Source: Xanthobacter agilis (GTDB lineage Bacteria > Pseudomonadota > Alphaproteobacteria > Rhizobiales > Xanthobacteraceae). From it: a DNA stretch of 41,782 nucleotides. The stretch lies in the NCBI RefSeq assembly GCF_021730435.1, contig NZ_JABWGX010000035.1:1-41782 (forward strand), written 5' to 3'. Within the stretch, counting starts at the first letter, position 1; each line of letters begins with the position of its first letter. Under the pieces are notes generated by a model. The model saw nothing but the letters and a program-made list of their open reading frames with translations. It was not told the DNA's origin and did no database searches. Of the stretch, positions 1-41,782 are shown in pieces. Both the position numbers and the translations under genes were made by a program.

Positions 1-669
1 AGAATTTACGGCGTCCGGGGAGATGTAGGACTCAACGTTCGGCGCCGACCAGTCGATGCTACTCGTCACATCCCCACCCCAGGAGGATGTGAAGGTGAGT
101 TCAACGGCGTTGGTGTCGGCGCGGGCTGCCACTTCAAACGCGAGAGAAGGAAATTGGTTGGACGGTGATATACCTGAAACCACAACGTCTTCTGAATAGT
201 TTGCGCTAACGGCTCCTGAAAAGGCATCGCCGCCCATCTCTTGAGCCGCCATCGCGGATAGGAGATTTGGGTAAGCGCCCTGTTCCGCGCGGAGCATTCT
301 GATCGCTTCATCCTCACCGACGTTAAGTGGGCTGGGATTAAGCAAAAGATCAGCAGCAACGGAGCCTGTTCGCGTACCCAAAAAGGCCAGAGCACCTAAT
401 CCAAGTGTCGCCAATCCGGAGATGATACCAGACCGACCTGGGGCATAAGATAGAGCCCGAATCGCTTCGTCGGAATATGAATACAATATCCTATTATAAT
501 ATTTTACTGATACAGACACAAGACCATTATCGGCAACATATTGAAATGATCTTGAAATCATATCAATATTATCAATTGTAAACCACTTTAGCTTTCCAAT
601 AGAAACGCCATCGAATGACGTAACATTGTTATTCGCAATGATTGCAGGTGCTTTAACTAAAGCAAACAC
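1..669 (-). CDS. Unknown protein, 3' end beyond the left edge
   Basis: An uninterrupted minus-strand frame runs from a GTG at 669 off the left edge (223 codons visible). The GTG is preceded by GAAGGGA, a fair ribosome binding site; no ATG occurs before about residue 37. The N-terminal 75 residues are AT-rich in codon use and contain the motif YSDEAIR (about 66-72). A Gly/Ala/Leu-rich hydrophobic stretch (about 79-99) could be a membrane segment, and a second DEAIR follows at about 120-124. The rest is rich in Ser, Ala and Gly, like a secreted or surface protein. I do not recognise a family. The start overlaps a possible upstream reading frame by 13 bases. Its position downstream of a type I secretion adaptor remnant suggests, but does not show, an exported protein. 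Confidence 0.55.
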   Translation of the reverse strand, partial: MFALVKAPAIIANNNVTSFDGVSIGKLKWFTIDNIDMISRSFQYVADNGLVSVSVKYYNRILYSYSDEAIRALSYAPGRSGIISGLATLGLGALAFLGTRTGSVAADLLLNPSPLNVGEDEAIRMLRAEQGAYPNLLSAMAAQEMGGDAFSGAVSANYSEDVVVSGISPSNQFPSLAFEVAARADTNAVELTFTSSWGGDVTSSIDWSAPNVESYISPDAVNS

Positions 670-881
670 ACGATCCCTTCGGACGGTTGCGGCTGAAGCA
701 ATAATATTAATTTATCATGATACAGATTCCGCAAATTCTCTAGACGAAAACCCCCACAGAGATCTGGATATCGACCCATATTCAGATGAAGCAATTTTTT
801 TAGAACCAAATATAATTTTTCTGCAAAATCAAATGCACTAATAGAATCGAGACCATGTGATCTATATATATTGTATGCAGA
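657..881 (-). other. Open frame continuing the 88-aa gene beyond its stop
   Basis: After the TGA at 882-884, the same minus-strand frame stays open for 74 codons to a TAG at 657-659. Its product looks protein-like (for example FDFAEKLYLVLKKLLHLN) but has no good start codon; the only ATG is at 777-779. It ends inside the first codons of the left-edge gene, an overlap typical of coupled genes. Either the TGA is a nonsense mutation (TGG to TGA) splitting one longer gene, or this is chance. Another frame in the same stretch is also fairly open, so the evidence is limited. Confidence 0.25.
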
Positions 882-1148
882 TCATTTTATCTGCATATCC
901 ACGTCTTCATTAGCTAAAAACACACCGCGCGCAGTTTTGTCTATGATTCCAACTTCAATTCCTTTCATTTTATAAGAATCATACAATGACAGCGCCAAGT
1001 GATGGGCCGACATCCTGTTTACTTTACACGAATATAGTATGGCGCCGGCACCATTTGAATTTGCAGAAAACCGACTTACGATAGACACTATATCTTCCAG
1101 AGTATTTGCCGATTTCAATTGCGCCAATTCGAGTGCGTACGTAGCCAT
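882..1148 (-). CDS. Small unknown protein (88 aa)
   Basis: This AT-rich ORF starts at ATG 1148, preceded by GTGGGGG; a GTG at 1160 is an alternative. No family is recognised. The central part (IVSIVSRF, then YSCKVNR, then LALSLYDSY) has the same hydrophobic/polar spacing as a segment of the 129-aa neighbour and of the left-edge protein, hinting at distant paralogues. It has no signal peptide or membrane segment. It lies 30 bp after the 129-aa gene on the same strand, so the two are probably cotranscribed. It may be truncated by a nonsense codon, since its frame stays open for 74 codons after the stop. Base composition differs sharply from the GC-rich genes further right, a sign of horizontal origin. 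Confidence 0.45.
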   Translation of the reverse strand: MATYALELAQLKSANTLEDIVSIVSRFSANSNGAGAILYSCKVNRMSAHHLALSLYDSYKMKGIEVGIIDKTARGVFLANEDVDMQIK

Positions 1149-1178
1149 GCTGACCCCCACTGAATTTACAAGTTATAA

Positions 1179-1568
1179 CTATATGGTCCTTATCCATCCA
1201 GACGAATATCTTATATCTCCATCAAATTTTATATCGTCCAAATTAAATGGGAATATCTTCTCTCTTTCATAGGCAGCTTTAAACAATTTAGATATTATTT
1301 TTCTTATGGCATCCTCATCAGATCTGCTTATAACAAATCTCGCATCAATATGATAATTATCTACATTGAATTTATTGTCATACCCAAATGAAATAATATC
1401 TATACTAAATGTTCCATTGTTTCTTACAATCGCCTTCCAGCGACCATACATTATAATTTTTCCGTTTAAATTAATTTCTATTACATCTGCTCCTCCACTA
1501 TCTACTCTAACCGCTCCAATTAAAGTTCCTACACCTTCAGCAGATGTGATTGAACGAGATGGGTCCAT
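1179..1568 (-). CDS. Unknown protein (129 aa), AT-rich
   Basis: The start at ATG 1568 is supported by GGAG seven bases upstream; a TTG at 1580 is a weaker alternative. The product looks soluble, with alternating beta-like hydrophobic strands (IEINLNGKIIMYGRW, then FSIDIISFGY) followed by a helix-like C-terminal part containing SDEDAIRKI. That motif resembles SDEAIR in the left-edge protein. The beta-then-helix layout is common among small immunity-like proteins, but I cannot assign one. It is the first intact gene after the HlyD remnant and is on the same strand. Codon use is strongly A/T-ending, unlike genes beyond 1641. Confidence 0.5.
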   Translation of the reverse strand: MDPSRSITSAEGVGTLIGAVRVDSGGADVIEINLNGKIIMYGRWKAIVRNNGTFSIDIISFGYDNKFNVDNYHIDARFVISRSDEDAIRKIISKLFKAAYEREKIFPFNLDDIKFDGDIRYSSGWIRTI

Positions 1569-1640
1569 GATTCGCTCCAAATCTATAAATAGTTATATTT
1601 TGTCGGTCCCATAGGCTTGTTGATTCTAACAAAGTGCCTG

Positions 1641-2009
1641 TCACCTCTCCCTTCCCCCCTCGTGAGCATATCTGAGGAGGGGTGAGAGGAGGAAGTCGAG
1701 GATGCGGCGGCGGCCGGTCTTGATCTCGGCGGTCACGGACATGCCGGCTTCCAGGGGGCGGAAGCCCTGTTCGGTCTCAAGGCCGCTCTCCCGCACCGAG
1801 AGCCGCGCCACATAAGTGGGCTGGCGCGCCTGGCGGGCCGTCTCGTCGGCGGCGGCCACGCCCGGGCGTGGCGCCGACCCGCCCGTCACCGCGTCCCGGC
1901 TCACGCTCTCCACAACGCGATGCAGAAGCCCGTAGCGGGTGTAGGCGAAAGCCCCCACCTTCATTTCCGCCTCCTGCCCCGCGTGCACAAATCCCACGTC
2001 CCGGTTCAT
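1641..2009 (-). pseudogene. HlyD-family type I secretion adaptor, C-terminal remnant
   Basis: The 122 residues match the C-terminal part of periplasmic adaptor (membrane fusion) proteins of type I secretion systems. Recognisable pieces are NRDVGFVHAGQEAE, FAYTRYGLLH, VSRDAV, then GMSVTAEIKTGRR and a C-terminal LLSPLLRY. Full-length members have more than 400 residues with an N-terminal membrane anchor and coiled coil. All of that is missing: upstream codons, although open, stop resembling the family just before NRDVGF, and the MarR gene ends 41 bp away. No ribosome binding site is evident, so this is most likely a deletion remnant. It suggests that a secretion operon once occupied this place, with the small AT-rich genes downstream of it. 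Confidence 0.75.
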
Positions 2010-2049
2010 CTGCGGAGCGGTCGCCGATTCCGTGAAATGGGGAAATGCC

Positions 2050-2523
2050 CTATTCTTCGGAAAGGTTATCGTAGAGCTGCGCCAGGGTGGCGTTGAGGCG
2101 CGAGATCTGGAGCGGCGTGAGCTGGCGGAAGCTGCGGGCGAACAGCCGCTCGGTGGCCTCCTGGATCTGGACGATCAGCTTTTGTCCCGCCTCGGTGACG
2201 CTCACCTCGGTTACCCGACCATCCTCGGCATGGGTGTTCGTTTCCACGAGGCCTTCGGCCTTCATGCGCTGCACAATGCGCGTCAGGGTGGACAGCTTCA
2301 GCACCGCGTGGGTGGCGATTTCGCTCATGGTGCTCTTGCCGTGCACCTTGAGAATGAAAAGGACACGCCAGGTAGGTATATCGGTGCCGATGCGTTTGAG
2401 TGCCCGCTCCATTTGCTGTTGGTAGAGCCCTTGGACCCGTGCCAGCCAGTAATAGGGGAAGTCCTGGTAATAGAAGTCGCCGCTTGACGGAATGTAGCGG
2501 CGAAGCTGCTTGGCAATGACCAT
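2050..2523 (-). CDS. MarR-family transcriptional regulator
   Basis: The 157-aa protein has the MarR winged-helix layout: a dimerisation helix (PYYWLARVQGLYQQQMERAL), the HTH (TMSEIATHAVLKLSTLTRIVQRM, about residues 64-87) and the wing (AEDGRVTEVSVTEAGQKL). MarR proteins usually repress catabolic operons and let go when an aromatic acid binds. Characterised iac and iad indole-acetate clusters carry a MarR regulator (IacR type), so this is the best candidate to control the adjacent importer operon and perhaps oxygenase cluster 1; that link is inferred from position. It lies 156 bp downstream of the aldolase-like gene on the same strand and may have its own promoter. No clear ribosome binding site precedes the ATG. 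Confidence 0.85.
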   Translation of the reverse strand: MVIAKQLRRYIPSSGDFYYQDFPYYWLARVQGLYQQQMERALKRIGTDIPTWRVLFILKVHGKSTMSEIATHAVLKLSTLTRIVQRMKAEGLVETNTHAEDGRVTEVSVTEAGQKLIVQIQEATERLFARSFRQLTPLQISRLNATLAQLYDNLSEE

Positions 2524-2679
2524 GGATCGGAGCCTGGGTCTCGGACGGGAAGCTGGTCGGATGACGGCCTTGGAGGGCGGACCGGCAACCCGATCGCCCT
2601 TTCTGCCATACCGGGATGCCCGGTCAAGCGTCCGGCCCGCCGGCCTCTCGGCGAAGTGCGAGGGCGCGGCGGATTTCCG

Positions 2680-3471
2680 TCACCAGGGGGTGCCGCGCTC
2701 GGCCCGCATCTTCCGCACCATGCCTTCGAAGAACTTGTCGGCGAAGCCGTCCTCGCGGTTCAGCATGGCGGTGAGGTCGGCGCATTTCTGGCGGATGGGG
2801 TCGGGAATCCGCGTGTCCTCGCCGCGCATGGAATCGGCGAGGCACTGGATTTCGGCCGCGCGCTGCACGGTCCACAGCAGAAAGAAGGTCGCGGCGATGG
2901 AGTGCTCGCCGACGGCGATGCCGTGGTTGCGCAGCACCAGGATGTGATGATTACCGAGGCTCTCCAGCATGCGGGCCTTCTCATCGGCGAACAGCGTGAT
3001 GCCCTCGAACGAGTGGTAGCCCACGCGGCCGAACAGCTGGGCGCCATAGAAGTCGTTGTGGGAGAAGCCGTCTTTCTTTTGGGCGATAGCCGAGACTTGG
3101 GTGGTGTGCGTGTGGATGACGCAATGAATGTCCGCGCGCGCACCGTGAATGGCGCTGTGCAGCGCGAAACCGGCCGGGTTCGCATCGAAATTGGAGGGTT
3201 CGAGCTTGTTGCCCTCCAGGTCCACCTTCAGCAGGTTGGCGGGGGTGACCTCGGTGTAGAGCAGGCCGAACGGGTTCACCAGGTAATGGTGGGCCGGGCC
3301 TGGCAGGCGGGCGGAGATGTGATTGAAGATGGTCTCCGTCCAGCCCATGTAGTCGATGAGGTGATAGCAGGCGGCAAGGTCGCAGCGCAGCGCCCATTCC
3401 TCGTCGCTCACATGGGCGGGCTTGAGCATGGCGTGGGCGACGGGACGCTGCGGGTTGGCGGTCATGGTCAT
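2680..3471 (-). CDS. Class II aldolase/adducin-family protein
   Basis: The 263-aa protein has the aldolase II (adducin head) fold signature with three metal-binding histidines: HTH at 120-122 and His183 in RNHGIAVG. The family includes fuculose-phosphate and ribulose-phosphate aldolases and decarboxylases. The catalytic glutamate of sugar-phosphate aldolases lies in the segment before the HTH, which here reads NPAGFALHSAIHG with no Glu. That form is typical of the poorly characterised adducin-like branch, so a lyase or decarboxylase activity on a non-sugar acid is possible. The ATG at 3471 is chosen because GAGAGGAG lies about 13 bases upstream; a second ATG follows at 3465. It is the last enzyme gene of the minus-strand importer operon, 77 bp after the TauD-like gene. 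Confidence 0.85.
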   Translation of the reverse strand: MTMTANPQRPVAHAMLKPAHVSDEEWALRCDLAACYHLIDYMGWTETIFNHISARLPGPAHHYLVNPFGLLYTEVTPANLLKVDLEGNKLEPSNFDANPAGFALHSAIHGARADIHCVIHTHTTQVSAIAQKKDGFSHNDFYGAQLFGRVGYHSFEGITLFADEKARMLESLGNHHILVLRNHGIAVGEHSIAATFFLLWTVQRAAEIQCLADSMRGEDTRIPDPIRQKCADLTAMLNREDGFADKFFEGMVRKMRAERGTPW

Positions 3472-3548
3472 GGGGGGAAAGCGCTCCTCTCGGCGGGACA
3501 GCAAGGCCTGGGCTTCGCCGTGGATCGGGGGATGGGCGGGGCCGAAGC

Positions 3549-4523
3549 TCACGCGGCCCGGATGCCGTTGCGGCCGGGAAATTCCGGCGCCAGCGGGCGC
3601 GCGTTGGGCATCTTGACCCACAGCCGCAGCAGGCGGCGGCGGCGCTCCATCTCCGGGAAGTCCTCGAACTCGGTGCGGGAGTGCATCACCGCATAATTGT
3701 TCGCGAGCTGGATGTCGCCGGGCTCCAGCATCATGTCGAGGCGCAGCCGGGAATCCTGGATCACGCTGTCGAAGATGTCGAGCGCCTCCTTCTCCACCTG
3801 CGACAGCGGGATGCCGCGCAGCTCGTGGCCGAGCTCCAGGTATTGGCGCAGGTATCGGCAGCTCAGCTTGCCATTGAAGTAGCTGAAGATGGGCGTCAGC
3901 CCCGGCACGTCTTCACCGAGATGGGAGCAGTGCATGGGGCGGTAGTAGAGCCCCATATATTGCGGATAGGTGGCGAGGATCTCGTTGAACACGGTGGCGG
4001 CGCTGACGAGGCTCGAGAGCCCTCCCTGCTTCGCCTTGCGCACCGAGAGGAGCCCCACCATGTCGGACAGGTCCGTGTGGTAGGGCAGGTAGCGGTTGGT
4101 CTCGTAGACGCGCGTGGTCTTGTCGGACAGATCGCCGACATTCTGCACCACGCCCAGCATCTCGCCCTTGCGGTTCTGGCTGACCGGCAGGCCCAGATGC
4201 AGGCCGATGCCGTAGAAGAGGATGCTCAGGTCCTCGTCGGTGTAGCGCGCGACCGGCAGGCCCCGCAGCAGGAAGAATCCCTTTCCGTTCTCCAGCTCGT
4301 CGGAGATGGCGGCCAGGTGGGCCTTGAACGCATCGGTGAGCGGGAAATCGGCGGCGGAAAATCCGGGAAATGCGAGGCCGCGGGCCTTCACCCCGTTCAG
4401 GCCCCCCTCCAGGGCGTCAATGTCCGCATCGCTGAGGTGGTGGCGCCACGACATGTCGTTGAGCAGGTCGGGTCCCTTCCAGGCCACGGCGCCTTCGATG
4501 GGGCGGTTCAGCAGAACACTCAT
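3549..4523 (-). CDS. TauD/TfdA-like Fe(II)/2-oxoglutarate dioxygenase
   Basis: This 324-aa protein belongs to the TauD/TfdA group of non-haem iron dioxygenases, which hydroxylate a substrate while converting 2-oxoglutarate to succinate and CO2. The facial triad is visible: His149 and Asp151 in HTDLSD, and His281 in VMHSRTEF. An arginine cluster at about 296-300 is placed to hold 2-oxoglutarate. Length is normal for the family. The start at ATG 4523 follows CAGGAG ten bases upstream; an ATG at 4562 has no such signal. It lies 80 bp after the ketopantoate-reductase-like gene and is followed by the aldolase-like gene, so it probably acts on the compound imported by the Liv-type transporter. Substrate unknown. 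Confidence 0.85.
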   Translation of the reverse strand: MSVLLNRPIEGAVAWKGPDLLNDMSWRHHLSDADIDALEGGLNGVKARGLAFPGFSAADFPLTDAFKAHLAAISDELENGKGFFLLRGLPVARYTDEDLSILFYGIGLHLGLPVSQNRKGEMLGVVQNVGDLSDKTTRVYETNRYLPYHTDLSDMVGLLSVRKAKQGGLSSLVSAATVFNEILATYPQYMGLYYRPMHCSHLGEDVPGLTPIFSYFNGKLSCRYLRQYLELGHELRGIPLSQVEKEALDIFDSVIQDSRLRLDMMLEPGDIQLANNYAVMHSRTEFEDFPEMERRRRLLRLWVKMPNARPLAPEFPGRNGIRAA

Positions 4524-4603
4524 GCAATGACACTCCTGTCTGTGGTTGACGCAAAACGGCACGGTCAGCGATCGTTTGGGGATCGAGGTGGGAACGCTGT
4601 CAT

Positions 4604-5626
4604 TCAGGGCTGGGGAAGGGGCGGCGGATTCCCGGCGAGGGCCTGGGCCTTGGCCATCCTGAAGCGGGCCAGGGCGAGGATGTCGCAGGTGTGGGCCATG
4701 CCCATTCCCTTGTGCCGGGCGAGCTCCACCACCGCGTCGCCGATGGCGGCAAGCTCCAGCGGGCGGCCCCTCTCATAGTCCTGGAGCATGGAGGTGCGGA
4801 CATCGCCGAGCTTCACGACCTCGTCGGCATCCATCGAAACGGTGGCGCCGTAGGCTGCCGCGACGGCGCGGGCTTCCTCGATGGTGGCACGGGCGAGCGG
4901 CGCCAGCAGCGGGTCCGCGAAGATCTCCCGCAAGGTCGCGCCGGCCACCACGGAAAGCGGATTGGTGGAGAGATTGCGGATGACCTTGGCCCACACCGCT
5001 GTGCGGATATCATCCACGAGCTGGGTCGCAATGCCGGCGGACTGGAGCAGCCCCGCCACCCGCGCCGCGCCCGACCGAGCGGCGGGGGTGACAGGTCCCA
5101 CCGTCATGCGGAGCGGGTTGAAAGTGAGCGCCGCATTGGGGGCGGTGCGCTCGGAGGTGATGTAGGTGGCGGTGCCCACCAGCTGCGCGGCGGGCAACAG
5201 GGCCTGTAGCCGCCCGCCGGGATCCACTGCCTCGATGACGCGGCCGTCGTCCGCACCGCCCGTGCCCTCGAAATACCACCAGGGAATACCGTTGACCGCC
5301 GGCACCACCATCGTGGCGGGGCCGATGGCCGGGCGCGCCAGCGCCGCGATGGCTGGAAGATCCTGCGCCTTTGCCGCGAGGATCACCACATCCTGCGGCT
5401 GCCATTCTGGTTTTGATGCCGCTAGGACAGGCACCAGCCGAGACCCCTCGCGATCACCCAGCACGATGCCTTCCGCCCTTAGAGCCGCGAGCGTGGAGCC
5501 GCGGGCAACGACGGTGACGGCGTTGCCAGCCATGGCGAGGCGCGCGGCCAGCACCAGGCCAATGGCGCCGGCGCCCGCCACGCAGATGCGGGCGGGCGAG
5601 GGGTCGCGTTGCGCTACGCCCGTCAT
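4604..5626 (-). CDS. 2-dehydropantoate 2-reductase-family oxidoreductase
   Basis: The 340-aa protein has the N-terminal Rossmann signature GAGAIG (18-23) and the C-terminal ApbA/PanE helical domain with the catalytic lysine region WAKVIRNLSTN (Lys213, Asn217, Asn221). Family members reduce 2-keto acids with NADPH; the housekeeping member makes pantoate. In this catabolic operon, where its start overlaps the end of livF by 4 bp, it more likely reduces or oxidises a hydroxy/keto acid from the imported substrate than makes pantothenate. That role is inferred from context only. The C-terminus is proline-rich (NPPPLPQP) and somewhat longer than usual. All key residues are present. Confidence 0.85.
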   Translation of the reverse strand: MTGVAQRDPSPARICVAGAGAIGLVLAARLAMAGNAVTVVARGSTLAALRAEGIVLGDREGSRLVPVLAASKPEWQPQDVVILAAKAQDLPAIAALARPAIGPATMVVPAVNGIPWWYFEGTGGADDGRVIEAVDPGGRLQALLPAAQLVGTATYITSERTAPNAALTFNPLRMTVGPVTPAARSGAARVAGLLQSAGIATQLVDDIRTAVWAKVIRNLSTNPLSVVAGATLREIFADPLLAPLARATIEEARAVAAAYGATVSMDADEVVKLGDVRTSMLQDYERGRPLELAAIGDAVVELARHKGMGMAHTCDILALARFRMAKAQALAGNPPPLPQP

Positions 5627-6399
5627 ATGGCCAGCCGCTCTTGGTGCTTGCTGTTGATGCCGAGATAGGCGGCGATCACGCGCGGATCGTGGGCCAGCTC
5701 GGCCGCCGGCCCCTCCGCCGCGACCCGCCCGAGTTCCAGCACGTAAGCGTAGTCCGCCACCTTGAGGGCGGCCCGCGCATTCTGCTCCACCAGCAGGATC
5801 GACACGCCGCGGTTGCGCAGATCGGCGATGATGCGGAAGACGTCGCGCACGATGAGGGGGGCGAGGCCGAGGCTCGGCTCGTCCAGCATCAGCAGGCGGG
5901 GCCGGCCCATCAGCGCACGGGCCAAGGCGAGCATCTGCCGTTCCCCACCCGACAGCGTGCCGGCGAGCTGGGCGCGCCGCTCCTTGAGCCGGGGGAAGAG
6001 CGCGAACATCTCCTCCATGGCCGCCGCGCGCTCGCGCGCGGGCCGCGCCCGGAAGCGGAAGGCGCCGAGCTCCAGATTGTTCTCCACCGTCATGGTCGAG
6101 AACAGAGCGCGGGTCTCCGGCACCAAGGCGAGGCCGCGATCGATGCGGCTCTTGATGGAGGTTCCGGCAGTGTCCTCGCCGTCGAAGCGCACGGTGCCGC
6201 GCGCCGGCAGCAGGCCCATGAGGGCCGACAGGAGCGTGGTCTTGCCGGCCCCGTTGGGGCCGATGACGGTGACGATCTTGCCCTCGCCCACGGTCATGTC
6301 CACACCGCTCACGGCCTCAATCTTGCCGTAGGACACATGCAGGCCGCTCACCTGGAGCAGGGCGATAACCTCGGACGCGGAAGGAGTGCGGGCGGTCAT
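5623..6399 (-). CDS. livF: ABC importer ATPase, branched-chain amino acid type (LivF)
   Basis: The 258-aa cytoplasmic ATPase has Walker A (GPNGAGKTT, about 47-55), the signature LSGGERQ and Walker B (LLMLDEPSLGLAP), in the spacing of the LivF subfamily of HAAT importers. It energises uptake together with the fused LivM-LivG protein and LivH. Start and stop both overlap neighbours by 4 bp (ATGA with livMG, and with the reductase gene), so translation is coupled. HAAT systems carry branched-chain amino acids but also aromatic acids, amides and urea. In this setting beside iac-type oxygenases, an aromatic acid is a reasonable but unproven substrate. Confidence 0.93.
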   Translation of the reverse strand: MTARTPSASEVIALLQVSGLHVSYGKIEAVSGVDMTVGEGKIVTVIGPNGAGKTTLLSALMGLLPARGTVRFDGEDTAGTSIKSRIDRGLALVPETRALFSTMTVENNLELGAFRFRARPARERAAAMEEMFALFPRLKERRAQLAGTLSGGERQMLALARALMGRPRLLMLDEPSLGLAPLIVRDVFRIIADLRNRGVSILLVEQNARAALKVADYAYVLELGRVAAEGPAAELAHDPRVIAAYLGINSKHQERLAI

Positions 6400-8228
6400 T
6401 CGGCGCCTCCAAGATAGGCTTCGAGAACCAGCGGGTTGGCTTGCACCTGCTCGGGCAGGCCCTCGGCGATCTTCTCGCCGAAATCCATCACCATGACCCG
6501 GTCGGCGAGGCCCATGACGAAGTCCATGTCATGCTCCACCAGGACCACGGCGATCCCCTCCGCGCGGAGCTTCGAGAGCAGGTCGGCGAGGTTCTCCTTC
6601 TCCTTCAGCCGAAGCCCGGCGGCGGGCTCGTCGAGAAGCAGAAGGCAGGGGTCCGCGCAGAGGGCGCGGGCGATCTCGAGCACCCGCTGCTGGCCGAGCG
6701 CTAGGCTGCCCGCTTCCGCGTGCAGGTGCGCGCCGAGGCCGACCCGCACCAGCTGGGTCTCGGCCTCCTTCAGCAGTTGCGCCTCCTCCCGGCGGTCGAG
6801 GCGCAGGATGGAGGAGAACACCCCCTTGCCACCGCGCAGGTGCGCGCCGATGGCGGCATTCTCCAGCACGCTCATGGTGGGCAGCAGCTTGACATGCTGG
6901 AAGGTGCGGGCGAGCCCGGCCGCCGCCATGTCGCGGGCGCTGCGGCCGTTGACGGTCCGACCGCGAAAGAAGATCTGCCCGGCGGTGGGCGTGTCCACGC
7001 AAGAGAGCTGGTTGAAGAGCGTGCTCTTGCCGGCGCCATTGGGGCCGATCACGGCGAGGATCTGGCCGGCCTGCACCGAAAAGGACAGGTCGTGATTGGC
7101 CACCAGCCCACCGAACCGGCGGGTGAGCCCGCGCACCTCCAGGATGGATTCCGCCGGGGCCGGGCGCGGCCGGCGCGGTAGGGGCGGCGCCGCGGTGATC
7201 CAGGGGGCCGCGCCGGACGGCGCGGGGCGGCGCGCGTGGAGCAGAGGCTTGAGGCGGCGGGCAGCGGTGTCGGTGATGCCGAGCGGCATCTTCTGCATAA
7301 GCACGATCACCAGGAGGCCGAACACCATGGTCTCGTAATTGCCGCCCTTGCCGAGAAGGAGCGGCAGCACGTCCTGGAGCAGCTCTTTCAGATACACCAC
7401 CGCGCCGGCGCCGATGATGGCGCCCCAGACGAAGCCGGCGCCGCCGATGAGCGCCATGAACATGTATTCGATGCCCGCCTGGAGGCTGAACGGGGTCGGT
7501 GCGACAAAGCGCTGGGTATAGGCATAGAGCCAGCCGGCGAAGGCGGCGAGGCCGGCGGCCAGAAGGAAGGTCACCATCTTGGTGCGGAAGGTGTCGATCC
7601 CCATGGACTCGGCCATGATCTGCCCGCCATTCAGGGTGCGGATGGCGCGGCCGGCGCGGGAATCGAGCAGGTTCAAGGTGGCGAGGAGACTCACCAGCAC
7701 CACCACCCAGATCAGAACGAACAAGGATTCGCTGCTCTCGAAGCCGATGCCGAACAGGCGCAGCGGCGGCACCCCTGTGATGCCGGCAAAGCCGCCAAGG
7801 ATATCCAGTGTACCAAACAGGTAATAGAGCGAGATGCCCCACGCGATGGTGCCGAGCGGCAGGTAATGCCCCGACAAACGCAGGGTTACGCCGCCCAGGA
7901 TGGCAGCCACCAGAAGAGTGAGAGCAAGGCCGGCGGCGAGCGCGCCCCAGGGCGAGCCCCCGAGCCAGGCCAGCCAGGGTGGCAGATCGGCCATGGTGGC
8001 GAGGCAGGCCGTGGCATAGGCGCTGATGCCGACGAACGCCGCCTGCCCGAAGCTGGTCAGCCCGCCGATGCCGGTGAGAAGGACGATGCCGAGCGTCACC
8101 AGGGCGAAGATGCCGACATTGTTGAGAACGACCACCTGATAGGGGGCGAGCAGATGCGGCGCCACCAGCACCACGACGATAGCGGCCAGAGCCAGGAGGG
8201 CGGTTCGGAAACGCAGGATGGGGCTCAT
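6396..8228 (-). CDS. Fused ABC permease-ATPase (LivM-LivG)
   Basis: One 610-aa reading frame joins an inner-membrane permease to an ATPase. Residues about 1-330 form a LivM-type permease with many hydrophobic helices and the conserved GxTSFGQAAFVG loop. A proline/arginine-rich linker (about 335-370, PPLPRRPRPAPAE) leads into a LivG-type ATPase with Walker A GPNGAGKST, the degenerate signature LALGQQR and Walker B LLLLDEPAAGL. In most bacteria these are two genes; fused forms exist in alphaproteobacteria. No stop or frameshift interrupts the joint. The ATG at 8228 overlaps the livH stop (ATGA). A much longer in-frame upstream extension to 9317 is only a shadow of livH. Confidence 0.9.
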   Translation of the reverse strand: MSPILRFRTALLALAAIVVVLVAPHLLAPYQVVVLNNVGIFALVTLGIVLLTGIGGLTSFGQAAFVGISAYATACLATMADLPPWLAWLGGSPWGALAAGLALTLLVAAILGGVTLRLSGHYLPLGTIAWGISLYYLFGTLDILGGFAGITGVPPLRLFGIGFESSESLFVLIWVVVLVSLLATLNLLDSRAGRAIRTLNGGQIMAESMGIDTFRTKMVTFLLAAGLAAFAGWLYAYTQRFVAPTPFSLQAGIEYMFMALIGGAGFVWGAIIGAGAVVYLKELLQDVLPLLLGKGGNYETMVFGLLVIVLMQKMPLGITDTAARRLKPLLHARRPAPSGAAPWITAAPPLPRRPRPAPAESILEVRGLTRRFGGLVANHDLSFSVQAGQILAVIGPNGAGKSTLFNQLSCVDTPTAGQIFFRGRTVNGRSARDMAAAGLARTFQHVKLLPTMSVLENAAIGAHLRGGKGVFSSILRLDRREEAQLLKEAETQLVRVGLGAHLHAEAGSLALGQQRVLEIARALCADPCLLLLDEPAAGLRLKEKENLADLLSKLRAEGIAVVLVEHDMDFVMGLADRVMVMDFGEKIAEGLPEQVQANPLVLEAYLGGAE

Positions 8229-9262
8229 TGCTCGTCCTTCACACCTTTCTGGGCCACGGAGCGCCACAGCAGCACGGGAAGGAGCAGCGTGAAGACGATC
8301 ACTTCCTTGTAGCTGCTGGCGTAAAAGGTGGAGAAGGCTTCCACGAGGCCGAGCGCCACAGCGCCGGCGGCGGCCACCGGGTAACTCGCGAGGCCACCGA
8401 TGATGGCGCCCACGAAGCCCTTGAGGCTGATGACGAAGCCGGAATCGAAATAGATGGTGGTGATGGGCGCGATCAGCACTCCCGACAGGCCGGAGATGAA
8501 CGCGGCCAGGGCGAAGCTGGCCTTGCCCGCGAGCGCCGGCGAGATGCCCACCAGTTGGGCCCCCAGTCGGTCCACCGCCGTCGCCCGGAGCGCCTTGCCA
8601 TAAAGGTTCTTCTCGAAGAATGCGTACAGCAGCGCGATGAGAATGAAGGACAGTGCGATCACCCACAGGGTTTGGCTGTTGATGATGGCATCGCCGATGG
8701 TGAAGGTGGCGTCGGAGAAGGGTTCCGTGCGCGAGCCCTCGGGGCCGAAGATGAGCAGGCCGGCGCTGGTGAGCGCCACATGGGCGGCGATGGCGACGAT
8801 GAGCAGTACCAGCCCGTTCGCCGACGCGATCGGCAGGAACAGCACCCGGTAGAGCAGCGGGCCCAGCGGCACCACCAGCGCCACGGTGAGTGCCCCCTGA
8901 AAGGCCATTCCGATATGCTCCAGAGGCAGGGTCACGCTGAGGCCGGTGACGGCGGCGACATAGGCGGGCATGAGCAGCTTGCTGGCGCGAAAGCGCAGTC
9001 GCCGGCCCGCGCGGAGGGCGTCGCGCGCGTCCATGAGGAGGCCGATGAGGCACAGGGCGACGAGCATGGCGCCGAGCATGACCGGCTTGCCGGCCTGCAT
9101 GCTGGCCATGGTGAGGGCCGCGTAGGAGACGAACTCCCCGAGCGGGATCAGCAGGATTCGCGTGACGGAGAAGACCAGGAGGATGGACAGGGCCAGCAGC
9201 GCGTATATGGCGCCGTTGATGAAGCCATCCTGTCCCAGGAGAAGCGCGATCTGGGCGTTCAT
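8225..9262 (-). CDS. livH: ABC importer permease, branched-chain amino acid type (LivH)
   Basis: The 345-aa integral membrane protein has the LivH pattern: an N-terminal segment (LGQDGFINGAIYALLALS), a row of hydrophobic helices, the coupling-loop region KNLYGKALRATAVD, and a glycine-rich segment near the end (FVGAIIGGLASYP). The start at ATG 9262 is preferred over ATG 9286 because GGGGAGG lies ten bases upstream. Compared with a typical 290-aa LivH it has extra sequence between about residues 50 and 110, including an arginine-rich cytoplasmic piece (RAGRRLRFRASK). It ends in a 4-bp overlap with livMG. A strong palindrome separates it from livK, which may set a higher level for the binding protein than for the membrane parts. 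Confidence 0.9.
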   Translation of the reverse strand: MNAQIALLLGQDGFINGAIYALLALSILLVFSVTRILLIPLGEFVSYAALTMASMQAGKPVMLGAMLVALCLIGLLMDARDALRAGRRLRFRASKLLMPAYVAAVTGLSVTLPLEHIGMAFQGALTVALVVPLGPLLYRVLFLPIASANGLVLLIVAIAAHVALTSAGLLIFGPEGSRTEPFSDATFTIGDAIINSQTLWVIALSFILIALLYAFFEKNLYGKALRATAVDRLGAQLVGISPALAGKASFALAAFISGLSGVLIAPITTIYFDSGFVISLKGFVGAIIGGLASYPVAAAGAVALGLVEAFSTFYASSYKEVIVFTLLLPVLLWRSVAQKGVKDEQ

Positions 9263-9412
9263 GCCGAAGCTGCCTCCCCGCGCCACGGCTTGGCGGGGCC
9301 ATCCCGCTCGAAATCAATCATGTTGCCTGCTCCTTCGGGGCCTGGGCCGGGTCCGCTTGCGACCGGCGCTGACAGGCCTGCCATGCCACTCATCCTGCGT
9401 GCGGGGCGCTGG

Positions 9413-9436
9413 AGGCGGGGCCGCGCGGCCCCGCCT
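9413..9436 (-). terminator. GC-rich hairpin between livK and livH
   Basis: The 24 bases form a perfect palindrome (arms AGGCGGGGCCGC and GCGGCCCCGCCT) placed 9 bp downstream of the livK stop. There is no T-run, so full termination is unlikely. Such hairpins after a binding-protein gene usually protect the upstream mRNA or cause partial termination, giving more LivK than permease. Confidence 0.55.
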
Positions 9437-9444
9437 CGTCGGGC

Positions 9445-10596
9445 TTATTTCAGGGGAGCCCACTGCCCGTTCTTGACCGTCACCAATTCGATGCCGCGCT
9501 CATCGAAACCGCTGTGGTCGGTGGGCGAGAGGTTGTAGATGCCCTGGGCGCCGGGCAGTTCTTTCACCTGCTCCAGGGCATCGCGCAACGCGCTGCGGAA
9601 GGCCGGAGTGCCGGGGGCGCCGGCCTTCAGGGCAACGGGAATGGCCTGTTCCAGCAGCAGGCCGGCGTCATAGACATTGGCGCCGAAGGTGGCGGGCTTG
9701 ACGCCATACTTCTTCTGGTAGGCGTCCATGTAAGCGGCGGCGACCTGCTTGGAGGGGTTGGAATCCTGGGCCTGATCCAGCACCAGCATGATGGAGCCGG
9801 CCACGGTCGTGCCTTCGACCTTCTTGCCGCCGAGCTGCAGATAGCCGGACAGCGCGGCGCCGTGGGACTGATAGTATTTGCCACGATAGCCGAGGTCATA
9901 AAGCGTGGTCTGGGGCATGACTGCGGAGCTGCCAGGCGCGGCGATCATGACCGCGTCGGGCTTGGCGGAGATGATCTTCAGACCCTGTGCGGTGAACGAT
10001 GTGTCCTGCCGCTGGAAGCGCTCCGTATCCACCAGCTTGATGCCCGCTTTCTGGGCGTCGGCGGAGAACACCTTCAGCCAGTTGTCGCCATAGGGGTCGG
10101 TGGGGCTGACGAAGGCGACGGTCTTCACACCGTCCTTCACCATCTGCTTCGCCAGTGCAGTCGAGACGATCTCGTCATTCTGGGTGGTCTTGAACACCCA
10201 CTTCTTCTTGTCGTCCATGGGCAGGATCACGGCGGTGCTGCCGACCGGCGCCAGCATGGGCACGCCCGCCTCCGCCGCGAAGCCGAGCGCGGCCACCGCC
10301 GAGGCCGTGCCCGAGGGGCCGATGATGGCATCCACCTTCTCTTCGTTGATCAGCTTGCGGAAAGCGGAAACCGCCGCGCTAGGATCACTTCCATCATCGA
10401 GCGCTATATATTCGATCGTCTGATCGCCGGCCTTGGCGGGTAGGAATGGAACCGTGTTCTTCTGTGGGATGCCGACCAGCGCCACAGGGCCCGAGGAGGA
10501 TGTGACGACGCCAACCTTCACCTGGGCGTAGGCCGGGGAAAGGTAGAGCGCGCCGAATATCATCGACACCATCAACCGCTTCGCAGACAATTTCAT
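9445..10596 (-). CDS. livK: Periplasmic substrate-binding protein, HAAT type (LivK-like)
   Basis: The 383-aa protein starts with a Sec signal peptide (MKLSAKRLMVSMIFGALYLS, cleavage likely after AYA). It then shows the type I periplasmic binding fold of Leu/Ile/Val-like receptors (VKVGVVTSSSGPVA, IIGPSGTASAVAALGFAAEAGVPM, FVSPTDPYGDNW, VYDAGLLLEQAI). It should bind the substrate in the periplasm and deliver it to LivH/LivMG/LivF encoded downstream. The AGGAG upstream ends only one base before the ATG at 10596, which is unusually close; an ATG at 10572 would be better spaced but would shorten the signal peptide. The gene heads the minus-strand importer and enzyme operon. Ligand is unknown; an aromatic acid such as indole-acetate is a context-based guess. 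Confidence 0.9.
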   Translation of the reverse strand: MKLSAKRLMVSMIFGALYLSPAYAQVKVGVVTSSSGPVALVGIPQKNTVPFLPAKAGDQTIEYIALDDGSDPSAAVSAFRKLINEEKVDAIIGPSGTASAVAALGFAAEAGVPMLAPVGSTAVILPMDDKKKWVFKTTQNDEIVSTALAKQMVKDGVKTVAFVSPTDPYGDNWLKVFSADAQKAGIKLVDTERFQRQDTSFTAQGLKIISAKPDAVMIAAPGSSAVMPQTTLYDLGYRGKYYQSHGAALSGYLQLGGKKVEGTTVAGSIMLVLDQAQDSNPSKQVAAAYMDAYQKKYGVKPATFGANVYDAGLLLEQAIPVALKAGAPGTPAFRSALRDALEQVKELPGAQGIYNLSPTDHSGFDERGIELVTVKNGQWAPLK

Positions 10597-11430
10597 TCTC
10601 CTTGACCGAGGACTGTGAGGACGGAGACCAAAGGGAAGAACACCGGCGCCAACGCCCCTCTCGCGTTCGCGGGAACGGGCAACCTTGGACACGGATCCAC
10701 GGCGGACTCGCTCGCCCGCCTCGAAGTTGGCGCCCCTGGAAGATCTGAGAGAGCTCATTCCGGCCGGAAGGCGGATGCGTATTCCGATCTTGCGGCCCGC
10801 GCCCCGCTCATCTGCGCGGCGCGTGTCGGTGAACCGAATGCGGACGTCCGTCTTTCCAACTCTGTACTTAAGCCAGATCATTAACACCCATTCGGCGCAT
10901 GGCGGCAACGGCTTCGCCACATTTCGCGTGCGCATTTTATAGATATGAGGCGCCTCCAATTTGATCGTCAGCTTGTGTTTTAGCCGCGCGCCCCGCACTC
11001 TCCGCGCGGCCGGTGGGCGATGTCGAAATCTTATAAACTATTATAAAATTTACACAAAAATTGGATCGAGGAGGCGCTGCAGCGCCCCATCGCGGATTTG
11101 ATTTTGATCAAATCCTGCCGAGAATTGATGCAGAATGGCCCTCAAATAACTTCCGTAATCATTTGACTCTAAAAATATCTATGCCTAGCTTTGGGGCGTG
11201 AACAGGGTGGTTCGACGCGAGCGATCGCGTCGCTGCCGCCCGTCGGAACATCCCAAAGGCATGCTTTCGGAAGTGCTACGGACGCGAATTGCGCGAACCC
11301 TTGCGCATACGTGGTCGTCTGTACTGCCGATGGAGGCGCGCCCGAAGCACGGGACGATCCGAAACGGGCCGGTTGGCGGGGCCGGATCGCGCCAAGCCTC
11401 CCGCGGTGGGCAAGCGGTGGAGTTCTCTGC
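10597..11430. promoter_or_regulatory. Divergent control region between livK and iacA
   Basis: I see no gene in these 834 bp. The part next to livK is GC-rich; 11020-11170 is AT-rich and holds the likely promoters. Visible elements are a perfect 14-bp palindrome (GGCGCTG/CAGCGCC, 11073-11086), an ATTTGAT-N4-ATCAAAT palindrome (11096-11113, listed separately), and a possible sigma-70 promoter (TTGACT at about 11163 and TAGCTT 17 bp later). If transcription starts near 11195, the iacA leader would be over 200 nt. Confidence 0.5.
11096..11113. promoter_or_regulatory. ATTTGAT-N4-ATCAAAT operator upstream of iacA
   Basis: A perfect palindrome with 7-bp arms and a 4-bp spacer. The core TTGAT-N4-ATCAA equals the FNR/FixK consensus of the CRP-FNR superfamily. 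A near copy sits before the SDR gene (13208) and a perfect-arm copy before the second monooxygenase gene (22344). Alternatively it may be the operator of a local regulator (MarR or LysR). It lies about 320 bp before the iacA ATG. Confidence 0.55.
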
Positions 11431-12594
11431 ATGGTGACCAAGTTCATGCTTCAGAAAACGGTGTCGGATGAGGCTGCAACTCCGGATTGGCCGGGGTTCC
11501 TGGCGGATATTCGTGCGCGCCGGAAGGAATTTGAACAGCAGAAATTCATCTCCCAGGATGTCATAGAGGGCTTTCGCCAGCGGGGAATCTACCGTGCCCT
11601 GGTGGCACGCCGGTTCGGCGGGGACGAATTGTCTCCTGCTGCGTTCTGCGAGCAGATCGAGATGATTGCGCGCGCGGATGGTTCGGCCGCGTGGGTGGCG
11701 AGCTTCGGCATTGGCGGGGTATATCTGTCCGCGCTGCCGCTGGCGACGCTCCAGGCGCTTTATGGCCGCGGCCCGGATTTGGTTTTTGCCGGCGGCATCT
11801 TCCCGCCCCGCCCCGCCGCCCGTGTGGCGGGTGGCCTCGCCGTTTCGGGCCGGTGGAGCTTCGCCAGCGGCTGCATGGGCGCAGACGTGCTCGGCGTCGG
11901 CATTCTCCCGAGCTCGGGCGACAGCCGGGAACTGCCACGCATGGCTGTGATGGACCGCTCCAAGGCCCGCATCGAGCCCAATTGGGATGTGGCTGGCCTC
12001 GCCGGCACGGGCAGTCATGATGTCATCGTCGAGAATGTCGTCGTGCCCGAGGCCTGGACTTTCGTTCGTGGCGGAAAGTCTTCCCTGGACGAGAAGTTGT
12101 ATCGCTATCCTGCGCTGTCGTTCGCGGCGCAGGTGCTCTCGGTGGTCGGGCTTGGCGTGGCGCGCGCGAGCCTCGACGAGGTGGTCGCGCTCGCCCAAGG
12201 GCGCGCCTCCGTCACCGGTGCGCCGAGCCTCGGCGAGCGCGCTTATGTGCAGCTTGAGATGGCGAAGGCTGAAGCGGACCTGCGCGCTGCCCGCTGTTGG
12301 TTCTATGAGGCCATTGAAGAGGCGTGGGACGCGCTGGACCATGCGGAGGAGGCAAGTGGCGAGCAGATCAGCATGTTGCGTCTGTCTTCCACCCACGCCA
12401 CCCGCGTTGCTGCTGACGTGGCGCGCCGCGCACAGATGGTGGCGGGCATGAGCGGTATGTATGAGAGCAGCCCGATCGCCATGCACGTGCGCGATGCGCA
12501 AATGGTCACCCAGCATGCCTTCATGGGCGAGATTACCTATCAAAGTGCCGGGGCCATGCTGTTCGGCCACGCCCCGTTGCCGGGCTACCGTTGA
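11431..12594 (+). CDS. iacA: Flavin-dependent monooxygenase, acyl-CoA-dehydrogenase fold (IacA-like)
   Basis: The 387-aa protein has the acyl-CoA dehydrogenase fold of reduced-flavin monooxygenases (HsaA, HpaB-C2 and DszC type). Visible are the N-terminal helical domain, RADGSAAWVA (81-90), SGRWSFASGCMGAD in the flavin-binding beta domain, TGSHDVIVENVVVPE, and the C-terminal helical dimer domain with SSTHATRVAADVARRAQ. IacA of indole-3-acetate degraders oxygenates the indole ring using FADH2 from a separate reductase; that partner is probably the flavin reductase at 14098. The identification rests on the whole gene set (A, B, C, D, E, F, G, H). ATG 11431 follows GTGGAG; ATG 11446 is an alternative. 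A divergent paralogue lies at 22376. Confidence 0.85.
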   Translation: MVTKFMLQKTVSDEAATPDWPGFLADIRARRKEFEQQKFISQDVIEGFRQRGIYRALVARRFGGDELSPAAFCEQIEMIARADGSAAWVASFGIGGVYLSALPLATLQALYGRGPDLVFAGGIFPPRPAARVAGGLAVSGRWSFASGCMGADVLGVGILPSSGDSRELPRMAVMDRSKARIEPNWDVAGLAGTGSHDVIVENVVVPEAWTFVRGGKSSLDEKLYRYPALSFAAQVLSVVGLGVARASLDEVVALAQGRASVTGAPSLGERAYVQLEMAKAEADLRAARCWFYEAIEEAWDALDHAEEASGEQISMLRLSSTHATRVAADVARRAQMVAGMSGMYESSPIAMHVRDAQMVTQHAFMGEITYQSAGAMLFGHAPLPGYR

Positions 12595-12708
12595 TTCCAA
12601 GGGCTCGCGCAGGTGACGTACGGCGCTGTGGCCGCGCGCGGGGTCTGGGCGAACGGCGCCGGTCGAAGACCGGGGTCGATGGCGTGATTTTCATCCATGG
12701 AGACTGTG

Positions 12709-13068
12709 ATGAGTGAGAAGAAGCCCCTGCGAACTATGTTCTGCTTTGGGATCTCCCAGAATTTCTTCGATGCGGATACCGAAGAGGCGAAGCAGGTGTG
12801 GCGCGCCTTCAGCGAGATGTGGAACGGCATCGCCGCCATTCCGGGCGCCGCGATGCTGGCCAATCTCGATGATGACCAGACCATGGTCGGCCCCTCCGAA
12901 TCCTGGCCCTGGACCACGTATCTGATGGCCGACATGCCGGATTACGAAGCGGTGGTGGCGGCCTGCAACCTCGTACGCACAACGCCCGTTGGAGATGGCA
13001 CGCATAAGTTGTGGAAGTATTGCCGCGTGCAGGCCCGCATCGGGCGTGCACTGGTGGTGCCGGCCTGA
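12709..13068 (+). CDS. iacB: Small protein in the IacB position
   Basis: The 119-aa soluble protein lies directly after the IacA-like gene, where iac clusters have iacB, a small gene of uncertain biochemical role. The product contains FCFGISQNFFDADTEEAK, WNGIAAIPGAAMLANLDDD and WPWTTYLMADMPDYEAVV, a pattern like ferredoxin-fold (dimeric alpha+beta barrel) small enzymes. I assign IacB by position and size more than by recognised sequence. ATG 12709 is chosen because GGAGA is six bases upstream; ATG 12697 lacks a signal. It is separated from the next gene by a hairpin and a new promoter region. Confidence 0.6.
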   Translation: MSEKKPLRTMFCFGISQNFFDADTEEAKQVWRAFSEMWNGIAAIPGAAMLANLDDDQTMVGPSESWPWTTYLMADMPDYEAVVAACNLVRTTPVGDGTHKLWKYCRVQARIGRALVVPA

Positions 13069-13085
13069 TCCAGGCGGCCTGCCTG

Positions 13086-13117
13086 CCCACCAGCCGCCGT
13101 AGGCCGGGCTGGTTGGG
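13086..13117 (+). terminator. Hairpin downstream of iacB
   Basis: CCCACCAGCC (13086-13095) can pair with GGCTGGTTGGG (13107-13117) with one bulge. No T-run follows, so this is a weak terminator or mRNA-stabilising hairpin ending the iacAB transcript. Confidence 0.35.
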
Positions 13118-13207
13118 TCAGAGGCGGGCCGCGCGCGCCGATATCAATGCGCAGAATTTATAGTTGGAATGAAATCAATGAATTTGCCTCATTCACATGA
13201 ATCCTGC

Positions 13208-13223
13208 TTTGATCCATCTCAAG
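13208..13223. promoter_or_regulatory. Imperfect TTTGAT-N4-CTCAAG operator upstream of the SDR gene
   Basis: The left half CTGCTTTGATC is identical to that of the site at 22340-22350; the right half keeps TCAA. It sits about 115 bp upstream of the SDR start in an AT-rich 270-bp gap (13069-13338) with no gene, indicating that iacE-G-H-C-D has its own promoter under the same control. Confidence 0.4.
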
Positions 13224-13338
13224 CGCGAGCGGCAACCTCTAATGCAAGTCGGGAAGAATAAGAAGCAAATTTCATTTCATGACGTGTATTCGGTCTTTCT
13301 TTCGGTGCCGATGCATGTGTTTTCTCGAGGAGCGGATG

Positions 13339-14079
13339 ATGAGGCAGGTTGCGTTGGTCACGGGTGCCGCGCAGGGGCTCGGTCGGGTCATCGCGGAAAA
13401 GCTGCACGCGGCGGGATATGCGGTGGCGGTGACCGACGTGGTGGAGGACGAGGTGCGCGCTCTGGCGGCGGGCCTCGACCCGTCCGGTGAAACCGCCCTT
13501 GGCCTCGCCCTCGATGTCACGCGCAAGGCGGATTTCGAGGCGGCGCTGGAGGCGGCGCGCGCCAAGTGGGGCGTGGTCCATGTGGCTGTGAACAACGCCG
13601 CAGTCACGCCCACCACGCCCGTCATGCAGATCTCACCGGAAGAATTCGACAAGGTCATTACGGTCAATCTTAGGGGCACCTTCCTCGGATGCCAGGTTTT
13701 CGGCGCGTATTTCGCCGCGAGCGGCTATGGCCGCATCATCAATCTCGCCTCGCTGGCGGGGCAGAATGGGGGCACGGCCTCCGGTGCCCACTATGCCTCG
13801 TCCAAAGCCGGCATCCTGACCCTCACCAAGATCTTCGCCCGTGAGCTGGGCGCGGCGAACGTCACCGTGAATGCGGTGGCGCCGGGGCCGATGGACCTGC
13901 CGTCGGTCCACGCGTCGGTGCCGGCTGAGCGGCTCGCCCGGATCGTCGACACCATTCCGGTGAAGCGGCTGGGGGATCCCGCCTTCGTTGCCGACATTGT
14001 CGTGAAGCTCGCCGCGCCGGAGGCCGCGTTCGTCACCGGTGCGGCGTGGGACATTAACGGCGGCATCTTCATGCGCTGA
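13339..14079 (+). CDS. iacE: Short-chain dehydrogenase/reductase (IacE-like)
   Basis: A classical SDR of 246 aa. It has the cofactor motif TGAAQGLG (8-15), NNAA (85-88) and catalytic Asn110, Ser138, Tyr152 and Lys156 (HYASSKAG). The aspartate in VTDV after the second strand favours NAD over NADP. In iac pathways IacE acts on the oxygenated indole-acetate intermediate after IacA. ATG 13339 has GAGGAG at the best spacing; ATG 13336 is possible. It heads the plus-strand group E-G-H-C-D and ends 18 bp before the flavin reductase gene. Confidence 0.85.
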   Translation: MRQVALVTGAAQGLGRVIAEKLHAAGYAVAVTDVVEDEVRALAAGLDPSGETALGLALDVTRKADFEAALEAARAKWGVVHVAVNNAAVTPTTPVMQISPEEFDKVITVNLRGTFLGCQVFGAYFAASGYGRIINLASLAGQNGGTASGAHYASSKAGILTLTKIFARELGAANVTVNAVAPGPMDLPSVHASVPAERLARIVDTIPVKRLGDPAFVADIVVKLAAPEAAFVTGAAWDINGGIFMR

Positions 14080-14097
14080 GCGGCCAGGAGGCGCGCC

Positions 14098-14598
14098 ATG
14101 GTTGAAGTTCAGGATTATCGTGACGGGATGGCGCTGCTGGGGAGCGCGGTGAGCGTCATTACCACCGATGGCCCGGCAGGCCGGGCCGGCTTTACCGCCA
14201 CGGCGGTGTCGAGCGTGACGGATCAGCCCCCCACGCTGCTCGTGTGCCAGAACAAATCATCCTACGCCCACCGCTTATTCCTGGAGAATAAGGTGTTGTG
14301 CGTCAATGTTCTCAGCCAGAATCATGAAAGTCTGTCCGCGGCTTTCGCCGATCGCGCGCTCGAGGTGGAAGCGCGCTTTGCGCGGGCCCAATGGTCGCAG
14401 CTCGCCACGCGCAGCCCGGTGCTGTCCCATGCGCTCGTGGCCTTCGATTGCGCCATTGTGGACAGCCATGAAGTGGGCAGCCACGTGGTGTTTTTCGCGC
14501 AGGTGCACGGCATCCAACTCGGCGGCGGGAGCGGCGGCCTCGTCTATTTCGACCGTGCCTATCACGCCCTCGCCCATCGCGCCCCGGCGCCCGCTTGA
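14098..14598 (+). CDS. iacG: Flavin reductase (IacG-like)
   Basis: The 166-aa protein is of the flavin reductase-like (HpaC/RutF) family: GFTATAVSSVTDQPPTLLVCQN near the N-terminus, VLCVNVLSQNH in the middle and the flavin-binding GSHVVFFAQVHG near the C-terminus. These enzymes use NAD(P)H to make free reduced flavin for a partner monooxygenase, here most likely the IacA-like protein and perhaps also the second monooxygenase at 22376, which has no reductase nearby. A strong ribosome binding site (CAGGAGG) precedes the ATG. The stop codon lies in the loop of a perfect hairpin (14587-14606). Confidence 0.88.
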   Translation: MVEVQDYRDGMALLGSAVSVITTDGPAGRAGFTATAVSSVTDQPPTLLVCQNKSSYAHRLFLENKVLCVNVLSQNHESLSAAFADRALEVEARFARAQWSQLATRSPVLSHALVAFDCAIVDSHEVGSHVVFFAQVHGIQLGGGSGGLVYFDRAYHALAHRAPAPA

Positions 14599-14606
14599 GC
14601 GGGCGC
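14587..14606 (+). terminator. Hairpin containing the iacG stop codon
   Basis: GCGCCCGC (14587-14594) and GCGGGCGC (14599-14606) form a perfect 8-bp stem with loop TTGA that includes the TGA stop. No T-run follows, so it may be a translational or mRNA-processing element rather than a terminator. Confidence 0.4.
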
Positions 14607-14661
14607 GTCAGGTGCTGCGATCCCATCCGCGAACTTTCCCGTTTCGAACCGGCGCAAACCC

Positions 14662-15918
14662 ATGAACACGCTGTCTCAGGCGGCATCGCACGCCGCATCG
14701 CCTTTTCCGTCCATTGACCCGGTCGCCAGCCATATCCTGGTGACGCCCCTCGACCTCGGGGGGCGCGGGCTGCGCGTCGCGGTAAAGGACACCATCGACA
14801 TTGCCGGGCTGCCGACCCGCGCTGGCAGCCCGGTCTATGCAGATGCCGCGCCCGCATCGGCTCATGCCCAGGTGGTCGAGCGCCTGCTGGCCCAGGGATG
14901 CCGCATCGTCGGCAAGGCCAACCTGCACGAAATGGCGTTCGGGGTCACCGGGGTCAATCCTCATACCGGCACGGCGCTGAACCCCTATTTTCCCCATCAC
15001 GTTCCCGGTGGGTCATCCAGCGGCTCGGCTGCGGCGGTGGCGGCCGGCATCGCCGACTTCGCCCTGGGCACCGATACCGGAGGGTCGGTGCGCACGCCTG
15101 CCTGTTGCTGCGGCGTGTTCGGGCTGAAGACCACATTCGGCCGAGTGAGCCGGGCCGGGGTGGCGCCCGCCGGCTCGTCGCTGGATTGCGTGGGTCCGTT
15201 TGCCGTCGATGCGGCGATGCTCACGCGCGCCATGGCCATCATCGACCCCAGTTTCACGCCGCTCTCGCTGGCGCGCATCCCGGTTCTGGGCCTGCTCTCG
15301 GTGAGCGCCTCCCGGGCCGTCTCCGCAGCCTTTGCCGAAGCCCTCGCGGCGGCCGCGGTGGAGCTGCGCCCGGCCAGGGTGGAAGGGCTGGACGACGCCT
15401 ATGAAGCCGGCCTCACCATCATCAATTTCGAGAATTGGGCCGCCTTTGGGCCGCTGACAGCGTCGCCGGCCATGGGCGCCGATGTGCGCCTGCGGCTCCT
15501 GGGCGCCGCGCGCACCACGCCGGAGATGGTGGCCGCGGCCAATGGCGTTCGCGCGCGGGTTTCCGCCGCGGTGGATGCCGCGCTCGACGCCGTTGACGCC
15601 CTGGTGCTGCCGACGATGCCCGATGTGCCCCCGCGCCTGGAGGAGGCCGGTGATGCCAGGGCGGCCATCGGCATCACCCGCTTTGTCCGCGCCTTCAACC
15701 TTACAGGCCACCCCGCTCTCACGGTTCCGGTGCTCACCACCGAGGGCCTGCCCGCCGGCATCCAGCTGGTGGGCCGCAAGGGCGACGATGCGGGCCTGTG
15801 CGCCATCGCGGAGTGGCTGTCCTCGCGTCTGCCCGCCAACCGCATCCCTGGCCGCGCTCGCGCCAAGGCGGCATTCGCCGCCGCGCGCGCGGACCATCCA
15901 CGTTCCGAGGAGGAGTGA
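14662..15918 (+). CDS. iacH: Amidase-signature hydrolase (IacH-like)
   Basis: The 418-aa protein is an amidase-signature enzyme with an intact Ser-cisSer-Lys triad: Lys42 in AVKDTIDIAG, the cis-serine in GGSSSGS (about 118) and nucleophile Ser142 in TDTGGSVRTP. In iac clusters iacH encodes an amidase whose precise step is not settled; it could open an amide or lactam formed by indole-ring oxidation. A cluster CCC follows the nucleophile loop (148-150), which is unusual. The gene ends 3 bp before the Rieske alpha gene, so it belongs to the E-G-H-C-D unit. The ribosome binding site at ATG 14662 is weak. Confidence 0.85.
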   Translation: MNTLSQAASHAASPFPSIDPVASHILVTPLDLGGRGLRVAVKDTIDIAGLPTRAGSPVYADAAPASAHAQVVERLLAQGCRIVGKANLHEMAFGVTGVNPHTGTALNPYFPHHVPGGSSSGSAAAVAAGIADFALGTDTGGSVRTPACCCGVFGLKTTFGRVSRAGVAPAGSSLDCVGPFAVDAAMLTRAMAIIDPSFTPLSLARIPVLGLLSVSASRAVSAAFAEALAAAAVELRPARVEGLDDAYEAGLTIINFENWAAFGPLTASPAMGADVRLRLLGAARTTPEMVAAANGVRARVSAAVDAALDAVDALVLPTMPDVPPRLEEAGDARAAIGITRFVRAFNLTGHPALTVPVLTTEGLPAGIQLVGRKGDDAGLCAIAEWLSSRLPANRIPGRARAKAAFAAARADHPRSEEE

Positions 15919-15921
15919 TCT

Positions 15922-17190
15922 ATGACTGCGCCGAGGCTCGCCTCAGGCCGCCCCATGTCCGATCTGGTTCTGCCCGATCGCATTGAAACGGCCATGTATA
16001 CCGATCCTGATATCTTCACGGCGGAGATGGAGCGGATCTTCTCCAAGACGTGGGTGTGGGTGGCGCATGCTAGCGAAGTGCCGAACCCGGGCGATTTCGT
16101 CAGCTCCTTCGTGGGATTGCAGCCGGTAATCGTCACGCGCGATCGCAAGGGGCGGCTGCATGTGCTGGTGAACCGGTGCCGCCACCGCGGCGCCACCGTC
16201 TGCGAGCGCCGCCAGGGCAACGCCACAAGCCTTGTGTGCCCCTACCATGGCTGGGGTTATGCCCAGGACGGTTCACTGCGCGGCGTGCCCTATGTGGAAG
16301 GCTATACGGGCGATTTCGACAAGTCGAGCCTGGGCCTGAAAGCGCTCAGGGTTGAGGAGTACCAGGGATTGGTGTTCGCCAGCCTCAATCCGGAGGTTGA
16401 GACGCTCTCCGATTACCTCGGGCATACCAAGCTTTGGATCGACCTATTCATGAAGCAGGGCGCCGGATACCCGGTGAAGACCAGCGGCGAGCACCGTTTC
16501 CGCTTTCCCGGAAACTGGAAGATCCAGCTGGAAAACACCACCGACGCTTATCACTTCCCCATCGTCCACCGCCCCTTCATCGAATCCCTCGACAAGCAGG
16601 CGGAGGAGACCTTCACCTTCCTTGGCCGTGAGGGATTCGTGGAGGATCTGGGCAACGGCCACTCGGTGATGGTGATGATCCCCGAGCTGATCGACCTTGA
16701 GGCCAATCTGGACGCGCCCATTCCCGATCGCTTCCTCCCGCTGGCCAATGAGCTGGCGAAGACCCATCCCCCGCAGGAGGTGCGCCGCATCGTGCGCGCG
16801 GTGGGGGGCACCGGCTTCAACGTCAACATCTTCCCGAACGCGGCCTGCTCCATGGCCTTCTTCCGCATCCTGCGCCCGATCTCCGTGCGCGAAACCGAGG
16901 TGCGCCACATCGCCATCGGCATGGAAGGCGGACCTGCGGCCGCGAACCGGGCGCGCCTGCGCCTGCACGAGCATTTCCAGGGCCCCATGGGTTTCGGCAG
17001 CCCTGACGATGTCGAGGCCTGGCAGCGGGTGCAGCGCGGTGTCCAGGGCGGGCCGGACCTGCCGCTCATGGTCAATCGCGGGCTCGGGCTGGAAAGCTCT
17101 TCGGTGAACCACCTGCCCAAAGGGGGCGTCAGCGCCGAGACCGGCATGCGGGCCGCCTACCAGATGTGGAAGAGGATGATGTCGGCATGA
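15922..17190 (+). CDS. iacC: Rieske ring-hydroxylating dioxygenase, alpha subunit (IacC-like)
   Basis: The 422-aa catalytic subunit has Rieske 2Fe-2S ligands Cys86, His88, Cys106 and His109 (CRHRG and CPYHGW) and the mononuclear iron site Asp208, His211 and His216 in NTTDAYHFPIVH. It takes electrons from the FAD/2Fe-2S reductase at 17845 and inserts O2 into an aromatic ring; in iac pathways IacC/IacD lead towards catechol. A good ribosome binding site (GAGGAGG) precedes the ATG. The stop overlaps the beta-subunit start (ATGA). The paralogue at 26824 aligns without gaps over the first 220 residues, all metal ligands at identical positions. Confidence 0.92.
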   Translation: MTAPRLASGRPMSDLVLPDRIETAMYTDPDIFTAEMERIFSKTWVWVAHASEVPNPGDFVSSFVGLQPVIVTRDRKGRLHVLVNRCRHRGATVCERRQGNATSLVCPYHGWGYAQDGSLRGVPYVEGYTGDFDKSSLGLKALRVEEYQGLVFASLNPEVETLSDYLGHTKLWIDLFMKQGAGYPVKTSGEHRFRFPGNWKIQLENTTDAYHFPIVHRPFIESLDKQAEETFTFLGREGFVEDLGNGHSVMVMIPELIDLEANLDAPIPDRFLPLANELAKTHPPQEVRRIVRAVGGTGFNVNIFPNAACSMAFFRILRPISVRETEVRHIAIGMEGGPAAANRARLRLHEHFQGPMGFGSPDDVEAWQRVQRGVQGGPDLPLMVNRGLGLESSSVNHLPKGGVSAETGMRAAYQMWKRMMSA

Positions 17191-17690
17191 CTGCGATGAC
17201 CGTTTCCATCAGCAACAGCGCCATCTCGCTGGACGAGGCGATCACGCTCATCTGGACCGAAGCGGACCTTCTGGATCGCCGCGATTACGAGTCGTGGCTG
17301 GCCCTGTGGACCCGCGAGGGCCATTACGTGATCCCGGTCGATCCCGATGCTCGCGACCATGTGGACACGCTGAACTACGCTTATGACGATGCGGACATGC
17401 GCCGCATGCGCGTGGACCGCCTCGTGGGCGGGCATGCGATTTCCTCCACGCCAGCGGCGCGATCGGTGCGTATCCTGAGCCGCTTCCGCCTCATGGAGGC
17501 GGGACCGGCTCACTGCGTGGTGCACTGTGCCCAGCACCTGGTGGAATACAAGTTCGAGCGCCAACGCCTGTATGCCGCCGATGTGACCTATCGGCTCACG
17601 CGCTCCGACGCCGACTTGAAGCTCGACGAAAAGGTTGTGCGGCTCATCAATGCCGGGGACGCTCTCGGCAGCCTCAGCTACCTGCTGTGA
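17187..17690 (+). CDS. iacD: Rieske dioxygenase, beta subunit (IacD-like)
   Basis: The 167-aa protein has the NTF2/SnoaL-like fold of dioxygenase small subunits: EADLLDRRDYESWLALWT, GHYVIPVDP, LNYAYDDADMRRMRVDRL, and the C-terminal EKVVRLINAGDALGSLSYLL. It stabilises the alpha3-beta3 oxygenase and has no catalytic metal. ATG 17187 overlaps the alpha-subunit stop; an ATG at 17196 is possible. The paralogue at 28097 shares the same blocks. Confidence 0.9.
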   Translation: MTAMTVSISNSAISLDEAITLIWTEADLLDRRDYESWLALWTREGHYVIPVDPDARDHVDTLNYAYDDADMRRMRVDRLVGGHAISSTPAARSVRILSRFRLMEAGPAHCVVHCAQHLVEYKFERQRLYAADVTYRLTRSDADLKLDEKVVRLINAGDALGSLSYLL

Positions 17691-17694
17691 ACGG

Positions 17695-17724
17695 CGGGCC
17701 CCGGTCCGCAAGGGCCGGGGCCCG
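17695..17724 (+). terminator. GC hairpin with GCAA loop after iacD
   Basis: CGGGCCCCGG (17695-17704) pairs perfectly with CCGGGGCCCG (17715-17724). Three inner pairs extend the stem around a GCAA tetraloop. No T-run is present. It lies 4 bp after the iacD stop and ahead of a 120-bp gap before iacF, suggesting partial termination or 3'-end protection of the oxygenase mRNA. Confidence 0.5.
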
Positions 17725-17844
17725 CTCGCATTTCCACGCCGGCCGCCCTGTGGCGCGGATGGAAGACCGTTTGAACCATCAGTTGGTGCGCGCGTGCCGT
17801 GAGCGGATGCAAACGGGTACGCTCTCGCCCTGGATCCTGCCCCC

Positions 17845-18852
17845 ATGCCCCAAATGACCGAACGCCCGCCCGTCATTTCCTCCGCGTCCGATGTCGAGAT
17901 CCTGCCGCTGGTGGTGCAGCGGCGTGTGGATGATCGCGGCGGCATCATGGTGATCGATCTTGCCGCGCCCGATGGCGCCGCGCTGCCGGCCTTCACTGCC
18001 GGTGCCCATGTGGACCTCCATGTGGAGGATCCGGCGACGGGCCTGCACCTGGTTCGCCAATACTCGCTGTGCGGCGATCCGGCGGATCGCTCGCGCTATC
18101 GCCTCGGCATCCTCGATGCCCCGCAATCCCGCGGCGGATCGCGCGCGCTGCATCGGCTGGCCCGGCCCGGCGCGGTGCTGCGGGTGGGGAAGCCGCGAAA
18201 CCTGTTTCCCTTGTACGCGGGGGCGAGGCGCTCGGTGCTCGTGGGCGGCGGCATCGGCGTGACGCCCCTGCTGGCCATGGCGCATGTGCTGCAGGCACAG
18301 GGTGGTGAGTTCGCGCTTCATTACTGCGCGCGCGCGCAGGACCGCACCGCATTTCTGGAGGAGATCGCCGAGGCGCCGTATCGCGACCGTGTTCACCTGC
18401 ATTTCGACGATGCGCAACCGTTCCTGGCGACGCGAGACCTGCCGCCGGCCGCGCCCGACACGCATCTCTACACCTGCGGGCCGTCGGGCTTTATGGATTG
18501 GGTCACGGCGCAGGCGGCCGCGTGCCGCTATGGGGCGGCGCAGCTCCATCGCGAGGATTTCAATGCGGAGGTGGACACAACCGGCGCCGCGTTCGAGGTG
18601 GTGGCGGCGCGCTCGGGCGTCACGGTTGGCGTGCCGGCCGGGGTGACCATCGCCGCAGCCCTGCGCGAGGCCGGGGTTGCGGTGAATTTGTCTTGCGAAT
18701 CAGGTGTTTGTGGAACCTGCTTAGTGGATGTCCTGGAGGGCGTCCCCGACCATCGGGACAGCTTCCTCACCCCCGAGGAGCGCAGCGCTGGCGATCAGAT
18801 CCTGATCTGCTGCTCGCGGGCGCGCAGCGCGACCCTCGTTCTGGATATTTGA
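17845..18852 (+). CDS. iacF: FAD/2Fe-2S oxygenase reductase (IacF-like, VanB type)
   Basis: The 335-aa reductase has three domains: flavin binding (RQYSLCGDP, 71-79), NAD binding (GGGIGVTP at 134-141, CGPSGFM at 211-217) and a C-terminal plant-type 2Fe-2S ferredoxin (Cys284, Cys289, Cys292 and Cys322). This layout is that of phthalate/vanillate oxygenase reductases, which pass electrons from NADH straight to a Rieske oxygenase. It should serve the IacC/IacD oxygenase and possibly the second oxygenase pair, as no other reductase is encoded in the window. The ribosome binding site is weak; ATG 17854 is an alternative. A strong terminator follows. Confidence 0.9.
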   Translation: MPQMTERPPVISSASDVEILPLVVQRRVDDRGGIMVIDLAAPDGAALPAFTAGAHVDLHVEDPATGLHLVRQYSLCGDPADRSRYRLGILDAPQSRGGSRALHRLARPGAVLRVGKPRNLFPLYAGARRSVLVGGGIGVTPLLAMAHVLQAQGGEFALHYCARAQDRTAFLEEIAEAPYRDRVHLHFDDAQPFLATRDLPPAAPDTHLYTCGPSGFMDWVTAQAAACRYGAAQLHREDFNAEVDTTGAAFEVVAARSGVTVGVPAGVTIAAALREAGVAVNLSCESGVCGTCLVDVLEGVPDHRDSFLTPEERSAGDQILICCSRARSATLVLDI

Positions 18853-18922
18853 GCGCCCGGTGGCGCCGTTCGACAGCTCGTGCCGATCTCAATCGTCCGG
18901 TTGCAACGCCATCGCGGCTCAG

Positions 18923-18956
18923 GTCCGCGGCCTCAGACGAGGTCGCGGACTTTTTT
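18923..18956 (+). terminator. Rho-independent terminator after iacF
   Basis: Arms GTCCGCGGCCTC (18923-18934) and GAGGTCGCGGAC (18939-18950) pair over 12 bp with one G-T wobble and an AGAC loop, followed by six Ts. Confidence 0.85.
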
Positions 18957-19357
18957 CGCGCGGCGGCATAAGAGGACGGTGATGCGCGGTGTTGCAGGCG
19001 GGAGTTGCGGGCTGGGCATCAAAAAGCTTTCGCGAGAAATAAAATCAGATCTATTACTTTCACGAATTATCCGTATTCGCGGAGTTTATTTGCAATTTCT
19101 GCCGATTCTGCGTCTATCCGGTGCCCGAAATGTATGCAAATCGCCAAAAATCGCGGCCATAATCCGTTCATTGTCGCCATATCTGGTTTTATATTGGACA
19201 TTGTCCATTTTTTTATTGACGTGAATTGTGTTCGAAAAATAGTGTTTCATTGTCAAAGCCTTGGTCGAGCAGAGGTGCGCGGGGAATTCTGTCCTCCCCG
19301 CCGACGTCCTGCGTTTGAAGCGATCGGGCCTTCCCTCACATGCATTCGGAGATTGAT
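18957..19357 (+). promoter_or_regulatory. Porin promoter region
   Basis: I see no gene here. The region is AT-rich with a 13-bp palindrome TGGACA-T-TGTCCA (19195-19207), directly followed by TTGACG (19216-19221) and, 17 bp on, ATAGTG (19239-19244), a plausible sigma-70 promoter. The palindrome placed just upstream of the -35 box looks like a regulator site for the porin gene. Confidence 0.5.
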
Positions 19358-20848
19358 GTGAAAGCGCTCCTGAAAACGGCCGTCATGCAGCTTCTTCTTG
19401 GGGGCGTGGCGGGCCTGACCACCGTATCCGCCGCGACGGCAGCGGATCTTCCGGTTAAGGCGAAGGCAGTGGAGTATGTAAAGGTCTGCTCTGCCTATGG
19501 TGCTGGCTATTTCTACATTCCGGGAACAGATACCTGTCTGAAGCTCGGTGGATTCGTACGGTTCGACACTTACGTGAACGCGGTCGGCACCTTTTCGCCC
19601 GCCATCAACTCGGTGGCTGCGGCGGCCTTCAACGGGCCGGGCGCGGCCACGCTCGGCTATCCGTTTCGTGACGCGGATGATCCCCAATACTTGACCCGCA
19701 CCCGCGCCGTGTTTGAGACGGATGCCCGCACCAACACCGATTACGGCACGCTGCGCTCCTATCTGCGGTTCGGCAGCAACTGGGATTCCGAGCAGAGCCC
19801 CGGCAGCACGGCCGGCGCCAACCTGTTCTTCGATCGGGCCTTCATCCAGTTCGCGGGCTTCACATTCGGCTATACCAGCTCGATGTTCGATCCCTACAAG
19901 GACTTCATGATGACCATCCCGATGGCAACGTCGATGGCCAAGACCACCCTGCTGGCCTACACCGCCGAGTTCGGGAACGGTTTCTCCGCCAGCCTGTCGC
20001 TTGAGGATGCCGCAAACCGCGCCACCGGCGTGCAGATGAGCGGGTCCACCGCGCAGCCCGTCAACAATGTGAGCTCCACCACCACCGGCCTGTCCTACAC
20101 CAACTTCATGGCTGGGCAGGACGCGCCAGACATCATCGCCAACCTGCGCGTGGAACAGGCGTGGGGTTCGGCGCAAGTTTCCGGTGCCCTGCATCAGGTG
20201 GGAGTGATGGACCCGCTCTATGTCTCGGGCCTGACGGGGGTCGATTCGAGTAGCACGTGGGGTTATGCCCTCGGCGCCTTCCTGGAAGTGAACCTGCCCG
20301 TGCTGGCCAAGGGCGACAGCATCTTCTTTCAGGCGAACTATGCCAAAGGTGGTGCCTATTATCTCGGCCTGTCGAGCAGTGACCAGGTGCGCGCGGTCAG
20401 CGTCGGCCGCATCAACCTCAGCCAGCTGCCGAACGGGGCGCTTGCCGCCAATGGCGCCTTCTACACGGTGGCCGACGCAGTCGCCACCAGTGCCTATGGT
20501 GATTATGAGCTGACTTCGGGCTGGGCGGTCCAGGGCCAGTTCCGTCACTTCTGGACCCCGAGCGTGCGCAGCGCCCTGCTGGTGGACTATGTGGCTTATG
20601 AGGTGCCGCAGAACACGGTCGCGGCGTACAACTTCAACATGTGGCAGCTGGGCGTCAATACCATCTGGTCGCCAGTCAAGAATCTCGATATCGGCGCGGA
20701 ACTCCTCTACACCAAGCTCGATGGCTCAGTTCCTCTCGGCAATTACAGTTCTGTCAGCAATACCGCCAATGGCGCCGCGCAGGCGTCTCTTGTCGGTGGC
20801 TCCACCGATGTGTGGTCGGGCGGCGTGCGGGTGCAGCGCAACTTTTGA
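19358..20848 (+). CDS. Outer-membrane porin, alphaproteobacterial Porin_2 type
   Basis: The 496-aa protein has a signal peptide (cleavage near ATAADLP) and the family hallmark right after it: VEYVKVCSAYGAGYFYIPGTDTCLKLGGFVRFD. It ends with an aromatic residue (RVQRNF) as beta-barrel outer-membrane proteins do. It forms a diffusion channel in the outer membrane, probably for the aromatic or amphipathic substrates of the surrounding pathways. GTG 19358 is preferred as the start because CGGAGA lies just upstream and the signal peptide then begins VKALLKTAVMQ; ATG 19340 would add six residues. It is flanked by terminators on both sides, so it is a single-gene unit. Confidence 0.9.
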   Translation: MKALLKTAVMQLLLGGVAGLTTVSAATAADLPVKAKAVEYVKVCSAYGAGYFYIPGTDTCLKLGGFVRFDTYVNAVGTFSPAINSVAAAAFNGPGAATLGYPFRDADDPQYLTRTRAVFETDARTNTDYGTLRSYLRFGSNWDSEQSPGSTAGANLFFDRAFIQFAGFTFGYTSSMFDPYKDFMMTIPMATSMAKTTLLAYTAEFGNGFSASLSLEDAANRATGVQMSGSTAQPVNNVSSTTTGLSYTNFMAGQDAPDIIANLRVEQAWGSAQVSGALHQVGVMDPLYVSGLTGVDSSSTWGYALGAFLEVNLPVLAKGDSIFFQANYAKGGAYYLGLSSSDQVRAVSVGRINLSQLPNGALAANGAFYTVADAVATSAYGDYELTSGWAVQGQFRHFWTPSVRSALLVDYVAYEVPQNTVAAYNFNMWQLGVNTIWSPVKNLDIGAELLYTKLDGSVPLGNYSSVSNTANGAAQASLVGGSTDVWSGGVRVQRNF

Positions 20849-20876
20849 CCGGTGGCTCCAAGGCCGGTCAATGGTG

Positions 20877-20909
20877 GGGGGCTTCGGCATCGCCGAAGCC
20901 CCCTTTTTT
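20877..20909 (+). terminator. Rho-independent terminator after the porin gene
   Basis: GGGGGCTTCGGC (20877-20888) and GCCGAAGCCCCC (20892-20903) form a perfect 12-bp stem with an ATC loop, followed by six Ts. Confidence 0.95.
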
Positions 20910-20984
20910 GGACCAGAGCCGCAGGGAGGGGAACTGGGCGCGCGCAGACGGGTGTGAGTTGAGAACGGCGTTGGAAAGCTGAAC

Positions 20985-22139
20985 ATGGTGGACTTGTCGA
21001 AAATCACCTGCATCGAGGATTTCCGCGCGCTCGCGCGGCGGCGCGTACCGCGCATGTTCTACGATTATGTCGATGCGGGCTCGTGGTCGCAGGCGACCTA
21101 TTTGGCGAATGAGCGAGATTTCGCGCTGATGGAGCTGCGTCAGCGCGTATGCGTCAACATCGCTGGCCGCTCCACGCGCACCACCATGATCGGTGAGGCG
21201 GTTGCCATGCCGGTGGCGATCGCGCCCACTGGCATCGCCGGCATGCAGCATGCCGATGGGGAGATTTTGGGCGCCCGCGCGGCGAAAGCCTTCGGCGTCC
21301 CCTTCACGCTCTCGACCATGAGCGTCTGCGCGCTAGAGGACATTGCCGCGCACACCGGCCGCCATCCCTTCTGGTTCCAGCTTTACGTCATGAAGGATCG
21401 CGGCTTCGTCGCTGAGCTGATCGAGCGCGCGCGGGCGGCAAACGTGTCCGCCTTGCAGCTGACCTTGGACCTTCAGCTTCCCGGACTGCGCCACAAGGAC
21501 ATCAAGAACGGCCTGAGCACGCCGCCCAAGCCGACCTTGCGCAACCTTCTGAACCTCGCCTTGCGGCCGCGCTGGTGCCTGGGCATGGCGCGCACCAGGC
21601 GCCATGGCTTCGGCAACATCATGGGGCATGTCACCGGCGTCACCGACATGTCGTCCCTGGCGTCCTGGACCGCCGACCAGTTCGACCCCACCCTGAGCTG
21701 GGCCGATGTGGAGTGGATCAAGGGCCGGTGGGGCGGCAAGCTCATCTTGAAGGGCATCATGGACCCCGAAGATGCGCGCCTCGCGGTCGCGACCGGAGTC
21801 GATGCTCTGGTGGTCTCGAACCATGGCGGGCGCCAGCTCGACGGCACCTGCTCCTCCATCCGCGCGCTGCCGGCCATTGTCAATGCGGTGGGCGCCCACA
21901 TGGAGGTGTGGATGGATGGCGGCGTGCGCAGCGGGCAGGACGTGCTGAAGGCGCGGGCGCTGGGGGCGCGCGGCGTTCAGATCGGTCGCGCGTTCAACTA
22001 TGCCCTCGGCGCCTGCGGGGAGGCCGGCGTGCGGCGCGCGCTCGAAATCATCCAGAACGATCTCAGCGTGTCGATGGCACTGTGCGGGCGCACCGCCATC
22101 GACGATGTGGACGGGTCGATTCTGCTGCCGTCTCGTTGA
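20985..22139 (+). CDS. FMN-dependent alpha-hydroxy-acid dehydrogenase
   Basis: The 384-aa protein belongs to the lactate/mandelate dehydrogenase and glycolate oxidase family. FMN and active-site residues are visible: FQLYVMKDR (131-139), Lys256 in LILKGI, and the catalytic His280-Gly-Gly-Arg283 in SNHGGRQLDG. These enzymes oxidise an L-2-hydroxy acid to the 2-keto acid. Between two indole/aromatic oxygenase clusters, an aromatic hydroxy acid such as indole-lactate or mandelate is possible, but lactate cannot be excluded from sequence. The middle loop (LQLPGLRHKDIKNG) is diverged from the usual form. It follows the porin terminator closely (about 75 bp). Confidence 0.88.
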   Translation: MVDLSKITCIEDFRALARRRVPRMFYDYVDAGSWSQATYLANERDFALMELRQRVCVNIAGRSTRTTMIGEAVAMPVAIAPTGIAGMQHADGEILGARAAKAFGVPFTLSTMSVCALEDIAAHTGRHPFWFQLYVMKDRGFVAELIERARAANVSALQLTLDLQLPGLRHKDIKNGLSTPPKPTLRNLLNLALRPRWCLGMARTRRHGFGNIMGHVTGVTDMSSLASWTADQFDPTLSWADVEWIKGRWGGKLILKGIMDPEDARLAVATGVDALVVSNHGGRQLDGTCSSIRALPAIVNAVGAHMEVWMDGGVRSGQDVLKARALGARGVQIGRAFNYALGACGEAGVRRALEIIQNDLSVSMALCGRTAIDDVDGSILLPSR

Positions 22140-22282
22140 GGGGCGGTCCGGGGGCGCTGGGGTGGAGCTATCGCCTGCCTCTCATTTTGGCGCATCCTGG
22201 CGAGAAAGTCGGCAGCCGATGATCCAGGAAGCACTTTGGCCCGCTTTTGAATCCTTACGCGCCGTGTTTTTCATCATGCTTT

Positions 22283-22297
22283 ATGAATAAAATTCAT
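22283..22297. promoter_or_regulatory. ATGAAT-N3-ATTCAT palindrome
   Basis: A perfect 6-bp-arm palindrome in the AT-rich gap (22140-22375) upstream of the second monooxygenase gene, about 60 bp before the TTTGAT-N4-ATCAAA site. It may be a site for the LysR protein encoded at 29544 or a local regulator. Confidence 0.35.
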
Positions 22298-22343
22298 CCG
22301 AATAATTATAATAATACATTGGACGAATTGTAATCGTTTCTGC

Positions 22344-22359
22344 TTTGATCTCGATCAAA
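22344..22359. promoter_or_regulatory. TTTGAT-N4-ATCAAA operator upstream of the second monooxygenase gene
   Basis: A perfect palindrome with 6-bp arms around CTCG, containing the FNR/FixK core TTGAT-N4-ATCAA. It ends only 16 bp before the ATG at 22376, which is too close for a class II activator site at -41.5 unless the real start is further on. A repressor operator overlapping the transcription start is therefore the simpler reading. Confidence 0.55.
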
Positions 22360-22375
22360 TGCGGAGTGCGTATGG

Positions 22376-23581
22376 ATGACCCAACTCGCCTGTCCTGAAG
22401 CGGCCCCTGCCATGGCCGCGCCCCCTCCCGCCGTGGATCCCTCGACCCTCACGGCGCAGCCGGAGTTCGTGCGCCTAGTGGATGTGATCCGGGCGCGGCG
22501 GGACGAGTTCCAACGCTTGCGGCATATTCCGCGGGACGTTATCGCGCTGATGAAGGCGGCGCGGATCTTCCGCTCCTCGACACCGCGCCGTTTCGGCGGC
22601 GACGTGCTGGCCCCCCATCACTTCCTGCCCATGGTCGAGGCGATCGGGGAGGTTGACGGCTCCGCCGCCTGGGTCGCGGCCTTTGGTTCTGCCAATACCT
22701 ATATCGCCGCCCTGCCGGAGGCCGCGCAGGCCGTGATCTATGCGGACGGTCCGGATCAGGTCTATGCCGGTGGGCTTTATCCTTTGCAGCAGGCGACGCG
22801 CGCGCCGGGGGGCTGGCGCGTGAGCGGGCAGTGGAAGTTTGCGTCCGGCTGCATGGGGGCGGACTGGATCGGCGTCGGCATCACCGGTGGCGAAGCGTCC
22901 CCCACGGGGCGCCCGCCGGTGGTGAAAATGGCCGTGTGCCCGGCCAGCGAGGTGGAAATCATCGAGACCTGGGACGTGATGGGCATGCAGGCCACTGGCA
23001 GCCACGACACCCGCGTCCGGGACAAGTTCTTCGCTGACATGTGGACCTGCGAGCGTGGCACGCAAGGCATCTTCGACGACACCCTCTTCCGTTATCCCGC
23101 TCTCGCCTATCAGGCGCAGGTGCATGCGGCGGTCAATCTGGGCCTCGCCCGCGGGGCGCTCGATCTCGCGGGCGAGATGGCGGGCGGCCGCACCCTCATG
23201 CCCGGTACGGCAAGCCTTGCGAGCCGCGCCTATTTCCGCACCGCGCTGGCCGAGGGCGAGGCGCGGCTGCGGGCGGCTCGTGCCTTTTATTACGAGACCG
23301 CCGAACAGGCGTGGCATGTGCTGACCAGTGGCGGCGAGATCAGCATGCACCTCCACAACCTGCTGCGGCTCAGCGCCACCCACGCCGCCCGCTCTGCCAC
23401 CGAGACCATCGAGCAGTGCTTCCGCGTCGTCGGCATGGGCGCCATCGGCAGCCAGCACCGCATGCAGCGCATTCTGCGCGATTGCCTCGTGGTCACGCAC
23501 CACGCCGCCCTGAACGATCTTACGCTCGAAAACGCAGGCGCGGTCCTGGCGGGGCTGCCTGCCCCCGCAGGCTATCCTTGA
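22376..23581 (+). CDS. Second flavin-dependent monooxygenase (IacA paralogue)
   Basis: The 401-aa protein has the same acyl-CoA-dehydrogenase fold as the IacA-like enzyme, with matching blocks: EVDGSAAWVAAF, SGQWKFASGCMGADWIGVGI, MGMQATGSHDTRV and LSATHAARSATETIEQ. It should need reduced flavin from a separate reductase; none is encoded in this cluster, so the IacG-like protein is the likely donor. An Ala/Pro-rich N-terminal tail (about 1-25) is absent from the first copy. GGAG precedes ATG 22376 at nine bases. The gene opens the second oxygenase operon and is followed within 10 bp by the V4R-domain gene. Substrate unknown; divergence from IacA suggests a different aromatic compound. Confidence 0.85.
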   Translation: MTQLACPEAAPAMAAPPPAVDPSTLTAQPEFVRLVDVIRARRDEFQRLRHIPRDVIALMKAARIFRSSTPRRFGGDVLAPHHFLPMVEAIGEVDGSAAWVAAFGSANTYIAALPEAAQAVIYADGPDQVYAGGLYPLQQATRAPGGWRVSGQWKFASGCMGADWIGVGITGGEASPTGRPPVVKMAVCPASEVEIIETWDVMGMQATGSHDTRVRDKFFADMWTCERGTQGIFDDTLFRYPALAYQAQVHAAVNLGLARGALDLAGEMAGGRTLMPGTASLASRAYFRTALAEGEARLRAARAFYYETAEQAWHVLTSGGEISMHLHNLLRLSATHAARSATETIEQCFRVVGMGAIGSQHRMQRILRDCLVVTHHAALNDLTLENAGAVLAGLPAPAGYP

Positions 23582-23589
23582 GGTGCGTG

Positions 23590-24120
23590 GTGGATCTTGC
23601 CCTTCCCTTCCATGCCCGCCTCACGCGCGACCCCGCTCAGGGCGAGATGCGTGACGGCTCCATCCGCTACCTGATGATGCGCCCGGACGCCCTGATGGGC
23701 CTGTTCGCGCGCCTCGATGCGCAGGCGCGGAAGGCCGCGCTGGCGGCGCTCTCCGCCTCGGTGGCCGAGTTTGGCGGGCGTTCGGTGGCCGCCTATCGCG
23801 CCTCGGGCGCCGCCGCGCCGGAACCGCTGATGCGCACCATCGCCGAAACCTCGGCGGCGCTGGGCTGGGGATGCTGGAGCTTCGCGCCCCAGCCCCGCGG
23901 GGCGGTGGAGGTGCGGGTGGAAAACAGCCCGTTCGCCAGCGCGCTCGCGGCTTCGGGCGGCTCGGACTGCCCCTGCTGCGCGCCCATTGTCGGCATCCTG
24001 AGCGCCCTCGCGCCCGTGCTTGCCGGCGACGGCGCTGTCGCCCGTGAGGTCGAATGCGGGGCGGTTACGGCGGGACCCTCCTGCCGCTTCCTGGTCGAGC
24101 CCAAGAGGGTCAGCGCCTGA
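23590..24120 (+). CDS. V4R-domain small protein
   Basis: The 176-aa protein ends with a pattern matching the V4R (4-vinyl reductase) domain: VRVENSPFA, then a cysteine cluster SDCPCCAPIVGILSAL, then REVECGAVTAGPSCRFLVEP. V4R domains occur in BchJ and in the aromatic-sensing part of XylR/DmpR regulators, where they bind hydrophobic ligands. A stand-alone copy between a monooxygenase and a transporter gene may bind the substrate or a metal. The start is uncertain: GTG 23590 has GAGG upstream, while ATG 23647 (MRDGSIRYLMM) is also plausible. The gene starts 8 bp after the monooxygenase stop, so it is cotranscribed. Confidence 0.65.
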   Translation: MDLALPFHARLTRDPAQGEMRDGSIRYLMMRPDALMGLFARLDAQARKAALAALSASVAEFGGRSVAAYRASGAAAPEPLMRTIAETSAALGWGCWSFAPQPRGAVEVRVENSPFASALAASGGSDCPCCAPIVGILSALAPVLAGDGAVAREVECGAVTAGPSCRFLVEPKRVSA

Positions 24121-24181
24121 GGCACCACGACGACTTTACCGAATACAATAAAGATACAACCTTCCAGCGGGATAACGACAC

Positions 24182-25126
24182 ATGAAAGACCTTCATCTTT
24201 CACGCCGCGGATTTCTGGTGGCATCCGCCGGTGCGGCCGCGACAGGCCTCCTGGGTCAGGCCGCGTTCGCGGCCGCGCCGATCCGCATTGGCGTCGGCTC
24301 CGATCCGGTGTTCGTCGCCTTCTATCTGGCGGCGCACGAGAAGCTGTTTGCCGCCGAGGGCGTGGATGCGGTGCTCCAGCTCTATGCTGATGGAGGCGAG
24401 GCCATGAATGCGCTGGTGGCGCAGCAGGTGGATCTGGCGGCCGCCGCCGAACCCACCAACCTGGTGCGGCTTGGCCGGGCCGACCTGCGCCCGCTTGCCG
24501 TGGTCTACCAGTCCGGCCGCTACGTCAAGCTGGTGCTGGGCCCAAAGGTGAAGAGTCCCAAGGACATCAAGCGCTTCGGCATTGTGCCGGGCTCGATCTC
24601 CGAATATTGCGCGGGCCTGACGCTGGCGGCCGAGGGGCTCGATCCGACGACGGTGACCATGGTGCCCTCCGGTCCGCCGGAATTGCCGGCGCTTCTCGCC
24701 CGGGGCGACATCGACGCTTTCTTCGCGTGGGAGCCATGGCCCGCAAACGCGGTCGCCCAAGGCGGCCGGGTGGCGCTCACCAGCAAGGATGTGGGCTATA
24801 CCGATACCATCTGGCTGACCGCGAGCGCCGCTATCCTGAAGAGCGACCCGGCGGGGCTACAGGGCATTCTGCGCGCCCTCGCCAAGGCCTCGGAAATCGC
24901 CCGCACGGAGCCTGAGCGGGCCGCTGCGGCGGTGAAGGCGGTCACGCGCATTCCTGTCGAAACGAGCCTCAAGGCCTTCAAGGATATGACGCCGCTGGTG
25001 CGTGATTTCACCCCGGAAGACCTCAAGAGCTATGATGGTATCGCCAAATTCCTCGCCGATCATAAGGTGACAAAGGAAGTCGTCCATTATCGCGAGGCGC
25101 TCCAAATCGGCTTCTACAAGGGTTGA
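24182..25126 (+). CDS. ABC transporter substrate-binding protein, SsuA/TauA type, Tat-exported
   Basis: The 314-aa protein carries a twin-arginine signal (SRRGFLVASAGAAATGLL) with cleavage near AFAAAP, then an NMT1/SsuA-like periplasmic binding fold (IRIGVGSDPVFVAFYLAAHEKLFAAEGVD, ALVAQQVDLAAAAEP, FFAWEPWPANAV). This class imports sulfonates, nitrate, pyrimidines or aromatic acids. It works with the ATPase and permease genes directly downstream. Tat export suggests folding before transport. Its place between the second monooxygenase and Rieske genes suggests it imports their substrate. Confidence 0.9.
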   Translation: MKDLHLSRRGFLVASAGAAATGLLGQAAFAAAPIRIGVGSDPVFVAFYLAAHEKLFAAEGVDAVLQLYADGGEAMNALVAQQVDLAAAAEPTNLVRLGRADLRPLAVVYQSGRYVKLVLGPKVKSPKDIKRFGIVPGSISEYCAGLTLAAEGLDPTTVTMVPSGPPELPALLARGDIDAFFAWEPWPANAVAQGGRVALTSKDVGYTDTIWLTASAAILKSDPAGLQGILRALAKASEIARTEPERAAAAVKAVTRIPVETSLKAFKDMTPLVRDFTPEDLKSYDGIAKFLADHKVTKEVVHYREALQIGFYKG

Positions 25127-25132
25127 TGCGAG

Positions 25133-25921
25133 ATGCAGGGCGCCTCAATCTCCCTTGATCACGTCGGGATCTCATTCGGCGACGCGCAAATCGTGTCGAA
25201 TGTGAATCTCGAGATCCGTCCGGGCGAATTCATCTGCCTGCTCGGGCCGAGCGGCTGCGGCAAGTCCACCTTGCTCAACGCCATTGCCGGGTTCCTGCCG
25301 GTCCAGGGCAGGATCGAGGTCAATGAGAGCCCCGTCACCGGCCCGGGGCTCGACCGCGGGGTCGTGTTCCAGTCGGCCGAGGTGCTGTTTCCGTGGCTGA
25401 CGATCCGCGAAAACGTCGAATACGGATTGCGCCTGCGCGGCACGCCCGCGTTGGCGCGGCGCGAGAAGGCCGATCATTTTCTCGGCCTGGTCGGCCTCAC
25501 CCATGCGGCGGAGAAGTTCCCCGCCCAGCTTTCGGGCGGCATGCGCCAGCGCGCCCAGATTGCCCGTGTGCTCATTAACGAGCCGCACGTGGTGCTGATG
25601 GACGAACCCTTCGGCGCGCTTGATGCCCAGACCCGCGAAGTGCTCCAGGTCGAGCTTGATCGCATCTGGCGCGAGAGCGGGTGCACCATCGTCTTCGTCA
25701 CCCATGACATCTGGGAGGCGCTGCTCCTGGCCGACCGGGTGGTGGTGATGACGGCCGGCCCGCGCGCCGGAATCAAAACAATTGAGACCATCGACCTGCC
25801 CCATCCCCGGGACCAGGGCAGCAGTGAGTGCCTCGCCCTGTTTCGCCGCCTGCGCGACGACATCGGCGCCGAAGTCAAGCAAGCCCTGCGTCAGCAGGGG
25901 CTGAACCGGGAGCCCGTGTGA
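25133..25921 (+). CDS. ABC transporter ATPase, SsuB/TauB type
   Basis: The 262-aa ATPase has Walker A (GPSGCGKST), signature LSGGMRQRAQIAR, Walker B (VVLMDEPFGALD) and the switch histidine in FVTHDIWEALLLADR. The spacing matches the nitrate/sulfonate/taurine family. It is encoded 6 bp after the binding-protein gene and 2 bp before the permease gene, with a tight operon layout. Confidence 0.93.
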   Translation: MQGASISLDHVGISFGDAQIVSNVNLEIRPGEFICLLGPSGCGKSTLLNAIAGFLPVQGRIEVNESPVTGPGLDRGVVFQSAEVLFPWLTIRENVEYGLRLRGTPALARREKADHFLGLVGLTHAAEKFPAQLSGGMRQRAQIARVLINEPHVVLMDEPFGALDAQTREVLQVELDRIWRESGCTIVFVTHDIWEALLLADRVVVMTAGPRAGIKTIETIDLPHPRDQGSSECLALFRRLRDDIGAEVKQALRQQGLNREPV

Positions 25922-25923
25922 CC

Positions 25924-26727
25924 ATGAGCGATACCACGCAAAGCCCGGGGGTGCGCCTGCCCTTGAGCACGCTGCGCTTCAAGGCGATGGCGACCAAAGT
26001 GTCGGTGGGGCCGCTGTCGGTGCTCGCGGGGCTGCTGCTCTGGCATGTCGCCTCGCTTTACACCTCGCCTCTCTTCCTTCCCTCGCCGCTGACGGTGTGG
26101 CGTACCGCCCTTGAGATGCTGGCGGACGGATCGCTGCTGGAATCGGTCGCGGCATCCGCTTGGCGCATCGCCGCCGGCTGGGCGGCGGGTGTCGCGGTCG
26201 GGGTGCCGCTCGGGGTCTTCATGGGCCGCTTCCCGGTGATCCGGCTCATGGTTGATCCCTATATCGAGTTCTTCCGCTTCATCCCGCCGATCGCGTTCGT
26301 GACGCTGGCCGTCATCTGGCTTGGTCCGGGCGAGATCACGAAGATCGCGCTGATCTTCTACACGACTGTGTTCATCGTGACCTTGAACACCATCGCCGGG
26401 GTGAAGGCGGTGAACCCGCTGCGCCTTCAGGCCGCGCGCAGCCTCGGCGCCAATGCAATCTCCGAGATGACCACGGTGATCCTGCCCTCCACCGTTCCGT
26501 TCATGGTCACCGGCGCGCGGATCGCCATGGGTAATTCGTTCCTCACGGTGGTTTCGGCGGAGATCGTGTCGGCTCAGACGGGCCTTGGTGCCATGATCTG
26601 GACCGCGCGCAACTTCGCACGGACCGACTGGGTGTTCGTCGGCATCATCGCGCTCGGCATCCTCGGCTACGTGTTCGACCGGGTGCTGCGCCTGGCGAGC
26701 AACAAGCTGCTGAACCGCTATCAGTGA
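25924..26727 (+). CDS. ABC transporter permease, SsuC/TauC type
   Basis: The 267-aa inner-membrane protein has about six hydrophobic segments and the binding-protein-dependent permease loop with EAA-like motif (AARSLGANAISEMTTVILPSTVP). It pairs with the ATPase encoded just upstream. ATG 25924 is taken as start; an in-frame GTG at 25918 would overlap the previous stop codon and is possible. The next gene, the second Rieske alpha subunit, starts 96 bp later. Confidence 0.92.
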   Translation: MSDTTQSPGVRLPLSTLRFKAMATKVSVGPLSVLAGLLLWHVASLYTSPLFLPSPLTVWRTALEMLADGSLLESVAASAWRIAAGWAAGVAVGVPLGVFMGRFPVIRLMVDPYIEFFRFIPPIAFVTLAVIWLGPGEITKIALIFYTTVFIVTLNTIAGVKAVNPLRLQAARSLGANAISEMTTVILPSTVPFMVTGARIAMGNSFLTVVSAEIVSAQTGLGAMIWTARNFARTDWVFVGIIALGILGYVFDRVLRLASNKLLNRYQ

Positions 26728-26823
26728 CCGGCCGTAACACTGCGCAGCTTGCCGCGCCGCCTTTCGCGTCGCCCCCGGCCACCGCCGGCCGGGTGCGGCC
26801 AAGCCAGAGATTGGATCTGCCCC

Positions 26824-28095
26824 ATGACTGAAACCGTGCATTCCGCGCCTGGCCGCTTCGATGCGATGCTCAAGGAAGACCGCGCCCTGACCCGCCTCTA
26901 TACCGATGCGGCGCTGTTCGAGGAAGAACTGGAAAAGATCTTCACCAAGACCTGGGTCTGGGTTGCCCATGCCTCCGAGATCGCGGAGCCCGGCGACTTC
27001 AAGACGGCCAAGGTGGGCCGCGAGCCGGTGATTGTGACCCGCGACCGGAAGAAGAACGTCCACGTGCTCGTCAATCGGTGCCGTCATCGCGCCGCGACCG
27101 TGTGCGAGGTGGCAAAGGGCAAGAGCAACAGCTTCGTCTGCCCGTATCACGGCTGGGCCTATGCGCTGGATGGCAGCCTGCGCGGCGTGCCCTATGAGGA
27201 GAGCTATGCCGGCAAGCTCGAACGCGGCGCGCTCGGCCTGCGCGCGCTGAGGACCGAGGAATATAATGGCCTGATCTTCGCCACCTTCGACGACACTATT
27301 GAGCCATTGGTGGATTTTCTCGGTCCGGCACGCAAATGGATCGACCTCTTCATGAAGCAGAGCGCCGGATACCCGATGATGACACAGGGGGAGCACCGCT
27401 TCACATTTCCCGGAAACTGGAAGATCCAGCTCGAGAATACGACCGACGCTTATCACTTCCCCCTGGTGCACCGCACGTTCCTCAATCTCACCGACGGCGA
27501 GACCGAGGACATGTTCGACCTCATGAACAAGGGCGGCTGGGTGGAGGACTTGGGCCATGGCCACAGCGTCATGATCATGATGCCGGAACTGGTGGACCTG
27601 GAAGATGGGCTCGATGCGCCGTTTCCGGAGAAGTTCTCGGCTCTTGCGGAAGAGTTGCGATCCGAGGGACATGATGAAGCGAAGATTCGGCGCATCGTGC
27701 GGGCCGTGGGCGGGGCCGGCTTCAACCTCAACCTGTTCCCCAATCTCGGCTGCTCGGCCGCCTTCTTTCGTGTGCTCCAGCCCATCAGCGTCGACCAGAC
27801 GGAGGTGCGGCACGTGGCGCTAGGCATGAAGGGGGGGCCGGTGGCGGCCAATGTGGCGCGGTTGCGCATCCACGAATTCTTCCAGGGTCCCATGGGCTTC
27901 GGCAGTCCCGATGATGCCGAGGTCTGGGATCGGGTGCAACAGGGCGCTCAGGGTGGCGCCGACCTGTGGCTGATGTTGAACCGCAGCCTGGAGAATGAGG
28001 AGGCCACGCCGGAGGGCACGCGGCGCGGCGATGTCAGTTCGGAGATCGGGATGCGGGCGGCCTACCGCCAGTGGAAGACGATGATGGAGGCCTGA
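26824..28095 (+). CDS. Second Rieske dioxygenase alpha subunit
   Basis: The 423-aa protein has Rieske ligands Cys86, His88, Cys106 and His109, and iron ligands Asp208, His211 and His216 (NTTDAYHFPLVH), at exactly the same positions as the IacC-like protein. The N-terminal 220 residues of the two align without gaps and look more than half identical by eye. Differences concentrate at about 221-300, which surrounds the active site (for example FLNLTDGETEDMFDLMNKGG here against FIESLDKQAEETFTFLGREG), suggesting a changed substrate. It must receive electrons from a reductase not present in this cluster; the IacF-like reductase is the nearest candidate. It overlaps no neighbour; the beta gene begins immediately after. 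Confidence 0.9.
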   Translation: MTETVHSAPGRFDAMLKEDRALTRLYTDAALFEEELEKIFTKTWVWVAHASEIAEPGDFKTAKVGREPVIVTRDRKKNVHVLVNRCRHRAATVCEVAKGKSNSFVCPYHGWAYALDGSLRGVPYEESYAGKLERGALGLRALRTEEYNGLIFATFDDTIEPLVDFLGPARKWIDLFMKQSAGYPMMTQGEHRFTFPGNWKIQLENTTDAYHFPLVHRTFLNLTDGETEDMFDLMNKGGWVEDLGHGHSVMIMMPELVDLEDGLDAPFPEKFSALAEELRSEGHDEAKIRRIVRAVGGAGFNLNLFPNLGCSAAFFRVLQPISVDQTEVRHVALGMKGGPVAANVARLRIHEFFQGPMGFGSPDDAEVWDRVQQGAQGGADLWLMLNRSLENEEATPEGTRRGDVSSEIGMRAAYRQWKTMMEA

Positions 28096-28096
28096 C

Positions 28097-28591
28097 GTGA
28101 GCATGCCGTTTCTGGTGAAAGACACCGCCCTTCTGGAAGCCATGGCCTTCGTCTGGCTGGAGGCCGATCGCCTCGACCACGCCGAGTTCGAGGACTGGCT
28201 CGCCATGTGGACGCCGGATGCGCACTATATCGTTCCGGTGGAGCCCGGCACGGGCGAGTTCGAGACCCATCTGAACTACGCTTATGACGACCATGCCATG
28301 CGGTGCAAGCGGATCGAGCGCATGCAGAGCGGTGTGTCGGTCTCCGCCTCGCCGGTGGCACGCACCATCCGCTCGCTGTCGCGCTTTCGCCTGCTCGCCG
28401 ACGAGGGGCAATGGGTGGACCTGCGCTGCATGCAGCGCCTGACCGAGTTCCGCCGCGCCCGCGAGCGCACCTATGTCGCGGACATGGAATATCGCCTGGA
28501 GCGGGGCGCGGAGGGGTTCAAGATCGGGCGCAAGGTGGTTCGCCTGATCAATGCCGACCATGCGCTGGGCGGCATCAGCTACATCCTGTGA
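28097..28591 (+). CDS. Second Rieske dioxygenase beta subunit
   Basis: The 164-aa NTF2-like small subunit has blocks shared with the IacD-like protein: EADRLDHAEFEDWLAMWTPD, HLNYAYDDHAMRCKRIERM, and KVVRLINADHALGGISYIL. The GTG at 28097 has GGAGG six bases upstream and is preferred; the ATG at 28103 is an alternative. Only one base separates the alpha-subunit stop from the GTG. The role is structural support of the alpha subunit. Confidence 0.88.
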   Translation: MSMPFLVKDTALLEAMAFVWLEADRLDHAEFEDWLAMWTPDAHYIVPVEPGTGEFETHLNYAYDDHAMRCKRIERMQSGVSVSASPVARTIRSLSRFRLLADEGQWVDLRCMQRLTEFRRARERTYVADMEYRLERGAEGFKIGRKVVRLINADHALGGISYIL

Positions 28592-28676
28592 GCGGGGGCG
28601 GGCCGGGGGCTCGGCGCGCCCCTGGGATCCGCACCCGTTCCGTATCTTGAATTTCTTGATCACGAGGGACCGGAGA

Positions 28677-29240
28677 ATGGAAGATCTCGAGAAGAAGTTG
28701 GCCGCCCTTTCCCAGCGTATCGACATATTGGAGGCGGAAGCGGAGATCCGCCGCATCCAGGCGCGCTACATGTTCCTCTGCGACACGCCCATGCCCGAAT
28801 ATGGCGTGACATCCGACACGCAGCGCATCGACCTGATCCTCGCCCTCTATACCGATGACGCCGTCTGGGAAGGCGTGGGCGAATACTATAACGGCCAGTT
28901 CGGCCGGGCCGAGGGGGTGGCCGCCATTCGCCAGCATTTCGAAGCCTTCTGGGGGCAGAAGCAGGATCCGGCCCTGCTCCTGAACTGCCACTATCTCACC
29001 TCGGAGCAGATTCATGTGACGGGTGACACCGCCACCGGGCAGTGGGTTCACATGCAGCCCTGGATCTTTTCGGATGGCAAGGCGCTCCTGCGTTCGTCCC
29101 GGCTCAACAATGCCTTTCGCAGGGAGCGGAATGGCGCCTGGAAGATCACCCGCACACGCACCGAGAATGTCTTCGTTGCGCCCCTTCCCGCCGGCTGGGC
29201 CTCCGATTTCCCCGCCGCCTCGGTGCTCATGAAGCCGTAA
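28677..29240 (+). CDS. SnoaL/NTF2-like protein
   Basis: The 187-aa protein begins with a charged helix (LEKKLAALSQRIDILEAEAEIRRIQARYMFLCD), then a SnoaL_4-type domain with YTDDAVWEG and the C-terminal WKITRTRTENVF. Members include small isomerases, dehydratases and dioxygenase small subunits. As it lies behind an existing beta subunit, an isomerase or hydratase step on the dioxygenase product is more likely than a second structural subunit; that is inference. ATG 28677 has GGAG very close upstream. No catalytic residue can be assigned with confidence. Confidence 0.8.
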   Translation: MEDLEKKLAALSQRIDILEAEAEIRRIQARYMFLCDTPMPEYGVTSDTQRIDLILALYTDDAVWEGVGEYYNGQFGRAEGVAAIRQHFEAFWGQKQDPALLLNCHYLTSEQIHVTGDTATGQWVHMQPWIFSDGKALLRSSRLNNAFRRERNGAWKITRTRTENVFVAPLPAGWASDFPAASVLMKP

Positions 29241-29261
29241 AACTGCACCGCAGGGGGGCTC

Positions 29262-29480
29262 ATGCCGTATAGGACGAGGATGTGGCAGGTCTACCGCCTG
29301 CGCGGATACTTGGTCACGGTCATTCAGCAATGGCATGATCCACATGGCCAACCCATGGTGCGCGTCGCCACGGCGGGCGAGGGGGATCGGCTGGCGGCCG
29401 GCATGGCGGAGCGCACCTTTCTCGCCGCAGCCGCCTTCGTCGCCGAGGACGGGGTGGAGATTGTGGAGGGCGCGCGCTGA
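29262..29480 (+). CDS. Small unknown protein (72 aa)
   Basis: A short ORF with CAGGGGGG just before its ATG, in line with the operon 21 bp after the SnoaL-like gene. The product (WQVYRLRGYLVTVIQQWHDPHGQPMVRVA, then a helical Ala-rich tail) has no recognised family. Codon third positions are GC-rich like its neighbours. It could be an accessory protein of the second oxygenase system. Confidence 0.5.
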   Translation: MPYRTRMWQVYRLRGYLVTVIQQWHDPHGQPMVRVATAGEGDRLAAGMAERTFLAAAAFVAEDGVEIVEGAR

Positions 29481-29543
29481 ACGCGGCGTCTCAGGGCCAC
29501 TTCCCGCTTGCAATTCGGCAAATGGATTAGGTTAATTCCCACC

Positions 29544-30509
29544 ATGAGCCAAATGAATGTGAATGTCTTCGACCTCAATCTCGTCCGGGTGTTCCTGGCG
29601 ATCTGGGAGCTGCGGAGCGTGACCTCGGCGGCTGACCGGCTGGGTCTTACCCAGCCGGCGGTCAGTCACTCCCTTCGGCGACTGCGGGAACAGTTTTCTG
29701 ACCCGCTGTTCGTGCGGGTTGGCCAGCGCATGGAGCCGACGGAGGCGGCATGGCGCCTTTATGATCCGTTCAATCGCGCTTTGCGGGTGATCCAGCAGAC
29801 CATCCTCAACCACGACGCGTTCGTGCCGGAGCTCTCCGAGCGGACCTTCACCATCGCCATGTCCGACATTTCCGAATTCTACCTGCTGCCGCAGCTGATC
29901 GCGCACCTGGAGGTGGTCGCGCCATCAGTGCGGGTGCGCTCGGTGCAGCTTGATGCCTCCACCATCGCCGGATCGTTGCGGACTGGGCAGGTAGACTTGG
30001 CGCTCGGCTACCTGCCGGCGCTGAGCGACGCCGAGATCTCCAGCAGCTTTCTCCTTGATGACAGTTTTGTATGCTTGGTGAGCAACCGCCATGGCGCGGC
30101 CGGTTTGCCCCTTGGACCGGAGGGGTTCGCGCAGCTCAATTTCGTGGATGTCTCGGTTCATGCCACCGGTTACAAGCGTGTGCAGGAGCTTCTTGGCGAG
30201 CTTGGCGCGCGCTGGACCACCACGACGCGCATTGAACATTTCACAGTCGTGCCGGAACTTGTGCGCAATACGAATCTGGCCGCCATTTTCCCGCTTTCCG
30301 CGGCCTCGCGCATCGCCTCTCCAGGGGATTTCAGCTTCCTGGAATTGCCGTTCGATCTGCCCAGCATCGATGTGCGGGTGCATCTCCACGCCAATTTTCA
30401 GAATGATCCGGGGCTTTTGTGGATGCGCGACGCGATGTCCGAGATCTTCCGTGTCTCGGCCGACCACATGATCCGCGACATGCGGTTGGTGCCGGCGCAG
30501 GGCAGTTGA
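29544..30509 (+). CDS. LysR-family transcriptional regulator
   Basis: The 321-aa protein has an N-terminal winged HTH (FDLNLVRVFLAIWELRSVTSAADRLGLTQPAVSHSLRRLREQFSDPLFVRVGQRMEPT) and a periplasmic-binding-like effector domain. LysR proteins usually activate a neighbouring operon when a pathway intermediate binds. It is encoded 63 bp after the 72-aa gene on the same strand, so it may be read through from the second oxygenase operon and control it. ATG 29544 is chosen; ATG 29553 and an ATG at 29508 are alternatives and none has a strong ribosome binding site. Confidence 0.9.
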   Translation: MSQMNVNVFDLNLVRVFLAIWELRSVTSAADRLGLTQPAVSHSLRRLREQFSDPLFVRVGQRMEPTEAAWRLYDPFNRALRVIQQTILNHDAFVPELSERTFTIAMSDISEFYLLPQLIAHLEVVAPSVRVRSVQLDASTIAGSLRTGQVDLALGYLPALSDAEISSSFLLDDSFVCLVSNRHGAAGLPLGPEGFAQLNFVDVSVHATGYKRVQELLGELGARWTTTTRIEHFTVVPELVRNTNLAAIFPLSAASRIASPGDFSFLELPFDLPSIDVRVHLHANFQNDPGLLWMRDAMSEIFRVSADHMIRDMRLVPAQGS

Positions 30510-30574
30510 GCTGGCCCTGCCGCGCGTCGAGCGCCGACATCCGCCACCCTTGGCCACGCTGCTGCCCGCCAATT

Positions 30575-31048
30575 TGAACTTCGCCCGAAAAAGTGGACGG
30601 GGTTAAGCCGCTCCGCATTCCATCTCGGTTGGGCTGATGTAGCCGAGAGCCGAGTGCGGGCGACGGGGATTGTAGAAGCTCTCGATGTGCCCGAACAGGT
30701 CTCGTCGCGCCTCAGTCCTCGTGGCATCGAGTCGATGGTGGACCCTCTCGGTTTTCAGGATGTGACCCGTCCTGGATTCACTGAAGGCGTCTTGAGGGAC
30801 GGGGTGTCGATCGCCCGCATCAGGGCGAGGGTCTCAGCGGTTTGGGTCCGCAGGCCGCCGTAGAAAGCCGACCGGCTGATGCCGACCGGCGCGCGCGCAC
30901 GCGTGATCGGCAGCTGAGGGTGATCCGATCAACAGCCGCCCGTTCGTTTGAACGCCTCCGGAAACGCCCGGCGCCGTGCGCCCATCGAACACTCCTCTCA
31001 AGCTCGCAAAAGCTAACAGGGGTGTCCACCAAAACGGGGGGAGGATCA
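30575..31048 (-). mobile_element. Internally deleted IS3-family insertion sequence
   Basis: The 474 bp are bounded by imperfect inverted repeats: TGAACTTCGCCCG...GTGGAC on the left and, read from the right end, TGATCCTCCCCCCG...GTGGAC. Reading the minus strand from the right end gives an OrfA-like start (GARRRAFPEAFKR), a piece of OrfB (ISRSAFYGGLRTQTAETLALMRAID) and the OrfB C-terminus (LKTERVHH, TRTEARRDLFGHIESFYNPR, HSALGYISPTEME) ending at TAA 30603-30605. The DDE catalytic core and most of both frames are missing, so it cannot transpose by itself. No target duplication is evident. It marks the junction between the oxygenase clusters and the zinc island. Confidence 0.8.
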
Positions 31049-31109
31049 TGGCGCTGAGCGGACTCAACGACCCCAAGATGACCGCGGACTCGGAAGTCCT
31101 CCCATGGCA

Positions 31110-32324
31110 TCAGGCTGGAGCGGCTTCCCACGAGGGGAAGGGGTCGGGCAGGTGCTTGAGCTTGTCGGGGTCGAAGCGCTTGGGGTCGGCCGGGCCCACG
31201 AGGCAGGCGTCGAGGGTGGCGCGCATGGCGCTCTCATCGAGGTTCATGCCGATGAAGACCAGTTCCTGCTTGCGGTCGCCATAGCCGGGCACCCAGTTCG
31301 AGCGGAGCCAGGAGCGCCAATCGGGTTGGGTTGGCCAGTATTCCTTGGGCACGCTCGCCCACCAGCGGCCGATGGTGCCGGTCTGGCAGATGGCGCCGGC
31401 CAAGCTCATCTCGCCCACCCGTCCCGGCCGGGTGGCCAGCCAGAACAGTCCCTTGGCGCGCACCAGGCCGGGCCAGGTCTCGCACAGGAAGTCATGGAAC
31501 CGTTCGGGATGGAACGGCCGGCGGGCCCGGTAGACGAAGCTCGAGACGCCATATTCCTCGGTTTCCGGCACATGATCCTTGAAGCCGTTGAGCTCCTTGA
31601 ACCAGACCGGATGGGTGCTCGCCTTCTCGAAATCGAACCGCCCGGTGCCCAGGACGTCCGAAAGCGCCACCTTTGAATAGTCGGTCTCGATGAGGCAAGC
31701 ATCGGGATTGAGGGATTTCACCACGCCGCGCACGGCGGCGAGCTTCTCCCCATCGACCGCGGACATCTTGTTGAGCACAACCACGTCGGCAAATTCGATC
31801 TGGTCGGTGAGGAGGTCGACCAGGGTGCGGTTGTCCTCGTCGCCGGCGGTCTCGCCCCGGTCGCGCAGGAAGTCGCGGGAGCCGAAGTCCTTGAGCAGGT
31901 TGGCGGCATCCACCACGGTCACCATGGTGTCGAGCCGGGCGATGTCGGAGAGGGATTGGCCGGCCTCGTCGCGAAAGTCGAAGGTGGCGGCGACCGGCAG
32001 CGGCTCGGCGATGCCGGTGGATTCGATCAGCAGGTAGTCGAAGCGCCCCTCGTCGGCCAGGCGGCGCACCTCGGTGAGCAGATCGTCGCGCAGGGTGCAG
32101 CAGATGCAGCCGTTGGTCATCTCCACCAGCTTTTCCTGCGTGTGGGAGAGGTTGGCATTGCCCGAGCGCACCAGTTCGGCGTCGATGTTCACCTCGCTCA
32201 TGTCATTGACGATCACCGCGACCTTGAGCCCCTCGCGGTTGGACAGGATGTGATTGAGAAGCGTCGTTTTTCCCGATCCGAGAAAGCCGGACAATACCGT
32301 CACCGGCAGGCGATTATCCTGCAT
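31110..32324 (-). CDS. COG0523 (CobW-family) GTPase, zinc-linked type
   Basis: The 404-aa protein has Walker [12 protein letters not shown] (13-23), the metal-binding CxCC motif in NGCICC and the NKMSA nucleotide-specificity region. The CobW C-terminal domain ([26 protein letters not shown]) follows. COG0523 GTPases of the ZigA/ZNG1 kind are induced by zinc lack and hand zinc to client enzymes. A palindrome like that in front of zur lies about 65 bp upstream, and GGAG precedes the ATG at eight bases. It is probably its own transcription unit within the island; clients could be the FolE and ThrRS encoded next door. Confidence 0.9.
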
Positions 32325-32390
32325 CTGTCTGCTCCAGAATGAAATGCCATGCGCGACCGTGGCCCAGGCTCGGGTCGAGTTGCGCGTTAA

Positions 32391-32405
32391 AGATATAATA
32401 TATCA
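32391..32405. promoter_or_regulatory. Putative Zur operator upstream of the COG0523 gene
   Basis: AGATAT-AAT-ATATCA, palindromic core GATAT-N3-ATATC, located between the VOC gene stop (32448) and the GTPase start (32324). The same 15-bp layout occurs at 35448 and 39838, all in otherwise GC-rich DNA. Confidence 0.65.
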
Positions 32406-32447
32406 TTTACAGCCGAGGCAGAAGTCCCGCTTCGGGGCGATCTCGCC

Positions 32448-32861
32448 CTATTGGCCCGTTGCCCATTGCGCCGTGTGCACGATGCACAGTTTGTTGCCTT
32501 CCGGATCGCGGACATAGGCGCCGTAATAGTCGGGGCCGTAGTGTGGCCGCAGCCCCGGAGCGCCCTTGTTCGTCCCGCGATGCTGGAGCGCGGCCCTCCA
32601 GGCCGCGTCGACAGCCTCGGGTGAGGGGGCCGCGAGGCTGACCTGCATGCCGTTGCCCCAGGTGGCTGGCAAACCGTTGTATGGGTATTGCACCCACAAT
32701 TGCGGCCAGGCCCGTCCCGGCGGGTGCCAGCACACCCCGTCGGGGCCGCCGTCCGGCTCCGGCGCGGCCCGCTCCAAGCCCAGCGGCGCGAGCAGCGCGT
32801 CATAGAAGCCGGCGAGGCGATCGAGATCGCGCGCGCCGATGATGATGTGACTGAACAGCAT
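32448..32861 (-). CDS. VOC (glyoxalase-like) family protein
   Basis: The 137-aa protein has the vicinal-oxygen-chelate fold: SHIIIGARDLDRLAGFYDALLAPLGLE at the N-terminus, LRPHYGPDYYGAYVRDPEGNKLCIVH at the C-terminus. Members include glyoxalases, resistance proteins and dioxygenases. The ATG at 32861 is fixed by an excellent ribosome binding site (GGGAGGA). An earlier ATG at 32900 would overlap the thrS stop but lacks one. It is the last gene of the zur-thrS-VOC unit. Its link with zinc is unclear; it may be a metal-tolerant substitute for another enzyme. Confidence 0.85.
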   Translation of the reverse strand: MLFSHIIIGARDLDRLAGFYDALLAPLGLERAAPEPDGGPDGVCWHPPGRAWPQLWVQYPYNGLPATWGNGMQVSLAAPSPEAVDAAWRAALQHRGTNKGAPGLRPHYGPDYYGAYVRDPEGNKLCIVHTAQWATGQ

Positions 32862-32896
32862 CCAGAATCCTCCCAATGCGGCAGGCCGCCCCTTCG

Positions 32897-34837
32897 TCAT
32901 GCCGCGGGGCGGAAGGTGCAGCCGGTCGCCGGCGGGCGGGCTTCGGCCGCCAGCAGGCCGAGTACCTCGCGCAACGGCATCGTGGTGCTGTCCTGCGCTT
33001 TCAGGCGGCGCAGGGAGATGGTCTTCTCCATGGCCTCGCGCTTGCCCACCACCAGCAGCACGGGCACCTTGGCCAAGCTGTGCTCGCGCACCTTGTAGGG
33101 GATCTTCTCGTTGCGCAGATCGCTCTCCACCCTGAGCCCGTAGGCCTTGAGCCGGGCGACCACGGCGCGCGCATAATCGTCGGCGTCCGAGGTGATGGTC
33201 GCGACCACCGCCTGCACCGGCGCCAGCCACAAGGGCAATCGCCCGGCGTGATGCTCGATGAGGATGCCCGTGAACCGCTCCAGCGAGCCGAACATGGCCC
33301 GGTGCAGCATCACCGGCGTCACCTTCTGTCCGGCGGCATCGATGTAGAAGGCGCCGAAGCGCGAGGGCAGATTGAAATCCACCTGCAACGTGCCGCACTG
33401 CCAATCGCGGCCGATGGCATCGCGCAACACATATTCGAGCTTGGGACCATAGAAGGCCCCTTCCCCCGCGTTGATGGTGTAGGGGCGGCCCAGGGCGTCG
33501 AGGGCCTGGCGCAAGGCGCCCTCCGCCAGATCCCAGGAGGCATCCGAGCCGATCCGGTGGGCGGGACGCGTCGAAAGCTTGATGCGGACGTCGGTGAAGT
33601 CAAAATCCGCATAGATGGAGAGGATCAGGTCGTTGACCTTGATGCACTCGGCCGTGAGCTGCTCCTCGGTCGAGAAGATGTGCGCATCGTCCTGGGTGAA
33701 GGAGCGCACCCGCAGGAGCCCATGCAGCGCGCCGGACGGCTCGTAGCGGTGCACCTTGCCGAACTCGGCGATCTTCAGCGGCATGTCGCGATAGCTTTTC
33801 AGGCCCTGCTTGTAGATCAGCATGTGACCTGGGCAGTTCATGGGTTTCAGGGCGAAGTCGCGTTCGTCCTCGGTCCGGGTGGTGAACATGTGGTCGCGGT
33901 AGTTCTGCCAATGGCCGGAGGTTTCCCACAGCGCGCGATCCATGATGTCCGGCGTGTTCACCTCCTGGTAGCCGGCCTCGGCCTGACGCGCGCGCATGTA
34001 GCCGATGAGGGTTTGGAACAAGGTCCAGCCCTTGGGATGCCAGAAGACCGAGCCGGGCGCCTCCTCCTGGAAGTGGAACAGGTCCATCTCCCGGCCGAGG
34101 CGGCGATGGTCGCGCTTTTCGGCCTCCTCCAGCATGGCGAGGTGGGCGTCGAGTTCGTCCCGGGTGGCGAAGGCGGTGCCATAGATCCGCGTCAGCATGG
34201 GCTTGGTGGCATCCCCCCGCCAATAGGCGCCCGCCACCTTCGTCAGCTTGAAGGCCGAGCCGATGCGAGCGGTGGAGGGCAGGTGTGGGCCGCGGCACAG
34301 ATCAAGCCACTCTCCCTGGCGGTAGATCGTGATCGGCTCGTCGCCGGGGATTGCATCCACGAGCTCCACCTTGAAGCTCTCGCCGCGCGCCGCAAAGAAG
34401 GCCTGGGCGTCATCCCGGCTCCAGACCTCCTTCGTGATGGCGCGGTCGCGGGCGATGATGTCGCGCATGCGCTGCTCGATGGCGGGCAGGTCTTCCGGCG
34501 TGAAGGGCGTGTCGCGGGCGAAATCATAGAAGAAGCCGTTCTCGATCACCGGGCCGATGGTCACCTGCGTGCCGGGAAACAGCTCCTGCACTGCCTCGGC
34601 GAGCACATGCGCCGCATCGTGACGGATCAGTTCCAGGGCGGCGGGATCGTCGCGGGTCACGATTTCCACATGGGCGTTCGCGGTGATCGCATCGGCGAGG
34701 TCGCGCAGGTGCCCGTCCACCCGCATGGCCACCGCCTTGCGGGCCAGCGACGGCGAGATCGCGGCGGCGATCGCGGTGCCCGTGACGGGAGCCGGGAACA
34801 CGCGCTCGGCGCCATTGGGAAGGGTGATGCAAACCAT
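32897..34837 (-). CDS. thrS: Threonyl-tRNA synthetase
   Basis: A full-length class II synthetase of 646 aa. It has an N-terminal TGS domain, an editing domain with His73, His77, Cys181 and His185, a catalytic core with motif 2 ([12 protein letters not shown]), and a C-terminal anticodon-binding domain. All three catalytic zinc ligands are present (Cys335 in MNCPGH, His386 in DDAHIF, His512 in MLHRAMFGS). It attaches threonine to tRNA-Thr and rejects serine. A thrS gene behind zur suggests an extra copy made during zinc lack, as reported for Zur regulons in other bacteria; whether a second thrS exists elsewhere cannot be seen here. GAGG precedes the ATG. Confidence 0.95.
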
Positions 34838-34915
34838 GGGAGAGACCTCGTGACAGAATGGAGCCGCAGGCCCGTCCCGTTCACGAGCCTGGATCGAGAT
34901 GCGATTGGGGGCGGG

Positions 34916-35410
34916 TCAGCCGGCGGATGTGGGATCGGGCGTTGAGGCGCAGGTGGCGCAGGTGCCCTGGAGTTCCACCACGCGCCGCTCAATGCGAAAG
35001 CCGAGCGCGGCGGCCTGATGCGCAAAAAGCGCCTCCACCTTCGGGTCCTCGATCTCCGCCGAGGTGCCGCAGCACGCGCAGATGAAGAACACGCAGGTGT
35101 GGTCGTGATCGGGATGGGCGCAGGGCACGAACGCGTTGCGGCTCTCGATGCGGGCGACGAATTTCTGCTCCATCAGGAAATCCAGGGCGCGATAGACGGT
35201 CGGCGGCGCGAGCCGGCGTTGGAGACGCCGCTGCAATTGCCCGATCAGGTCATAGGCGCCCAGCGGCTGTTCCGAGCGCCACAGGGCCTCCAGGACCAGC
35301 CGTCGCATCGGCGTGAAGCGCAGGCCGCGCGATGCGCAGACGTGTTCCGCCGCCGCCAGCGCGGCCGTGATGGTGTCCGGACTGCGATCGACCGGAATGT
35401 GCATGTCCAA
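34916..35410 (-). CDS. zur: Zinc uptake regulator Zur (Fur family)
   Basis: The 164-aa repressor has a winged HTH (LRFTPMRRLVLEALW, APPTVYRALDFLMEQKFV) and the metal-binding region with His-rich CAHPDHDHTC and the two structural zinc CxxC pairs (CACC and CATC) typical of Zur. With zinc bound it represses zinc-starvation genes. It is transcribed away from folE, with a single palindrome (35448-35462) between them, so it likely controls itself, thrS, the VOC gene and folE. GGGAG precedes the ATG at eight bases. Confidence 0.9.
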   Translation of the reverse strand: MDMHIPVDRSPDTITAALAAAEHVCASRGLRFTPMRRLVLEALWRSEQPLGAYDLIGQLQRRLQRRLAPPTVYRALDFLMEQKFVARIESRNAFVPCAHPDHDHTCVFFICACCGTSAEIEDPKVEALFAHQAAALGFRIERRVVELQGTCATCASTPDPTSAG

Positions 35411-35447
35411 CTCCCGGAGCCGGCTGAGCCTTCTGCGACACTCTAAT

Positions 35448-35462
35448 TGATATGTTATATCA
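35448..35462. promoter_or_regulatory. Putative Zur operator between zur and folE
   Basis: TGATAT-GTT-ATATCA, a perfect palindrome with 6-bp arms, 38 bp before zur and about 50 bp before folE. One site can serve both divergent promoters. Two more sites share this pattern. Confidence 0.7.
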
Positions 35463-35513
35463 TTACGTGCTAGGCCGCAATCTTAGCCGAACACGATGGG
35501 GAGGGATGGAAGG

Positions 35514-36149
35514 ATGGGTTCTGGAGCGACCGGGATGGCACAGCCGCGGTCCCCCGTGGCACGGCGGCGACCGTCGCGTGCCGATGCGGAGGCCGCCGTG
35601 CGCGTGCTCATCGAATGGGCTGGCGATGATCCCGGCCGCGAAGGTCTCCGCGACACGCCCGCCCGCGTGGCCCGCGCCTATGAGGAGTTCTTCGCGGGTT
35701 ACACCTTCGATCCGGTGGACCTGCTGACCCGCACCTTTGAGGATACGCACGACTATGACGACATGATCATGCTGCGCGACATGCGCTTCGAATCCCACTG
35801 CGAGCACCACATGGTGCCCATCATCGGCAAGGCCCATGTGGCCTATTTGCCGGCCGAGCGGGTGGTCGGCATCAGCAAGCTCGCGCGAGTGGTGGAAGCC
35901 TATGCCAAGCGCCTCCAGATTCAGGAAACGCTCACCGCCCAGGTGGCCGACGCGATCCAGACGGCGCTGCGACCGCGCGGGGTCGCGGTGGTCATCGAGG
36001 CGGCGCACATGTGCATGACGACCCGGGGCATCCGCAAACCCGGGGTCACCATGGTGACCCGACGCCTGACCGGCGCGTTCCGCACGGATGAAGTGCTGCG
36101 CGGCGAGTTCCTCGCCGCCCTCGCCGGACCCAGGGCGCACTTTGGCTGA
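35514..36149 (+). CDS. folE: GTP cyclohydrolase I (FolE, zinc type)
   Basis: The 211-aa enzyme converts GTP to dihydroneopterin triphosphate, the first step of folate and methanopterin-type pterins. Zinc ligands are intact: Cys96 and His99 in SHCEHH, Cys167 in [10 protein letters not shown]. It is therefore the zinc-dependent FolE type, not the metal-flexible FolE2 usually found under Zur. ATG 35514 is preferred because GGGGAGGG lies eight bases upstream; ATG 35496 and ATG 35535 are possible. It shares the presumed Zur operator with zur and ends 15 bp from the convergent fhcC gene, an enzyme system that uses a pterin cofactor. Confidence 0.9.
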
Positions 36150-36164
36150 GGCGCGCCCGCGCCG

Positions 36165-36968
36165 TCAGCCGCAGACGAGGATCTCGCCTTTGCCCAGGGC
36201 GGCCTGATCGCCCACGAAACGGAACGGATCATCGGGAAGCATCTTGGCGAGGTCCAGATGGTGCTTCCCGACCGCACGCCGCAGCAACCGCATGAAGATG
36301 AGGTCGCCCGCCCCGGACGGCATGAAGGTGGGCACGAGCGTTCCGTGGGTGCCGACCGCGATGGTGCCCCGGCGCATGCCCAGCCCCGGTTCGGCGCCGA
36401 CGCTGCGGGCAATCAGCGTGCCGGCGATCATGCGCGATCCGGCGTGATCACCGGTGGCGCCGCCCACCAGCATCAGGCCGCGACGCATGCGGTCGCCGGC
36501 CCGCGGGCCGGCATCCCCGCGGATGACGAGGGTCGCGCCCGCAAGGCCGTAGCGCCCGCCATGGACGGCGCCGCCCGCCTTCTCGGCCGCATTGCCGTGG
36601 ACGACGAGGGTGCCGCCGGTGGCGCCGGCGCCGATGAAGGGGCCGGCATCCCCCCTGACCTCGATGTCGCCGCCCGCCATGTCGAGCCCGCAGCGCTGAC
36701 CCACGTCGCCGTCCACCAGGATGCGGCCGTCGGCGAGGTGCGCCCCCACCTGATCGAACCGCTCCGAGCCGCCTTCGAAGCGCAGCTCGACAGGATCCGC
36801 GCCGGAGACGGCAAACAGGTCGGCCAGCTTGAGGGCGCGCCGGCTCGTGCCCACGGGCAGGCGCTCGATTTCGGCGCGGCTCAGGCGCTGGAGCCGCGCC
36901 GGTACCAGGGACGACAGGTCGAGCCGTTCAGGTGGCGGGGCCTTGAGTGTGAATGTCAAAGCGGTCAT
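36165..36968 (-). CDS. fhcC: Formyltransferase/hydrolase complex subunit C (FhcC/FwdC)
   Basis: The 267-aa protein is rich in the glycine-turn repeats of a beta-helix (LVVHGNAAEKAG, LVIRGDAGPRAGDRMRRG, VGGATGDHAGSRMIAG), the fold shared by FwdC and the glutamate synthase C domain. FhcC holds the FhcA-FhcB core together; in methylotrophs the Fhc complex releases formate from formyl-methanopterin. It follows fhcA by 14 bp on the minus strand. In the usual arrangement fhcD lies in this group, but it is absent here. Confidence 0.88.
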   Translation of the reverse strand: MTALTFTLKAPPPERLDLSSLVPARLQRLSRAEIERLPVGTSRRALKLADLFAVSGADPVELRFEGGSERFDQVGAHLADGRILVDGDVGQRCGLDMAGGDIEVRGDAGPFIGAGATGGTLVVHGNAAEKAGGAVHGGRYGLAGATLVIRGDAGPRAGDRMRRGLMLVGGATGDHAGSRMIAGTLIARSVGAEPGLGMRRGTIAVGTHGTLVPTFMPSGAGDLIFMRLLRRAVGKHHLDLAKMLPDDPFRFVGDQAALGKGEILVCG

Positions 36969-36982
36969 GGGGTGTCCCGGTG

Positions 36983-38611
36983 TCAGACGCGGCAGGGCTG
37001 CGGGGCGAACACGTCCCGCGCGAACGCCGCCTCGGGCACGCGGAAGCTGTCGAGCCCGCGCCCGAACCGGTCCTGCAAATAGGTTTCGGTGCGCCGCGTC
37101 ATGGCGGCATCGGCCTGCGGCGCGAGGGTGAGCGTGCGGCCCCTGTGCACGGCGGCGACGGCGCCCTCGCGGACGATGGTCTCGCCATCCTTCAGCACCA
37201 GCGCGGCGATGGAGAACATGGCGGTGCGGTCCGCCTGATCGCGATAGATGGCGATGTCCGCTTTGGCGCCGGGGGCGAGGTGCCCGCGATCGGCGAGGCC
37301 CAGCAGGCGCGCCGGCGCCGCCCGCGTCATGATCGCCACCTCGGCGAGCGTGAATTCGCGCGCGATGGCCGACAGGCCGCAGCGGGCGACCGCCTTGCTC
37401 GGCAGGTTCGCCAGTTCCCGCGTCCGCTCTTCCTTGTCCATGAGCAGATGGATGAGGCGGGGATAGGCGGTGAAGGGGCCGCCGTTGGGATGGTCAGTTG
37501 TGAGCAGCACGCGCCAGGGATCGGGGCTGAGCAGGAACAGCTCCAGCCCGATCATGAATTGCAGGGCGTTGAAGACGCTGCCCCGCTTGTAATTGAACGG
37601 AACCAGCCCGCCGCCTTCGGCATCGCCGTCCACGATGATCCATTTCTTCGGGTCCGCCGCGCCCCGCGCCGAGAACTGGCGCAGGATGTCGAGCGAGATG
37701 GTGCAGGTCTGGCCAAACACCACCTGGCCCACGTCCAGCGTCACGTTGGGATGGGCGGCGAGCGCCGCGCACAGGGTTTCCGCGGCGGAGGAGATGCCGC
37801 CGGCCGTATGCGCCGCATAGGCGTAGAATTGCGCATGAGCGAAGTGGATGGGCCGGCCTTCCGCCGTCCGCATGGTTTCGATCATGGTCTCGAACGCGCC
37901 GGGCGCGCCGAGGTTGTTGCAATGGACATGGAGCGGATGCGGCACGCCCACCGCCTCGTGCGCATCGAGCAGCGCGGTGAGGATGCGCCGGGAGGTGAGG
38001 CCATAGCTCGGCACCTCGTCGTCGAGGTCGAAGGTCCGGACATTCTCCTTGAAGGCCGCCGCTCCGCCGGCATTGATGACCTTGAGCCCCAGCCCGCGCG
38101 AGAGGGCGAGGGTCTGCGCGGTGAGGTCGCGGACCGCGGTGCGGCTCTCGCCGGCCCGCAGCAGCGCCAGCAGCTGGTCGTCATTGCCCATGACGGTGAG
38201 GGCGCCCCGGTCGATGAAGGGCACATCCTCCAGTTCCAGATGGGTGGCCAGCGCCGCCGAGGGGGGCAGGGCCGGCTCGATCACGGTGGTGTAGCCCATG
38301 CGGGCATAAAGCCGCCCGGTCTGTGCCGCCGAGCCGCACGCCGAACCGAAGGGCCGGTTGGGATCGCCCAGCTCGTTCACATGCAGTTCCGGCAGCAGCA
38401 GCCGGGAGAGGATGACGTTGCCGCCGGCGATGTGCGAATGCACGTCGATGGCGCCCGCCATCACCACCATTCCGGTGGCGTCGATGACGTGGTCGGGCGT
38501 GCGGGATTCGGGCGCCGCGATGATGCGATCCCCCTCGACCCAGACCTCGCCGATGCCGTCGCGACCATGGGCGGGATCGATGACGCGACCGCCGCGAATG
38601 AGAGTCAGCAT
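36983..38611 (-). CDS. fhcA: Formyltransferase/hydrolase complex subunit A (FhcA/FwdA amidohydrolase)
   Basis: The 542-aa metal-dependent amidohydrolase starts MLTLIRGGRVIDPA and shows metal ligands typical of FwdA: HSH (about residues 58-60), the lysine region AFKENVRTFD, HVHCNN, IHFAHAQFYAY and the aspartate in TTDHPNGGPF. FhcA hydrolyses the formyl group from the methanofuran-like carrier to formate. ATG 38611 overlaps the fhcB stop (ATGCTGA), showing coupling; a longer frame to 38734 is an artefact. Archaeal FwdA has a two-zinc site, so placing this gene under zinc control would make sense if a backup enzyme is needed. Confidence 0.92.
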   Translation of the reverse strand: MLTLIRGGRVIDPAHGRDGIGEVWVEGDRIIAAPESRTPDHVIDATGMVVMAGAIDVHSHIAGGNVILSRLLLPELHVNELGDPNRPFGSACGSAAQTGRLYARMGYTTVIEPALPPSAALATHLELEDVPFIDRGALTVMGNDDQLLALLRAGESRTAVRDLTAQTLALSRGLGLKVINAGGAAAFKENVRTFDLDDEVPSYGLTSRRILTALLDAHEAVGVPHPLHVHCNNLGAPGAFETMIETMRTAEGRPIHFAHAQFYAYAAHTAGGISSAAETLCAALAAHPNVTLDVGQVVFGQTCTISLDILRQFSARGAADPKKWIIVDGDAEGGGLVPFNYKRGSVFNALQFMIGLELFLLSPDPWRVLLTTDHPNGGPFTAYPRLIHLLMDKEERTRELANLPSKAVARCGLSAIAREFTLAEVAIMTRAAPARLLGLADRGHLAPGAKADIAIYRDQADRTAMFSIAALVLKDGETIVREGAVAAVHRGRTLTLAPQADAAMTRRTETYLQDRFGRGLDSFRVPEAAFARDVFAPQPCRV

Positions 38612-39795
38612 GGGTGGCCCCTTTCCATGGTGACCCGTTCGGTGAGGGCATCGAGAATGACGGCGGCGGCGGGGCGGTCCGTGCGCGGCGCGGTCGCGGG
38701 GCGGAAGGTCATGGTGGCGCGTTCGGCGTCCCACAGGGTGCCGGCGCTGTCCCGCCCGGGAGCGGCGACTGCGACCACGATATCCGCTTCATCCCCCCTC
38801 GGGTCGGCGAGGAGCGCGAGCGCGGGCAATGATCGCGTCCATGCGGGCGGGGGCACGGACGGGTGGACCCAGACCAGCGTGTCCGCTTCGCCGGAGCAGA
38901 CCTGCCGTTCCGCGTTGAACCGCCAGGGGTCGTGCTCGGGAACGCCGCGCCCGAGGCCACTGCGTGGCGCCTGGCCCAGCGTCCAGGCGCTGACCGCGAC
39001 GACAAGCCGTGCGGCCGGTTCGACCAGGGCGCAGCTCGAAAACCGCGTGGTGGCATTGAGATCGCGCATGAGGCCGAGGACCATGTCCACGCCCATTTCG
39101 CCAAGCTCGGCGGGATCGTACAGAACGACGCCGAACCGTGCCCCTTTCAGGGCGCGGGCCACGTCCGCATGCTCCGGTCGTGCCGAGGGGCGCGACGCCA
39201 GCGCCGCGCGCAGCAGGCCCAGGGTGGGCACGAGCCCCGCTGGCGCCGGCATCGCTTCGGCGCCGGCGCGGATGCCGCCAAGCGCGATCACGCGGCGTTC
39301 GGTGCCCGCGGCTTGGCGGGGGGGCGTGCCGGCACAGGTGAAATCCGTCACCGCATGGTCTGTCGCGCGGCCGACAAGCAGCAGGAGATCGGCACGGGCG
39401 CGCGCTTCAGCCGGCGTGGTCGCCATGGCCCCCGAAGCCGCCAGCACCGAGAGTTCGGAATACGCACCGTCCAAGTCCGAGCCGTCGAGCGCGGCACCGC
39501 TCGCCTGGGCCAGGCGAAAGGCCGCGCGCAGCGCCTCCACATCTCCGCCAAGGCCGGCAACAACCGGCGTATGCGCCCGCGCCAATCGCGCCCCGGCGCG
39601 GGCGACGGCCTCATCTATGGATATGGGACGCCCCGCCGCCCAAGCGGGGGGAGCGCGACCTTCGAGGGTGGAAGGGGGAGATGACACGTCGAGAACCACG
39701 GGACGCAGCTTTCCTGATGGAAAATTCAGGGTGGGCCGTCCAACGGTGGCGTAGGCCTTGCCGTCCCGGCCAGAAGTCCCTGTCCGCGCGTCCAA
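38605..39795 (-). CDS. fhcB: Formyltransferase/hydrolase complex subunit B (FhcB)
   Basis: The protein resembles bacterial FhcB, a FwdB homologue that has lost the Mo/W and iron-sulfur sites: AWAAGRPISIDEAVARAGARLARAHTPVVAGLGGDVEALRAA, then a DLLLLVGRATDH block and a C-terminal redox-cofactor-free region. The start is uncertain. The frame runs to a TTG at 39795 (396 aa), but there is no ATG; a GTG at 39699 has AGGAAAG nine bases upstream and would give a protein nearer the usual length. It heads the fhcB-A-C operon, about 40-140 bp after a presumed Zur operator. Confidence 0.82.
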   Translation of the reverse strand: MDARTGTSGRDGKAYATVGRPTLNFPSGKLRPVVLDVSSPPSTLEGRAPPAWAAGRPISIDEAVARAGARLARAHTPVVAGLGGDVEALRAAFRLAQASGAALDGSDLDGAYSELSVLAASGAMATTPAEARARADLLLLVGRATDHAVTDFTCAGTPPRQAAGTERRVIALGGIRAGAEAMPAPAGLVPTLGLLRAALASRPSARPEHADVARALKGARFGVVLYDPAELGEMGVDMVLGLMRDLNATTRFSSCALVEPAARLVVAVSAWTLGQAPRSGLGRGVPEHDPWRFNAERQVCSGEADTLVWVHPSVPPPAWTRSLPALALLADPRGDEADIVVAVAAPGRDSAGTLWDAERATMTFRPATAPRTDRPAAAVILDALTERVTMERGHPC

Positions 39796-39837
39796 GGCGC
39801 AATGCAGGCCCAGACGCTTCGAACAGATTCGACTTTA

Positions 39838-39852
39838 TGATATAAGATATCA
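39838..39852. promoter_or_regulatory. Putative Zur operator upstream of fhcB
   Basis: TGATAT-AAG-ATATCA, extended to a 17-bp perfect palindrome by the flanking A and T (39837-39853). It is the most symmetric of the three copies and lies directly before the fhcB-A-C operon. Confidence 0.65.
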
Positions 39853-39960
39853 TCTGACAACGGGTGCTGGCGGCCGACCTGACACAGGGGGCGATGCGGT
39901 GTCGGGCTGCATCGGCACCTGCGGCTGATACCGGCGTCGGCCACGCGTGCTTGAAGCAGT

Positions 39961-40200
39961 GTGCGCCTCGGCGATCTTGGGGGCGTCCCGATCCGGTCGC
40001 GCGGCCGGGTGGCGCTGCTGGGTGATGCTGCGCACTGGCTGACGCTGATCACCGGACAGGGCGCGGGCATGGCCCTCACCTCCGCCGCCATTCGTGCGGA
40101 TGCGCTCTCACGCATCGGCACCGCGCGCCCTCGGCATCCCGATCATCGCGCTTGCGAAAGGCGGCGATCCTTCATGGTAGGGCTTTTCGCCACGGCCTGG
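39961..40200 (+). pseudogene. FAD-dependent monooxygenase fragment
   Basis: A short frame holds the GRVALLGDAAH motif and the following GQGAGMALTSAAI segment, which in FAD_binding_3 aromatic hydroxylases is the second flavin-binding motif near residue 300. The N-terminal Rossmann part is missing: an in-frame stop lies just upstream (TGA 39952). After ADALS the similarity fades, with only a weak ERRRSFM trace. It is a remnant of a flavoprotein hydroxylase. The rest of 39853-40253 holds no gene that I can support. Confidence 0.6.
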
Positions 40201-40253
40201 AGTAATTTTTCCACCGCCTGGGATCAGGGTAGTCAACGGCACAGCCTTCGTTT

Positions 40254-41615
40254 ATGTTGCCGCGCTTTTTCCAGCCTGAATGTCTCTTCGTGACCCCCGC
40301 CGCCCGTCTGCAAGCTACTCTTGATCTGATGTATGAAGTCGATGGTGTCGCGCGCCCCGCCGATGCTGTCGTAGCGGCATGGTTTCGGGCCCGCCGCTAT
40401 ATCGGCGACAGGGATCGTGTCCATATTGCCGATCTGCTCTATGCGCTACTGCGTCATCACGCACGAATAGCGTGGTGGTTGGCGAAGCATGGACGCCCGG
40501 ACGTGCCGCGCAACCGGCTGCTGGCGTGGCTTGCGCTCGATGGGCGCACGACGCCGGATCAGGTCCATGTCCTGTTCAACGGTGGCAAGTTCGCGCCGGC
40601 GGTCTTGAGGGATCACGAGCGCGCGCTGGTGGCCAAGTTGCAGGGCTGCGCGATCGACCATCCGGCCATGCCGGACGAGGTGCGCTTTGAATGTCCGTCC
40701 TGGGCGGCCGAGCCATTGCGGCGCCGCTTCCGCGACTCTTTTGGGCGCGAGATGGCCGCGCTTCTGACGGCCGCCCCGCTCGATCTGCGCGTCAATCCTC
40801 TCAAGTCCACGCGCGAGGCCATGCTGCGCGCGCTGCGCGATTTCGGCCTTAAGGCCGAGGCGGCGCGCATGGCGCCTTACGGCATTCGCGTGAAAGAGCG
40901 TCCCTCATTGGCCAGCCTGCCCATGTTGAGAAGCGGCGAGGTCGAGATCCAGGACGAGGGCTCGCAGCTTGTCGCCATGCTGGTCGACGCGCGACCGGGC
41001 GAGCGCGTGGTCGATTTTTGCGCCGGAGCGGGCGGCAAGACGCTGGCCATTGCCGCGCAGATGGCGAACAAGGGCCATGTCATGGCCTGCGACGTCCTCG
41101 CCAACCGTTTGAAGCGCGCGGCCGAGCGTTTTCGGCGCGCCGGGCTCCATAATATCGAGACCAAGCCCTTGGCCAGCGAAACGGATCGCTGGGTGAAGCG
41201 TCACAAGGGCGGTTTCGATCGCGTGCTGGTCGATGCGCCATGCAGCGGCACCGGCACATGGCGGCGCAATCCCGATGCGCGCTGGCGCCCGCTGGGAGCT
41301 GGGCTGGATCATCTTCTGCCGCTGCAAGCCAGTATTCTTGCGAGCGCGGCGCGGCTTGTGAAGCCCGGCGGACGGCTCGTCTACGCCACATGTTCCATGC
41401 TGCCCGAGGAAAACGAGGAGCAGGTGGCCGCCTTCCTTGCGGCGCATCCCGCCTTTCAGGTGGTGCCGCTGCGCGCGGCCGCGCCGCAATTGACCGGTTC
41501 GGCGCATCCAGACCACCTGTCGCTGACGCCCGCGCGCCACGATACCGACGGCTTTTTCGCGGCCGTCATGCAGCGCAACGCCGAGGCCTTGTCCGAGGAG
41601 CCATCGGCGGAATAA
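40254..41615 (+). CDS. RsmB/NOP2-family 23S/16S rRNA m5C methyltransferase
   Basis: The 453-aa protein has an N-terminal helical NusB-like part, then the SAM-dependent methyltransferase domain: VDFCAGAGGKTLAIAAQM (motif I), DAPCSGTGTWRRNPDARW (motif IV) and ATCSMLPEENEEQV with the catalytic cysteine (motif VI). It methylates a cytosine C5 in ribosomal RNA; RsmB acts on 16S C967 in E. coli. The start is not certain: GTG 40290 (VTPAARLQATLDLMYEVDG) fits the family better, while ATG 40254 has no ribosome binding site. A perfect hairpin 26 bp past the stop may end its transcript. Confidence 0.9.
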   Translation: MLPRFFQPECLFVTPAARLQATLDLMYEVDGVARPADAVVAAWFRARRYIGDRDRVHIADLLYALLRHHARIAWWLAKHGRPDVPRNRLLAWLALDGRTTPDQVHVLFNGGKFAPAVLRDHERALVAKLQGCAIDHPAMPDEVRFECPSWAAEPLRRRFRDSFGREMAALLTAAPLDLRVNPLKSTREAMLRALRDFGLKAEAARMAPYGIRVKERPSLASLPMLRSGEVEIQDEGSQLVAMLVDARPGERVVDFCAGAGGKTLAIAAQMANKGHVMACDVLANRLKRAAERFRRAGLHNIETKPLASETDRWVKRHKGGFDRVLVDAPCSGTGTWRRNPDARWRPLGAGLDHLLPLQASILASAARLVKPGGRLVYATCSMLPEENEEQVAAFLAAHPAFQVVPLRAAAPQLTGSAHPDHLSLTPARHDTDGFFAAVMQRNAEALSEEPSAE

Positions 41616-41641
41616 GCGCTGGTGCGGCGCACGGAGGGGAA

Positions 41642-41687
41642 CCTAGAGCATTTCCGGTGAACTCCCGTTCACCGGAAATGCTCTAGG
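41642..41687. repeat. Perfect 21-bp-arm inverted repeat
   Basis: The arm 41642-41662 (CCTAGAGCATTTCCGGTGAA plus C) pairs without mismatch with 41667-41687 around a TCCC loop. Its CTAGAGCATTT tip resembles intergenic repeat elements and IS ends common in rhizobial-type genomes. It can act as a bidirectional hairpin terminator after the methyltransferase gene, or be an end of the adjacent IS5-type element. Confidence 0.7.
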
Positions 41688-41704
41688 CCGTAGTGACGAT
41701 TTAA

Positions 41705-41782
41705 CTATCTGAGCCAGATGGCGATTGCGGCGAGTTTGACGAAGCCCATGAAGTTGGCGAGGAGCTTGTCGTATCGTGTGGC
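41705..41782 (-). mobile_element. IS5-type transposase, C-terminal end
   Basis: Reading the minus strand from the window edge gives ATRYDKLLANFMGFVKLAAI followed by AIWLR and a TAG at 41705-41707. This is the typical C-terminus of IS4/IS5-family DDE transposases (RYDKxxxNFxxxVxLAAxxIWL). The rest of the element lies outside the window. Confidence 0.75.

Follow-up and report, generated by a model that had tools for sequence, protein, structure and literature searches.

Zur-controlled clusters in which paralogues of zinc enzymes stand together with a COG0523 gene have already been published (Haas et al. 2009, PMC2770081). That paper names nine paralogue families: HisI, PyrC, Cam, HemB, CysRS, ThrRS, N-acetylmuramoyl-alanine amidase, QueD and DksA. 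One such duplicate, the Anabaena threonyl-tRNA synthetase T2, is described in a second paper as zinc-dependent, active in low zinc and able to mix its subunits with those of the old enzyme (PMC4787780).

The stretch of DNA analysed here, called the window, comprises positions 1–41,782 of contig NZ_JABWGX010000035.1 of Xanthobacter agilis (GCF_021730435.1; genome size 4.8 Mb). A zur gene (zur2) and a COG0523 gene (zigA) are co-located there in one cluster with fhcB2, fhcA2 and fhcC2, an intact minus-strand operon of three open frames (39795–36165; table 1). As in the clusters of Haas et al. (PMC2770081), a thrS paralogue and second copies of other zinc enzymes accompany zur and the COG0523 gene near candidate Zur boxes. 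The cluster differs from the published ones in that Fhc lies outside the nine families, whereas ThrRS is among them, in that X. agilis duplicates a multi-subunit C1 enzyme minus its formyltransferase subunit, and in that its FolE is the type I enzyme rather than FolE2.

Table 1. Features of the zur2–fhc cluster of X. agilis (positions in the window).
Feature	Position	Strand	Remarks
fhcB2	38605–39795	−	3′ end overlaps fhcA2 start; true start probably downstream of 39795
fhcA2	36983–38611	−	amidohydrolase-type subunit; likely metal-site residues kept
fhcC2	36165–36968	−	starts 14 bases past fhcA2 end; no fhcD in between
candidate Zur operator of fhcB2A2C2	39837–39853		17-bp palindrome inside spacer of promoter-like pair
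promoter-like pair flanking fhc box	39860–39855 and 39837–39832		TTGTCA and TAAAGT
folE (GTP cyclohydrolase I)	35496–36149	+	one of two genomic copies; presumed zinc-ligand motifs kept
box, divergent zur2/folE intergenic region	35448–35462		pattern match and matrix score
zur2	34916–35410	−	second Zur-like gene
thrS2	32897–34837	−	second threonyl-tRNA synthetase
small glyoxalase-like gene	32448–32861	−	after thrS2
box upstream of zigA	32391–32405		one mismatch
zigA (COG0523-type zinc metallochaperone GTPase)	31110–32324	−	NF038288, 607.6 bits (cut-off 600)

Several neighbours of the operon also have counterparts elsewhere. Zur2 is 44 per cent identical to the Zur on contig C63, which is the one common to the genus, ThrS2 is 69 per cent identical to the ThrRS copy on C17, and there are two copies of FolE, whose conserved motifs at this locus we take to be zinc ligands. 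Related zur loci carry hisI, cysS, thrS, dihydroorotase, COG0523 or DUF1826 genes. A complete fhcBADC operon without the box is found on contig C9, and its FhcD passes TIGR03119. Given this operon, and a palindrome fitting the box of the genus (see below), fhcB2A2C2 is a second, apparently Zur-linked fhc copy. We put at roughly 60 per cent the probability that the zinc-bearing part of Fhc was acquired laterally as a spare copy and placed under Zur; most likely its products would appear when zinc is short and join the FhcD of the main operon.

The identity of the subunits was established with family models and a solved structure. FhcA2 and FhcC2 exceed the cut-offs of TIGR03121 (604.5 bits; cut-off 392.75) and TIGR03122 (195.4 bits; cut-off 130.65), whereas FhcB2 stays below that of TIGR03129 (75.8 bits; cut-off 327.8). 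All three match the corresponding chains of PDB entry 6s6y, the Fhc complex of Methylorubrum extorquens: FhcA2 chain A (E = 2.7e-223), FhcC2 chain C (E = 2.6e-68) and residues 51–394 of FhcB2 chain B, the FhcB of the complex (E = 7.5e-70). Because the homology begins at residue 51, translation of fhcB2 probably starts downstream of the TTG at 39795. The locus differs from that complex in the missing fhcD, in the Zur-type box in front and in being a second genomic copy.

FhcA2 keeps H58, H60, K177, H228/H230, H256/H259 and D373, to which metal-ligand roles were assigned by analogy with PyrC as treated by Haas et al. (PMC2770081), where several published paralogues likewise keep their zinc residues. 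FhcA had been assigned to a metallo-amidohydrolase family with a zinc site; with the likely metal-site residues present, FhcA2 looks like a spare zinc enzyme, and we reject a zinc-free replacement.

The main rival to the sharing of FhcD is a changed role. FhcBAC2, still under Zur, would then not take up formyl groups from H4MPT for want of FhcD, and would instead hydrolyse free formyl-methylofuran or a different formyl or amide compound. This would suit the clean absence of fhcD between fhcA2 and fhcC2, as the gene order is B-A-D-C in 90 of the 95 other fhc loci compared (85 of 90 without doubles). It would also suit the ancestry of the subunits: FhcBAC2 falls in the f50/Methylobacterium Fhc lineage, and the only FhcD seen in the genome, that of C9, belongs to another (57–58% identical to f50 FhcD), so that a joint complex would be a cross-lineage hybrid. 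In the tree, moreover, five terminal branches are long, and one of them is that of FhcA2 (0.34, against a median of 0.045). Against a changed role, all three subunits retain almost every near-invariant residue, which suggests the same chemistry and the same partners: FhcA2 deviates at two of 119 such columns in comparison with 88 other sequences, and in a set of 41 others the deviations number 4/198 for FhcA2, 1/59 for FhcC2 and 1/24 for FhcB2. We consider the changed role unlikely.

Less probable still is that the operon is a passenger, which came by lateral transfer, lost fhcD and fell under the Zur box by its position, with no benefit. The incompleteness of the operon and its distribution fit this view. 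The Zur-linked fhcBAC arrangement is seen in one genome only, and none of the 13 siblings searched has an FhcA of this kind. Apart from X. agilis itself, no FhcA more than 73 per cent identical to FhcA2 was found in 397 genomes of the order, 391 of the family and five f50 genomes; identity reaches at most 65 per cent in 39 genome-contig loci (scanned by exact peptide patterns) and remains below 60 per cent in 39 plasmid records. No donor with a Zur-linked fhc operon was found among the order, family and f50 hits opened, and the search of related genomes proposed with the original prediction returned no orthologous Zur-linked operon. The refutation named with that prediction, a palindrome missing upstream of orthologous operons, therefore does not apply as worded; the operons that lack the box are ordinary fhcBADC ones. 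Against a passenger stand the three intact, conserved reading frames and the fully symmetric box within a promoter-like spacer.

Contamination of the assembly by this contig is not supported by its composition. The tetranucleotide correlation with the other contigs of X. agilis reaches 0.89 when the whole window is taken and 0.79 for its zur–fhc part; other own contigs give 0.78–0.91, siblings 0.81–0.91 and two f50 loci 0.77 and 0.84. ZigA is 87–88 per cent identical to the sibling proteins, which was also counted against contamination.

The palindrome in front of fhcB2, ATGATATAAGATATCAT, has fully complementary 7-base arms. It had been predicted to follow the pattern found at zur and at the COG0523 gene, and does so exactly at zur2/folE and with one mismatch at zigA. 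The pattern TGATATNNNATATCA has only two exact matches in the genome, at fhcB2 and zur2/folE, 4.4 kb apart (0.014 expected per genome from base composition), and three further sites with one mismatch, including the zigA box. At up to two mismatches there are 30 sites in the genome, compared with six for the reversed control pattern. Looser controls were unfavourable: at up to three mismatches the window holds eight matches against 4.0 expected, a number reached in five of 100 shuffles, and the broader pattern TGWTATNNNATAWCA with at most one mismatch gives six matches against five for its control. A matrix was built from 21 sites of sibling genomes; on it the fhc site reaches 22.8, below all of the training sites (lowest 24.7); random sequence of genome size yields on average 0.1 sites scoring as the fhc site (10 runs, one strand). 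It ranks sixth among 33 scored candidates, all of which had been selected by pattern rather than by scanning the genome with the matrix; the fifth, C10:6532 (24.3), sits within a long ORF and is probably a chance match. A box of the GTTATAAC type, known from related zur loci, was not seen in a pattern search of the X. agilis genome. A chance origin of the fhc palindrome is unlikely in view of its exact-match rarity, matrix score and full symmetry, the looser controls being less clear. That it is the site of another regulator and merely resembles a Zur box is very improbable: its score under all training sites and the higher-scoring site within an ORF would fit, but the sole two exact matches in the genome lie at fhcB2 and zur2/folE.

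Sites of the genus motif precede an aztAB-type zinc transporter in all 13 sibling genomes (exact in nine, one mismatch in four), zigA in six siblings and a porin in two; in X. agilis they also stand before an aztAB-type transporter and a porin. Family models indicate AztA (cut-off 220; 218.9 bits in X. agilis, 220.7 in sibling G433) and AztB (a fragment, 102.4 bits; cut-off 280). The box is not a general feature of fhc operons, as none was found upstream of fhcB at 93 other loci (88 without doubles), the C9 operon included; the best score there is 3.05, against 22.8 at fhcB2. A candidate Zur box stands before the fhc paralogue. The original prediction of Zur control is supported at sequence level by the fit to the box preceding zinc genes throughout the genus and by its absence at C9. 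The suggested spare enzyme for zinc-poor conditions likewise agrees with the complete second operon and with the neighbours, which make up a duplicate set of a known type. The absent fhcD, the other Fhc lineage, the second Zur, ThrRS and FolE and the published Zur-controlled duplicates had escaped that prediction.

For the spare copy, we propose that a zinc-loaded regulator, either the native Zur or Zur2 or the two together, would occupy the fhc box and block transcription. With this likely switch in front, the operon would probably be turned on when zinc is short; FhcBAC2 would then bind FhcD from the C9 operon and keep the conversion of formyl-H4MPT to formate running, and ZigA may supply the new enzymes with zinc preferentially. 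FhcD is not known to carry a zinc site, and this would account for its being the one subunit left out of the second copy. Against this reading count the restriction to one genome, the low matrix score of the fhc box together with the small excess in two looser controls, and the mixed ancestry that the complex would have. More tentatively, Fhc may be split by metal need: a foreign zinc-bearing half and scaffold subunits would be duplicated under Zur and joined to the resident FhcD, and this cross-lineage hybrid would sustain the oxidation of formaldehyde in zinc starvation; otherwise FhcBAC would stand alone as a hydrolase of a new substrate. Anabaena thrS2 is likewise a Zur-controlled, zinc-dependent duplicate with zinc ligands kept and a COG0523 gene adjoining; the mixing of its old and new subunits is a precedent for the proposed sharing of FhcD, although a tRNA synthetase has one kind of subunit (PMC4787780).

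If true, this would connect C1 (formaldehyde/formate) metabolism with the supply of zinc, a link not found in the open-licence literature searched, and the set of zinc enzymes duplicated under Zur in bacteria would gain a multi-subunit member. Since the likely zinc ligands are kept, the locus would also bear on how Zur-linked duplicates stay active in low zinc, whether by copy number, affinity, chaperone loading or subunit mixing.

The 4.8-Mb X. agilis genome is distributed over 66 contigs, one of which (C28) makes up the entire window. In the family-profile scan, FhcA2 and FhcC2 score above their own NCBIfam cut-offs; FhcB2 stays under its cut-off (75.8 versus 327.8 bits), but nonetheless matches FhcB of the solved Fhc complex 6s6y. 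By their coordinates, the end of fhcB2 overlaps the beginning of fhcA2 and only 14 bases separate fhcA2 from the start of fhcC2, so that the three genes look like a single operon. Homology begins only at residue 51 of the listed FhcB2 reading frame, and the real start is therefore probably well downstream of 39795. A small frame between the palindrome and rsmB has no Pfam hit and, judging from a motif, resembles a fragment of an FAD monooxygenase. The contig ends with features that resemble the edge of an insertion sequence.

Features of the window around the second fhc operon
Feature	Position	Strand	Description
fhcB2, fhcA2, fhcC2	39795-36165	minus	family-profile and structure matches
ATGATATAAGATATCAT	39837-39853		perfect 7-3-7 palindrome, candidate Zur box
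Small frame	39961-40293	plus	between palindrome and rsmB
Contig end	41642-41687 and 41705-41782		perfect 21-base inverted repeat and 25-residue C-terminal reading frame

The palindrome falls within the spacer between TTGTCA and TAAAGT, which form a promoter-like pair; the promoter call itself is weak evidence, because this 10.9-kb region contains three promoter-like sites against a mean of 1.1 in shuffled sequences. The pattern TGATATNNNATATCA has two exact matches in the whole genome, before fhcB2 and at zur2/folE, and three with one mismatch, at zigA and on contigs C65 and C39, which bears out the original prediction that the fhc palindrome is of the type found at zur and at a COG0523 gene. 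A Porin_2 gene follows the C39 site (C39:19380), and the C65 site precedes an aztAB-type zinc transporter. Downstream of this transporter, a binding-protein-like frame with a His-rich stretch and a second COG0523-like frame were noticed by eye (L189:1496-5476).

The motif TGATAYANTRTATCA was searched with up to two mismatches in 14 genomes of the genus, and the genes downstream of some sites were inspected. In X. agilis, the pattern has 13 matches and the control (the pattern read backwards) none. The control outnumbers the pattern in four of the 13 siblings (G545, G583, G501 and G597), so two-mismatch sites are mostly noise; it is in the exact and one-mismatch sites that the signal lies. Such a site precedes the transporter in all 13 siblings (nine exact, four with one mismatch), zigA in six and the porin in two. 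The Porin_2-type gene, with its box in X. agilis and two siblings (loci L204/L217 and L218), is a candidate zinc-uptake porin. One-mismatch sites such as TGATATAAAGTATCA also occur in three siblings (L212, L214, L220).

A matrix was built from 21 sibling sites (transporter, zigA and porin; none from X. agilis), which themselves score 24.7 to 30.6; on this matrix the X. agilis sites reach 27.6 (zigA), 25.6 (zur2/folE) and 22.8 (fhcB2). Random sequences of genome size contain on average 0.1 sites of at least 22.8 (10 sequences, one strand). The fhcB2 site ranks sixth among 33 candidate sites picked by pattern; the fifth, on C10, falls within a long ORF and is probably due to chance. On these scores the fhc box is a good one, yet the weakest of the five assigned boxes. 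We infer that Zur reads the box from the genes behind it, since these include types listed in the low-zinc response of Paracoccus, which comprises aztABC and yciC according to a review (PMC6103462).

Relatives of Zur2 (E 1e-40 or better; 51-63% identity) occur in seven genomes of the order. zur adjoins folE in five of these loci, and all five intergenic stretches contain, by eye, GTTATAAC or GTTATAAT. Selected ORFs scanned around the seven loci encode phosphoribosyl-AMP cyclohydrolase, cysteinyl- and threonyl-tRNA synthetases, dihydroorotase, COG0523 and DUF1826 proteins; five loci (L176-L179 and L181) combine hisI, cysS, thrS or dihydroorotase with COG0523 or DUF1826. The window cluster and these loci resemble the kind of cluster published by Haas et al. 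(PMC2770081), whose list of families is without Fhc, and formylmethanofuran is absent from the main text. The order genomes with an FhcA match (E 1e-100) include none of these seven. In the open-licence literature, titles and abstract openings among the matches listed revealed nothing linking Zur or zinc with formylmethanofuran, Fhc or methylofuran, nor, for the Methylobacterium zinc uptake regulator, with fhc; tetrahydromethanopterin with zinc limitation or Zur was not found among the matches listed, and searches for a Zur regulon in a methylotroph and for methylotroph zinc starvation with formaldehyde oxidation gave no match.

Several genes of the window have second copies. Contig C9 carries a complete fhcBADC operon, whose FhcA is 50% identical to FhcA2; C17 encodes a second FolE and a second ThrRS (69% identical to the window copy), and C63 a second Zur, 44% identical to Zur2 and of a type common to the genus. 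Among the 14 genomes, only X. agilis has two Zur matches at E 1e-20; sibling G590 (88% complete) has none. At E 1e-100, 11 of the 13 siblings have one FhcA match each (47-50% identity to FhcA2), which puts them near the C9 type, and two (88% and 93% complete) have none. ThrS2 and FolE retain Cys/His motifs that we take to be those of the zinc sites.

FhcA was found at E 1e-100 in 79 of 397 genomes of the order and 62 of 391 of the family, X. agilis being counted in both. The closest relatives of FhcA2 (72-73% identity) come from family f50: four of its five genomes carry them, each with a complete fhcBADC. A quickly built tree of 87 FhcA places FhcA2 together with the f50 and Methylobacterium sequences (SH-aLRT 99); its placement inside this group is uncertain, and its branch is marked as long. 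The C9 FhcA groups with its own genus (support 96, open) and with genome G575 (100). Lateral transfer is thus the most likely origin of the copy.

Among 95 fhc loci whose gene order was read (90 distinct, as five pairs overlap), 90 (85 distinct) are B-A-D-C, two are truncated by the end of a contig and three have B-A only. In three genomes of family f32, fhcB and fhcA were the only genes detected of a second fhc locus (L130, L132, L135); tblastn revealed no fhcD or fhcC in the stretch examined. No zur, folE or thrS was seen in any of the 95 loci, 19 of which were viewed with 1.5-kb flanks and some others up to a contig end, leaving distant neighbours outside the view. One locus has a zigA-like fragment about 8 kb from fhc. 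The best matrix score in 93 regions upstream of other fhc operons is 3.05.

FhcA2 was aligned with 88 other FhcA (87 distinct in all, FhcA2 included). It deviates at two of 119 near-invariant columns (D22E and A353M), retaining every near-invariant His and Lys and every such Asp except D22. Compared with another set of 41 loci, near-invariant columns are changed at 4 of 198 in FhcA2, 1 of 59 in FhcC2 and 1 of 24 in FhcB2. The residues retained in FhcA2 include the HxH pair H58/H60, K177, H228/H230, H256/H259 and D373, which by analogy probably form the metal site. This conservation speaks against both gene decay and a zinc-free substitute.

In the mechanism we propose, zinc-loaded Zur would repress, and zinc shortage would jointly release fhcB2A2C2, folE, zur2-thrS2 and zigA. 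When made in zinc shortage, FhcA2 would replace or supplement the C9 enzyme FhcA1. Methylofuran, a tightly bound cofactor of Fhc, shuttles formyl groups between two active sites according to one report (PMC8141765), so a working FhcBAC2 should need an FhcD. The sole FhcD seen in the genome is that of C9, and the presumed fit between the two Fhc lineages is the weakest step. The best model for the fhc copy is ThrRS T2 of Anabaena, which is reported (PMC4787780) to be Zur-controlled, to keep its zinc ligands, to stay active when zinc is low by an unknown mechanism and to mix with T1 subunits.
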